Shown here: piece by piece, positions 1-43,236 of the stretch
Layout of the letters: every line of letters starts with the position of its first letter
Numbering within the stretch: the first letter of the stretch is position 1
DNA from: Caldilineaceae bacterium
GTDB lineage: Bacteria; Chloroflexota; Anaerolineae; Caldilineales; Caldilineaceae
Direction of reading: 5' to 3'
Assembly (NCBI GenBank): GCA_026989655.1
Contig: JALSIX010000075.1
Location: forward strand, 1-43,236
DNA length: 43,236 nucleotides
Position numbers and translations under genes: made by a program
Notes under the pieces: generated by a model
Seen by the model: only the letters and a program-made list of their open reading frames with translations
Databases searched by the model: none
Told to the model about the DNA's origin: nothing

Positions 1-1
1 G

Positions 2-2248
2 GAGGACGGCACGGGCATCGTCCACATCGCCCCGGCCTTCGGCGCGGACGACCTGCGAGTGGGCCAGGAACACGGCCTGCCCATCCTCCACACGGTGGAC
101 GCGTCCGGCTGCTTCAAACCCCAGGTCACCCCTTGGGCCGGCCAGTTCGTCAAGGATGCAGACCCGGCCATCATCCAGGATCTGGAGGGCCGGGGTCTGC
201 TCTACCGGGCGGAGACCTACGAGCACACCTATCCCTTCTGCTGGCGCTGCGACACCCCCCTCATCTACTGGGCCAAGGAGACCTGGTACATCCGCACCAG
301 CCAGCTCAAGGAACGGCTGGTGGCCCTGAACCAGGAGATCCACTGGGTTCCGGAGCATATCCGCGACGGCCGCTTTGGCAAGTGGCTGGAGAACAACGTG
401 GACTGGGCTCTGGGCCGGGACCGCTACTGGGCCACGCCGCTGCCCATCTGGAAGAGCGACGCGCCGGGCAGCACCTACATGGAGTGCATCGGCAGCATCG
501 CGGAGCTGGAGGAGAGGACCGGCCGCGACCTGAGCGACCTGGAGCTGCATCGCCCCTACGTGGACGAGATCACCTGGCCCGCGCCGGACGGCGGCACCAT
601 GCGCCGGGTCCAGGAGGTGTGCGACGTCTGGTTCGACAGCGGCTCCATGCCCGTGGCCCAGTGGCACTATCCCTTCGAGAACCAGGAGGCCTTCGAGCGC
701 TACAGCCAGGCCGACTTCATCTGCGAGGCCGTGGACCAGACCCGAGGCTGGTTCTACACCCTCCACGCGGTGAGCACCCTCCTCTTCGACCGGCCGGCCT
801 TCAAGAACGTCATCTGTCTGGGCCACATCCTGGCCGAGGACGGCTCCAAGATGAGCAAGAGCCGGGGCAACGTGGTGGACCCCTGGGAGGTCTTCAACCG
901 CCACGGCGCGGACGCCACCCGCTGGTACATGTACACCGCCAGCCCGCCGGGCAACAGCCGCCGCTTCAGCGTGGACCTGGTGGGCGAGGTGGTGCGCCGT
1001 TTCCTGAACACCCTCTGGAACACCTACAGCTTCTTCGTCACCTACGCGAACCTGGCCCCGGACTGGCAGCCCGACCTCCAGCGGGCCCTCCAGGAGGCCC
1101 GGACCCGCAGCCAGACATCCGCCCCCCAGAACGTGCTGGACCGCTGGCTCCTCTCGGAGCTGAACCGGCTGGTCCGGGACGTGACCCAGGCCTATGAACG
1201 CTACGACGTGCCCAACGCCACCCGCCCCGTGGCCGAGTTCGTGGACCGGTTGAGCAACTGGTATGTCCGCCTGAACCGGCGCCGCTTCTGGGATGGGGAT
1301 CCCCAGGCCCTGGACACCCTGTACATCACCCTGGTGACCCTGAGCCAGCTCCTGGCCCCGGCCATGCCCTTCGTCACCGAGGCCATCTACCAGAACCTGG
1401 TGCATCGGGTGGATCCCCAGGCCCCGGACAGCGTGCACCTGACCCGATGGCCCTCGGTCCACCCGGACCTGATCGACGAGCAGTTGGCCGGGGACATGGC
1501 CCTGGTGCAGACCCTCACCACCCTGGGGCGCGCGGCCCGCGAGGCCGCGTCCCTGAAGATCCGCCAGCCCCTGCAGCGGGTGGTGGTCCGCCTGCGCAGC
1601 CCCGAGGAACGGGCCGGCCTGGAGCGGATGGTCGACTACCTGCTCAGCGAGCTGAACGTGAAGGAGCTGGTCTTCGCGGCCGAGGCAGAGGAGCTGGTGG
1701 ACGTCCAGGTCCATCCCCTGCCCAAACAGCTCGGCCAGAAGTACGGCCGGGGCTATCCGGTGATCCGTCGAGCCCTGGCCGAGATGGATCAGGCCGCGCT
1801 GGCTGCCCGTTTTCAGGCCGGTGAGACGGTGGTGGTGGAGGCCCAGGGCGAACGCTACCCGGTGGCCCCCGAGGACGTGGAGATCCGGGTCACCCCCCGG
1901 AGCGGCTACAGCGTGGCCCAGGAGGGAGGGTACCTGGTGGCTGTCACCACGGAGCTGACGCCGGAGCTGGTCCTGGAGGGGCAAGCTCGCGAGGTGGTGC
2001 GCCGCATCCAACAGCTTCGCAAGGACGCGGGGCTGGAGATCACCGATCGCATCGTGCTCTATGTGCCCGACACCCCCCTCCTGCGCCGGATCTTCGACGT
2101 CCACGGCGACTACATCCACGACGAGACCCTGGCCGTGGACGTGGTGTGGGGGCCCGCCCCTGCCGGCGCCCCCTCCACCGCCTTCCGGTTGGGCGATCAG
2201 GAGATCACCATCCACCTGACCCGGGCGACCCACTGGCCGGTGGCGTAG
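2..2248 (+). CDS. ileS: Isoleucyl-tRNA synthetase, type 2 (5' end missing)
   Basis: This enzyme charges tRNA-Ile with isoleucine in the cytoplasm. The reading frame is open from base 2, so the start and the HIGH-motif half lie outside the window; about 748 residues remain of a family that usually has about 1,050. The visible part begins in the editing (CP1) domain with [15 protein letters not shown]. It then carries the CWRC element, the [18 protein letters not shown] segment, the KMSKS loop (nt 848-862), and the helical anticodon-binding domain with a C-terminal extension. The [13 protein letters not shown] segment resembles the eukaryote/archaea-like type 2 IleRS rather than the E. coli type, which has SGSTH at this place. 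The next gene starts 154 bp downstream. The family is certain; the type assignment is an inference from that segment. Confidence 0.97.
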
Positions 2249-2402
2249 TGGGGCCCTTCTGGGGCGGCGGGCCTTTTCGCCCCGGGCAATCCCTGCAAAA
2301 CCTCGGGACAACACCCCCGATCTACACTGGGGCACGCGGTCGGATCTCGGGCCATCGGCTGGGTGGAGACCGTTTCGTCCCTATTCAGTGAAGGAGTCCC
2401 CT
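2249..2402 (+). other. Intergenic region ileS-fadN with a weak hairpin
   Basis: This 154-bp gap holds a 6-bp stem (GGGGCG/CGCCCC, about nt 2256-2278) shortly after the ileS stop. It has no T-tract, so it is at best a weak terminator. A TACACT hexamer at 2323-2328 could be a -10 element, but I see no matching -35. AAGGAG at 2391-2396 is the ribosome binding site of the next gene. Confidence 0.3.
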
Positions 2403-4835
2403 ATGACCTTTCGCATCAACCACGTCACGGTGATCGGCGCCGGCACCATGGGGGCCGCGATCGCGGGCCACCTGGCCAACGCCGGCATCACCTCCCATCT
2501 GTTGGACATCGTGCCCTCGGAGCTGACCCCGGAGGAGGAGGCCGCGGGCCTCACCCTGGACAGCCCCCAGGTGCGCAATCGGATCGTGCGTCAGGGCTTC
2601 GAACGGATGCTCAAGGCCAAGCCGGCCAATCTCTTCCACCCCGACCTGGCCGAACGCATCACCCTGGGCAACGTGGAGGACCACTTGGCGGAGGCCGTGG
2701 CGCAGAGCGACTGGGTCATCGAGGCCATCGTCGAGCGGCCCCGGCCCAAGCAGGAGCTGATGGCCCGGCTGGAACCCCTGCTCCCGGCCCACACCCTCGT
2801 CAGCACCAACACCTCGGGCATCCCCATCCACATCATCGCGGAGGGCCGGAGCCCGGACTTCCGGCGCCGGTTCCTGGGCACCCATTTCTTCAACCCACCC
2901 CGCTACCTCCACCTGTTGGAGATCATCCCCACCCCGGACACGGACCCGGCCGCGGTGGATGCCATGGCCCGCTTCGCAGAGCAGCGGTTGGGCAAAGGGG
3001 TGGTGCTCTGCAAGGACACGCCCAACTTCGTGGGCAACCGGATGTTCAGCTTCATCCAGAGCGATCTCCTGGAGTTCGCCATCCAGAACGGCTACACCGT
3101 GGAGGAGGTGGACGCGCTCACCGGCCCCCTGATCGGCCGCCCCAAGACCGCCACCTTCCGCCTCTTCGACGTGGTGGGCATCGACGTGGCGGCCATGGTG
3201 GGGGAGAACCTCTACGACATGATCCCCCACGACGAGGACCGGGAGATCCTGCGGGGCCCCCTGGGCACCCAGGTGCTGCGGACCCTGCTGGAGCACAACC
3301 TGTTGGGCAACAAAACCGGCCAGGGCTTCTACAAGCGGGTGGAGAAGGACGGAAAGCGGGAGTTCTGGCATCTGGACCTCCAGGCCGCGGTGGAGGGCGA
3401 GATCCGATACCTGCCCCCCCAGAAGCCCCGCTGGGCCAGCGTGGACGAGGTCAAGGAGCAGCCCCTGCCCCAGCGCCTGCCGGCCCTGGTGGACGCGGAC
3501 GACCGAGTAGGGGATCTGCTGTGGCACACCCTGGGTTTCACCCTCTCCTACGCGTCCCGGCGCATCCCCGAGATCGCGGACAGCCCCCGGGAGATCGACA
3601 GCGCGATGCGGTGGGGCTTCGGCTGGGAGCTTGGCCCCTTCGAGACCTGGGACCTCCTGGGCGTCCAGGCCACCGCGGATCGGATGGAGGGGGAAGGACT
3701 TCGGGTCGCGGACTGGGTGCGAGAGATGCTGGCCGGGGGCTCCACCACCTTCTACACCTACCGGGACGGCCGACGGACGGTCTACCTGCCCGGAGAAGGA
3801 CGCTACGGACCGGCCCAGACCAGCGAACGGGCGATCGCGGTCCAGGACCTGCGGCACACCCGGAAGGCCCTCGCGGAGAACAGCTCGGCCAGCCTGTGGG
3901 ACATGGGCGACGGAGTGCTCCTGTTGGAGTTCCACACCAAGATGAACGCCCTGGACCTGGAGATCGGCGCGATCATGCAGCAGGCGGTGGAACGGCTCCA
4001 CGGCAGCGCCACGGGCCTGGTCATCGGCAACCAGGGAGGCCACTTCAGCGCCGGGGCCAATCTCTTCCTGATCGGCATGCTGGCCCAGTCGGGCCAGTGG
4101 GACGAGATGGACCGGGCCATCCAGGGGCTCCAGGACGCGATCATGGCCATGCGCACCGCGCCGGCGCCGGTGGTGGTCGCGGCCTACAACCTCACCCTGG
4201 GCGGCGGCGCGGAGGTGGCCATGGGCGCAGACCGCATCGTGGCCCACGCGGAGCTCTATATGGGGCTGGTGGAGGTAGGGGTGGGCCTCATCCCCGGTGG
4301 CGGAGGCTGCAAGGAGATGGTCCGCCGTCGGGTGAGCCCCCACATGCACGCGGAGAACGTGAACCCCAGCCCCTATCTGCAGCAGATCTTCGAACAGATC
4401 GGCTTCGCCCGGGTCTCCGGATCCGCGCTGGAAGCCCGCCGGATGGAGATGCTGGGGCCCTGTGACCGCATCGTGATGAACTACGACCACCTGCTGTGGG
4501 AGGCCAAACAGGAGGTCCTCCGCCTGGTGGACGCGGGCTACACCCCCCCCAGGGTGACCCAGAACGTCTACGCCGCGGGGGCCGATCAGCTGGCCAACCT
4601 GCGGGTGGGGCTCCACCTGCTGCGGGAGGCCGGCCACATCTCCGCGCACGACGCGGTGGTGGGCGAGCACCTGGCCTGGGTCCTCTGCGGCGGGGACCTG
4701 AGCGCGCCCGCGTGGATGGACGAACAGTACTTCCTGGACCTGGAACGGGAGGCCTTCAAGAAGCTGGCCGGCTACCCCAAGACCCAGGAACGGATCTGGC
4801 ACATGTTGCAGACCGGCAAGCCCTTGCGGAACTGA
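2403..4835 (+). CDS. fadN: 3-hydroxyacyl-CoA dehydrogenase / enoyl-CoA hydratase fusion (FadN type)
   Basis: This bifunctional beta-oxidation enzyme hydrates trans-2-enoyl-CoA and oxidises 3-hydroxyacyl-CoA with NAD. The N-terminal Rossmann fold shows GAGTMG at residues 12-17. It is followed by [18 protein letters not shown], with the catalytic His and Glu region, and two 3HCDH C-terminal domains to about residue 440. A crotonase domain occupies about 470-700, with the oxyanion-hole segment GGHFSAGAN and the VGLIPGGGG loop. The order HADH then ECH is that of Bacillus FadN and the reverse of E. coli FadB. I chose ATG 2403 because AAGGAG lies 6 bases upstream; an in-frame GTG at 2388 precedes that site and would add five residues. 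The protein has 810 residues. The thiolase gene follows after 40 bp, as in fadNA operons. Confidence 0.93.
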
Positions 4836-4875
4836 ACGGGACGCGGGAGCACCGAGCGCAGAAAAGGAGTGGACG

Positions 4876-6054
4876 ATGCCGAACGCAGTGATCGTGGCCG
4901 GAGCCCGGACCGCGGTGGGCAAGGCGCCCCGGGGCACTCTCCGCACCACCCGCCCAGAGGACATGGCCGCGGCCGTCATCCGGGCCGTGTTGGAACGGGC
5001 CCCGGGCGTGGAGGCCCAGGAGGTGGAGGACGTGATCCTGGGCTGTGCCATGCCCGAGGCGGAACAGGGGATGAACGTGGCCCGCATCGCGGGCCTGCTG
5101 GCGGGCCTGCCGGTGAGCGTGGCCGGCCAGACGGTCAACCGCTTCTGCTCCAGCGGCCTCCAGACCATCGCCCTGGCTGCCCAGCAGATCATGGCCGGCA
5201 TGGGGCGGGTCATCCTCGCCGGGGGCGTGGAGAGCATGTCTCGGGTGCCCATGAGCAGCAACAAGTTCATGGCCAACCCCACCTTGGCCCAGGAACGGCC
5301 CAGTACCTACCTGAGCATGGGCCTGACCGCGGAGAACGTGGCCGCCCAATACGAGATCCGCCGGGAAGAGCAGGACGCCTTCGCGCTGCGCAGCCACCGC
5401 CGGGCGGCCGCAGCCCAGGATGCCGGGAAGTTCGACCCGGAGATCGTGCCCCTCCAGGTACGGCTCCGCCTGGGGGAGGGCAGCCAGGTCCAGGAGGTGG
5501 AGACGGTCTTTGCCCAGGACGAGGGGGTGCGCCGGGACACCTCCATGGAGGCCCTGGCCCAGTTGAAGCCCGTCTTCAAGGTGGGGGGCACGGTCACCGC
5601 GGGGAACAGCAGCCAGACCAGCGACGGCGCGGCCGCGGTGCTGGTGATGGAGGAGGAGCTGGCCCGGGCCAAGGGACTGCCCATCCTGGCCCGTTTCCGC
5701 AGCTTCGCAGTGGGAGGGGTTCCCCCAGAGGTCATGGGCATCGGCCCGGTGGTCGCGGTGCCCAAGGCCCTGGAGCGGGCCGGCCTGAGCCTGGAGGAGA
5801 TCGACCTGATCGAGCTGAACGAGGCCTTCGCGGCCCAGGCCCTGGCCGTGATCCGGGAGCTGGGCATGGACGAGGAGAAGGTCAACGTGAACGGCGGAGC
5901 CATCGCCCTGGGCCACCCTCTGGGCTGTACCGGGGCCAAGCTCACCGTCCAGATCCTGCACGAGATGGCCCGCCGCGATGTCCAGTTCGGCCTGGTGACC
6001 ATGTGCATCGGCGGCGGCATGGGGGCCGCCGGCATCTTCGAACGGGTGGACTGA
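4876..6054 (+). CDS. fadA: Acetyl-CoA C-acyltransferase (thiolase)
   Basis: The thiolase cleaves 3-ketoacyl-CoA with CoA to acetyl-CoA and a shortened acyl-CoA, the last step of beta-oxidation. The 392-residue length is normal for the family. The nucleophile is Cys91 in NRFCSSGLQ. The His-containing loops NEAFAAQA and [16 protein letters not shown] and the second catalytic Cys in [11 protein letters not shown] are all present. AAAGGAG precedes ATG 4876 with good spacing. The gene lies 40 bp behind the FadN-type gene, so the two probably form one transcription unit for fatty-acid breakdown. No acyl-CoA dehydrogenase is nearby. The last codons and the stop are part of an 18-bp tandem triplication that runs into the downstream gap. 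Biosynthetic acetoacetyl-CoA thiolase is the main alternative, but the context favours degradation. Confidence 0.94.
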
Positions 6055-6092
6055 ACCGAACGGGTGGACTGAGCCGAACGGGTGGACTGAGG
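6039..6092 (+). repeat. 18-bp tandem repeat x3 spanning the thiolase stop codon
   Basis: Three adjacent units lie at 6039-6056, 6057-6074 and 6075-6092. Each carries the identical 16-mer CGAACGGGTGGACTGA and differs only in the last one or two bases. Unit 1 encodes the last residues (E-R-V-D) and the stop of the thiolase. Units 2 and 3 are non-coding copies that repeat the same codons and a stop in the same frame. Confidence 0.97.
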
Positions 6093-6132
6093 GGAAGAGG
6101 CCGCCCGGCCAACCGGGGCAAAGGAGGCATGC

Positions 6133-7056
6133 ATGACCGCACTTCCGGAGATCGCCATCATGGTGGAGGGCCAGAACGGCCTCAACTGGCCCCGCTGGCA
6201 GCGGATGGCCCAGGCAGTGGAGGCGCTGGGCTTCGCGGGCCTCTACCGCTCAGACCACTTCACCAACGCGGAGCCACCGGACAAGGACTCCCTGGAGCTG
6301 TGGATCTCCCTGGCCTGGTTGGCCACCCACACCCGGCGGATCGAGTTCGGCCCTCTGGTCACCCCCTTCTCCTTCCGCCACCCGGTCTTCGTGGCCCGCA
6401 TGGCCAAGGAGGTGGACGACCTCTCCGGAGGACGGCTGATCCTGGGCATGGGGGCCGGATGGCAGGAGCGGGAGCACCGGATGTTCGGCTTCGACCTGCT
6501 CTCCCTGCGGGAACGTATGGAGCGCTTCCAGGAGGGACTGGAGGTGGTCTCCCGGCTGCTCCGCAGCCCCGATCGGGTGACCTTCCACGGCCGCTACTAC
6601 CATCTGGAGGAAGCCATCCTGCTGCCCCGGCCCCGGCGCCCAGGGGGGCCACCCCTCCTCGTCGGGGGCAACGGTCCTCGACGCACCCTGCCCTTGGCCG
6701 CCCGCTACGCGGACGAGTGGAACGGGGTCTACCTGCCGGTGGAGCGCTATGCCGCCCTCCATGCCCGGCTGGACGCGCTCCTGGAGGCGGAGGGCCGGGA
6801 GCCGGCCCAGGTGCGCCGTTCCCTGATGACGGGCCTGGTCTTCGGCCGCACGGATGCCGAGCTGCGGGAACGGTTGGGCGGCCGCGATGCCGCGGCCCTG
6901 CAGGCCCGGGGGCTGGTGGTGGGCACGGCTGCCCAGGTGGCCGATCAGGTGGCCCGCTGGGCCGAGGTCGGCGCACAGCGGGTCATGCTCCAATGGCTGG
7001 ACCTGGACGATCTGGATGGGCTGGAGGCCTTGGCCCAGGCCCTTGGCCTGGGCTGA
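6133..7056 (+). CDS. LLM class (luciferase-like) oxidoreductase, probably F420-dependent
   Basis: This is a TIM-barrel protein of the bacterial luciferase-like monooxygenase family; the substrate is unknown. Typical family features are the N-terminal WPRWQRMAQAVEALGFAGLYRSDHF, the segment RIEFGPLVTPFSFRHPVFVARMAKEVDDLSGGR and GMGAGWQEREHRMFGF. The 307-residue length fits F420-dependent members such as F420-dependent glucose-6-phosphate dehydrogenase and related actinobacterial and Chloroflexota proteins. FMNH2-dependent use cannot be excluded from sequence alone. AAAGGAGG at 6120-6127 sets the start at ATG 6133. The gene lies 78 bp after the thiolase and 64 bp before the metallopeptidase, so it may be read from the same transcript, but no functional link is evident. 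Confidence 0.85.
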   Translation: MTALPEIAIMVEGQNGLNWPRWQRMAQAVEALGFAGLYRSDHFTNAEPPDKDSLELWISLAWLATHTRRIEFGPLVTPFSFRHPVFVARMAKEVDDLSGGRLILGMGAGWQEREHRMFGFDLLSLRERMERFQEGLEVVSRLLRSPDRVTFHGRYYHLEEAILLPRPRRPGGPPLLVGGNGPRRTLPLAARYADEWNGVYLPVERYAALHARLDALLEAEGREPAQVRRSLMTGLVFGRTDAELRERLGGRDAAALQARGLVVGTAAQVADQVARWAEVGAQRVMLQWLDLDDLDGLEALAQALGLG

Positions 7057-7120
7057 GCTCCTGGACCCGGAACCAACCGAGGCCCCAAAGGGCCACGGCG
7101 GGCGGGGCACCGATGTGCCG

Positions 7121-7951
7121 ATGGATGTGATCGACCTGACGCCCCTCTACATCCAGGCGCTGGACGGGGATCTCCAGGACTACCACGCCGCCTACCCGGA
7201 GCTCTTCCAGCACTACTATCGATTCTGGGCCGATGGGGAGGGCCCAGCCCCTTTCCCCAGGGAGGTGGTCCGAGAGCGGGCGGCCCTGTTGCGCGCACGG
7301 CTGCCCGGGGTCCAGAAGGCCCTGGCCCGGCGCGGATTCCCCGAACCGATGACCGTGGTCCTCTTCGTGGGCCGGGGAACGACCAACGGACACGCCTTCT
7401 GGGACTCGGCCCGGCGGGCCTTCGTGGTCTGGCTGCCGGTGGAGGCCTACACCACGGCTCTCCAGGCGGATCTCTTCGTGGCCCACGAGTGGCTCCATGC
7501 CCTGCACTACACCCGTCATCCCGAACTCTACTTCCACGATAGGCGGTCGCAGCACAGGGTGGGCCGCCAGCTCCTCACCGAGGGTGTGGCCACGTGGGGC
7601 ACGCTCCAGGTGATGGGGGTGGACGAGATCGGGGCGCTGTGGGCGGATTATGTGTCCCCCGAGTTCGCCGCGGGCTGGTACCGGCAATGTCGGCTCCGGG
7701 AACGGGAGATGGCCCGGCGTCTTCTGGCCGAGTGGCAGGAGAGCCGGGAGACCAACGACTGGTTTGCCATGTGGGACGAGCACGATGTCACCCGGTACCG
7801 GGGTGGGTACTACATGGGCCTCCAGGTGATGGAGCGGTTGCACCGGGAGCACGGTCTCGACCTCTCCGCTCTGTTGAACCTGGCCCCCCGGACCCTGGAA
7901 AGATGGGCCCGGGCGGCCCTGGAGGCCATGGCCGGGGAAGACCCCACCTGA
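7121..7951 (+). CDS. HExxH zinc metallopeptidase, DUF2268-like
   Basis: This is a predicted soluble zinc-dependent protease of about 276 residues with no signal peptide. The zinc motif is H122-E-W-L-H126 in FVAHEWLHALHY. A downstream LLTEGVATW segment offers Glu154 as the likely third ligand, a gluzincin-like arrangement resembling DUF2268 predicted proteases. I chose ATG 7121 (MDVIDLTPLYIQ) because the frame upstream overlaps the LLM gene and reads as low-quality Trp/Pro-rich sequence; no convincing Shine-Dalgarno site precedes it, and GTG 7115 is an alternative. It is probably co-transcribed with the LLM gene 64 bp upstream. The strong promoter for the next unit starts 27 bp after its stop. 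The exact family is less certain than the metallopeptidase motif. Confidence 0.75.
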   Translation: MDVIDLTPLYIQALDGDLQDYHAAYPELFQHYYRFWADGEGPAPFPREVVRERAALLRARLPGVQKALARRGFPEPMTVVLFVGRGTTNGHAFWDSARRAFVVWLPVEAYTTALQADLFVAHEWLHALHYTRHPELYFHDRRSQHRVGRQLLTEGVATWGTLQVMGVDEIGALWADYVSPEFAAGWYRQCRLREREMARRLLAEWQESRETNDWFAMWDEHDVTRYRGGYYMGLQVMERLHREHGLDLSALLNLAPRTLERWARAALEAMAGEDPT

Positions 7952-7977
7952 GACGACGTGCGGATGTGGGGTCCGAT

Positions 7978-8006
7978 TTGACATCCCCCCACCTGCTGCC
8001 TATACT
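7978..8006 (+). promoter_or_regulatory. Sigma-70-type promoter for the gatCA leader
   Basis: A perfect -35 TTGACA (7978-7983) and a near-consensus -10 TATACT (8001-8006) are separated by exactly 17 bp. Transcription would start near 8013, giving a leader of about 215 nt before gatC. Confidence 0.8.
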
Positions 8007-8012
8007 GGGTCC

Positions 8013-8202
8013 ATGATGTCGAGATCGTGCCTGTGGCCCCAGGGAACGGAGCGGTACCGCCTGGCAGCCGCCGCTGCACCGGCAGGCGCATCTTCCGTGC
8101 TCCGGTAGCGGTTGGGCGGTGGCCCCTGCGCCGTGAGCACCCGGGCCACGGCGCACAGACGCACACGCATGGACGCCGTGGCCTCCACGCTACGGCGTTT
8201 TT
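8013..8202 (+). ncRNA. Candidate structured leader (attenuator/riboswitch) upstream of gatCA
   Basis: The leader shows a 5' domain and a switch-like 3' part. In the 5' domain, CGGAGC 8047-8052 pairs with GCTCCG 8099-8104. Inside it, CGCCTG 8058-8063 pairs with CAGGCG 8083-8088, and GCAGC 8064-8068 with GCTGC 8073-8077 around a 4-nt loop. In the 3' part, TGCGCCGTG 8127-8135 pairs with CACGGCGCA 8147-8155. Alternatively GGCCACGGCG 8144-8153 pairs with CGCCGTGGCC 8174-8183, 10 perfect base pairs. That pairing would block the terminator stem at 8173-8198. The pairings are read directly from the sequence; a regulatory role is inferred. A discrete small RNA of about 190 nt that ends at the terminator is the alternative. 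I could not assign it to a known RNA family. Confidence 0.6.
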
Positions 8203-8206
8203 GTTT
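8173..8206 (+). terminator. Intrinsic terminator in the gatCA leader
   Basis: ACGCCGT (8173-8179) and ACGGCGT (8192-8198) form a perfect 7-bp stem with a 12-nt loop, followed at once by TTTTTGTTT (8198-8206). It lies 23 bp before the gatC start, so it can only act as an attenuator for gatCA or as the 3' end of a short RNA. Confidence 0.75.
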
Positions 8207-8228
8207 CCCACCCCTCCAGGAGGACGCC

Positions 8229-8519
8229 ATGAAGCTCACACCAGAGGTGGTCCGCCACGTGGCCGAGCTGGCCCGGCTGGAGCTGAGCGAGGCGGAGATC
8301 CACCGCTACACAGAGCAGCTCTCCGCCATCCTGGACTATGCCGCTCGCATCCAGGCCGTGGACACCAGCCAGGTGCCCCCCACGCCCTACGTGTTGTCCC
8401 GGGTCAACGTCCTGCGAGACGACGCGTCGGAGCCCAGCCTGCCCGTGGACGAGGCCCTGGCCAATGCCCCAGACCGGGAAGATGGCTTCTTCCGGGTGCC
8501 TGCCATCTTCGAGGAGTAG
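8229..8519 (+). CDS. gatC: Asp-tRNA(Asn)/Glu-tRNA(Gln) amidotransferase subunit C
   Basis: GatC is the small subunit that wraps around and stabilises GatA in the GatCAB complex. That complex converts misacylated Glu-tRNA-Gln or Asp-tRNA-Asn to the amidated form. The 96-residue protein has the family hallmarks: N-terminal VVRHVAELARLELSEAE, central QLSAILDYAARIQAVDTSQVPPT, and a C-terminal REDGFFRVPAIFEE. AGGAGG directly before ATG 8229 fixes the start. gatA begins 3 bp after the stop, so the two genes are translationally linked. Expression is probably controlled by the promoter at 7978 and the attenuator-like leader just upstream. Confidence 0.96.
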   Translation: MKLTPEVVRHVAELARLELSEAEIHRYTEQLSAILDYAARIQAVDTSQVPPTPYVLSRVNVLRDDASEPSLPVDEALANAPDREDGFFRVPAIFEE

Positions 8520-8522
8520 ACC

Positions 8523-10034
8523 ATGGATCCCCGGCCTCTCCACCAGTGGACCGTCCATCAGCTCCTGGAGGGCCTTGGCCAGGGCGCCTTTTCCGCCCAG
8601 GAGCTGGCCCAGCACCTGCTGGAGCGCATCCAGGCCGTGGACCCCCAGCTCCACGCCTACCTCCGGGTCGAGCCGGAACGGGTGCTGGCCCAGGCCCGTC
8701 AGGCGGATCGGCGACGTCGCTCCGGAGACCGGTCCCCTCTCCTGGGGATCCCCCTGGCCGTCAAGGATGTCCTGGTGACCCGGGGCGTGGAGACCACCGC
8801 GGGCAGCCGGATCCTCCAGGGCTTTGTCCCGCCCTACACGGCCACTGCCGTGGCCCGGCTGGAGGCGGCCGGCGCGATCCTCCTGGGCAAGACGAACACC
8901 GACGAGTTCGCCATGGGCTCCAGCACGGAGAACAGCGCGTACGGCCCCACCCGCAACCCCTGGAACCTGGACCGGGTGCCTGGCGGCAGCAGCGGAGGCT
9001 CGGCCGCGGCGGTGGCCGCCCGCCTGGCCCCGGCTGCCCTGGGCACGGACACCGGCGGCAGTGTCCGCCAGCCCGCGGCCCTGTGCGGTGTGGTGGGCCT
9101 CAAGCCCTCCTACGGACGGGTGAGCCGGCACGGTCTCATCGCCTACGGCAGCAGCCTGGACCAGGTGGGCCCCATAGCCCAGGATGTGGCCGACGCGGCC
9201 CTGCTGCTCCAGATCATGGCCGGGCCGGACCCCCGGGACAGCACCAGCCTGGATACGTCGGTGCCCGACTACCGGGCCGTCCTGGGCCGGACGATCCAGG
9301 GGCTGCGCATCGGCCTGCCCCAGGAGTACTTCACCGGGGGCATCCAGCCCGAGGTGGACCGGGCCGTCCGGGCCGCGGTGGCCCAGCTGGAGGACCTGGG
9401 CGCCACAGTGGTGCCCATCCGCCTGCGCACCCTGGAGATGGCCCTGCCGGTCTACTACCTGGTGGCCACGGCCGAGGCCAGCGCGAATCTGGCCCGCTAC
9501 GACGGCATCCGCTACGGCCGCCGGACCCCCGCGGCCACGGTGATGGACACCTACCGCCGGACCCGGGGCCAGGGCTTCGGGGCCGAGGTCAAACGGCGCA
9601 TCATGCTGGGTACCTACGCCCTGAGCGCGGGCTACTACGATGCCTACTACCTGAAGGCCCAACAGGTCCGAACCCTGATCCGCCAGGACTTCGAGGCCGC
9701 CTTCCAGCAGGTGGACGTCATCGCCTCGCCCACCTCCCCTACCACGGCCTTTCGCCTGGGGGAACGCACCGAGGATCCGCTGCAGATGTACCTGGCCGAT
9801 ATCTTCACCGTGAGCGTGAACTTGACGGGCATGTGCGCCATCAGCGTGCCCTGTGGCTTCGATGAGGCCGGCCTGCCCATTGGGCTCCAGCTCATGGGGC
9901 CCCACCTGGGCGAGGAACGGATCCTGCAGGTGGCCTACGCCTACCAACAGGTGACCGAGTGGCATCGCCGATGTCCTCCATCGGCGTCGCCGGAGCAAGA
10001 GCAAGCGGCGCGGACGCGAGACAGCCGACCATGA
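8523..10034 (+). CDS. gatA: Asp-tRNA(Asn)/Glu-tRNA(Gln) amidotransferase subunit A (glutamine amidase)
   Basis: GatA hydrolyses glutamine and channels ammonia to GatB for amidation of misacylated tRNA. It is an amidase-signature protein of 503 residues. The Ser-cis-Ser-Lys triad is visible as Lys81 in [11 protein letters not shown], the serines of [12 protein letters not shown] around residues 156-157, and the nucleophile Ser180 in [13 protein letters not shown]. The length and the lack of gaps suggest an intact enzyme. The gene sits 3 bp behind gatC; gatB is not in the window and must be elsewhere. The last 20 or so residues (after TEWHRR) are charged and low in similarity to the family core, as is common for GatA tails. 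Confidence 0.96.
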
Positions 10035-10066
10035 TGCACCGCCGAGCGTGGATCGCCTTCCTGGCC

Positions 10067-10216
10067 CTCTGGAATTCCGCCATCGCATGAAGCCGGCAAC
10101 CCGCCGGTGGAGCCGCCGGGGGTTGTGCAATCGGCTGCCAAGGCTCCCCAGGTCGACCCCAGGCCGCTACGGCTCTGGGGTTCGGAGATCGGGCCTGTTC
10201 CCGCGGAATTCCAGAG
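10067..10216. repeat. 150-bp segment bounded by 14-bp perfect inverted repeats
   Basis: CTCTGGAATTCCGC at 10067-10080 and GCGGAATTCCAGAG at 10203-10216 are exact reverse complements. Each arm contains the palindrome GGAATTCC. The segment fills most of the gap between gatA and the aminotransferase and encodes nothing I recognise. GATCGCC occurs on both sides (10051-10057 and 10218-10224), but not directly abutting the left arm. A MITE-like remnant is possible but unproven. Confidence 0.6.
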
Positions 10217-10237
10217 AGATCGCCAGGAGATCGAGCC

Positions 10238-11515
10238 ATGCGCGAGCGTTGCTCCCCATCTCTTCACGGCTACCAGGCCCCTGTCCAGGTCGTGGAGCCG
10301 CCCCAGCACAGCCACCCCCACTCCCCCGGGCGCCCTCTGCAGGGACGTCTCAGCCGTCGGGTCCAACAGGTGCCCCCATCGGGCATCCGCCGCTTCTTCG
10401 ACATCGCAGCCACCCTGGAGGACGTCATCAGCCTGGGCATCGGGGAACCCGATTTCACCACTCCTCCGCCCATCCTCCAGGCCGGCCTGAACAGCCTGGA
10501 GCGGGGCCAGACCGGCTACACCGCCAACGCAGGGATGATGGCCCTGCGGGAGGCCATCGCGGCCATGCTCCATCGTCGCTATCAGGGGCCTCGCTACGAT
10601 CCTGCGACCGAGGTGCTGGTCACCGTAGGGGTGAGCGAGGGCATGTACCTGGCCATGCAGGCCCTGCTGGACCCAGGAGATGAGGTCCTGGTTCCCCAGC
10701 CGTGCTTCGTGTCCTACCCCGCGGACGTGGTCCTGGCCGGCGGCACCGTGGTGGAGATCCCCACCTGTGCCCGCCATCGGTTCGTTCCCACCCCGGAACA
10801 ACTGGAGGCGGCCATCACCCCGCGGACCAAGGCCCTGCTCATCGGCTATCCCTGCAACCCCACCGGCGCGGTGATGGACCGGGAGGAGCTCCTGGCCATC
10901 GCCCGGGTGGTGGCCAGGCACGACCTGTTGGTCATCTCCGACGAGATCTACGATCGCCTGGTCTATGACGGCCACCAGCACGTGATGTTCGCCAGCCTGC
11001 CGGGCATGGCCCAGCGGACCATCCACCTGGGGGGCATGAGCAAGGACTACGCCATGACCGGATGGCGGGTGGGCTATGCAGCGGGCCCGGCAGAGCTGAT
11101 CGGGGCCATGCGGAAGATCCACCAGTACCTCATCATGTCCGCGCCCACCCCCAGCCAGATCGCGGCCCTGGCCGCCCTGACCGACCCGGCCGCGGAGGAG
11201 GCGGTCCAGGCCATGGTGGCCGCGTACGACGCGCGCCGTCGGCTGATGGTGGCGGGGCTGAACCAGATGGGCCTGACGTGTGTGGTGCCTCGAGGGGCCT
11301 TCTACGCGTTTCCCAGCGTGGCGTCCACAGGGATGGACGAATACACCTTTGCCGAGCGGCTGTTGGTGGAGGAGAAGGTGGCCGTCATCCCGGGGAGCGT
11401 GTTCGGCAAGGGGGGAGAAGGGCACGTGCGGTGTGCCTACGCAGCCTCCGAGGCCCACATCCAGGAGGCCCTGGAACGCATGGCCCGCTTCATCCAGCGC
11501 CACCGGATGGCCTAG
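10238..11515 (+). CDS. PLP-dependent class I/II aminotransferase
   Basis: This is a fold-type I aminotransferase of the aspartate/aromatic type that moves an amino group between an amino acid and a 2-oxo acid. Family features are LGIGEPDF, the cofactor-contact segment YPCNPTGAVM, SDEIYDRLVYDG and the PLP lysine K269 in GGMSKDYAMTGWRVGY. The C-terminal domain ends with FIQRHRMA. Start ATG 10238 has AGGAG at 10225-10229. It gives 425 residues with an unusual Pro/His-rich N-terminal extension of about 36 residues before the normal LSRRVQQVPPSGIRRFFD start. A non-ATG start further in cannot be excluded. The 3' end overlaps the convergent methylase gene by 26 bp. The substrate cannot be deduced; similar proteins are often annotated as aspartate or aromatic aminotransferases. 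Confidence 0.9.
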   Translation: MRERCSPSLHGYQAPVQVVEPPQHSHPHSPGRPLQGRLSRRVQQVPPSGIRRFFDIAATLEDVISLGIGEPDFTTPPPILQAGLNSLERGQTGYTANAGMMALREAIAAMLHRRYQGPRYDPATEVLVTVGVSEGMYLAMQALLDPGDEVLVPQPCFVSYPADVVLAGGTVVEIPTCARHRFVPTPEQLEAAITPRTKALLIGYPCNPTGAVMDREELLAIARVVARHDLLVISDEIYDRLVYDGHQHVMFASLPGMAQRTIHLGGMSKDYAMTGWRVGYAAGPAELIGAMRKIHQYLIMSAPTPSQIAALAALTDPAAEEAVQAMVAAYDARRRLMVAGLNQMGLTCVVPRGAFYAFPSVASTGMDEYTFAERLLVEEKVAVIPGSVFGKGGEGHVRCAYAASEAHIQEALERMARFIQRHRMA

Positions 11516-12389
11516 TCGGAGACGTGCCTTCTCCGGGGATGTTGCGCAGGGCCAGGATCTCCTGGGCCGGCGAGCGGTCTCCCGTGCACGCGATGCGGCG
11601 CGGGCCATCCAGGATCTGGACCTGGAAGCCCAGGCCCCGGTAGAGGGCCAGGATCCGGGCGGTGGCCTGGTTGGAGGCCACCACCGGTCCCGGATGTCGG
11701 GCCAGCCACTCGGCCAGACGTATCTGGTCTTCCCAGGCAAAGCCATCCTTGGTGTACTGGCGGAAGGGCACGTCGTAGGGCGGATCCGCGTAGAGGAAGT
11801 CCGTGGGCTCCAGGCGTAGCTTCTCGAAATCTCCCCAGCGGAAGGTCCAGGAGGCCAGCACGGGGCGGTAGGCGGTGAAATCCCGGCGGTAGCGGATGCG
11901 CTTGTAGCGGCCCATGGGCACGTTGAACTCGCCCCGCTTGTTGAAGCGGCAGAGGCCGTTGTAGCCGGTCCGGTTCAGGTAGTAGAAGAGGGAGACGGCC
12001 TCCAGGCTCTCCTCCTGGCCCGAGCGGATCAGGTGGTTGAAGCGGGCCCGGTGCGCGTAGTAGAGCTCCGGATCGTTCTCCATGGGGATCCGGATCTCCA
12101 GGCCTCGCTGCAGCCAGCGGTAGAAGTGGATCAGGTGGGGGTTGATGTCGTTGAGCAGGGCTCGGGCGGGGCGAAGGGCCAGGGGAATGGCCAGGCCACC
12201 GCAGAAGGGCTCCACCAGCCGGGGCATCCCGGCGGCCTCCCAGAGGGGCCGGATATGGGGGACCAACCAGCGCTTGCCGCCGGCCCACTTGAGGGGAGGC
12301 CGCAGCTCCTGGGGGGGATCCGGCTCCGTGCGCTCGGTCGGCATGGGTGCGGTCATCAGCAGTTCACGAATGCGTAGCGGAGTCGGCAT
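11490..12389 (-). CDS. DNA adenine methylase, D12 class (Dam-like)
   Basis: This enzyme transfers a methyl group from S-adenosylmethionine to N6 of adenine in DNA. The D12 order is clear: PPLKWAGGK near residues 31-39, VEPFCGG at about 59-65 (AdoMet binding), and the catalytic DPPY at about 202-205. With ATG 12389 it has 299 residues, near the usual size. That start has GAGG 8 bases upstream inside a GAGGATGC tandem repeat. GTG 12446 and ATG 12356 are alternatives, because the conserved core begins only at LRPPLKWAGG. The C-terminal coding end overlaps the convergent aminotransferase by 26 bp. No restriction endonuclease gene is adjacent, so it looks like an orphan methylase. The target site is unknown; GATC is only a guess from family membership. 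Confidence 0.9.
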   Translation of the reverse strand: MPTPLRIRELLMTAPMPTERTEPDPPQELRPPLKWAGGKRWLVPHIRPLWEAAGMPRLVEPFCGGLAIPLALRPARALLNDINPHLIHFYRWLQRGLEIRIPMENDPELYYAHRARFNHLIRSGQEESLEAVSLFYYLNRTGYNGLCRFNKRGEFNVPMGRYKRIRYRRDFTAYRPVLASWTFRWGDFEKLRLEPTDFLYADPPYDVPFRQYTKDGFAWEDQIRLAEWLARHPGPVVASNQATARILALYRGLGFQVQILDGPRRIACTGDRSPAQEILALRNIPGEGTSPTRPSGGAG

Positions 12390-12446
12390 CCTCGCATCCT
12401 CAGATGCCGATTCCAGGGAGGCGATGCCGCATCGGAGGATGCTCAC
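12386..12446 (-). repeat. GAGGATGC repeats in the region before the methylase
   Basis: On the plus strand GCATCCTC occurs twice in tandem (12386-12393, 12394-12401), and its complement GAGGATGC recurs at 12435-12442. The outer copies can form an 8-bp stem. The cluster overlaps the possible start codons of the methylase, so it may be a hairpin or operator affecting its expression. Confidence 0.5.
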
Positions 12447-12478
12447 TCCTCCGTTTGGCTAAAATCGTGAATTACTGG

Positions 12479-13051
12479 TCATGGGGGCGGTGTGACCAGT
12501 TCGCGGCGGGCGCCGGCCCGACGCAGCTCGTCGTCCAGGCGTAGGCGCATGAGCTCCAGATACCAGAAGGGCTGGCTCAGGTTCAGGTCCAGGATACGGC
12601 CGTTGATCTGGCGGACGTGGATCTCCCAGCGGGCCAGATGATGGTCCCAGCTTCGCTGCAGCGCGGCCACGTCCACCGCTTCCTGGGCCAGGGCGTGCTC
12701 CACCCAGGCCCAGGTCCGGCGGATCTCCGCGCGCAGCTCCTGGATCTCGGCCAGGATCTCCTTGCGGTCCAGGATCCAGGCCGGCGGCAGGTCGTTGTCC
12801 TTGAGGAGCTTGTGGGCCAGGGCCAGCTCGGGCGGCTCGTTGGGATTGGGCTGCAGCTCCTGGGGTTTGCCCTGGCCGGCCAGATTGTCGAACTCCCCCC
12901 GGGCCATGGCCTCTTCCAGGATCTCGGAGGTGAGATCCCGCCACTGTTCCAGGGTCCGGCGGGGGCGCCTGCGTCGGGCCTGGTCCAGGCGCTGTCTCCG
13001 GTCTTCGTCCCAACGGGATGGGCGCTGGGTGTCCTCGGGCTGCGTGGCCAT
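12479..13051 (-). CDS. DUF1992 (DnaJ C28 conserved domain) protein
   Basis: This is a 190-residue soluble protein of unknown function with the DUF1992 core. The core reads ILEEAMARGEFDNLAGQGKP followed by a Pro/Asn-rich stretch and LAHKLLKDNDLPPAWILDRKEI. In other organisms this domain occurs alone or behind a J domain (DNAJC28); no J domain is present here. The C-terminal half is helical and rich in Arg and Trp, ending in LRRAGARRELVTPPP. I chose ATG 13051 (MATQPEDTQ) because a promoter-like pair lies just upstream at 13104-13132 and the longer frame reads as compositionally odd sequence. The methylase follows on the same strand, its coding region beginning 89 bp further on, so the two may be co-transcribed. 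Confidence 0.82.
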   Translation of the reverse strand: MATQPEDTQRPSRWDEDRRQRLDQARRRRPRRTLEQWRDLTSEILEEAMARGEFDNLAGQGKPQELQPNPNEPPELALAHKLLKDNDLPPAWILDRKEILAEIQELRAEIRRTWAWVEHALAQEAVDVAALQRSWDHHLARWEIHVRQINGRILDLNLSQPFWYLELMRLRLDDELRRAGARRELVTPPP

Positions 13052-13103
13052 GCCGAACCTGTCCCCGAAGGCTGTCAGGCCGCACCGGTGCGTTCCGGGT
13101 TCA

Positions 13104-13132
13104 AGCCTACCATCGATGGGACGTTCCATCAA
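13104..13132 (-). promoter_or_regulatory. Candidate promoter for the DUF1992 gene
   Basis: Read on the minus strand, TTGATG (13132-13127) and TAGGCT (13109-13104) are 17 bp apart. The match to consensus is moderate (4/6 and 3/6), but the position is right for a start at 13051. Confidence 0.35.
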
Positions 13133-13281
13133 GTGGACGGGTCTTTCCCTCCGGTGGCCGGCAACGGGGGCCCGTCCACGGGCCCCGGAAGTCGCCTGGG
13201 GGCATGGGAGGCCGGGTTCGGTCCAGGGCCGGCCAGGTGGTTTCTCGGGGTGGGAGGGCCCGGGGCGTCCTGGAAACGCGA

Positions 13282-13310
13282 TTGACAAAGTCCCCCATCG
13301 TTGTTAGGAT
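13282..13310 (+). promoter_or_regulatory. Sigma-70-type promoter for oppD-oppF
   Basis: TTGACA (13282-13287), a 17-bp spacer and TAGGAT (13305-13310) form a strong promoter. The predicted transcription start near 13317 leaves about 80 nt before the oppD start codon. Confidence 0.75.
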
Positions 13311-13397
13311 TACGCTACCGCTGGTCTCGACATCTCATCCCCCGCGTCGCAGACCGGAGTTTGGCCCACGTACCCACGCATCGAAGGAGCGGCCCAG

Positions 13398-14426
13398 ATG
13401 GGGAAATTACTGGAAGTCAAGAACCTCAAGACGCAGTTCTTCACCCAGGATGGCATCGTCCACGCGGTCAACGGCATCTCCTACGAGGTGAACGAGGGCG
13501 AGACGGTGGCCATCGTGGGTGAGTCGGGCAGCGGCAAGAGCGTGGGCGTCATGTCCCTCATCCGCCTGATCCCCGAGCCCCCGGGCAAGATCGTGGACGG
13601 GGAGGCCTGGTTCGACGGCCAGGACCTGCTCCAGCTGAGCGAGGAGGAGCTGCGGCGGATCCGGGGCAAGCGCATCGCCATGATCTTCCAGGATCCCATG
13701 ACCTCCTTGAACCCGGTGTTGACCATCGGCCGCCAGATCACCGAGGCCCTGGAACTGCATCTACGGATGGGCAAGGAGGAGGCCCGGAAGCGGGCCATCG
13801 AGCTGTTGGAGATGGTGGGCATCCCCGGCGCCGCCTCCCGCATCGACGACTATCCCCACCAGTTCTCCGGCGGCATGCGCCAGCGGGTGATGATCGCGAT
13901 GGGGCTGAGCTGCAACCCCGAGCTGCTCATCGCGGACGAGCCCACCACCGCGTTGGACGTGACCATCCAGGCCCAGATCGTGGAGCTGGTGAAGCGCCTG
14001 CAGGAAGAGCTGGGCATGGCCATCATCTGGATCACCCACGACCTGGGGGTGGTGGCCAGTCTGGCCGACCGGGTGTTGGTGATGTACTCGGGCTTCATCG
14101 TGGAGGAGGCCCCCGTGGACGAGATCTACGAGAGCCCCCGACACCCCTACACCCTGGGCCTGCTCCGCTCCATTCCCCGTCTGGACCTGGGCCGCCAGAA
14201 ACGGCTGATCCCCATCGAGGGGCTTCCCCCAGATCTGTTGGATCCGCCCACCCACTGCCCCTTTGCCCCCCGCTGCCCCTTTGTCATCGACAGGTGTTGG
14301 GAGGAAAATCCGCCCCTGGAGCCGGTGGGGCCGAACCGACGGGCCGCGTGTTGGGTGGACATCTCCGGTGTGAACATCTACGAGACCAGCGACTTCGAAC
14401 AGACCACGGGAGCTGCGCAACCATGA
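13398..14426 (+). CDS. Peptide/nickel-type ABC transporter ATP-binding protein (OppD/DppD)
   Basis: This is one of the two ATPase subunits that power an oligopeptide, dipeptide or nickel importer at the inner face of the membrane. The Walker A motif GESGSGKS is at residues 41-48. The ABC signature is in [16 protein letters not shown] and Walker B in [12 protein letters not shown]. The switch His follows in WITHDLGVV. The C-terminal oligo_HPY region contains [16 protein letters not shown] and a late Cys, a Cys set typical of this subfamily. AAGGAG precedes ATG 13398. The stop overlaps the start of the second ATPase (ATGA), so the two are translationally coupled. Neither binding-protein nor permease genes are adjacent, so the substrate is unknown. 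Confidence 0.94.
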
Positions 14427-15538
14427 GTGCTGAACAGACCCGGCAACCATCCACCAATGGCTCGGCCCAGGGGAGCGAGGCCCAGAACGACGGCGCGCTG
14501 CTCCAGGTCCGCAACCTGAAGATGCACTTCCCCATCACCCGGGGGATCATCTTCCAGCGTCGGGTGGGCAGCATCAAGGCCGTGGACGGGATCAGCTTCG
14601 ACCTGCGCCGCGGGGAGACCTTGGGCCTGGTGGGGGAGTCCGGCTGTGGGAAGTCCACCACGGGACGGGCCATCCTCCGCCTCTACGAGCCCACGTCGGG
14701 GGAGGTCCTCTTCGAAGGGCAGGACCTGACGAAGATGAAACCCAGCGATCTGCGGCGCATGCGTCGCAAGATGCAGATGATCTTCCAGGATCCCTATGCC
14801 TCCCTGAATCCCCGCATGACCGTGGGCAGCATCATCGGGGAACCCCTGGAGGTCCACAACATCGGCAACGGCCGCAAGGAGAGGCAGGAACGGGTCCAGG
14901 AGCTCCTGCGCATCGTGGGGCTGAACCCCTATTTCATCAACCGCTATCCCCACGAGTTCTCCGGCGGCCAGCGACAGCGCATCGGTATCGCCCGGGCCCT
15001 GGCGGTGAACCCCTCCTTCATCGTCTGCGACGAGCCCATCTCCGCGCTGGACGTCTCCATCCAGGCCCAGATCATCAACCTGCTGGAGGATCTCCAGCAG
15101 GAACTGGGGCTCACCTACCTCTTCATCGCCCACGACCTGTCCGTGGTGCGCCACATCTCCGACCGGATCGCGGTCATGTATCTGGGCAAGATCGTGGAGC
15201 TGGCCGATCGGGACGAGCTGTACGAGAACCCGCTGCACCCCTACACCAAGGCCCTTCTCTCCGCGGTCCCCATCCCCGATCCCAAGGTGGAGCGCAAGCG
15301 GCAGCGCATCATCCTGGAGGGGGATGTCCCCAGCCCGGCCAACCCGCCCAAGGGGTGCAACTTCTGCACCCGCTGCCCCCAGGTGATGGACATCTGTCGG
15401 GAGTATGAGCCCGCCTTCACCGACCTGGGCGACGGCCATTACGTGGCCTGTTTCCTCTACGAAGGGGTGGAACCCCTGGACGAGGAGGGCAACCCAGTCC
15501 AGGGGGTTGCCCTGGAGCGGACGCCGGCCCAGACCTAG
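14423..15538 (+). CDS. Peptide/nickel-type ABC transporter ATP-binding protein (OppF/DppF)
   Basis: This is the partner ATPase of the upstream OppD-like protein. Walker A GESGCGKS lies at residues 71-78. The signature is in [15 protein letters not shown] and Walker B in [12 protein letters not shown]. The His switch follows in [11 protein letters not shown]. The C-terminal oligo_HPY region has [19 protein letters not shown] and a final Cys in [13 protein letters not shown] 14423 overlaps the preceding stop codon by 4 bp and gives 371 residues. An N-terminal tail of about 25 polar residues precedes the domain. A strong GC-rich hairpin lies about 70 bp after the stop. The lack of permease and binding-protein genes means it must work with components encoded elsewhere. 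Confidence 0.94.
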
Positions 15539-15855
15539 GTCCGCGCGTTCGAGACGTCGGTCCGCTTCCTCGGGGGCCCTATTGCCCTGTCCTCACGACC
15601 CGCTCGGGGTCCCGTCCCCTGTCCAGGGCGGGACCCCATGGAGCCGCTCTCTGGCCTTGGGCTCGTCCAAGGCCCCCCTGGCCTGCCACCCGTGCCCTGG
15701 CATCTCTGCCGGGGGCCCTCTCTGCCCCGACGCCCACGCCCGGAACCCGTCTGGGGTCCCCGGTTTCGCGGATCGAGGCCCCGGTGGTGTATACTCCGCC
15801 TTTGGGCGAGCGGGCACGTCGCCCCGGATGTCTGCGTCGTTGAGTCGCGAGAGCC
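15539..15855 (+). other. Intergenic region after oppF
   Basis: This 317-bp gap contains no gene that I can support. It holds the strong hairpin at 15606-15637. It also holds a TATACT hexamer at 15790-15795 that could be a -10 element for the membrane glycosyltransferase gene starting at 15856, although no good -35 is present. The rest is GC-rich with no clear repeat. Confidence 0.4.
15606..15637 (+). terminator. GC-rich hairpin after oppF, possible terminator
   Basis: GGGGTCCCG (15606-15614) pairs perfectly with CGGGACCCC (15629-15637). A further CCC/GGG pairing inside extends the stem across a one-base bulge. No T-tract follows, so it may serve as a Rho-associated terminator or as mRNA 3' end protection rather than a classic intrinsic terminator. 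Confidence 0.4.
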
Positions 15856-17535
15856 ATGTCCCCCGAGACGCCGCGCGCGCGGATCCTCTACGGAACCTCC
15901 CTGGTGGTGGGCCTCTCCACCGTCGCCCTCCTGGTGTCCACCGCGGGCCCCATCGGTGTCACCTGGGACGAGCCCATCTACAGCGAGGCGGCTGAACGGG
16001 CGGCGCGCTGGCTGGGCCTGGTGGCCCGGGGGCGCCTGGCCCAGGCCTTCGAGCCCACTTCCTTCGGCCTGAGCTGGGGGCTGGTCAACGAACACCCTCC
16101 TCTGGTCCGGATCCTCAACGGCCTGGGATGGGCGTGGACCCGGAACTGGCTTCCGGCGCCCCTCTCCCATCGAGTGGGCACCATGGTCCTGGCCGGCGCG
16201 ACCCTGGGCATCCTGTACGGCTTCCTGGCCCGACATCGCCATCCCCGAGTGGCCCTGATGGCCGTGGCCGCCTGGCTCACCATGCCCCGGCTCTTCTTCC
16301 ACATGCACCTGAACACCCTGGACTTCCCGGTGGCGGCCGCGTGGATCCTGGCCACCGGCCTCTTCTACGTGTGCTTTCGCCCCCCGCAGCCCCGGGCCAC
16401 GGCCAGCCTTTGGGCCGGGGTGGGGCTGGGGATCACCCTGCTGACCAAGATCACCGGGGTGTTGCTGGTGCCCTTCTGGGGGCTGTGGTTGCTCCTCTAT
16501 CGGCGGACCCCACGACATCTTCTCCTCCTGGCCCTGAGCGGGCCGGTGGCCCTGGCGGTCCTCTACCTGGGATGGCCGTGGATCTGGAAGGACCCGGTGG
16601 GCGGGCTTCTCCGCTGGGTTCGGTTCTTCCAGGGCCACTACGAGATTCGCCAATGGTTCGCGGGCCAACTCTACGTGGACACGCCCTGGTTCGTTCCGCC
16701 CGCGGTGGTGGCCATCACCACGCCGGTGCCGCTGTGGGTTCTCGCGGGGGTGGGCGCCTTCCGGGGGATTCGATGGCGCCCTGGCCCACCCCGGGTGGAG
16801 CCGTGGATCGGGCTGCACCTCTTGGGCATGGCCACCGTCCTGGGCTACTATGCGCTGCCCTTCACCACCCCCATCCACGACCAGGAACGCCTGTTGCTGC
16901 CTGCCCTGGCCCATCTGGCCATCCTGGCCGGGGAGGGATTCGACGGGCTCTGGCAAGCCCTTGTCCCGCGGACGCCGTTGGGCCGGCTCCGGGCGGCCTG
17001 GGGGCAGGGGATCCTGGCCCTGCTGCTCCTGCTCCCCGGGGCCGTGGAGACCGCCCGCCTGCATCCGTACCAGTTGGCCTACTACAGCCGGCTGGTGGGG
17101 GGACTTCGGGGGGCCCAGGCGTTGGGGATGGAGACCACCTATTTCGCGGCCACCTACGGGGCGTTCCTCCCCTGGCTCAACCGACTTCCCCCCCAGAGCA
17201 CCCTGTGGGTCATGCCCAACAGTTGGGACGTGATATACTACTACCAGCGCCAGGGCCTGCTGCGGAAAGACCTGGTGTTGCTGCGTCCGCCCGGATGGGG
17301 AAGCTTCTACGACGACCAGGGGGTCCCCTTCGCGGTGGGCACCCTGGCGGACGCGGACTACGCCCTGATCGAACGCCGCCAGACCACCTTCAACCGGGCG
17401 ATCCCGGAGTACGCGCTCCAGCTTGAATGGGCCACCCGTCGCCCAGAGCTGGCCCGAGTGGAGCGGGAGGGCGTGGTGTTGGCCAGCCTCCACGCCGCGG
17501 ACGAGGCCCGGTGGCTTGCGGTGACGCAACCGTAG
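15856..17535 (+). CDS. Polytopic membrane protein, GT-C/ArnT-PMT-like glycosyltransferase
   Basis: This is a 559-residue membrane protein resembling dolichyl/polyprenyl-phosphate sugar transferases (GT39/ArnT superfamily). An acidic segment TWDEPIY follows the first membrane helix, as expected for the catalytic first loop of GT-C enzymes. NEHPPLVRIL contains the His-Pro-Pro motif common in this group. About ten hydrophobic helices follow, and a C-terminal soluble part begins near residue 430. The start ATG 15856 precedes SPETPRARILYG and the first helix; no strong Shine-Dalgarno site is visible. It is followed after 14 bp by a second protein of the same general type and then by a GNAT protein, which suggests an envelope or glycan operon. 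The sugar donor and acceptor are unknown. Confidence 0.78.
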   Translation: MSPETPRARILYGTSLVVGLSTVALLVSTAGPIGVTWDEPIYSEAAERAARWLGLVARGRLAQAFEPTSFGLSWGLVNEHPPLVRILNGLGWAWTRNWLPAPLSHRVGTMVLAGATLGILYGFLARHRHPRVALMAVAAWLTMPRLFFHMHLNTLDFPVAAAWILATGLFYVCFRPPQPRATASLWAGVGLGITLLTKITGVLLVPFWGLWLLLYRRTPRHLLLLALSGPVALAVLYLGWPWIWKDPVGGLLRWVRFFQGHYEIRQWFAGQLYVDTPWFVPPAVVAITTPVPLWVLAGVGAFRGIRWRPGPPRVEPWIGLHLLGMATVLGYYALPFTTPIHDQERLLLPALAHLAILAGEGFDGLWQALVPRTPLGRLRAAWGQGILALLLLLPGAVETARLHPYQLAYYSRLVGGLRGAQALGMETTYFAATYGAFLPWLNRLPPQSTLWVMPNSWDVIYYYQRQGLLRKDLVLLRPPGWGSFYDDQGVPFAVGTLADADYALIERRQTTFNRAIPEYALQLEWATRRPELARVEREGVVLASLHAADEARWLAVTQP

Positions 17536-17549
17536 CGAGCGAGGCCTGG

Positions 17550-19097
17550 ATGACCCGCACACGCGTGCTCACCCTGTTGATCGCGGCAACGGCTGCTGTC
17601 ACCCTGGTCGCGGCCTGGGGGGTGTTCACCGACGCATGGCCGTGGATCCGGGGCTATGGCCGGTGGCCTCCAGGGTGGCGCTGGCTCCATGTGCCCCTGG
17701 GCTGGGAACGTCCCCTACGCCTGTTGGGCCATGGTGGGCTTCTCCTGGCCTACGGGGTGGCTGTGGCCCTGCTCACCGCCCCATCCCGCCTCCGTCGGGC
17801 CCGCTGGGGCCTGACGGCCGCCACGGCCTTTCTCTTCGGGTGGCAGTTGGCCCAGACCTGGGTGCGGGAACAGAGTCTGTTGGACACGATGGTCTTCCGC
17901 ACCTACGCGCCGCCGCTGAACGGCTACTTCCTGGCCCCGGCCCAGGTCCAGAGCATCCGGTGGACCCTCCTCCACTACGTGGAGGCCATGCCCACCTTCT
18001 TCAGCGACAAACCCCAGACCCACCCTCCGGGCCTCTTTCTCTTCTACGCCCTCTTCCAGGAGCTCCTCGAGCGGCTGCCCGGCCTCACCGGTTGGTTCGC
18101 GCCCATGGCTCGGAGCTGGGCCCTCCCCGGCCGGGACTGGCCTCACCTGCCGGATGCGCTGGTGACCTCGGCCTTCGTCACCTCGCTCATCCAGACCGGG
18201 CTGACAGCCTTGACCCCCCTGGGGGCCTACTTCTTCGTGGGGGGCCTGCGCCTCCCCACCGAGGCGATCCGTCGGGATCTGGCCCTGGGGTTCGCGCTGA
18301 TGGTTCCCCTCATCCCGCCCTTGACCCTCTTCTATCTCCAATGGGACACCCTCTACCCAGGGCTGGGGCTGCTGGCCTGGGGCCTGGCCCTACGGGGCCA
18401 GAACCGCCTCTGGGACCTCCACTACCGGGGATGGGGCCAGTGGCTGGACTGGCTATGGGCGGGGCTATGGCTCAGCCTGCTTTCCTGGCTCAGCTACGGC
18501 AACCTGGTCTTTGGGCTGATGGTGGGCCTCCATCTCCTCTGGCGGGAGGGGATGGTCTGGCGAGAGGCCCGGGCTCGCCTGGAACCTCTGTGGATCCTGC
18601 CTCTGCTGGGTGGGATGGCCCTCATGGCCTTGGGAGTAGCCCTGCCCTGGCTGCTGGCCTACATGGTCTGGGGAATGGATCCGTTTGCCATCATGCGACA
18701 GGCCCTGGCCACCCACTATGCCCTGGTCACCGTGCATCGAGAGTACGGGGTCTGGCTGTGGATGAACCTGGTGGATTTCGCCCTCTGGCTGGGGCCGGCC
18801 CCGGCGCTCCTGGGCGTGGCCGGGAGCCTGGCCCTCTGGCACCGGGCGCCCCGTGCTCGGGGCTGGCGCGATCTGGCCGGCCTGGCCGGGATCTTCTGGT
18901 TGGTCCTGGCGTTCCTGGACTTGAGCGGCGTCACCCGGGGGGAGATCGGCCGGCTGTGGGCCTTTCTCATGCCCTTTCCCCTGCTCTTTGCCCTGGCCCT
19001 TCCCTGGAGGGCGTGGCACCGGTGGACCCTCCTGGGCCTTCTGGCGCTCTGGAACGGGGTACTGGCCTACAGCCTGGCCCCTTTCCAGTGCTGTTGA
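17550..19097 (+). CDS. Polytopic membrane protein, possibly GT-C-like
   Basis: This is a 515-residue membrane protein with about eleven hydrophobic helices, beginning with a helix at residues 5-27. The segment SDKPQTHPPGLFLFYALFQELL contains the His-Pro-Pro-Gly motif typical of GT-C transferases and related proteins. A clear Asp-Glu catalytic loop is not obvious, so the function is less certain than for the upstream gene. ATG 17550 is chosen because it is preceded by GAGG and lies 14 bp after the previous stop; the upstream extension is Gly/Arg/Pro-rich read-through. The two neighbours probably belong to one operon. It ends with Cys-Cys, which is unusual but shows no lipobox context. Confidence 0.65.
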   Translation: MTRTRVLTLLIAATAAVTLVAAWGVFTDAWPWIRGYGRWPPGWRWLHVPLGWERPLRLLGHGGLLLAYGVAVALLTAPSRLRRARWGLTAATAFLFGWQLAQTWVREQSLLDTMVFRTYAPPLNGYFLAPAQVQSIRWTLLHYVEAMPTFFSDKPQTHPPGLFLFYALFQELLERLPGLTGWFAPMARSWALPGRDWPHLPDALVTSAFVTSLIQTGLTALTPLGAYFFVGGLRLPTEAIRRDLALGFALMVPLIPPLTLFYLQWDTLYPGLGLLAWGLALRGQNRLWDLHYRGWGQWLDWLWAGLWLSLLSWLSYGNLVFGLMVGLHLLWREGMVWREARARLEPLWILPLLGGMALMALGVALPWLLAYMVWGMDPFAIMRQALATHYALVTVHREYGVWLWMNLVDFALWLGPAPALLGVAGSLALWHRAPRARGWRDLAGLAGIFWLVLAFLDLSGVTRGEIGRLWAFLMPFPLLFALALPWRAWHRWTLLGLLALWNGVLAYSLAPFQCC

Positions 19098-19167
19098 CCA
19101 GGGCGGTGGAAAGGACCTGATCTCCCTCCAGGCCCACCGGAACAGCCGACGGCTCCAGGGCTCGCAG

Positions 19168-20319
19168 ATGTCCATGTACGCCGGCTACTTCAACTACCGC
19201 TTTCACCTGGCCGAGAGCCGCTGGCAGCGGCGGGACTTCAGCCGCCGTTGGTGGGCCCTCTACCGGGAGGATCCCCGCTGGGTGCCCCCCGACTGGGGCA
19301 CGTGGCGCTCCCTGTTCCATGCCCGGGGCTGGCATCCCCATCTGGCTCGGATGGAGCCCCGCCCGCTCGCGGGGGAGGCCCTCCCCCGCCCACGTCGTCC
19401 ACCCCGCCGGGAAGCCCTCCACGCGCCGGAGCTCCTGTTGGGCCCGCTCTTCGAGGTCCCGGTGGTGGCAGGGGTGCTCCTCACGGATCCCCGTCGCGAG
19501 GATGCCCGGGCCTACGCGGCGCTGGTCCATGTGGCCAACGACCGGGAGAGCCTGGAGCGCTTTCTGGCCAAAGCCGAGGAGATCCTGGCGCCCCAGGGTT
19601 TCCGAGGGCTGATCCTCCCCACCGGCCTCTCCCCCCATCTGGGGAGCGGTGTGCTCCAGGTGCCCTTCGATCGCCTGCCGCCGCCCCATTCGGCCTACGC
19701 CCCGCCCTATGTCCCGGAACTCTTCCAGGCCTTTGCCCAGCCGGTGGTCCGGGCCCAGCTCTACCACGTGGATGTGCCTGTTGAGCCGGCGGCGATCCAG
19801 GGCCCGGCCCGCCTGAGCCCGGTGGACCTGAGGCAACGGTTCTCGGTTGTGCCCGAGTTGGCCCAGGTGGCCATGTCCGGATGGGGCGATTTCCCCCCTC
19901 CCGATGCTCTGGAGGTAGACTTTCTGTGGCGCTGGGTGGCCCAGGAACGGATGTGGGGATGGGTTGCCCATGTGGCGGGGGAGGCCGTGGGTCTGGCGGT
20001 GGTCCAGGCCGATCGGGGGTGGGCCCTCCACCGCACGGGAGGCGGGCGGGGCTGGCTCCGATGCCTGTGGCTGGCCTGGCTCCGGAGACGTCCCGCGGTC
20101 CGAGGACATGTGGTGTGGTTCGGGGTCCTCCCTCCGTGGCGCCGGCAGGGCGTCGGGCGTCAGCTCTGGCAGCAGGTCCTGGACCACGCCCGCGGGCAGG
20201 GATGGCGAGAGCTCAGCATCGGGCCGGTCTCCACCCGGGGGCCTGGCCCGGATTTCCTGGTCGCCCTGGGGGCCCGGCCGCTCCAGCGCTATCTCCTCTA
20301 TCGGGTGGACTGGCGGTGA
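19168..20319 (+). CDS. GNAT-family N-acetyltransferase domain protein
   Basis: This is a 383-residue protein whose C-terminal part has a GNAT fold: HVVWFGVLPPWRRQGVGRQLWQQVLDHA carries the Q/RxxGxG/A acetyl-CoA motif. The N-terminal 200 or so residues, starting MSMYAGYFNYRFHLAESRW, may be a degenerate first GNAT domain, as in double-GNAT proteins; this is an inference from length. I chose ATG 19168; a second ATG at 19174 is close, and no strong ribosome binding site distinguishes them. It lies 70 bp behind the membrane protein on the same strand, so it may act on the same glycan or lipid pathway. The acceptor is unknown. It converges with the M28 peptidase gene 40 bp away. Confidence 0.75.
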   Translation: MSMYAGYFNYRFHLAESRWQRRDFSRRWWALYREDPRWVPPDWGTWRSLFHARGWHPHLARMEPRPLAGEALPRPRRPPRREALHAPELLLGPLFEVPVVAGVLLTDPRREDARAYAALVHVANDRESLERFLAKAEEILAPQGFRGLILPTGLSPHLGSGVLQVPFDRLPPPHSAYAPPYVPELFQAFAQPVVRAQLYHVDVPVEPAAIQGPARLSPVDLRQRFSVVPELAQVAMSGWGDFPPPDALEVDFLWRWVAQERMWGWVAHVAGEAVGLAVVQADRGWALHRTGGGRGWLRCLWLAWLRRRPAVRGHVVWFGVLPPWRRQGVGRQLWQQVLDHARGQGWRELSIGPVSTRGPGPDFLVALGARPLQRYLLYRVDWR

Positions 20320-20359
20320 CGGGGGCAGGCGAGCCCTTTGCCCTGTTGGGCTTGGCCCC

Positions 20360-21316
20360 TCACGGTGGGGGCCCCCAGGCCGCGCCGCTCTCCAGCCAGA
20401 CCTCCAGGGTGCGGCCCACCCGGGCCAGGCTCTCCGGCGAGAGCTTGTCCAGGGTGTCCTGGGTGGTGTGCCAGTAGGGATAGTCGAAGTCGATGATGTT
20501 CGCCGCGGGGATGCCGGCCTCCAGGAAGGGGATGTGGTCGTCCAGGATCCGGTAGCGGGGCTCGTCGATGAACCACCGGCTGTACCCCAGCTGGGCCGCG
20601 GTCTCCCAGATGGCGTCCACCAGTTCCGGGGTGCTGTTCCGTTCCCGGTAGAGCTGTTGGTCGGCGTCGCCCACCATGTCCACGATGACCGCGAAGGCCA
20701 CGGGGGAGCAGCTCGGCACACCGGCCAGGTTCTCCACGAAGTAACGGCTGCCCAGGATCCAGTCCCAGCCGGGGATCCGGCCGTTGTCCTCCGCGTCGAA
20801 GAAGACCAGGCACACGGCCCGATCCATCGCGGCCACGTTCAGGGAGCGGGCCAGCTCCAGCAACACGGCCACCCCCGAGGCGCCGTCGTGGGCTCCGGGG
20901 ACGGGCTCCGAGCGGCGGGCGGGATCCGGGTCCCGGTCGGCCACCATCCGGGAATCGTAGTGGGTGCCCAGGACGATGGCCTGGCCCTGTCCGCTGACCG
21001 CGATGATGTTCCGGCCCTCCACGTCGGGCACGGGGTTGAAGTTCTGGACGTAGACGTCCCAGCCCAGGTCCTGGAGCTCGCCGATGAGCCAGTCGGTCAT
21101 CTGGCGGCTGGCCTCGGTTCCGGTCACCCGGGGCCCGAAGGCCATCTGGGTCTCGGCGTAGGCAAATGCCCGCTCTCCGGAGAAGACCAGTTCGTCCTGG
21201 ACAGGGCGGGCCAGGCCGTAGCCCAGGTAGACGAAGAAGGCTGTGGCCGCGGCCAGGCCCGCCAGGAGGAGGAGCTCGATCCGGTAGGTCCGCAGAAATC
21301 CCGTCACCCTGGCCAT
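20360..21316 (-). CDS. M28-family zinc peptidase, membrane-anchored, glutaminyl cyclase-like
   Basis: This is a 318-residue protein with a single N-terminal membrane segment (about residues 13-35) and an extracytoplasmic M28 domain. Zinc-site motifs appear in order: GTHYDSR (His119/Asp121), GAHDGASGVA (Asp144), FFDAEDNG (Glu176/Asp177), IVDMVGD (Asp213) and a late WHTTQDTLD (His283). The spacing, and the DDHIPFLEAGIP segment just before the last His, resemble glutaminyl-peptide cyclotransferases of the M28 clan as well as aminopeptidases. Either hydrolysis of N-terminal residues or pyroglutamate formation is possible. It starts 3 bp after the der stop, so it is co-transcribed with der. Confidence 0.85.
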   Translation of the reverse strand: MARVTGFLRTYRIELLLLAGLAAATAFFVYLGYGLARPVQDELVFSGERAFAYAETQMAFGPRVTGTEASRQMTDWLIGELQDLGWDVYVQNFNPVPDVEGRNIIAVSGQGQAIVLGTHYDSRMVADRDPDPARRSEPVPGAHDGASGVAVLLELARSLNVAAMDRAVCLVFFDAEDNGRIPGWDWILGSRYFVENLAGVPSCSPVAFAVIVDMVGDADQQLYRERNSTPELVDAIWETAAQLGYSRWFIDEPRYRILDDHIPFLEAGIPAANIIDFDYPYWHTTQDTLDKLSPESLARVGRTLEVWLESGAAWGPPP

Positions 21317-21319
21317 GGT

Positions 21320-22726
21320 TCAGCGCCTTCCCTTCCGTCCACCGCGTTCGCGGGGGCGCAGCACCAGGCGGATGGGCGTGCCCACGAACGGGTGGTAGTG
21401 CCGGATCTGGTTCTCCAGGTAGCGGAGGTAGGAGAAGTGGGCCAGGTCTGGGTCGTTCACGAAGAGGATGAAGGTGGGCGGCTCCACGTCCGGCTGGGTG
21501 GCGTAGTAGATGCGGAGCCGACGGCCCTGCCGGCTCGGCGGCGGCGTCCGGGCGTAGGCGTCCTGGACGAGCCGATTCAGCTCTCCGGTGGGGATGCGGA
21601 AACGCCGTTCCTGGGCCACCTGCAGGGCGGTGGGCAACACTTTGTGCACCCGCTGTCGGGTCAACGCGCTGATGAAGAGGATGGGCACGTAGTCCAGGAA
21701 CTGGAGCTCCTTCCGGATGCGGCGGGTGTACTCCACCATGGTGTGGCTGTCCTTCTCCACCGCGTCCCACTTGTTCACCACCACCACCACACCCTTGTGC
21801 CGGTCCAGGATGTGGCCCGCGATGTGGGCGTCCTGGGCGGTGACCCCCTCGGTGGCGTCCACCAGGAGGAGGGCCACGTCGGCCCGGTCGATGGCCCGCA
21901 GGCTCCGCATGACGCTGTACCGCTCGATGCCGGGCTCCACCCGGCCGCGACGGCGGATGCCTGCGGTGTCGATCAGACAGACCTGCTGGCCGTCGTAGAG
22001 GAGCTCGGTGTCGATGGGGTCCCGGGTGGTGCCGGCCACCTGGCTGACGATGGCCCGCTCCTGGCCGATGAGGGCGTTCAACAGGCTGCTCTTGCCCACG
22101 TTGGGGCGGCCCACGATGGCGATGTCCACCGTGTCGTCGTCCTGTGGGGCCGGATCCTGGGCCTTGGCCCAGTCCGGCAAGGCCTCCACCACCCGATCCA
22201 ACAGGTCGCCGACGCCGATGCCGTGGTAGGCGCTGACCGGCAAAGGCTCTCCGAGCCCCAGGGCCCAGAACTCGGCCGCGTTGAGCTGGCGTTCGGGGCT
22301 CTCGGCCTTGTTGACGGCCAGGAGGACCGGCTTGGGCGTCTCCCGCAGGAGCTCGGCCACGTCCTCGTCCGCTGCGGTCAGGCCCTCCTTGCCGTCCACC
22401 ACGAAGACGATGACGTCCGCCTCCTCCAGGGCCAGGTGGACCTGGTTCCGGATCTCCTGGACGAAGGGGGCCGAGCCCTGGGAGCGGGAGATGGGCTGGG
22501 CCGTGCGTCTCGGGGCCACGGTCGGCCGCTCGGCCTCCAGTCCGCCCGTGTCGATGACCACGAAGGGGATGCCGTTCCACTCGGTCTCGCCGTAGAGGCG
22601 GTCCCGGGTGGTGCCGGGCAGATCTTCCACGATGGCGGTGCGCTCCCCGATCAGTCGGTTGAACAGGCTGGACTTGCCCACGTTGGGCCGACCTACCAGG
22701 GCAATCACAGGATTTCGTCGGGACAT
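21320..22726 (-). CDS. der: Ribosome-assembly GTPase Der (EngA)
   Basis: Der is an essential GTPase for maturation of the large ribosomal subunit. It has two tandem G domains followed by a KH-like domain. Both P-loops read GRPNVGKSS, near residue 12 and about residue 207. Both switch regions have GTTRD, and the second domain has the G4 motif NKWD. The 468-residue length is slightly above average because domain 1 has an Arg/Pro/Ser-rich insertion of about 20 residues after DTGGLEAERP. The first G4 motif reads NKAE rather than NKxD. The gene follows cdaR by 75 bp and precedes the M28 gene by 3 bp. Confidence 0.97.
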   Translation of the reverse strand: MSRRNPVIALVGRPNVGKSSLFNRLIGERTAIVEDLPGTTRDRLYGETEWNGIPFVVIDTGGLEAERPTVAPRRTAQPISRSQGSAPFVQEIRNQVHLALEEADVIVFVVDGKEGLTAADEDVAELLRETPKPVLLAVNKAESPERQLNAAEFWALGLGEPLPVSAYHGIGVGDLLDRVVEALPDWAKAQDPAPQDDDTVDIAIVGRPNVGKSSLLNALIGQERAIVSQVAGTTRDPIDTELLYDGQQVCLIDTAGIRRRGRVEPGIERYSVMRSLRAIDRADVALLLVDATEGVTAQDAHIAGHILDRHKGVVVVVNKWDAVEKDSHTMVEYTRRIRKELQFLDYVPILFISALTRQRVHKVLPTALQVAQERRFRIPTGELNRLVQDAYARTPPPSRQGRRLRIYYATQPDVEPPTFILFVNDPDLAHFSYLRYLENQIRHYHPFVGTPIRLVLRPRERGGRKGRR

Positions 22727-22787
22727 TGGTGGCTCAGTTCACGCTAGGGTCTCTCCACGGACCTCTCGGCACGGTCTTCTCCGGTGT

Positions 22788-22809
22788 CCCCCTCAAGACG
22801 TCTAGGGGG
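22788..22809 (-). terminator. Hairpin over the cdaR stop codon
   Basis: CCCCCT (22788-22793) and AGGGGG (22804-22809) form a 6-bp stem with a 10-nt loop that includes the palindrome AGACGTCT. The stem covers the cdaR stop. No T-tract follows on the minus strand, so read-through into der is expected. Confidence 0.3.
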
Positions 22810-24229
22810 TGGGCGTCGGTTCCACCACCGGGGGCAGGGTGCCCCCGGGCGTCTGGGTGGGTGCTGGGGTGCCTGGGGCTGGTGGTGGCTGGAGCTCCTC
22901 CGCATTGGCCCCCTCCGCGCCGGGGGTGGGCGTTGGGGTGGCCGTGGGTGTGGGTGTGGCGGTGGACTCGATCTGGACCTCGATGGCCGGTGGCAGCACC
23001 CCTTCGACCCGGATCCCCTCGGGCACGATGACCGTGGGCTCGACCACGTGGCTTCCTGGAAGGAGGCCAGAGAGGTCCAGGACCACCTGGATCTCCTCCG
23101 GGGCCAGCTCCTCCAGCCGCGGCAGGGAGCCGCTCAGTATGACGTCCACCTGTTGGAGGGAGACGGTGGCCACCATCTCCGGGCCCAGGCCCTGGACCGT
23201 GGGCTGGGCCTTCACCGTCAGGCTGCTCTCGATGGGTTCGATGACCACAGTGACCAACACGCTGGGGTCCCCGGCCACGCTGACATCTGGGGGCAGCAGC
23301 AACGGGAGCCGCTGGCGGATCTCGCTGGTGGCGCCGTCGATGGAGAGGGAAGGGGTCTCCACGTAGCCGGGAACGTTGCGCAGGATCTCCGGGCGGCCGG
23401 TCAGGATCACGGTAGAGGGCTCGGTCTTCACGCTGGCAATGCGATACCCGGGGGCCGGCTGGCCCTCGATCTGGACCAGGACGGCCACCTCCTTTCGGCC
23501 AGGTTGCTGGACGATGGGCACCACGATCCGGGCCACGGCCGGCTCCAGGATCACCCGTTCCACCCCCTGTTCTAGGCTGTTGCGGGGTTCCAGGGGGCGG
23601 GTGATCTCCACCGGGGACTTGGCCCCCCGCAGGTAGACCTCGGCCACGGCATGCCGGATCTCGGCCACCAGGGTCTCCGGTCCTCGGACGGTGACCGTCA
23701 TGGGCTCCACGATGGGGGTCTGCCAGACATAGCCCGTGGCGGGCAGGTCCATGATGTCCACTCGGACCGGCACCGGCCGGCTGGTGACCCGTTCGATCTG
23801 GACCCGGAGCTGTTGGGGCTGGGTGTCCAGGATCTCCACGTCGGGGAAGAGGCTCTGGACCTGGACGACCACGTCGTGGGTGCCGGGCCCCAGGTCGCTC
23901 AGGTCGATGTAGGCCTGGAAATCGTCGGGCTGGAGGGTGTCCACGATCCGTTGGGGGGCCCGGATGGTCAGGGAGACCGTCCGTTTGCTCAGGTCCTGCA
24001 GGGTCTGGAGACCTTCTCCCAGGCCTCGCACCTCGATGGGGATCCCCTCCACCGGGCGGCGGACCGGGGGGTTCTCCTGGTAGATCGCGAAGATCCACAC
24101 CACCAGGGCCAGGAAGATGGACATGGCGATGGTGTAGAGGCGCTCCACCCAGGGGCTTTGCCGTTCGCCCCCGGGCCGGGCACCCTGCCTAGCGCTCGGC
24201 TGGAGCCGCTTCCACCGTCGGTTCCACAT
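22802..24229 (-). CDS. cdaR: YbbR-domain protein, regulator of c-di-AMP cyclase CdaA
   Basis: CdaR is the membrane-anchored partner of diadenylate cyclase CdaA. The 475-residue protein has one membrane helix (about residues 33-52, SIFLALVVWIFAIY) followed by about four extracytoplasmic YbbR repeats. Their recurrent pattern is a beta-rich stretch such as VSLTIRAPQRIVDTLQPDDFQAYIDLS. The C-terminal 50 or so residues are a low-complexity Thr/Pro tail (TPTPTATPTPTP), common in secreted Chloroflexota proteins. Its ATG 24229 lies inside the 3' end of cdaA (41-bp overlap), which supports coupled translation and a physical complex. I see no Shine-Dalgarno site that decides the start. Confidence 0.93.
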   Translation of the reverse strand: MWNRRWKRLQPSARQGARPGGERQSPWVERLYTIAMSIFLALVVWIFAIYQENPPVRRPVEGIPIEVRGLGEGLQTLQDLSKRTVSLTIRAPQRIVDTLQPDDFQAYIDLSDLGPGTHDVVVQVQSLFPDVEILDTQPQQLRVQIERVTSRPVPVRVDIMDLPATGYVWQTPIVEPMTVTVRGPETLVAEIRHAVAEVYLRGAKSPVEITRPLEPRNSLEQGVERVILEPAVARIVVPIVQQPGRKEVAVLVQIEGQPAPGYRIASVKTEPSTVILTGRPEILRNVPGYVETPSLSIDGATSEIRQRLPLLLPPDVSVAGDPSVLVTVVIEPIESSLTVKAQPTVQGLGPEMVATVSLQQVDVILSGSLPRLEELAPEEIQVVLDLSGLLPGSHVVEPTVIVPEGIRVEGVLPPAIEVQIESTATPTPTATPTPTPGAEGANAEELQPPPAPGTPAPTQTPGGTLPPVVEPTPTP

Positions 24230-25016
24230 GGGTCTCCTCGGCCCGGGGGTTGAAGAAGTCTGTCAGGATGCGGCGCAGTCGGTTGGGGTCGATGCGGCGC
24301 ACGATACGGCCGTTGCGGGCCACCGAGATGGTGCCCCGTTCCTCCGAGACCACGATGGAGATGGCATCGGAGACCTCGCTGATCCCGATGGCGGCCCGGT
24401 GGCGGGTGCCGAGCTGTGGGTCGGCCAGCTCCCGCATGGTCAGGGGGAGCACGCAGGAGGCCGCGGCCAGTCGCCCCTCGCGGATGATGACCGCGCCGTC
24501 GTGGAGGGGGGTCCCCGGATAGAAGATGGTCACCAACAGCTCCGCGCTCACCGCACCGTCCACCCGGATGCCCCGCTCGATGTATTCGCCCAGGCTGGTC
24601 AGCCCCTCGATGACCACCAGGGCTCCGAAGCGTTCGTTGGCCATCTGTTCACAGGCCCGGACGATCTGGGTGATCAGCTCCTGGGTGGCGGTGCTCTCGG
24701 GCCGGTCGGCCAGGAAGGGCAGGCCCCGGCCCAGCCGTTCCAGGGCCCGCCGGAGCTCGGGCTGGAAGATCACCGGGATGGCCACCAGGATCAACAGGGA
24801 GCTGTTGCGCAGGAGCCATCCGAACGCGGTGAGCTCCACCGTGCGGCTGACCGCCACCACGATCACCCCCACGATGAGGATGCCCCGCAGGAGCTGCATG
24901 GCCTGGGTGCCCTGGATCAGCCGCAGGATGGCGTAGAAGAAGAGGGCCACCAGGGTGAAGTCCAGCAGGTTGCGCCAGTCGCTCAGGCGGGCCAGGATGG
25001 CCAGGACGTCGGACAT
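24189..25016 (-). CDS. cdaA: Diadenylate cyclase CdaA (DisA_N domain)
   Basis: CdaA makes the second messenger c-di-AMP from two ATP at the membrane. It controls potassium and osmolyte balance and cell-wall homeostasis in bacteria that use it. The N-terminus has three membrane helices within about residues 16-85. The DAC domain has the two active-site motifs, LHDGAVII with D173-G-A and GTRHRAAIGISE with R205-H-R. The 275-residue length is typical. ATG 25016 lies 8 bp after the argF stop. The cdaA-cdaR pair is conserved in many bacteria; glmM, the usual third gene, is absent and argF takes the upstream position. No c-di-AMP phosphodiesterase is seen in the window. Confidence 0.95.
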   Translation of the reverse strand: MSDVLAILARLSDWRNLLDFTLVALFFYAILRLIQGTQAMQLLRGILIVGVIVVAVSRTVELTAFGWLLRNSSLLILVAIPVIFQPELRRALERLGRGLPFLADRPESTATQELITQIVRACEQMANERFGALVVIEGLTSLGEYIERGIRVDGAVSAELLVTIFYPGTPLHDGAVIIREGRLAAASCVLPLTMRELADPQLGTRHRAAIGISEVSDAISIVVSEERGTISVARNGRIVRRIDPNRLRRILTDFFNPRAEETHVEPTVEAAPAER

Positions 25017-25024
25017 GCCGGGCT

Positions 25025-25963
25025 CTACTCCAGGGGCACGTTGCCCAGCAGGTGGGCCAGGAGGGCCTTCTGGGCATGCAGGCGGTTGTGGGCCTGGGGG
25101 AAGACGATGCTGTGGGGGCCGTCCATGACCTCGTCGGTGATCTCCTCCCCGCGGTGGGCGGGCAGGCAGTGCATCACCACCACGTCGGGGTTGCCGGTTC
25201 GCTCCACCAGGGTCGGGTTCACCTGGTAGGGAGCCAGGGCCGCGAGACGGCGCTGCCGTTCCGCCTCCTGCCCCATGCTGACCCACACGTCCGTGTAGAG
25301 GACGTCCGCGCCCCGCACGGCGTTCAGGTCCGCGGTGATGGTCACCTCCGCGCCGCTCCGGGTCACCACCGCCGGGTCTGGGGTGTAGTTGGGCGGGGAG
25401 ATCACCACCACCCGCATGCCCACCTTGCCTGCGGCCATGATCAGGCTGGTGGCCACGTTGTTGGAGCCATCCCCCACGTAGGCCAGGACCCTGCCGGCCA
25501 GTTCGCCCCAGCTCCAGTGCTCCCACAGGGTGAAGAGGTCCGCGAGGGCTTGGCAGGGGTGGCTGTAGTCGCTCAGGCCGTTGATCACCGGCACCGTGGC
25601 CCAACGGGCCAGCGCGACCAGGTGGGCGTGGTCGAAGACCCGGGCCATGAGGCCCTCCACGTAGCCGCTGAGCACCCGAGCCACGTCGGGCACGCTCTCC
25701 CGCTGGCCCAGGCCGATCTCCTGGGGGCTCAGGTAGGCCGCGTGGCCTCCCAGGTGGCGCATGCCCATCTCGAAGCTCACCCGGGTGCGCAGGGAGGGCT
25801 TCTGGAAGACCATGGCCAGGTTCTTTCCCGCCAGGATGGGCTCGTTGTGGCCGGTGCGGAGCCACTCCTCCTTCAGGCGTCGGGCCAGGCCCAGCAGGCC
25901 CCAGAACTGTTCGCCCGTGAGGTCCTCGATCTCGATGAAGTGCTGCAGGGAAGGTGTGCCCAT
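25025..25963 (-). CDS. argF: Ornithine carbamoyltransferase
   Basis: This enzyme joins carbamoyl phosphate and ornithine to give citrulline in arginine synthesis. The carbamoyl-phosphate motif is SLRTR (residues 57-61, a variant of STRTR). HPCQALADL and the ornithine-binding HCLPAHRG are also present. The 312-residue length is normal and no gap is seen. Start ATG 25963 has AAGGA upstream. It lies 58 bp after the FAH-family gene and 8 bp before cdaA, apparently within one long minus-strand transcript. Catabolic arcB or other transcarbamylases are alternatives in principle, but the motifs fit ornithine carbamoyltransferase. No other arg gene is present. Confidence 0.95.
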
Positions 25964-25998
25964 GATAGGCGATCCTTTCCAGGATGTGGGTGTCTGTG

Positions 25999-26023
25999 GA
26001 TCCCTGCCCCCGGGCAGGGGATC
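25999..26023 (-). terminator. Strong hairpin at the FAH stop codon
   Basis: GATCCCTGCC (25999-26008) pairs with GGCAGGGGATC (26013-26023) across a 4-nt loop with one bulged G. The stem overlaps the stop codon of the FAH-family gene. There is no T-tract, so it may protect the mRNA or weaken read-through into argF rather than end transcription fully. Confidence 0.35.
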
Positions 26024-26822
26024 AGATGCCGGCCATCACCGGATTGGCAAGGGCACCCAGCCCTTCCACGTCCACGGTGACGGTGTCTCCTGGCCGAAGG
26101 GGACCGACGCCGGCAGGGGTGCCGGTCAGGACGAGATCGCCGGGCTCCAGGGTCATGCAGTTGGAGATGTGGGCCAGGAGGGACGGGATCGGGAAGACCA
26201 TCTGGTCGGTGGTTCCCTCCTGCCTCAACTCGTCGTTCACCAGGCAGCGGATGGTGCGTCGACTGGGCTCGAACCGGGTGTCGATCCAGGGGCCCACCGG
26301 GCAGAAGGTGTCGAACCCCTTGGCCCGAGCCCACTGGCCATCCCGGTCCTGGAGATCCCGGGCCGTGACGTCGTTGGCGCAGGTGTAGCCCAGCACCACG
26401 TTCCAGGCATCCTGGGGGTTGACGTATCGACACCGTTTGCCGATCACCACGGCCAGCTCGGCCTCGTGGTCCACCCGTTGGCTGACGGAGGGCAGGACCA
26501 CGGGCTCGCCGGGACCGATCACCGCGGAGGGTGGTTTCAGGAAGAGGAGGGGTTCCGGGGGCGGCCGATGTCCCCGCTCCTCCGCGTGGGCCGCATAGTT
26601 GCGCCCCACGCACACGATCTTCCGGGGCACCACCGGGGCCACCAGCCGGACCTGGGAACACAGGTGAGGGGGGCCGTCGATCTCCGGCGCGAACCCCCGG
26701 TTCAGCCGAGGGCTCTCGTAGGGTGCCCGGGCCAGGGGGTAGACCAGATCGTCCACCAGCAGGCCCCACCGGGCCTGCTCCGGGCTCTCCTGCACATCGG
26801 CCAGAAAACGTACGATCCGCAT
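26022..26822 (-). CDS. Fumarylacetoacetate hydrolase (FAH) family protein
   Basis: This is a 266-residue enzyme of the FAH fold, which hydrolyses or decarboxylates beta-keto acids in aromatic or sugar-acid breakdown. Family features are [35 protein letters not shown], the metal-binding [11 protein letters not shown], and [14 protein letters not shown] followed by [11 protein letters not shown]. The C-terminal [17 protein letters not shown] is also typical. These match the small-FAH subgroup (2-hydroxyhepta-2,4-diene-1,7-dioate isomerase, acylpyruvase). The exact substrate cannot be read from sequence. It starts at ATG 26822 and lies between the HD protein and argF on the same strand with no functional relation to either. 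Confidence 0.9.
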
Positions 26823-26894
26823 GGCCCCTACCTCGACTCGTCCGAACTCGATGGTGTTCGATCTGGCGGTGCCCCGTGGGGGCTGAGCGTCCCC

Positions 26895-27689
26895 TCAGGA
26901 AAAGCGCACATCGTTGATGATGAGCTGGAATTCGCAGCCCAGGAACGCCACGGCCTGGCGGACCATGGTCATCCGATCCAGGAAGATCTCGAAGTACTCG
27001 ATGACCTGGGCGAAGGAGGTGTCGATGGTCAGCTCCAGGGCGATGATCCGTTCCTCGGCCCGGACCCGCACGAAGCTGTGGGTGGCCGCGTAGTTCACCC
27101 GGTCGTGGATGTCGAAGGCGGCCATGTTTGGGTTCTGGACCCGGCTGCGATGGACATCGGCCTTGTCCGCGATGATCACCGCGGCGGCCACAGGGGTGGT
27201 GGCCGTCCCCCGTTCCTCCTCGTGGTTGCCGATGGCGTTCATCACCGTGGCTGCCTCGTCCGGCGGCATGCCCAGCCGCCGCAGGATGGACCAGGCCAGC
27301 AGGGCGCTGGTCTGGGCATGGTTGTCCCGGTGGACCAGGTTGCCGATATCGTGGAGGTAGCCCGCGATGTGGGCCAGTTCGCAGGTCCGGCCATCGTATC
27401 CCAGGTGGCGCAGGATGTTCTCCGCGATGTTGCCCACCAGGGCGGCATGGCGGTGGCCGTGTTCGGTGTAGCCCAGGGCCCGCAGGGATTCGTTGGCCTT
27501 CTCGATGAAGGCCCGGACCTCCGGATCCCGGCGCACGGCCTCCACCGTGACCGTCGCGGAGCCCTTATCCGGACGACGGTCACGGTGGAGGTCGGTCCCC
27601 TGGGAGGAGACGGGGCCTGAGGCCGTGGCCGGGGGTGCCGACCCAGGGGGGCCAGGCGGTGCAGGGGTGCGGTTGCGGGAAGTCCCCAT
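26895..27689 (-). CDS. HD-domain phosphohydrolase
   Basis: This is a metal-dependent phosphohydrolase-like protein of 264 residues. The HD metal site appears as HGHRHA (about residues 77-82), YLHDIGN with H113-D114, and NHEEE downstream. [12 protein letters not shown] is a late Asp motif of HD proteins. The substrate is unknown. Start ATG 27689 has AGAGAGG upstream and gives a Pro/Ser-rich N-terminal tail of about 45 residues before the conserved [15 protein letters not shown] downstream GTG start near that point is possible, because the tail coincides with an 18-bp perfect inverted repeat (27539-27591) and is compositionally odd. The gene follows the membrane-protein gene after 64 bp that contain short tandem repeats. 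Confidence 0.8.
27539..27591 (-). repeat. 18-bp perfect inverted repeat near the HD gene start
   Basis: CCTCCACCGTGACCGTCG (27539-27556) and CGACGGTCACGGTGGAGG (27574-27591) are exact reverse complements around a 17-nt loop. It lies in the N-terminal tail region of the HD gene and would form a very stable mRNA hairpin. Confidence 0.9.
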
Positions 27690-27712
27690 GGAGCCTCTCT
27701 TTCCAGGTCGAT

Positions 27713-27738
27713 GGATCCAGGTTGAGGATCCAGGTTGA
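27713..27738 (-). repeat. 13-bp tandem repeat between membrane-protein and HD genes
   Basis: GGATCCAGGTTGA is repeated head to tail at 27713-27725 and 27726-27738. A degenerate third unit (CCAGGTCGAT) abuts on the 27703-27712 side. It lies 16 bp beyond the stop codon of the upstream membrane-protein gene, in the leader of the HD gene. Confidence 0.9.
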
Positions 27739-27753
27739 TGGATGCGATCCGGT

Positions 27754-28716
27754 TCAGGGGCTGCCCAGCCCCAGTCCGGTCAACCCCATGGCCAGGGTCC
27801 ACCAGGGCAGGGCTCGGTGGAGGGAGGTCCTCTGGGCCACGGCCCACCATGTGGGCAGGAAGAAGAGCGTCAGCAGGCCTACCCACAGGGGCTGGACGCG
27901 GAGGACGAAGATGGCCAACAGCCCCACCTGTGCCAGGATCAGGGCCCACCGAAAGAGCCGAGGCCCCTCCCCGCCCACGGCCTGATGTCCGGCCCAGAGC
28001 AGCAGGGTCCACAGCAGGGCTGCGCTCCAGGGCTTCCAATCGCCCTCCCAGCCACCCGGTGTGAGGAGCAGGCCCAGGCTCCAGGGCAGGGCCACGGCCA
28101 TCAGGCTGTGGAACAGCCCCAACGGCACGGCCGCGGTCCTCTGGGCCACCCGACCGCCCAGGCTGGCACCGATGGCCAGGCCGGTGAGCCCCAGGGCCAC
28201 CGGGCCCAGGACCCAGGCCACCCCCAGGCCCAGGGCCACGATGGGCAACGCCAGGCGAACCCGCAAGGTCTGCTCGTTGAGGCCGTGGATCCCCAACAGC
28301 CGGGCCGCCGGCGAACCGTCCTGCAGGTAGGGCAGGTGCAGGGACAGGGGACGGGCCTGGACAGCGGCCTCCTCCACGGTCTCCGGCCGCGTCAGCGCGG
28401 CCCATATGCCGCCCCACAGGGGGTCGGCCAGGAGGAAGAGCAGGAGCAGCCGAGGACCGTCCAAGGTGTCGGGACGGCGGAGGATGCCTGTGGCCAGGAG
28501 GGCGGCGAACAGGGACCAGGCCGCGGCGATGCGCCAGGGCCCCTCCCGAAGGGCGACCCGCAGTTCCGCCACAGCAGTGCCCGGTGTGAGGATCGCTCCC
28601 TGAGGAGCTGGGTGTGGGGGCAGGGCGCTGTGGGCCTGTCCCGGCCCTGGGGAGGTGGCGCGTGTCCGGCCCGCAGAATGCATCTCGGCCACGCTGAGGA
28701 CCTCCGCTTGGGACAC
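27754..28716 (-). CDS. Polytopic membrane protein of unknown function
   Basis: I do not recognise this 320-residue protein. After a polar N-terminal stretch of about 50 residues it has about eight hydrophobic segments, for example [35 protein letters not shown] and [16 protein letters not shown]. The pattern resembles prenyltransferase-like or YhhN-like membrane proteins only loosely. GTG 28716 is chosen because GGAGG lies 8 bases upstream; ATG 28683 is an alternative. A TATAAT element on the minus strand at 28796-28791 is well placed to drive it, so it may open the downstream HD-FAH-argF-cdaA-cdaR-der-M28 series. Confidence 0.6.
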
Positions 28717-28790
28717 CCCGAACCTCCCTCAGCCTGCGGCTTGGACGCCGGGGCAAGAAGTCCAGATGGTTGAAGCAACCCGATGGAAGG

Positions 28791-28818
28791 ATTATACCAG
28801 ATCGCCAGGGGCGGTGAA
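28791..28818 (-). promoter_or_regulatory. Candidate promoter for the membrane-protein gene
   Basis: Minus-strand TATAAT (28796-28791) is a perfect -10. TTCACC (28818-28813), 16 bp upstream, is a 4/6 -35. The start codon at 28716 lies about 70 bp downstream. Confidence 0.55.
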
Positions 28819-28830
28819 AGTTCCTGCAGG

Positions 28831-28860
28831 CACAAGGAATGTAGCCACAAGGAAGATGTG
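28831..28860. repeat. Imperfect 15-bp tandem repeat
   Basis: CACAAGGAATGTAGC (28831-28845) is followed directly by CACAAGGAAGATGTG (28846-28860); the first nine bases are identical. It lies just upstream of the 28791-28818 promoter candidate and might be a binding site, or chance. Confidence 0.35.
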
Positions 28861-28976
28861 CCGCCCTCCCTGTCCGCCCTGACAGGTCCCTGGGGACCTG
28901 GGGCGCTGTGGACAGAGCCGGGCGGCAAGGCGTGGGAGGTGGAAGGAGGCCGGCGGAGTCGAAGAGGTCCGGGAGT

Positions 28977-29927
28977 TCATCGGGGCAGAAGGAGCCGGAG
29001 CCGGCCCGGCTGGACCGTCACATGGGCCTCCACCGCGGCCTCGGTGATCACCTCTCCGTCCGTGTGGACCGGCACGGGCCCTTGGAAGCGCAGGTGGGCC
29101 TCCCGACAACGGGTCAGGTGGAAGACCGGGCTGTTCCGGTGGGCTCCGAAGAGGGTCAGGGGCAGCAACTTGAGGATCTGGACGGTGGTGAGCGCGTCCG
29201 CCACGCCCATGTCCAACAGGCCATCGTCCATCTTCGCGTCTGGGGTCAGGTAGAAGCCACCGCCGGTGCGTCGGCTGTTGCCGAAGGTGACCAGGAGGGC
29301 GGGCTGGGCGCGTCGGTGCTCCACCCCCTGTTCGTCCACCCAGGTGAGCTCCACATGGGGCTGGTCGTAGCGGCGCAGGGCCATGAAGACGGCTCCCAGG
29401 TAGATGAGGAAGCCCCGCAGTCGGGCAATCCTCTGGCTCTCCACCGTGACCTGGGCCTCAAAGCCCAACCCCATGTTGTTGTCGAAGTAGCGCTCCACCG
29501 CGCCTCCGTCGGCGGTCACCAGGCGGGCATGGCCCAGGTCCACCGCGTGCAGGCGCCCCTCCCGTACACTGCGCGCGGCCCGGACCAGCTCTCGGGGGGC
29601 TCCGGCCATGGCCGCGAAGTCGTTGCCCGAACCGATGGGCAACACCAGCAGGGTGCCCACCGGCGCGTCCGGCCCCACGGCCTGGGCCAGGCCGTTGACC
29701 ACCTCGTTCACCGTGCCGTCTCCACCTGCGGCCGCCACGATCGGGAAGCCGTCCGCCCGGGCACGCCGGGCCAGCTCGATGGCGTGGCCCGGGCCGTCGG
29801 TGATCACCAGGCGGAAGGGCACTTCCGCCTCCTGGAAGGCCCGGCGGATGCGGCCCGCGATACGCTCGCCCCGTCCCCGGCCGGAGTACGGGTTGAGGAC
29901 GATGAACACCGGAGAGATCTCGGCCAT
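28977..29927 (-). CDS. Diacylglycerol/lipid kinase family protein (YegS/DagK-like)
   Basis: This is a 316-residue soluble kinase that phosphorylates a lipid such as diacylglycerol or undecaprenol-linked substrates with ATP. The N-terminal LNPYSGRGRG and the hallmark GGDGTVNEV (residues 68-76) form the nucleotide site. IGSGNDFA and DNNMGLGFEAQV are also family features, and the C-terminal beta domain ends with RLRLLLPR. No membrane segment is present, as is normal for this soluble family. It lies 72 bp after the amylase gene on the same strand. A 260-bp gap separates it from the next gene, which has its own promoter candidate. Substrate assignment is not possible from sequence. Confidence 0.92.
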   Translation of the reverse strand: MAEISPVFIVLNPYSGRGRGERIAGRIRRAFQEAEVPFRLVITDGPGHAIELARRARADGFPIVAAAGGDGTVNEVVNGLAQAVGPDAPVGTLLVLPIGSGNDFAAMAGAPRELVRAARSVREGRLHAVDLGHARLVTADGGAVERYFDNNMGLGFEAQVTVESQRIARLRGFLIYLGAVFMALRRYDQPHVELTWVDEQGVEHRRAQPALLVTFGNSRRTGGGFYLTPDAKMDDGLLDMGVADALTTVQILKLLPLTLFGAHRNSPVFHLTRCREAHLRFQGPVPVHTDGEVITEAAVEAHVTVQPGRLRLLLPR

Positions 29928-29999
29928 GATGGTCCATCCTGCTGGGAGGTGGTGCGGATGATGGAAGCCCGGGATGTTGGGATGTCGGCTTGGCCCCGC

Positions 30000-31493
30000 T
30001 CAAGCGGTGGTTTCCCGCAGGATCAGGGCGCTCCGGGGCGGGATCCGGACCCCGGAGAGGGCGCCTCCGTGGGCGGTGTAGTCGCCCTCTCCCCAGACGG
30101 CCCGGAAGCGGCCATCTGGGGAGAGCAGCCGGCCCAGGGGGATCGTCGCCTGGCGGGGACGACGCCAGGCATTGAAGGCCACCAACAGCCGTTCCTGGCC
30201 CTGGGCTCGAGCAAAGGCATAGACCCCTTGCCCGGCGTGGAGGGTCTCGAAATCGCCGGTGCGCAGGGCCACAAAACGGCGACGCAGCCCGATGGCCTGC
30301 CGGTAGAACTCCAGGAGCCCGTGGTTCCAGCGGGCCGGGTCGTGCCAGGGGAAGGCCCCGCGACATCCGGGGTCCGGCCCCCCGGTCATGCCGATCTCGT
30401 CCCCATAGTAGATGCAGGGCGCGCCGGGCATGGTCATCTGGAAGAGGACGCAGAGGCGCAGGGCGCTCTCGTCTCCCTGGACGGTCCACAGGGCCCGGGC
30501 CGTGTCGTGGCTGTCCAGCAGGTTGAGCTGGGCCAGGAGCACGGGCCACTCGTAGAGGGCCAGCATTTCGTGGACCCCTTGGGCGAAGGCCTCCGCGCGG
30601 AGGCGGTGGAGCGGGTATCCGCCGGGCCTGTACCCGGGGCGCAGGGTGCGCGCGGCGAAGAAGCCCAGGGCCAGACGGCTGAAGATGTAGTTCATCACCC
30701 CGTCGAACCGGTCCCCCCGAAGCCATTCCTGGGCTGCCCCCCAGATCTCCCCCACCAGGTAGGCCTGGGGATTCGCCTCCCGGACCACCTGTCGGAATGC
30801 CTGCCAGAAGGCCACGTCGTCGATCTCCTGGGGCACGTCCAGCCGCCAGCCGTCCGCGCCGAACTCCATCCAGTGGCGAGCCACCCGGAGGAGGTAGTCG
30901 CGGACCCCAGGGTTGTGGATGTTGAACTTGGGCAGGGCCGGAAGGTCCCACCAGGCCGCGTAGTTCAGGGGATGGGAGAGCCCTTCATCCCGGCAATAGG
31001 CGTGTAGGGGCCAGCCTCGAACCGTGAACCAGTCCACGTACGGGGAGTCCGGGCCGTTCTCCAGGATGTGGTGGAAGGCCCAGAATCCCCGGCTGGCGTG
31101 GTTGAAGACCCCATCCAGCACCACCCGGATGCCCCGTTCGTGGGCCGCGTCCAGCAACTCCCGCAGGGCGGCATTGCCCCCCAACAGGGGATCCACCTGG
31201 AAGTAGTCGTAGGTGTGGTAGCGGTGGTTGGCCGCGGAGGCGAAGATGGGGTTCAGGTAGATGGCGTTGATGCCCAGCTCGTCCAGATAGTCCAGACGGT
31301 CCACGATGCCGTAGAGATCACCGCCCTGAAAGCCCTGCTCCTCCGGCGGGGTTCCCCAGGGCTTCAGGCGAATGCCCGGGGGCAGGGGATTGCGGGGACT
31401 GCGGGCAAAGCGGTCGGGGAAGATCTGGTAGAAGATGGCGTGGGCGACCCATTCCGGTGGCTGGGCAAAGGCGGGATCGTGGGAGGCAGACAT
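30000..31493 (-). CDS. Alpha-amylase family (GH13) glycosidase, neopullulanase/cyclomaltodextrinase-like
   Basis: This is a 497-residue GH13 enzyme with no signal peptide, so it probably acts on maltodextrins in the cytoplasm. Catalytic-barrel regions are visible in order: GGDLYGIVDRLDYLDELGI, VVLDGVFNHAS (region I), DGWRLDVPQEI with the nucleophile Asp (region II), LVGEIWG with the acid/base Glu (region III), and LLDSHDTAR with the third Asp (region IV). The N-terminal FYQIFPDRFARS is typical of the neopullulanase/cyclomaltodextrinase group, but the extra N-terminal domain of many members is missing. ATG 31493 has GGAGAG upstream. A TTGACA promoter lies at 31543-31571. Glucose released could feed the glucokinase encoded at 37701. 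Confidence 0.92.
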   Translation of the reverse strand: MSASHDPAFAQPPEWVAHAIFYQIFPDRFARSPRNPLPPGIRLKPWGTPPEEQGFQGGDLYGIVDRLDYLDELGINAIYLNPIFASAANHRYHTYDYFQVDPLLGGNAALRELLDAAHERGIRVVLDGVFNHASRGFWAFHHILENGPDSPYVDWFTVRGWPLHAYCRDEGLSHPLNYAAWWDLPALPKFNIHNPGVRDYLLRVARHWMEFGADGWRLDVPQEIDDVAFWQAFRQVVREANPQAYLVGEIWGAAQEWLRGDRFDGVMNYIFSRLALGFFAARTLRPGYRPGGYPLHRLRAEAFAQGVHEMLALYEWPVLLAQLNLLDSHDTARALWTVQGDESALRLCVLFQMTMPGAPCIYYGDEIGMTGGPDPGCRGAFPWHDPARWNHGLLEFYRQAIGLRRRFVALRTGDFETLHAGQGVYAFARAQGQERLLVAFNAWRRPRQATIPLGRLLSPDGRFRAVWGEGDYTAHGGALSGVRIPPRSALILRETTA

Positions 31494-31542
31494 GGGCTCT
31501 CCGCCGAGATTGGGCAACCGGTTCGTCCGCGGACGGTGCGGT

Positions 31543-31571
31543 ATTGTGGCACAGCCCGTCTCCCTTGTCAA
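31543..31571 (-). promoter_or_regulatory. Promoter for the amylase gene
   Basis: On the minus strand a perfect TTGACA (31571-31566), 17 bp and CACAAT (31548-31543) form a good promoter about 50 bp before the amylase start. It is back to back with the plus-strand promoter at 31592. Confidence 0.65.
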
Positions 31572-31591
31572 TCTCGCCCCGAGGACTGCGG

Positions 31592-31620
31592 TTGCGAGCC
31601 AGGCCGGCTTGGGCTATCCT
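31592..31620 (+). promoter_or_regulatory. Promoter for the keto-deoxy-sugar-acid dehydratase gene
   Basis: TTGCGA (31592-31597), a 17-bp spacer and TATCCT (31615-31620) match the consensus moderately. It diverges from the amylase promoter, with 20 bp between their -35 elements. Confidence 0.5.
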
Positions 31621-31682
31621 AGAGGAGGCACGTGGCCGGTACACCGATGTGGGAACTCCACACACCGGAGGAAGACAGCACC

Positions 31683-32504
31683 ATGGAGCTCACCCGGCAT
31701 CCCACTCCCCAGGGGGCCCGTTGGGCGCTGGATGGGCGCGCCCTCCCGGCCGGGTTCACCCTGGCAGGCCTCCTGGCCCTGCCCCGAGCCCACCTGATGG
31801 CCCTGCTCCAGGAGATCCGTCCGGGCCTCCAGGCCCCGGCAGATGGCCCGCTGTTGGCCCCGGTGGAGCCCCAACAGGAGGTATGGGGCAGCGGCGTCAC
31901 CTACCTGCGCAGTCGGGACGCCCGCAGGGCCGAGTCCGCGGTGGCCGATGTCTACGAGCAGGTCTATCGGGCCCAGCGGCCGGAGCTCTTCTTCAAGGCC
32001 CCCGGCTGGCGGGTGGTGGCGCCTGGACAGCCGGTGCGCATCCGCCGGGACGCGGCCTGGAACGTGCCGGAACCCGAGCTCACCCTGGTGCTCAATGCCT
32101 ACGGGGAGATCGTGGGCTACACCGCGGGCAACGACATGTCCTCCCGGGACATCGAGGGCGAGAACCCCCTCTATCTGCCCCAGGCCAAGATCTACAATGG
32201 CTCGTGCGCGGTGGGCCCGGCCATTCGCCTGCTTCCCGAGGGGACGCTCCAGGAGCTGACCATCTTTCTGGAGATCTTCCGGGGGACGGAGCCGGTGTTC
32301 CACGGCGCCATCGGAACCGGGCAGATGAAGCGGAGGCCATCGGAGCTGGCCCAGTACCTGTTCCGGGAGCTGGACTTCCCCCAGGGCGTGTTGCTCATGA
32401 CCGGGACCGGCATCGTGCCCCCGGACGAGTTCAGCCTTCAACCCGGCGACCGGGTGCGGATCGGCGTCGGCGACCTGGTGTTGGAGAACCCGGTGGCGGC
32501 GTAG
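31683..32504 (+). CDS. 2-keto-3-deoxy-pentonate (xylonate/arabinonate) dehydratase-like, FAH fold
   Basis: This is a 273-residue FAH-superfamily enzyme whose segments match the 2-keto-3-deoxy-D-xylonate/arabinonate dehydratases of Weimberg-type pathways (Caulobacter XylX, Sulfolobus KdaD). The matching segments are VWGSGVTYLRSR, AVADVYEQVYRAQRPELFFKAPG, IRRDAAWNVPEPELTLV, GYTAGNDMSSRDIEGENPLYLPQAKIY and LLMTGTGIVPPDEF. The product would be 2-oxoglutarate semialdehyde, the substrate of the aldehyde dehydrogenase encoded 61 bp downstream. GGAGGA lies about 10 bases before ATG 31683. Sugar dehydrogenase and aldonate dehydratase genes are not adjacent, although the Gfo/Idh protein at 36621 could be a sugar dehydrogenase. 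Hydrolase activity on another substrate is the alternative. Confidence 0.85.
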   Translation: MELTRHPTPQGARWALDGRALPAGFTLAGLLALPRAHLMALLQEIRPGLQAPADGPLLAPVEPQQEVWGSGVTYLRSRDARRAESAVADVYEQVYRAQRPELFFKAPGWRVVAPGQPVRIRRDAAWNVPEPELTLVLNAYGEIVGYTAGNDMSSRDIEGENPLYLPQAKIYNGSCAVGPAIRLLPEGTLQELTIFLEIFRGTEPVFHGAIGTGQMKRRPSELAQYLFRELDFPQGVLLMTGTGIVPPDEFSLQPGDRVRIGVGDLVLENPVAA

Positions 32505-32565
32505 ACTCCCGGAGCGCCTTCCGGAACGAGTGACCACAACCCCGAACACAGGAGGGTGCCAAGCC

Positions 32566-34008
32566 ATGACCCAGTTCCGCAACCTGATCGGCGGCCAGTG
32601 GGTGGATTCCTCCAGCGGCGCGACCTTCGAGAGCCACAACCCGGCCCGCACGGACGACGTCATCGGCCAGTTCCCCGCGGCCACGCCCGAGGACGTCCAG
32701 AGGGCCGTCGCCGCAGCCCGGGCGGCCCTGGAGGGCTGGGCCAGCATGCCCCCGCCCCAACGGGGCGCGATCCTGGATCGGGCCAGCCGCCTCATCGAGG
32801 CCCGGGCCGAGGAGATGGCCCGGGCCCTGACCCGGGAGGAGGGCAAGACCTACCGGGAGGCCCTGGGCGAGGTCCACCGAGCCCGGGACATCTTCCGCTA
32901 CTACGCCGGGGAGGGTTGGCGCATGGGAGGCCAGACCTTTCCCAGCAATGTCCAGGGCGAGCTCCTCTACACCCGGCGGGAGCCCCTGGGGGTGGTGGCG
33001 GTCATCACCCCCTGGAACTTCCCCATCGCCATCCCGGCCTGGAAGATCGCGCCGGCCCTGATCTACGGCAACACCGTGGTCTTCAAGCCCGCATCCTTCA
33101 CCCCCCACATCGCCCTCCTGTTGGTGGAGGCCCTGGTGGAGGCAGGCGTGCCCGCGGGGGTGATCAACTACATCACCGGCTCGGGCCGGGATGTGGGCGA
33201 TGCCCTGGTCGGCAGCCCCCAGGTGGACGGCATCAGCTTCACCGGATCCCACCGGGTGGGCACCGCCATCTACGCCAAGGCCGTCCAGAACCTCACCCGA
33301 GTCCAGTTGGAGATGGGCGGCAAGAACCCTACGGTGGTCCTCCGGGACGCGGACCTGGACCTGGCCGTGCGCATCGTGGCCACGGGCGCCTTTGGGGTCA
33401 CCGGCCAGGCCTGCACCGCGACCAGCCGGGTCATCGTGGAGGAGCCCATCGCGGAGGCCTTTGCAGAGCGGCTGGTGGAGACGGCCAGGCGCATCCGGGT
33501 GGGCTATGGCCTGGAGGAGGGGGTGGACATGGGCCCCGCGGTGAGCCAGGACCAGCTGGAGACCGACCTGGAGTACGTGGCGGTGGGCAAGCAGGAGGGC
33601 GCCCGGCTGCTGGTGGGCGGCACCTCCACCGGCCAGGGCGGCTACTTCATCCTGCCCACGGTCTTCGACCACGTGGACGTGGAGATGCGCATCGCCCAGG
33701 AGGAGATCTTCGGCCCCATTGTGGGGATCATCCGGGCCCGGGACCTGGACGACGCCATTGCCAAGGCCAACGCCATCGAGTACGGCCTGTCGGCCACGGT
33801 GGTCACCCGCGATCTGCAGGCCGCCTTCCAGTTCGCGAACCGGGTGGAGGCTGGCGTGGTCAAGGTGAACGAACCCACCACAGGCCTGGCCCTCCAGGCG
33901 CCTTTCGGCGGCTTCAAACACTCCAGCGCGAACACCTTCAAGGAGCAAGGGCCGGCGGCCATCGAGTTCTACACCCGGGTGAAGACCGTCTACATGGGCC
34001 ACGGATAG
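32566..34008 (+). CDS. NAD(P)-dependent aldehyde dehydrogenase, probably 2-oxoglutarate semialdehyde dehydrogenase
   Basis: This ALDH-superfamily enzyme has 480 residues. The catalytic Cys283 lies in GVTGQACTATSRVIV and the general base Glu249 in QLEMGGKNP. Cofactor motifs ITPWNFPIAIP and FTGSHRVG are intact. The C-terminal loop is PFGGFKHSS. The GQxCTATSR active-site context and the neighbouring keto-deoxy-sugar-acid dehydratase suggest oxidation of 2-oxoglutarate semialdehyde to 2-oxoglutarate. Succinate semialdehyde or betaine aldehyde dehydrogenase remain possible. ATG 32566 is chosen from AGGAGG at 32550-32555. It is probably co-transcribed with the upstream gene and perhaps with hutI 77 bp downstream. 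Confidence 0.88.
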   Translation: MTQFRNLIGGQWVDSSSGATFESHNPARTDDVIGQFPAATPEDVQRAVAAARAALEGWASMPPPQRGAILDRASRLIEARAEEMARALTREEGKTYREALGEVHRARDIFRYYAGEGWRMGGQTFPSNVQGELLYTRREPLGVVAVITPWNFPIAIPAWKIAPALIYGNTVVFKPASFTPHIALLLVEALVEAGVPAGVINYITGSGRDVGDALVGSPQVDGISFTGSHRVGTAIYAKAVQNLTRVQLEMGGKNPTVVLRDADLDLAVRIVATGAFGVTGQACTATSRVIVEEPIAEAFAERLVETARRIRVGYGLEEGVDMGPAVSQDQLETDLEYVAVGKQEGARLLVGGTSTGQGGYFILPTVFDHVDVEMRIAQEEIFGPIVGIIRARDLDDAIAKANAIEYGLSATVVTRDLQAAFQFANRVEAGVVKVNEPTTGLALQAPFGGFKHSSANTFKEQGPAAIEFYTRVKTVYMGHG

Positions 34009-34085
34009 GGCCCACCCACCCAGGAACTCGACCGACCGGGCTGCCCGGACATTCCGGAAGCCCCTTCGAGTCCCACCGGAACGCC

Positions 34086-35357
34086 ATGGAACACGTCGAT
34101 CTGCTCATCCACAACGCCCAGGTGATCACCTGCGCCTCTCCGGACGGGCCCAAGCGGGGAGCGGCCCTGGCCGATGTAGGCGCCATCCCCCAGGGCGCGG
34201 TGGCCGTGCACCGGGGGATCATCCGCGCGGTGGGGCCTGCCGCCGAGCTCCGGGCCCGCTACACCGCGGACCAGGAGGTGGATGCCCGGGGGCGGGTCCT
34301 CTGTCCGGGCTTCGTGGACTGCCACACCCACGTGGTCTACGGGGGGGATCGGGTCCAGGAATTCGAGATGCGCCTGCAAGGGGCCGGCTACATGGAGCTG
34401 TTGGCCGCGGGCGGCGGCATCCTCAGCACCATGCGCCACACCCGGGCCGCGACCGTGGATGCCCTGGTGGCCCAGACCCGCTCCCGGCTGGACACCATGC
34501 TCCGCCTGGGCACCACCACCGTGGAGGTCAAGACCGGCTACGGGCTGGACCCGGCCAGCGAGCTGAAGATGTTGGAGGCCGTGGCCCGGCTGGACGTGGA
34601 ACACCCCTGCGATCTGGTGCCCACCTTCCTAGGGGCCCACGCGATCCCGCCCGAGTTCGCCCAGGACCCCGACGGCTACGTGGACCAGGTGGTCCACGAG
34701 ATGGTGCCCCAGGTGGCCGCCTGGTACGGCCGTTCCCACTTCGCGGCCCAGGAGGTGCCTCTCTTCTGCGATGTCTTCTGCGAGGCCGGGGTCTTCCAGG
34801 TGGAGCAGGCCCGACGAGTGCTGGAGGCCGGGCGGGCCCACGGCATGCGGCCCAAGCTCCACGCGGACGAGTTCGAGAGCCTGGGAGGGGTCTCCCTGGC
34901 CGTGGAACTGGGGGCCACCTCGGTGGATCACCTGGACGTGACCCCGGCCCCAGAGGTCCACCGGCTGGCCCGATCCGATACCCTGGGCGTGGTGCTCCCC
35001 GCGGTGAACTTCCACCTGGGCAGCCACCACTTCGCGGACGGCCGAGGGCTGGTGGATGCCGGCGTGGCCCTGGCCCTGGCCACGGACATCAACCCGGGAT
35101 CGGCCCCCTGTCCCTCCATGCCCCTGGCCATGGCCATCGCATGTCGATATCAGCGACTCCTGCCGGCCGAGGCCCTGAACGCCGCCACCCTCAACGCGGC
35201 CTACGCGGTGGGGCTGGGCCACCGGCTGGGATCCCTGGAGGTCGGCAAACAGGCCGATCTGCTGCTCCTGGACACCGCGGACTACCGCCACCTGGCCTAC
35301 CGTTTCGGCGAGAATTTGGTGGCCGGGGTGTTGAAGAGAGGCCACTGGGTGGTCTGA
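34086..35357 (+). CDS. hutI: Imidazolonepropionase
   Basis: HutI opens the ring of 4-imidazolone-5-propionate to N-formimino-glutamate in histidine breakdown. It is an amidohydrolase of 423 residues. Metal ligands are visible as H80-T-H82 in GFVDCHTHVVYGGDR, with further ligands in KLHADEFES and the late ATDINPGSAP segment typical of imidazolonepropionases. TTTVEVKTGYGLD is also a family hallmark. The ribosome binding site before ATG 34086 is weak (CGGAA). No other hut gene is in the window, so the pathway is split. Its position after two genes ending in 2-oxoglutarate may reflect a shared C5-dicarboxylate theme. It converges with the nucleoside phosphorylase gene. Confidence 0.93.
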   Translation: MEHVDLLIHNAQVITCASPDGPKRGAALADVGAIPQGAVAVHRGIIRAVGPAAELRARYTADQEVDARGRVLCPGFVDCHTHVVYGGDRVQEFEMRLQGAGYMELLAAGGGILSTMRHTRAATVDALVAQTRSRLDTMLRLGTTTVEVKTGYGLDPASELKMLEAVARLDVEHPCDLVPTFLGAHAIPPEFAQDPDGYVDQVVHEMVPQVAAWYGRSHFAAQEVPLFCDVFCEAGVFQVEQARRVLEAGRAHGMRPKLHADEFESLGGVSLAVELGATSVDHLDVTPAPEVHRLARSDTLGVVLPAVNFHLGSHHFADGRGLVDAGVALALATDINPGSAPCPSMPLAMAIACRYQRLLPAEALNAATLNAAYAVGLGHRLGSLEVGKQADLLLLDTADYRHLAYRFGENLVAGVLKRGHWVV

Positions 35358-35382
35358 GGAGGGGTCCGCTCCGCCTCAGACC
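35351..35382. terminator. Bidirectional hairpin between convergent hutI and MTAP genes
   Basis: GGTCTGAGG (35351-35359) and CCTCAGACC (35374-35382) are perfect inverted repeats with a 14-nt loop that can pair further (GGGG/CTCC). The stem covers the stop codons of both convergent genes. There is no T-tract on either side. Confidence 0.5.
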
Positions 35383-36158
35383 TCACGCCACCAGGCCTCC
35401 CGCAACAGGCCCCGAGAGCGGGCCCCCTCCAGGCGACGAGGGCAGCCACAGGACCGGGGCCCCTCCAGGCCGGTCAACACCCGGGGCAGCGCGTCCAACA
35501 CCTGCTCCAATCCCTGGCGGACCTCGCCGTGGGGGGGCAGGGGCGGTTGGTCTGCGCCCAGGTGGGTCACGGTGACCAGTCCGGCGTAGCAGAGCTCCAG
35601 CTCCGCGGCCAGGCCGATCTCGGGCACCAGATTCTGGCCCACCACGTCTGCACCCCACCGGCGATACATGCGGGCCTCCGCGGCCGTCTCCCGGCGGGGG
35701 CCGTCCACGCCCAGGTAGACCCCGCCCACGGCCCCAGGCAGGGCGGCGGCCAGCGCGCGGTAGATCTCCGGACACACCGGCGGCACCTGCTCCAGCCCCA
35801 CCACGCCCTCCTCCTGGAAGAAGGTGGTGGGGCGATGGCGGGTGAAGTCGATGTAGTCCGCCACCAACAGCGTCTGCCCTCGGCCCAACACCGGATTGAT
35901 GGCCACGCCTTCGTCCCAGGCCAACACCCGTTGGATCCCCAGTTCCTTGGCCGCCACCAGGGTCGCCCGGGGATCCGTGCGGGTGGGCAGCCCACTGTAG
36001 GGCGCAATCCAGATCCGATGGCCGGCGCCGTCCACCCGCAGGGCCAGGGGCCCCACACGCCCGAAGGGGGTCTCCACCGTCTGGACCTCCTGGACCGGTC
36101 CCAAAAGGTCCAGGGCCTTCGGCGGCAACGAGACCGCGACCAACAGCAACAGCTCCAT
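35376..36158 (-). CDS. mtnP: S-methyl-5'-thioadenosine / purine nucleoside phosphorylase
   Basis: This enzyme cleaves methylthioadenosine or a purine nucleoside with phosphate for purine and methionine salvage. The 260-residue protein shows family II phosphorylase segments: IAPYSGLPTRTDPRATLVAAKELGI, DYIDFTRHRPTTFF, the substrate loop GVYLGVDGPRRETAAEARMYRRWGADVVGQNLVPE, and a Tyr-Ala segment LELCYAGLVTVTHLGAD. Near the C-terminus is a Cys-Gly-Cys motif (C237-G-C239), reported in thermostable archaeal MTAP and PNP enzymes. ATG 36158 is preceded by a G-rich site. Substrate preference (MTA, guanosine or inosine) is unsettled: the usual Asn/Asp purine-binding residue is not obvious to me. It is a lone minus-strand gene between two plus-strand units. 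Confidence 0.85.
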   Translation of the reverse strand: MELLLLVAVSLPPKALDLLGPVQEVQTVETPFGRVGPLALRVDGAGHRIWIAPYSGLPTRTDPRATLVAAKELGIQRVLAWDEGVAINPVLGRGQTLLVADYIDFTRHRPTTFFQEEGVVGLEQVPPVCPEIYRALAAALPGAVGGVYLGVDGPRRETAAEARMYRRWGADVVGQNLVPEIGLAAELELCYAGLVTVTHLGADQPPLPPHGEVRQGLEQVLDALPRVLTGLEGPRSCGCPRRLEGARSRGLLREAWWREV

Positions 36159-36620
36159 CCTGTCCCCCAACTGTCTGTGTTCCCGTGGAGCGGGATGGCC
36201 GTCTCCCTGGGGCCCGCCACCCTGCGCCCGGTTTTTCGTCCGTCTCCAGGACGAGGGGGCCTGCAGGGCCTCGGCGACGGCACCCTGGGGCGAGCGGATC
36301 ACCCCATGCAGAGCGCGCCTCCCAAGGCCCTGGGGTCCTTGGCTCCATGGTTCCCGGTGGTGGCCGTTCCTCCGTCGCAAGCTGTGATATAATGGGGGCC
36401 ACCATGTGCCTGCCCACGATAGCATCGATCGCCCCCGATGACAAGCAGGACCGGGTGCAGGTGCAGGGGGTGTGTGCCGTCCCTCCCATGGCTTCCGGAG
36501 GTTTCCCGGAACGCTGTGGAGGGCGGGGGCCAGGATCACTGCCCCGAGTGGAGGAGGCCATGGGACCTGGGATGAGCGAGGCCTCTCCTCTTCTTCCGGC
36601 CCGATGTGCGGAAGGAATCC
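36159..36620. other. Divergent intergenic region MTAP / Gfo-Idh with structured leader
   Basis: This 462-bp gap has no gene I can support. It contains an extended -10 promoter at 36385-36393 and a leader of about 220 nt. The leader has pairings CCCTCC 36481-36486 with GGAGGG 36518-36523, TTCCGG 36493-36498 with CCGGAA 36506-36511, and CCCATGGC 36485-36492 with GCCATGGG 36557-36564. The first and third overlap by two bases. A 77-codon open frame from ATG 36404 to 36637 runs through it and over the next start codon, but its composition does not look coding. Confidence 0.45.
36385..36393 (+). promoter_or_regulatory. Extended -10 promoter for the Gfo/Idh-glk unit
   Basis: TGATATAAT carries a perfect -10 TATAAT (36388-36393) with the TGn extension at 36385-36387, which can replace a -35. 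No clear -35 is seen. It would produce a leader of about 220 nt before ATG 36621. Confidence 0.55.
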
Positions 36621-37658
36621 ATGTCGGCTACGCCTGAACGCGTTCGCCTGGCCCTCATCGGCGCAGGCACCTTTGCCCGCAAGGCCCATGTGCCGGCCCT
36701 GGTCGCCCTGAGCGACCGTTTTCAGGTGGTGGCCGTCTGCAGTCGAACCCGTTCCTCGGCCGAGGAGCTGGCCGCCCTTCTGCCCGAGCCCGTGGCCCTC
36801 TGCACCGAGCTTCCCTCGCTCCTGGCCCGAGACGACCTGGACGCCGTGGACATGGTGCTGCCCATTCCGGCCATGCCCCAGGCAGTGGCCCAGGCCCTGG
36901 AGGCGGGCAAGCATGTCATCAGCGAGAAGCCCATCGCCCCCTCCGTGGCCGAGGGGCGTCGTCTGCTCGCGATCCATCACCGGCACCCAGATCGGGTATG
37001 GATGGTGGCCGAGAACGTCCGCTATGAGGCGAGCTACACCTGGGCGGGGCAGCGGATCCGCGAGGGGGCCATCGGCGTTCCCTGGACGGTGGACTTCGCT
37101 GTCCAGGCTCCTGTGGAGCCGGGTTCCCCCTACCACCGCACCCTCTGGCGTCGTTCCGAGGAGGTCCCCGGAGGTTTTCTGCTGGACGGAGGGGTGCACC
37201 ATGTGGCCGCCCTGCGCCAGGTGGTGGGGGAGATCCGGGGCGTGATGGCCCAGGTGGCCAGCCATCGGCCGGATCTGCCCCCGGCAGATACCCTGGCCGC
37301 GGTCCTCCACTTCGCCAACGGGGCCATCGGCACCTACACGGTCACCTATGGAGCGGGCAGCCCCCTCCACGACAACGCCATCCACGTGGTGGGCAGCCGA
37401 GGTGCTCTTCGGGTCACCGCCCAGGAGGTGCGGCTGGTTCGAGGCGAGCCGGCCCAGGCCCAGGAGCGGGCCTTCGAGCCCCAGCCCTACAGCGTCCAAC
37501 GGGAGCTGGCGGCCTTTGCCGACGCGATCCAGCATGGCCGGGCCATCCGCAACACCCCCGAGGAGGCGCTCCAGGACCTGGCCGTGGTGGAGGCCATGTT
37601 GGAGTCCGCCCAGGAGGGCACCTACCGGGCCATCGACCTCTGGGCGCCTGCTGCCTGA
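36621..37658 (+). CDS. Gfo/Idh/MocA family oxidoreductase
   Basis: This is an NAD(P)-dependent sugar or inositol dehydrogenase-like protein of 345 residues. The Rossmann motif LALIGAGTFARKAHVPAL is at the N-terminus. The family signature SEKPIAPSVAEGRRLL and the GGVHHVAALRQVVGEI segment, with the usual catalytic His pair, are present. The substrate is unknown. Candidates are a sugar such as glucose or xylose, which would link it to the sugar-acid dehydratase at 31683, but this is speculative. ATG 36621 has GAAGGAA upstream. The gene starts a plus-strand unit with glk 42 bp downstream and probably uses the extended -10 promoter at 36385. Confidence 0.88.
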   Translation: MSATPERVRLALIGAGTFARKAHVPALVALSDRFQVVAVCSRTRSSAEELAALLPEPVALCTELPSLLARDDLDAVDMVLPIPAMPQAVAQALEAGKHVISEKPIAPSVAEGRRLLAIHHRHPDRVWMVAENVRYEASYTWAGQRIREGAIGVPWTVDFAVQAPVEPGSPYHRTLWRRSEEVPGGFLLDGGVHHVAALRQVVGEIRGVMAQVASHRPDLPPADTLAAVLHFANGAIGTYTVTYGAGSPLHDNAIHVVGSRGALRVTAQEVRLVRGEPAQAQERAFEPQPYSVQRELAAFADAIQHGRAIRNTPEEALQDLAVVEAMLESAQEGTYRAIDLWAPAA

Positions 37659-37700
37659 GCGGGTCGGGAGGAAGGCACCCAGATCCCGCGGAGACGGACC

Positions 37701-38705
37701 ATGTTGCTGGCCGGAGACATCGGAGGCACCAAGATCGCGCTGGCCCTCTACCCCGAAAGGGGGGATCCTGGCCGTCCTCAGGCCCAGGAGACCTTCTCCA
37801 CCCGGAGATACGGGAGCCTGGCCCAGGCGGTGCAGGCCTTCCTGGGCGATGCGGGGGGCCGCGTCCACCGGGCCGTCTTCGGCGTGGCCGGCCCGGTGGT
37901 CCGGGGCCGGGCCCAGGTGACCAACCTGGCCTGGGAGCTGGACGAGGAGCAGCTCCAGGCCGTGCTGGGCGTCCCTCGGGTCAAGCTCCTCAACGACCTG
38001 GAGGCCATCGCACACGCGGTGCCTGTGCTGGCAGCCCAGGACCTGCACACCCTGCATCCAGGCGAGCCCGAACCCGGAGGGGCCAAGGGGATCATCGCGC
38101 CCGGCACCGGCCTGGGCGAGGCCTTCCTGACCTGGCAGGGGGACCGCTACCAGGCCCACCCATCGGAGGGAGGCCACGCGGACTTTGCGCCCACGGACGA
38201 GGAGCAGGTGGCTCTGCTGCGCTATCTGTGGCCCCGATATCCCCATGTGAGCTATGAGCGGGTCTGCTCCGGCCTGGGAATCCCCAACCTCTACGCCTTC
38301 TACCGGGATACCGGGCGACAGGAGGAGCCGGCGTGGCTGGCCCAGGCCCTGGCCCAGGCAGAGGACCCCACCCCGGTGATCGTGGAGGCCGCGCTGGAAC
38401 GGCCCAACCAGGCCCCCATCTGTGTGGCCACCCTGCGCCTCTTCGTCTCCATCCTGGGCGCGGAGGCCGGGAACCTGGCCCTGAAGGTCCTGGCCACCGG
38501 CGGCATCTACCTGGGGGGCGGCATCCCTCCCCGGATCCTGCCCTTCCTGGAGGAGGGAGCCTTCTGGGATGCCTTCCGGCACAAGGGGCGCTTTGCCGGG
38601 CTGCTGGAGACCGTTCCCATCCACGTGATCCGGAACCCCTTGGCCGGGCTCCTGGGCGCGGCCAACTACGGGTTGAACGCCATGGAGGGGAGCGCCGCGG
38701 GCTAG
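37701..38705 (+). CDS. glk: Glucokinase (E. coli Glk type)
   Basis: This enzyme phosphorylates glucose with ATP to glucose-6-phosphate. The phosphate-binding GDIGGTKIALALY is at the N-terminus. VFGVAGPVVRGR, KLLNDLEAIAHAV (catalytic Asp), IAPGTGLGEAFL and SEGGHADFAPTDEEQ follow, and ATGGIYLGGGIPPRIL closes the second domain. These match the COG0837 type rather than the ROK type, which has a Cys-rich zinc motif that is absent here. The 334-residue length is normal. It lies 42 bp after the Gfo/Idh gene and 158 bp before the transaldolase-PGI fusion, whose PGI half would use its product. Confidence 0.94.
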   Translation: MLLAGDIGGTKIALALYPERGDPGRPQAQETFSTRRYGSLAQAVQAFLGDAGGRVHRAVFGVAGPVVRGRAQVTNLAWELDEEQLQAVLGVPRVKLLNDLEAIAHAVPVLAAQDLHTLHPGEPEPGGAKGIIAPGTGLGEAFLTWQGDRYQAHPSEGGHADFAPTDEEQVALLRYLWPRYPHVSYERVCSGLGIPNLYAFYRDTGRQEEPAWLAQALAQAEDPTPVIVEAALERPNQAPICVATLRLFVSILGAEAGNLALKVLATGGIYLGGGIPPRILPFLEEGAFWDAFRHKGRFAGLLETVPIHVIRNPLAGLLGAANYGLNAMEGSAAG

Positions 38706-38863
38706 CCAACCTTCCTCCACCCTGGAGGTCCCGGCAGCCACGCCCTTTGTCGGAGCGAGAGAACAGGGGACAGGTGCCCGTGGGGTCCATCCATCGGGAG
38801 CCTGGAACTGCTGAACACGGTCGCGCTCTGTCGGAGCCCTGTGGAACCAAGGAGGCATTTCCC
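38706..38863 (+). other. Intergenic region glk / tal-pgi
   Basis: This 158-bp gap has a small hairpin after the glk stop (CCTCCA 38714-38719 with TGGAGG 38723-38728) without a T-tract. TGTCGGAGC occurs twice, near 38748 and 38829. AAGGAGG at 38849-38855 is the ribosome binding site of tal-pgi. No promoter is clear. Confidence 0.3.
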
Positions 38864-41671
38864 ATGACCAAGTTGCACGATCTGGCCATCCTGGGCCAGT
38901 CCATCTGGCTGGACTTCATCCGCCGCTCCTTCATCGACTCGGGCGAGCTGAACGCCCTGGTGGCCATGGGCCTGCGGGGCGTCACCTCGAACCCGGCCAT
39001 CTTCCACAAGGCCATCACCGGGGGCACGGACTACGACGCGGCCATCGAGCGGCTGGTGGCCGAGGGCATGGCCGTGCTGGACATCTACGAGACCCTGGCG
39101 GTCCAGGATATCCGTCGGGCCGCCGACGTCCTGCTCCCCGTCTACGAGAAGACCGCAGGGTTGGATGGATACGTGAGCCTGGAGGTGAACCCCCACCTGG
39201 CCCACGACACCGAGGGCACGGTCATGGAGGCCCGGCGTCTCTTCTCTTTGGTGGACCGGCCCAACGTGATGATCAAGGTGCCGGCCACGCCCGCGGGCAT
39301 CCCGGCCATCGAGACCCTCATCGGCGAGGGGATCAACGTGAACGTGACCCTGATCTTCTCCATGGAGCACTACGAACAGGCCGCCCGGGCCTACATCGCC
39401 GGCCTGGAACGGCTGGCCGCCACCAATGTGGACCCCGGCCGCGTGGCCTCGGTGGCCTCGGTCTTCGTCAGCCGGGTGGACACGGCCGTGGACCGGCTCC
39501 TGGAGGAGATGGGGCACCCGGAGCTCCAGGGCCAGATCGCGATCGCGAACGCGAAGACCATCTACGCCCGTTTCCAGGAGCTCTTCCGGGGCCCCCGCTG
39601 GGAGCGACTGGCCGCCCAGGGCGCTCGTCTGCAACGGGTCCTGTGGGGCAGCACCAGCACCAAGAACCCCAGCTACCCCGATACCCTCTACGTGGATCAT
39701 CTGATCGGGCCGGACACGGTGAACACCCTGCCCCTGGACACCCTCCGGGCCTTCCTGGACCATGGCCGGGTGGCTCGGACGGTGGACGTGGGCCTGGAGA
39801 AGGCCCGGGCCCAGTTGGTGGAGCTGCGTCGCCTGGGGATCGACCTGGACGCGATCACCGCACAGCTCCAGGAGGCGGGTGTGAAGGCCTTTGCCGACGC
39901 CTTCGATGCCCTGCTGCAGAGCCTGGCCCGCCGTGTCCAGGCTGTGGCCGGCAGCAGTGGCCAGGCACTCCGGGACCATATTGCCCTCCACCTGGGCGAA
40001 TATGGAGCCCTGGTCCAGGACACCCTGGCCCACATGGAGGCCCAGCGGACCGTGCCCCGGATCTGGGCCGGCAGCTACAGCGTCTGGAGCGACAGCCCCC
40101 AGGAGATCGTGAACCGGCTGGGCTGGCTGCGGATCGCGGAGAAGATGCAGGGCGAGCGCGGCTGCATCGAGGCCTTTGTCCACGATGTCCAGAAGGCCGG
40201 ATACACCCACGCGGTGGTCCTGGGAATGGGCGGCTCCAGCCTGGCTCCCGAGGTCTTCGCGAAGGTGTTCCAGGGGACGGGCATGGCACTGGAGGTGCTG
40301 GACAGCACCCACCCGGCCGCGGTCCGCTCCCTGGCCGACACCCTGGACCTGGCCCACACCCTCTTTTTGGTCTCCACCAAGTCTGGGACCACGGTGGAGA
40401 CCCTCTCCTTCTTCAAATACTTCTACACCCGGACGATGGACGCCCTGGGCCCCGAGGAGGCCGGCGCCCATTTCGTGGCCATCACCGATCCCGGTACCCC
40501 CTTGGTCACCCTGGCCGAGGCCTATGGATTTCGGACCACCTTCCTGGCCGATCCCACCATCGGGGGGCGGTACTCGGCCCTCTCCCATTTCGGCCTGGTG
40601 CCCGCGGCCCTCACCGGGGTGGATCTCCGTCGCCTGCTGCGTCGAGCCCTGGAGGCCATGGACAACTGCGGAGCCCACGTGGTCCCGGCCCAGAATCCCG
40701 GCGCGCTCCTGGGCGCGGTCCTGGGGGCCCTGGCCCAGGCGGGCCGCAACAAGCTCACCCTCCTCGCCTCGCCAGGGATGGAGCCCTTCGGCGACTGGCT
40801 GGAACAGCTCGTCGCGGAGAGCACCGGGAAGTCTGGCAGGGGAATCGTTCCGGTGGTGGGGGAGGCGCCAGGTCGGCCGGAGGTCTACGGGCCCGATCGG
40901 CTCTTCGTCTACCTGAAGCTGGACCAGGACACCACCCACGATGCCCTGGCAGAGGCCCTGACCGGGGCCGGCCACCCCGTGATCGTCGTCCAGTTCCGAG
41001 ATCGCTACGATCTGGGGGCCCAGTTCTTCGTGTGGGAGTTCGCCGTGGCCGTGGCCGGCGCCCTGCTGGGGATCCATCCCTTCAACCAGCCCGATGTGGA
41101 GGCCACCAAGGCCCAGACCCGCCACATGTTGGAGACCTTCCGGAGAACCGGCCAGCTCCCGAAGCTGGACCCCACCCTGGTGGACGGCCCCATTCGGGTA
41201 GTGGGCGAGACCCAGGCTGCCAGTGCGACGGAGGCCCTGCTGGCCTTTCTGGCCCGGGGCCGCGCGGGGGACTACGTCGGCCTCCAGGCCTATCTCCCGC
41301 CTACCCCGGAATACCAGACCCTCCTGCGGGAGCTCCAGACGGCCCTCCGGGATCGCACCACCCTGGCCACCACCTTGGGGTTGGGCCCCCGTTTCCTGCA
41401 CTCCACCGGCCAGCTCCACAAGGGAGACAGCGGTCGAGGGCTCTTCGTCCAGATCGTGGACACCCCTCAGGACGACGTCCCCATCCCGGACCAGGCCGGC
41501 CGGCCCGGGGCCTCCACCACCTTCGGCGTGTTGCTCCAGGCCCAGGCCCTGGGCGATCGCCAGGCCCTTCTGGAGGCAGGGCGGCGAGTCCTGCGGCTGG
41601 AGCTGGGGGAGGACCCCGGACATGCCCTCCAGATCCTGTTGCGGAGCTTGACCCCCGTGCCCCAGGGATAA
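38864..41671 (+). CDS. tal-pgi: Bifunctional transaldolase / glucose-6-phosphate isomerase
   Basis: This is a 935-residue fusion of two sugar-phosphate enzymes. The N-terminal transaldolase (about residues 1-370) has TSNPAIFHKA, the Schiff-base lysine K138 in VMIKVPATPAG, and ILIFSMEHY-like TLIFSMEHYEQ. A linker precedes the isomerase part (about 400-935). That part has VLGMGGSSLAPEVF, VSTKSGTTVETLSFF, GGRYSALSHFGLVP and a C-terminal FLHSTGQLHKGD segment typical of this fusion class. It joins the non-oxidative pentose phosphate pathway to glycolysis. AAGGAGG 8 bases before ATG 38864 fixes the start. Its PGI half directly uses the glucokinase product from the upstream gene. Such fusions are known in several phyla, including cyanobacteria and Chloroflexota. 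Confidence 0.95.
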   Translation: MTKLHDLAILGQSIWLDFIRRSFIDSGELNALVAMGLRGVTSNPAIFHKAITGGTDYDAAIERLVAEGMAVLDIYETLAVQDIRRAADVLLPVYEKTAGLDGYVSLEVNPHLAHDTEGTVMEARRLFSLVDRPNVMIKVPATPAGIPAIETLIGEGINVNVTLIFSMEHYEQAARAYIAGLERLAATNVDPGRVASVASVFVSRVDTAVDRLLEEMGHPELQGQIAIANAKTIYARFQELFRGPRWERLAAQGARLQRVLWGSTSTKNPSYPDTLYVDHLIGPDTVNTLPLDTLRAFLDHGRVARTVDVGLEKARAQLVELRRLGIDLDAITAQLQEAGVKAFADAFDALLQSLARRVQAVAGSSGQALRDHIALHLGEYGALVQDTLAHMEAQRTVPRIWAGSYSVWSDSPQEIVNRLGWLRIAEKMQGERGCIEAFVHDVQKAGYTHAVVLGMGGSSLAPEVFAKVFQGTGMALEVLDSTHPAAVRSLADTLDLAHTLFLVSTKSGTTVETLSFFKYFYTRTMDALGPEEAGAHFVAITDPGTPLVTLAEAYGFRTTFLADPTIGGRYSALSHFGLVPAALTGVDLRRLLRRALEAMDNCGAHVVPAQNPGALLGAVLGALAQAGRNKLTLLASPGMEPFGDWLEQLVAESTGKSGRGIVPVVGEAPGRPEVYGPDRLFVYLKLDQDTTHDALAEALTGAGHPVIVVQFRDRYDLGAQFFVWEFAVAVAGALLGIHPFNQPDVEATKAQTRHMLETFRRTGQLPKLDPTLVDGPIRVVGETQAASATEALLAFLARGRAGDYVGLQAYLPPTPEYQTLLRELQTALRDRTTLATTLGLGPRFLHSTGQLHKGDSGRGLFVQIVDTPQDDVPIPDQAGRPGASTTFGVLLQAQALGDRQALLEAGRRVLRLELGEDPGHALQILLRSLTPVPQG

Positions 41672-41688
41672 GCCCCAGGACGGTCGTT

Positions 41689-41717
41689 TTGACAGCGCCC
41701 CGTGCCCTGGAGACAAT
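41689..41717 (+). promoter_or_regulatory. Sigma-70-type promoter for lpdA
   Basis: A perfect TTGACA (41689-41694), exactly 17 bp and GACAAT (41712-41717) form a good promoter 18 bp after the tal-pgi stop. The predicted start near 41724 leaves a leader of about 55 nt. Confidence 0.65.
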
Positions 41718-41779
41718 GGAGACATCGACCGTGCGACCGCACGGCCCATGGGAGGAGCACCACAGAGGAGGAGAGCTGC

Positions 41780-43213
41780 GTGTCCGATCACGGATATGAG
41801 TACGATGTGGTGGTGGTTGGCGGTGGCCCCGGCGGCTACGTGGCCGCCATCCGTGCGGCCCAGTTGGGCCTGAAGACCGCCATCGTAGAGCGGGAGAACC
41901 TGGGAGGCGTCTGCCTGAACTGGGGCTGTATCCCTACCAAGGCCCTGCTCCACAACGCAGAGGTGTTGGAGACCCTCCACCGGGCCGCGGAGTTCGGCTT
42001 CACCTTCGACAACCTCACGGTGGACTACGCCAAGGCCGTCCAGCGCAGCCGTTCGGTGGTGGAACGCCAGACCCGGGGGGTGGCCTTCCTCATGCGGAAG
42101 AACCGGATCGATGTCCTCCAGGGCCATGGCGTCTTTCTGGATCCCCACACCCTGCGGGTGGGGCCCGGTCCCTCCAGCCCCGAGGCGGACGAGCGGACGG
42201 TCTCCGCAGCCCATTTCATCGTGGCCACCGGGGCCCGGGCCGCCACCTTGCCGGATGTCCCTCTGGACGGAGAACGGGTCATCCAGTATCGGGATGCCGT
42301 GCTGCTGGAGGAGCTCCCGTCACGGATGGTGGTGGTGGGGTCCGGTGCCATCGGCATGGAGTTCAGCTACGTCTGGCGTACCTACGGGGTGGAGGTCACC
42401 ATCGTGGAGATGTTGGACCGGCTTCTCCCCCTGGAGGACGAGGAGGTCTCCGCGGAGGTGGCCAAGGCCTTCCGGCGCATGGGGATCCGGGCCCTCACCC
42501 ACACCCGGACCGAGGACCTCCAGGTCACCGACCAGGGGGTGGAGATCCAGGTCCGGGACCTGGAGAAGGACCAGGTGAGCACCCTGGCCGCGGACAAGGT
42601 CCTCATGGCCATCGGCATCCGACCCAACACCGATCAGGTGGGGCTGGAGGCCGCAGGGGTGCGGACGGATGCCCGGGGCTTCATCGAGATCGATGCCCAC
42701 ATGCGCACCAACGTCCCCCACATCTTTGCCATCGGCGACTGCACGGGCAAGTTGGCCCTGGCCCATGTGGCCAGCGCCCAGGGGATCGTGGCTGCGGAGA
42801 CCCTCGCGGGCGTGGAGACCCTGCCCATTCCGCCGGAGCGCTACACCTTCATGCCCCGCTGTACCTACTGCCAGCCCCAGGTGGCCAGCATGGGCATGAC
42901 CGAGGCCCAGGCCCGAGAGGCAGGGTACCCGGTGAAGGTGGGCAAGTTCCCCTTCATGCCCAACGGCAAGGCCCAGGCCCTGGGCATCAAGACGGGTTTC
43001 GTGAAGATCGTCGCGGACGCCCGCTACGGGGAGATCCTGGGCGTGCACATGGTGGGGCCCCACGTCACCGAACTGTTGCCGGAGCTCACCCTGGCCCAGA
43101 TGATGGAGATCACTCCTACGGAGATCGCGCGCAACGTCCACGCGCATCCCACCCTCAGCGAGGTGATCATGGAGGCAGCCCATGCGGTGGAAGGCCACCC
43201 CATCCACATGTAG
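41780..43213 (+). CDS. lpdA: Dihydrolipoamide dehydrogenase (E3)
   Basis: E3 reoxidises lipoyl groups of 2-oxoacid dehydrogenase complexes or the glycine cleavage system, using FAD and NAD. The FAD motif VVVGGGPGGYVAAIRAAQLG is followed by the redox-active disulfide C45-L-N-W-G-C50. VVVGSGAIGMEFSYVW is the NAD fold, and IFAIGDCTGK closes the FAD site. The interface His-Glu pair is present in HAHPTLSEVIMEAAH. The start is GTG 41780, with AGGAGG at 41766-41771 8 bases upstream; the upstream open frame reads as unlikely sequence. The protein has 477 residues. No E1 or E2 genes are adjacent. The 3' end is part of a 14-bp tandem duplication that includes the stop codon. Confidence 0.95.
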   Translation: MSDHGYEYDVVVVGGGPGGYVAAIRAAQLGLKTAIVERENLGGVCLNWGCIPTKALLHNAEVLETLHRAAEFGFTFDNLTVDYAKAVQRSRSVVERQTRGVAFLMRKNRIDVLQGHGVFLDPHTLRVGPGPSSPEADERTVSAAHFIVATGARAATLPDVPLDGERVIQYRDAVLLEELPSRMVVVGSGAIGMEFSYVWRTYGVEVTIVEMLDRLLPLEDEEVSAEVAKAFRRMGIRALTHTRTEDLQVTDQGVEIQVRDLEKDQVSTLAADKVLMAIGIRPNTDQVGLEAAGVRTDARGFIEIDAHMRTNVPHIFAIGDCTGKLALAHVASAQGIVAAETLAGVETLPIPPERYTFMPRCTYCQPQVASMGMTEAQAREAGYPVKVGKFPFMPNGKAQALGIKTGFVKIVADARYGEILGVHMVGPHVTELLPELTLAQMMEITPTEIARNVHAHPTLSEVIMEAAHAVEGHPIHM

Positions 43214-43227
43214 CCATCCACATGTAA
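43200..43227 (+). repeat. 14-bp tandem duplication over the lpdA stop codon
   Basis: CCATCCACATGTAG (43200-43213) is followed directly by CCATCCACATGTAA (43214-43227). The first copy encodes the last residues and the stop of lpdA; the second is a downstream copy with a changed last base. Confidence 0.95.
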
Positions 43228-43236
43228 AATGAAAAT

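Follow-up and report, generated by a model that had tools for sequence, protein, structure and literature searches.

The leader that precedes gatCA in a Caldilineaceae bacterium (contig JALSIX010000075.1, assembly GCA_026989655.1) is probably a ribosome-mediated transcription attenuator, in which a ribosome stalled in a block of alanine codons within a short leader ORF would cause antitermination and so control gatCA, and perhaps also a downstream aminotransferase gene. A fuller reading, in which the supply of charged tRNA-Ala is read by a leaderless Ala-rich peptide through a five-helix, family-wide attenuator that controls both gatCA and the aminotransferase, is a serious possibility that falls somewhat short of being probable. 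If the attenuator is real, tRNA-linked control of gatCAB would have a second, ribosome-based route in Chloroflexota, beside the T-box of Clostridium, and a leader with both an ORF and covariation support is a directly testable system. The window is the whole stretch of DNA analysed (43,236 nucleotides), to which all coordinates refer; its relevant features are as follows.

7978-8006, forward strand: sigma-70 type promoter TTGACA-17-TATACT, 11/12 consensus
8013-8108, forward strand: leader ORF, MMSRSCLWPQGTERYRLAAAAAPAGASSVLR followed by a stop codon; ATG 6 nt past the -10 box, second ATG at 8016
8064-8090, forward strand: Ala-codon block, proposed control codons; 7 of 9 codons Ala, five of these seven GCA or GCT
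8073-8089, forward strand: region 0, within the ORF; in most leaders RNAfold of the ORF-only RNA joins it to region 1 (8097-8112)
8097-8105, forward strand: region 1, the last three leader codons GTG CTC CGG; compensatory pairs with region 2
8127-8141, forward strand: region 2, partner of region 1 or region 3
8144-8155, forward strand: region 3, forms the anti-antiterminator with region 2 or the antiterminator with region 4
8173-8183, forward strand: region 4, forms the antiterminator with region 3 or the terminator with region 5
8190-8202, forward strand: intrinsic terminator, region 5 with its U-tract; compensatory changes
8218-8223, forward strand: ribosome-binding site of gatC, AGGAGG, read directly from the sequence
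8229-8519, forward strand: gatC (TIGR00135, 89.9 bits, above cut-off)
8523-10034, forward strand: gatA (TIGR00132, 615.8 bits, above cut-off)
10238-11515, forward strand: PLP aminotransferase gene, downstream of gatA in nearly all the family loci retrieved

Promoter, leader ORF and alternative helices

An earlier sequence-only reading of this stretch had described three mutually exclusive stems behind a consensus promoter, and its basic observations hold. The promoter and the leader terminator are, respectively, the sole promoter-like and the sole terminator-like site within 7000-12000, and the same promoter precedes nearly all family leaders. The stem segments all lie where that reading had placed them: TGCGCCGTG at 8127-8135 and CACGGCGCA at 8147-8155, GGCCACGGCG at 8144-8153 and CGCCGTGGCC at 8174-8183, and a terminator stem of ACGCCGT (8173-8179) with ACGGCGT (8192-8198) and a T-run at 8198-8202. 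This chain of overlapping perfect helices of 9, 10 and 7 bp followed by five Ts was reproduced by 0/3000 dinucleotide shuffles, a count that stayed the same when helices of 7/7/7 bp were also accepted. The leader folds more stably than its shuffles by three standard deviations (z -3.0), and its sequence is present as a single copy in its own genome.

Absent from the sequence-only reading was a leader ORF of 31 codons (ATG ATG TCG ... GTG CTC CGG TAG), which lies directly 3' of the -10 box. It is probably translated from a leaderless start because its ATG coincides with the expected transcript start. In most relatives, across many genera, 6-10 nt separate the -10 box from the ATG; in about eight leaders the ATG is located further downstream or a promoter match is absent. 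The frame running toward region 1 is open for at least 26 codons in 37/37 leaders, as against 10 and 17 leaders for the other two frames. The peptide end A-A-x-A-A-x-x-V-x-R is kept in most members, with residues -5 and -4 variable, and the N-terminal half before the Ala block displays no clear amino-acid constraint. TAG, TGA and TAA all occur as the stop codon, and where its position shifts, as it does in some lineages, the C-termini read LSAGG, LSRW or VPRWWRLLH. Arrest of the peptide at the stop codon was also considered, a candidate weakened by this variation and by the shifted stops.

The end of the ORF also provides the first arm of a further helix that the sequence-only reading did not have: GTGCTC (8097-8102) pairs with GAGCAC (8135-8140) and CGG (8103-8105) with CCG (8131-8133), leaving one bulged U. 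The leader can thus be described as five alternating helices, 0:1, 1:2, 2:3, 3:4 and 4:5 (the terminator), of which 0:1, 2:3 and 4:5 are compatible with one another, as are 1:2 and 3:4. Arms 2 and 4 are near-copies of each other, and so are arms 3 and 5; hence helices 2:3, 3:4 and 4:5 partly follow from one repeated hairpin. In about one third of relatives the 2:3 hairpin has its own U-tract, so that, if the attenuator is real, a single ribosome decision would control two terminators in these members. As judged from the sequence, the leader combines two hallmarks of attenuators, namely a short ORF that overlaps the predicted alternative helices, and a mutually exclusive antiterminator and intrinsic terminator ahead of a structural gene.

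Conservation and covariation in relatives

We collected gatC upstream regions from the family genomes and from named Chloroflexota MAGs. The leaders were first located through the region-1 motif, and a later covariance-model search covered whole genomes. The architecture precedes gatC in 41/46 genomes of the family Caldilineaceae, once per genome: each of these 41 genomes has one strong copy (E <= 3e-10), every copy adjoins gatC upstream on the same strand, and no further strong match was found elsewhere in the family genomes with this model. In the remaining 5/46 genomes gatC was not found, the contig ended, or the leader was shortened. The two shortened leaders (L010 and L134, from genomes G012 and G023) contain just the promoter and a single terminator hairpin, with neither Ala block nor region 1, and possibly represent natural losses of the switch.

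Among 298 genomes sampled from the class there was no comparable element outside the family, and the weak out-of-family matches to the model were rejected as other tandem-terminator leaders or chance. Six of these weak matches, in other families of the class (L177, L178, L180, L181, L182 and L184), are tandem GC-rich terminators, for example GGCCGTGGGC/GCCCACGGCC; they are often preceded by a short ORF and are followed by ABC transporter, MFS, GNAT and APH genes. Some peptides at these loci have an Arg-x-Arg motif (RLR, RRR), resembling leaders of drug-induced arrest.

Covariation was assessed in a MAFFT alignment of 32 leaders, in which L008, L042 and L141 are misplaced at some arms; helix 0:1 was left out of the counts. 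Standard pairs make up 92.5% of positions in 1:2, 87% in 2:3, 99.2% in 3:4 and 99.7% in 4:5, against about 24-66% in slid controls, and pairs changed on both sides number four, five, two and four, respectively. RNAalifold recovers 2:3 and 4:5 unguided. The case is strongest for helix 1:2, since its region-1 arm bears no relation to the CGCCGTGG/CCACGGCG arms that are repeated. Here the GTGCTC/GAGCAC of the window is replaced in various genera by GTGTCC/GGACAC, GTGCCC/GGGCAC, GCGTCC/GGACGC, TTGTCC/GGACAA and CTGTCC/GGACAG, such that changes between Leu, Ser and Pro codons in region 1 are matched by changes in region 2; the centre of this helix is imperfect in the largest genus. The order of anti-antiterminator, antiterminator and terminator put forward in the sequence-only reading is therefore borne out in relatives by compensatory changes in all three stems, to which helix 1:2 is now added. 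At the level of sequence comparison, these data show the ORF, the order of the regions, helices 1:2 to 4:5, the Ala block and the single copy at gatC in each genome.

The alanine-codon block and the proposed mechanism

Of the nine codons at positions -10 to -2 before region 1, four to eight encode Ala in 40/40 leaders (mean 5.7), against an Ala background of 13% in gatA. The spacing of this block to region 1 is constant, even in lineages with a later stop codon. Within the block the codons are conserved at their first two bases and variable at the third (0.92, 0.94 and 0.58 at codon -9), and this combination of conserved GC with free third bases points to selection for Ala codons. The rare codons GCA and GCT are far commoner in the block than in the genes of the window, where Ala is encoded by GCC 195 times, GCG 87 times, GCA 13 times and GCT three times. 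The GC-rich pairing of region 0 could be a partial cause of the preference for Ala codons. At codons -7 to -5 the nucleotides GCAGCTAG are kept, third bases included, in several genera (L003, L005, L007, L011, L015, L017, L025, L032, L042, L045 and L141), in some leaders within a palindrome GCAGCTAGCTGC; neither pairing nor coding explains this fully.

These features suggest a mechanism in which a translating ribosome probably sets gatCA on or off. RNA polymerase would start at about 8013 and a ribosome would load on the leaderless ATG. On reaching the leader stop the ribosome would cover region 1, such that 2:3 and 4:5 pair and transcription stops at about 8202. A ribosome stalled in the Ala block would instead cover region 0 and leave region 1 free, such that 1:2 and 3:4 pair; with 3:4 paired the terminator would be blocked and gatCA transcribed. 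If the leader were not translated, 0:1 would tip the balance toward termination in some members, the average state being intermediate.

Equilibrium folding with the ribosome placed at successive positions, averaged over 30 leaders, predicts that a ribosome stalled in the Ala block favours antitermination. Mean formation of 1:2 and 3:4 is highest when the A site lies between codons -13 and -7, where the mean probability of 1:2 is 0.74-0.93, compared with 0 from codon -4 on and 0.44 without a ribosome. The distance of the block is fixed and the mean folding response peaks there, as would befit control codons; at equilibrium the sequence of the window itself is an exception, with 3:4 formed at every ribosome position. 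As 3:4 always wins there, switching in the window would have to be co-transcriptional. Its relative L032 remains in 2:3 in the same kind of calculation. We infer from these observations that translation sets the switch, that it does so in the direction described, and that the switch responds to scarcity of charged tRNA-Ala.

Candidate signals and alternative readings

The supply of Ala-tRNA is the leading candidate signal, being the simplest reading of the Ala block, with Gln- or Asn-tRNA and a general slowdown of translation as its rivals. The tRNA or amino-acid signal suggested in the sequence-only reading accordingly stays plausible, with the amendment that it would act via a translating ribosome rather than through direct contact between RNA and tRNA. 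How Ala-tRNA would bear on an amidotransferase of Gln- and Asn-tRNA is not obvious, and Ala control codons do not match the products of GatCAB. Should the Ala signal be real, it would raise the question of why an enzyme of Gln- and Asn-tRNA responds to alanine, possibly by way of the conserved aminotransferase.

A rival reading keeps the attenuator and changes the signal: scarcity of Gln-tRNA or Asn-tRNA, which GatCAB produces, would stall the ribosome at Gln or Asn codons and turn gatCA on. Such a signal would suit the pathway, and also the T-box by which clostridial gatCAB is controlled (Saad et al. 2012, as cited in PMC4206432), and at least one Gln or Asn lies before the last ten codons in 36/36 leader peptides, a Gln at codon 8 being kept in 11/12 leaders of one set from genus g8. 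However, the position and identity of these residues vary, and His and Cys are enriched equally, as in an unconstrained ORF. The window leader has no Asn and a single Gln, which is codon 10 and lies 22 codons ahead of the stop, and a stall there is predicted to alter the fold little. We therefore regard this signal as rather unlikely.

A sensor of general translation or of the nascent chain, in which slow or drug-stalled ribosomes or arrest by the Ala-rich peptide itself would raise gatCA, might be seen in the conserved peptide end, and related families have Arg-x-Arg leader peptides before transporter and transferase genes. Yet the V-x-R end is accounted for by RNA pairing, the C-terminus differs where the stop shifts, and residues -5 and -4 vary, which makes such a sensor decidedly unlikely. 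The leader peptides examined share no conserved motif of drug-induced arrest, the macrolide-type Arg/Lys-x-Arg/Lys included.

The sequence-only reading had entertained a riboswitch with a 5' multi-stem sensor domain at 8047-8104. This domain is not supported: in 37/37 leaders the stretch is an ORF leading into region 1 with the Ala block, and the one pairing that leaders share in it is that with region 1. As the ORF at 8013-8108 runs through it, the supposed sensor is mostly the body of the leader gene, illustrating that strong folding in a 5' domain can come from a leader gene instead of an aptamer. More generally, the 5' stems might be the aptamer of a riboswitch for a metabolite or of a protein-binding leader, a reading that could draw on the strong folding and on the conservation of GCAGCTAG in several genera, but the 5' part varies freely apart from its open frame, its Ala block and its pairing with region 1, and there is neither a 5' aptamer with conserved primary sequence nor an Rfam match, so that we consider it very improbable. 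Searches of Rfam at gathering and permissive thresholds returned no family, with only weak sRNA matches far below the gathering score. The T-box model RF00230 had no match at the gathering score or at E <= 10, in agreement with the sequence-only reading, which had found no valid T-box.

The notion that these are plain terminators, belonging to the upstream gene or to a gene for a small RNA, whose repeated GC-rich arms are complementary by chance, fits the near-copies among the arms but is hardly tenable, given that the promoter sits between the upstream gene and the hairpins, that helix 1:2 covaries and has unrelated sequence, that 41 genomes have preserved the element jointly with the ORF before gatC, and that none of the shuffles reproduced the chain. 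A small-RNA gene was rejected in view of the conserved ORF, the fixed place before gatC and the covarying switch.

Comparison with known attenuators

In attenuators of the trp, his and leu operons the leader ORF overlaps the first helix arm, control codons lie before that arm, and an intrinsic terminator precedes the operon. The gatCA leader has the sequence features of this class and, by analogy, may function like a trp-type attenuator: as in the E. coli trp leader, an ORF on the first arm is combined with control codons, exclusive helices and a terminator. It differs in its two additional alternative helices, its tRNA amidotransferase target, its probable leaderless start, its Ala-rich block, and in that 2:3 is also a terminator in about one third of members.

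AlaL is an Ala-rich leader peptide reported before alaS in Streptomyces lividans (PMC8079986). It and the gatCA leader peptide are both rich in Ala codons, each with a proposed role in controlling a tRNA-aminoacylation gene; the two differ in phylum, peptide and target, and AlaL ends in AAA directly before its stop, whereas the Ala block of the gatCA leader precedes the paired arm. Leaderless attenuators are described in Actinobacteria, for instance LeuL before leuS and leuA (PMC8079986). They have in common with the gatCA leader a leaderless leader peptide before an aminoacylation or amino-acid gene, and differ in their Leu codons, simpler hairpins and phylum.

The gatCAB genes of Clostridium acetobutylicum are under T-box control according to Saad et al. 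2012, as cited in PMC4206432. On that account the two systems would share an RNA leader that answers a tRNA signal and controls genes of tRNA-dependent amidation, with the difference that a T-box binds uncharged tRNA directly, while the gatCA leader has an ORF and zero T-box match. A 2008 survey of T-boxes reported none before amidotransferase genes in species lacking GlnRS or AsnRS (PMC2494555). In the literature searched we found no description of the gatCA leader peptide and no earlier description of a link between Ala-tRNA and tRNA-dependent amidation.

The putatively controlled genes and tRNA amidation

GlnRS, AsnRS and GatB occur together in most family genomes (G000-G069), such that gatCA is not the sole route to Gln- and Asn-tRNA in most of them; a role of the leader as a correlate of GlnRS or AsnRS loss was discarded because the family mostly has both enzymes. 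A match to AsnB at the curated score is found in only 8/46 family genomes, which leaves tRNA-dependent Asn synthesis as a likely role of GatCAB. By analogy with the corresponding set-up in Deinococcus and Thermus (PMC4206432), GatCAB may serve tRNA-dependent Asn synthesis in the family. Asn codons in the leaders do not track the absence of AsnB or this role in Asn synthesis.

The PLP aminotransferase gene follows gatA in none of the non-family loci fetched, and the nearest solved relatives of its product are aspartate and aromatic aminotransferases. The gap between gatA and this gene has no promoter and no terminator in the window, and in two other loci it has at most weak promoter candidates. 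The aminotransferase is possibly the third gene of the operon, sharing the gatCA transcript, and might provide an amino-acid link for gatCA. Most family loci also contain in this gap (10092-10135 in the window) a conserved element resembling a structured RNA, GCCGGCAAC...GTTGTGNAATCGGC, which fits no Rfam family and has compensatory changes in 6 of 14 hand-drawn pairs across 18 sequences; it is possibly a leader element of the aminotransferase gene.
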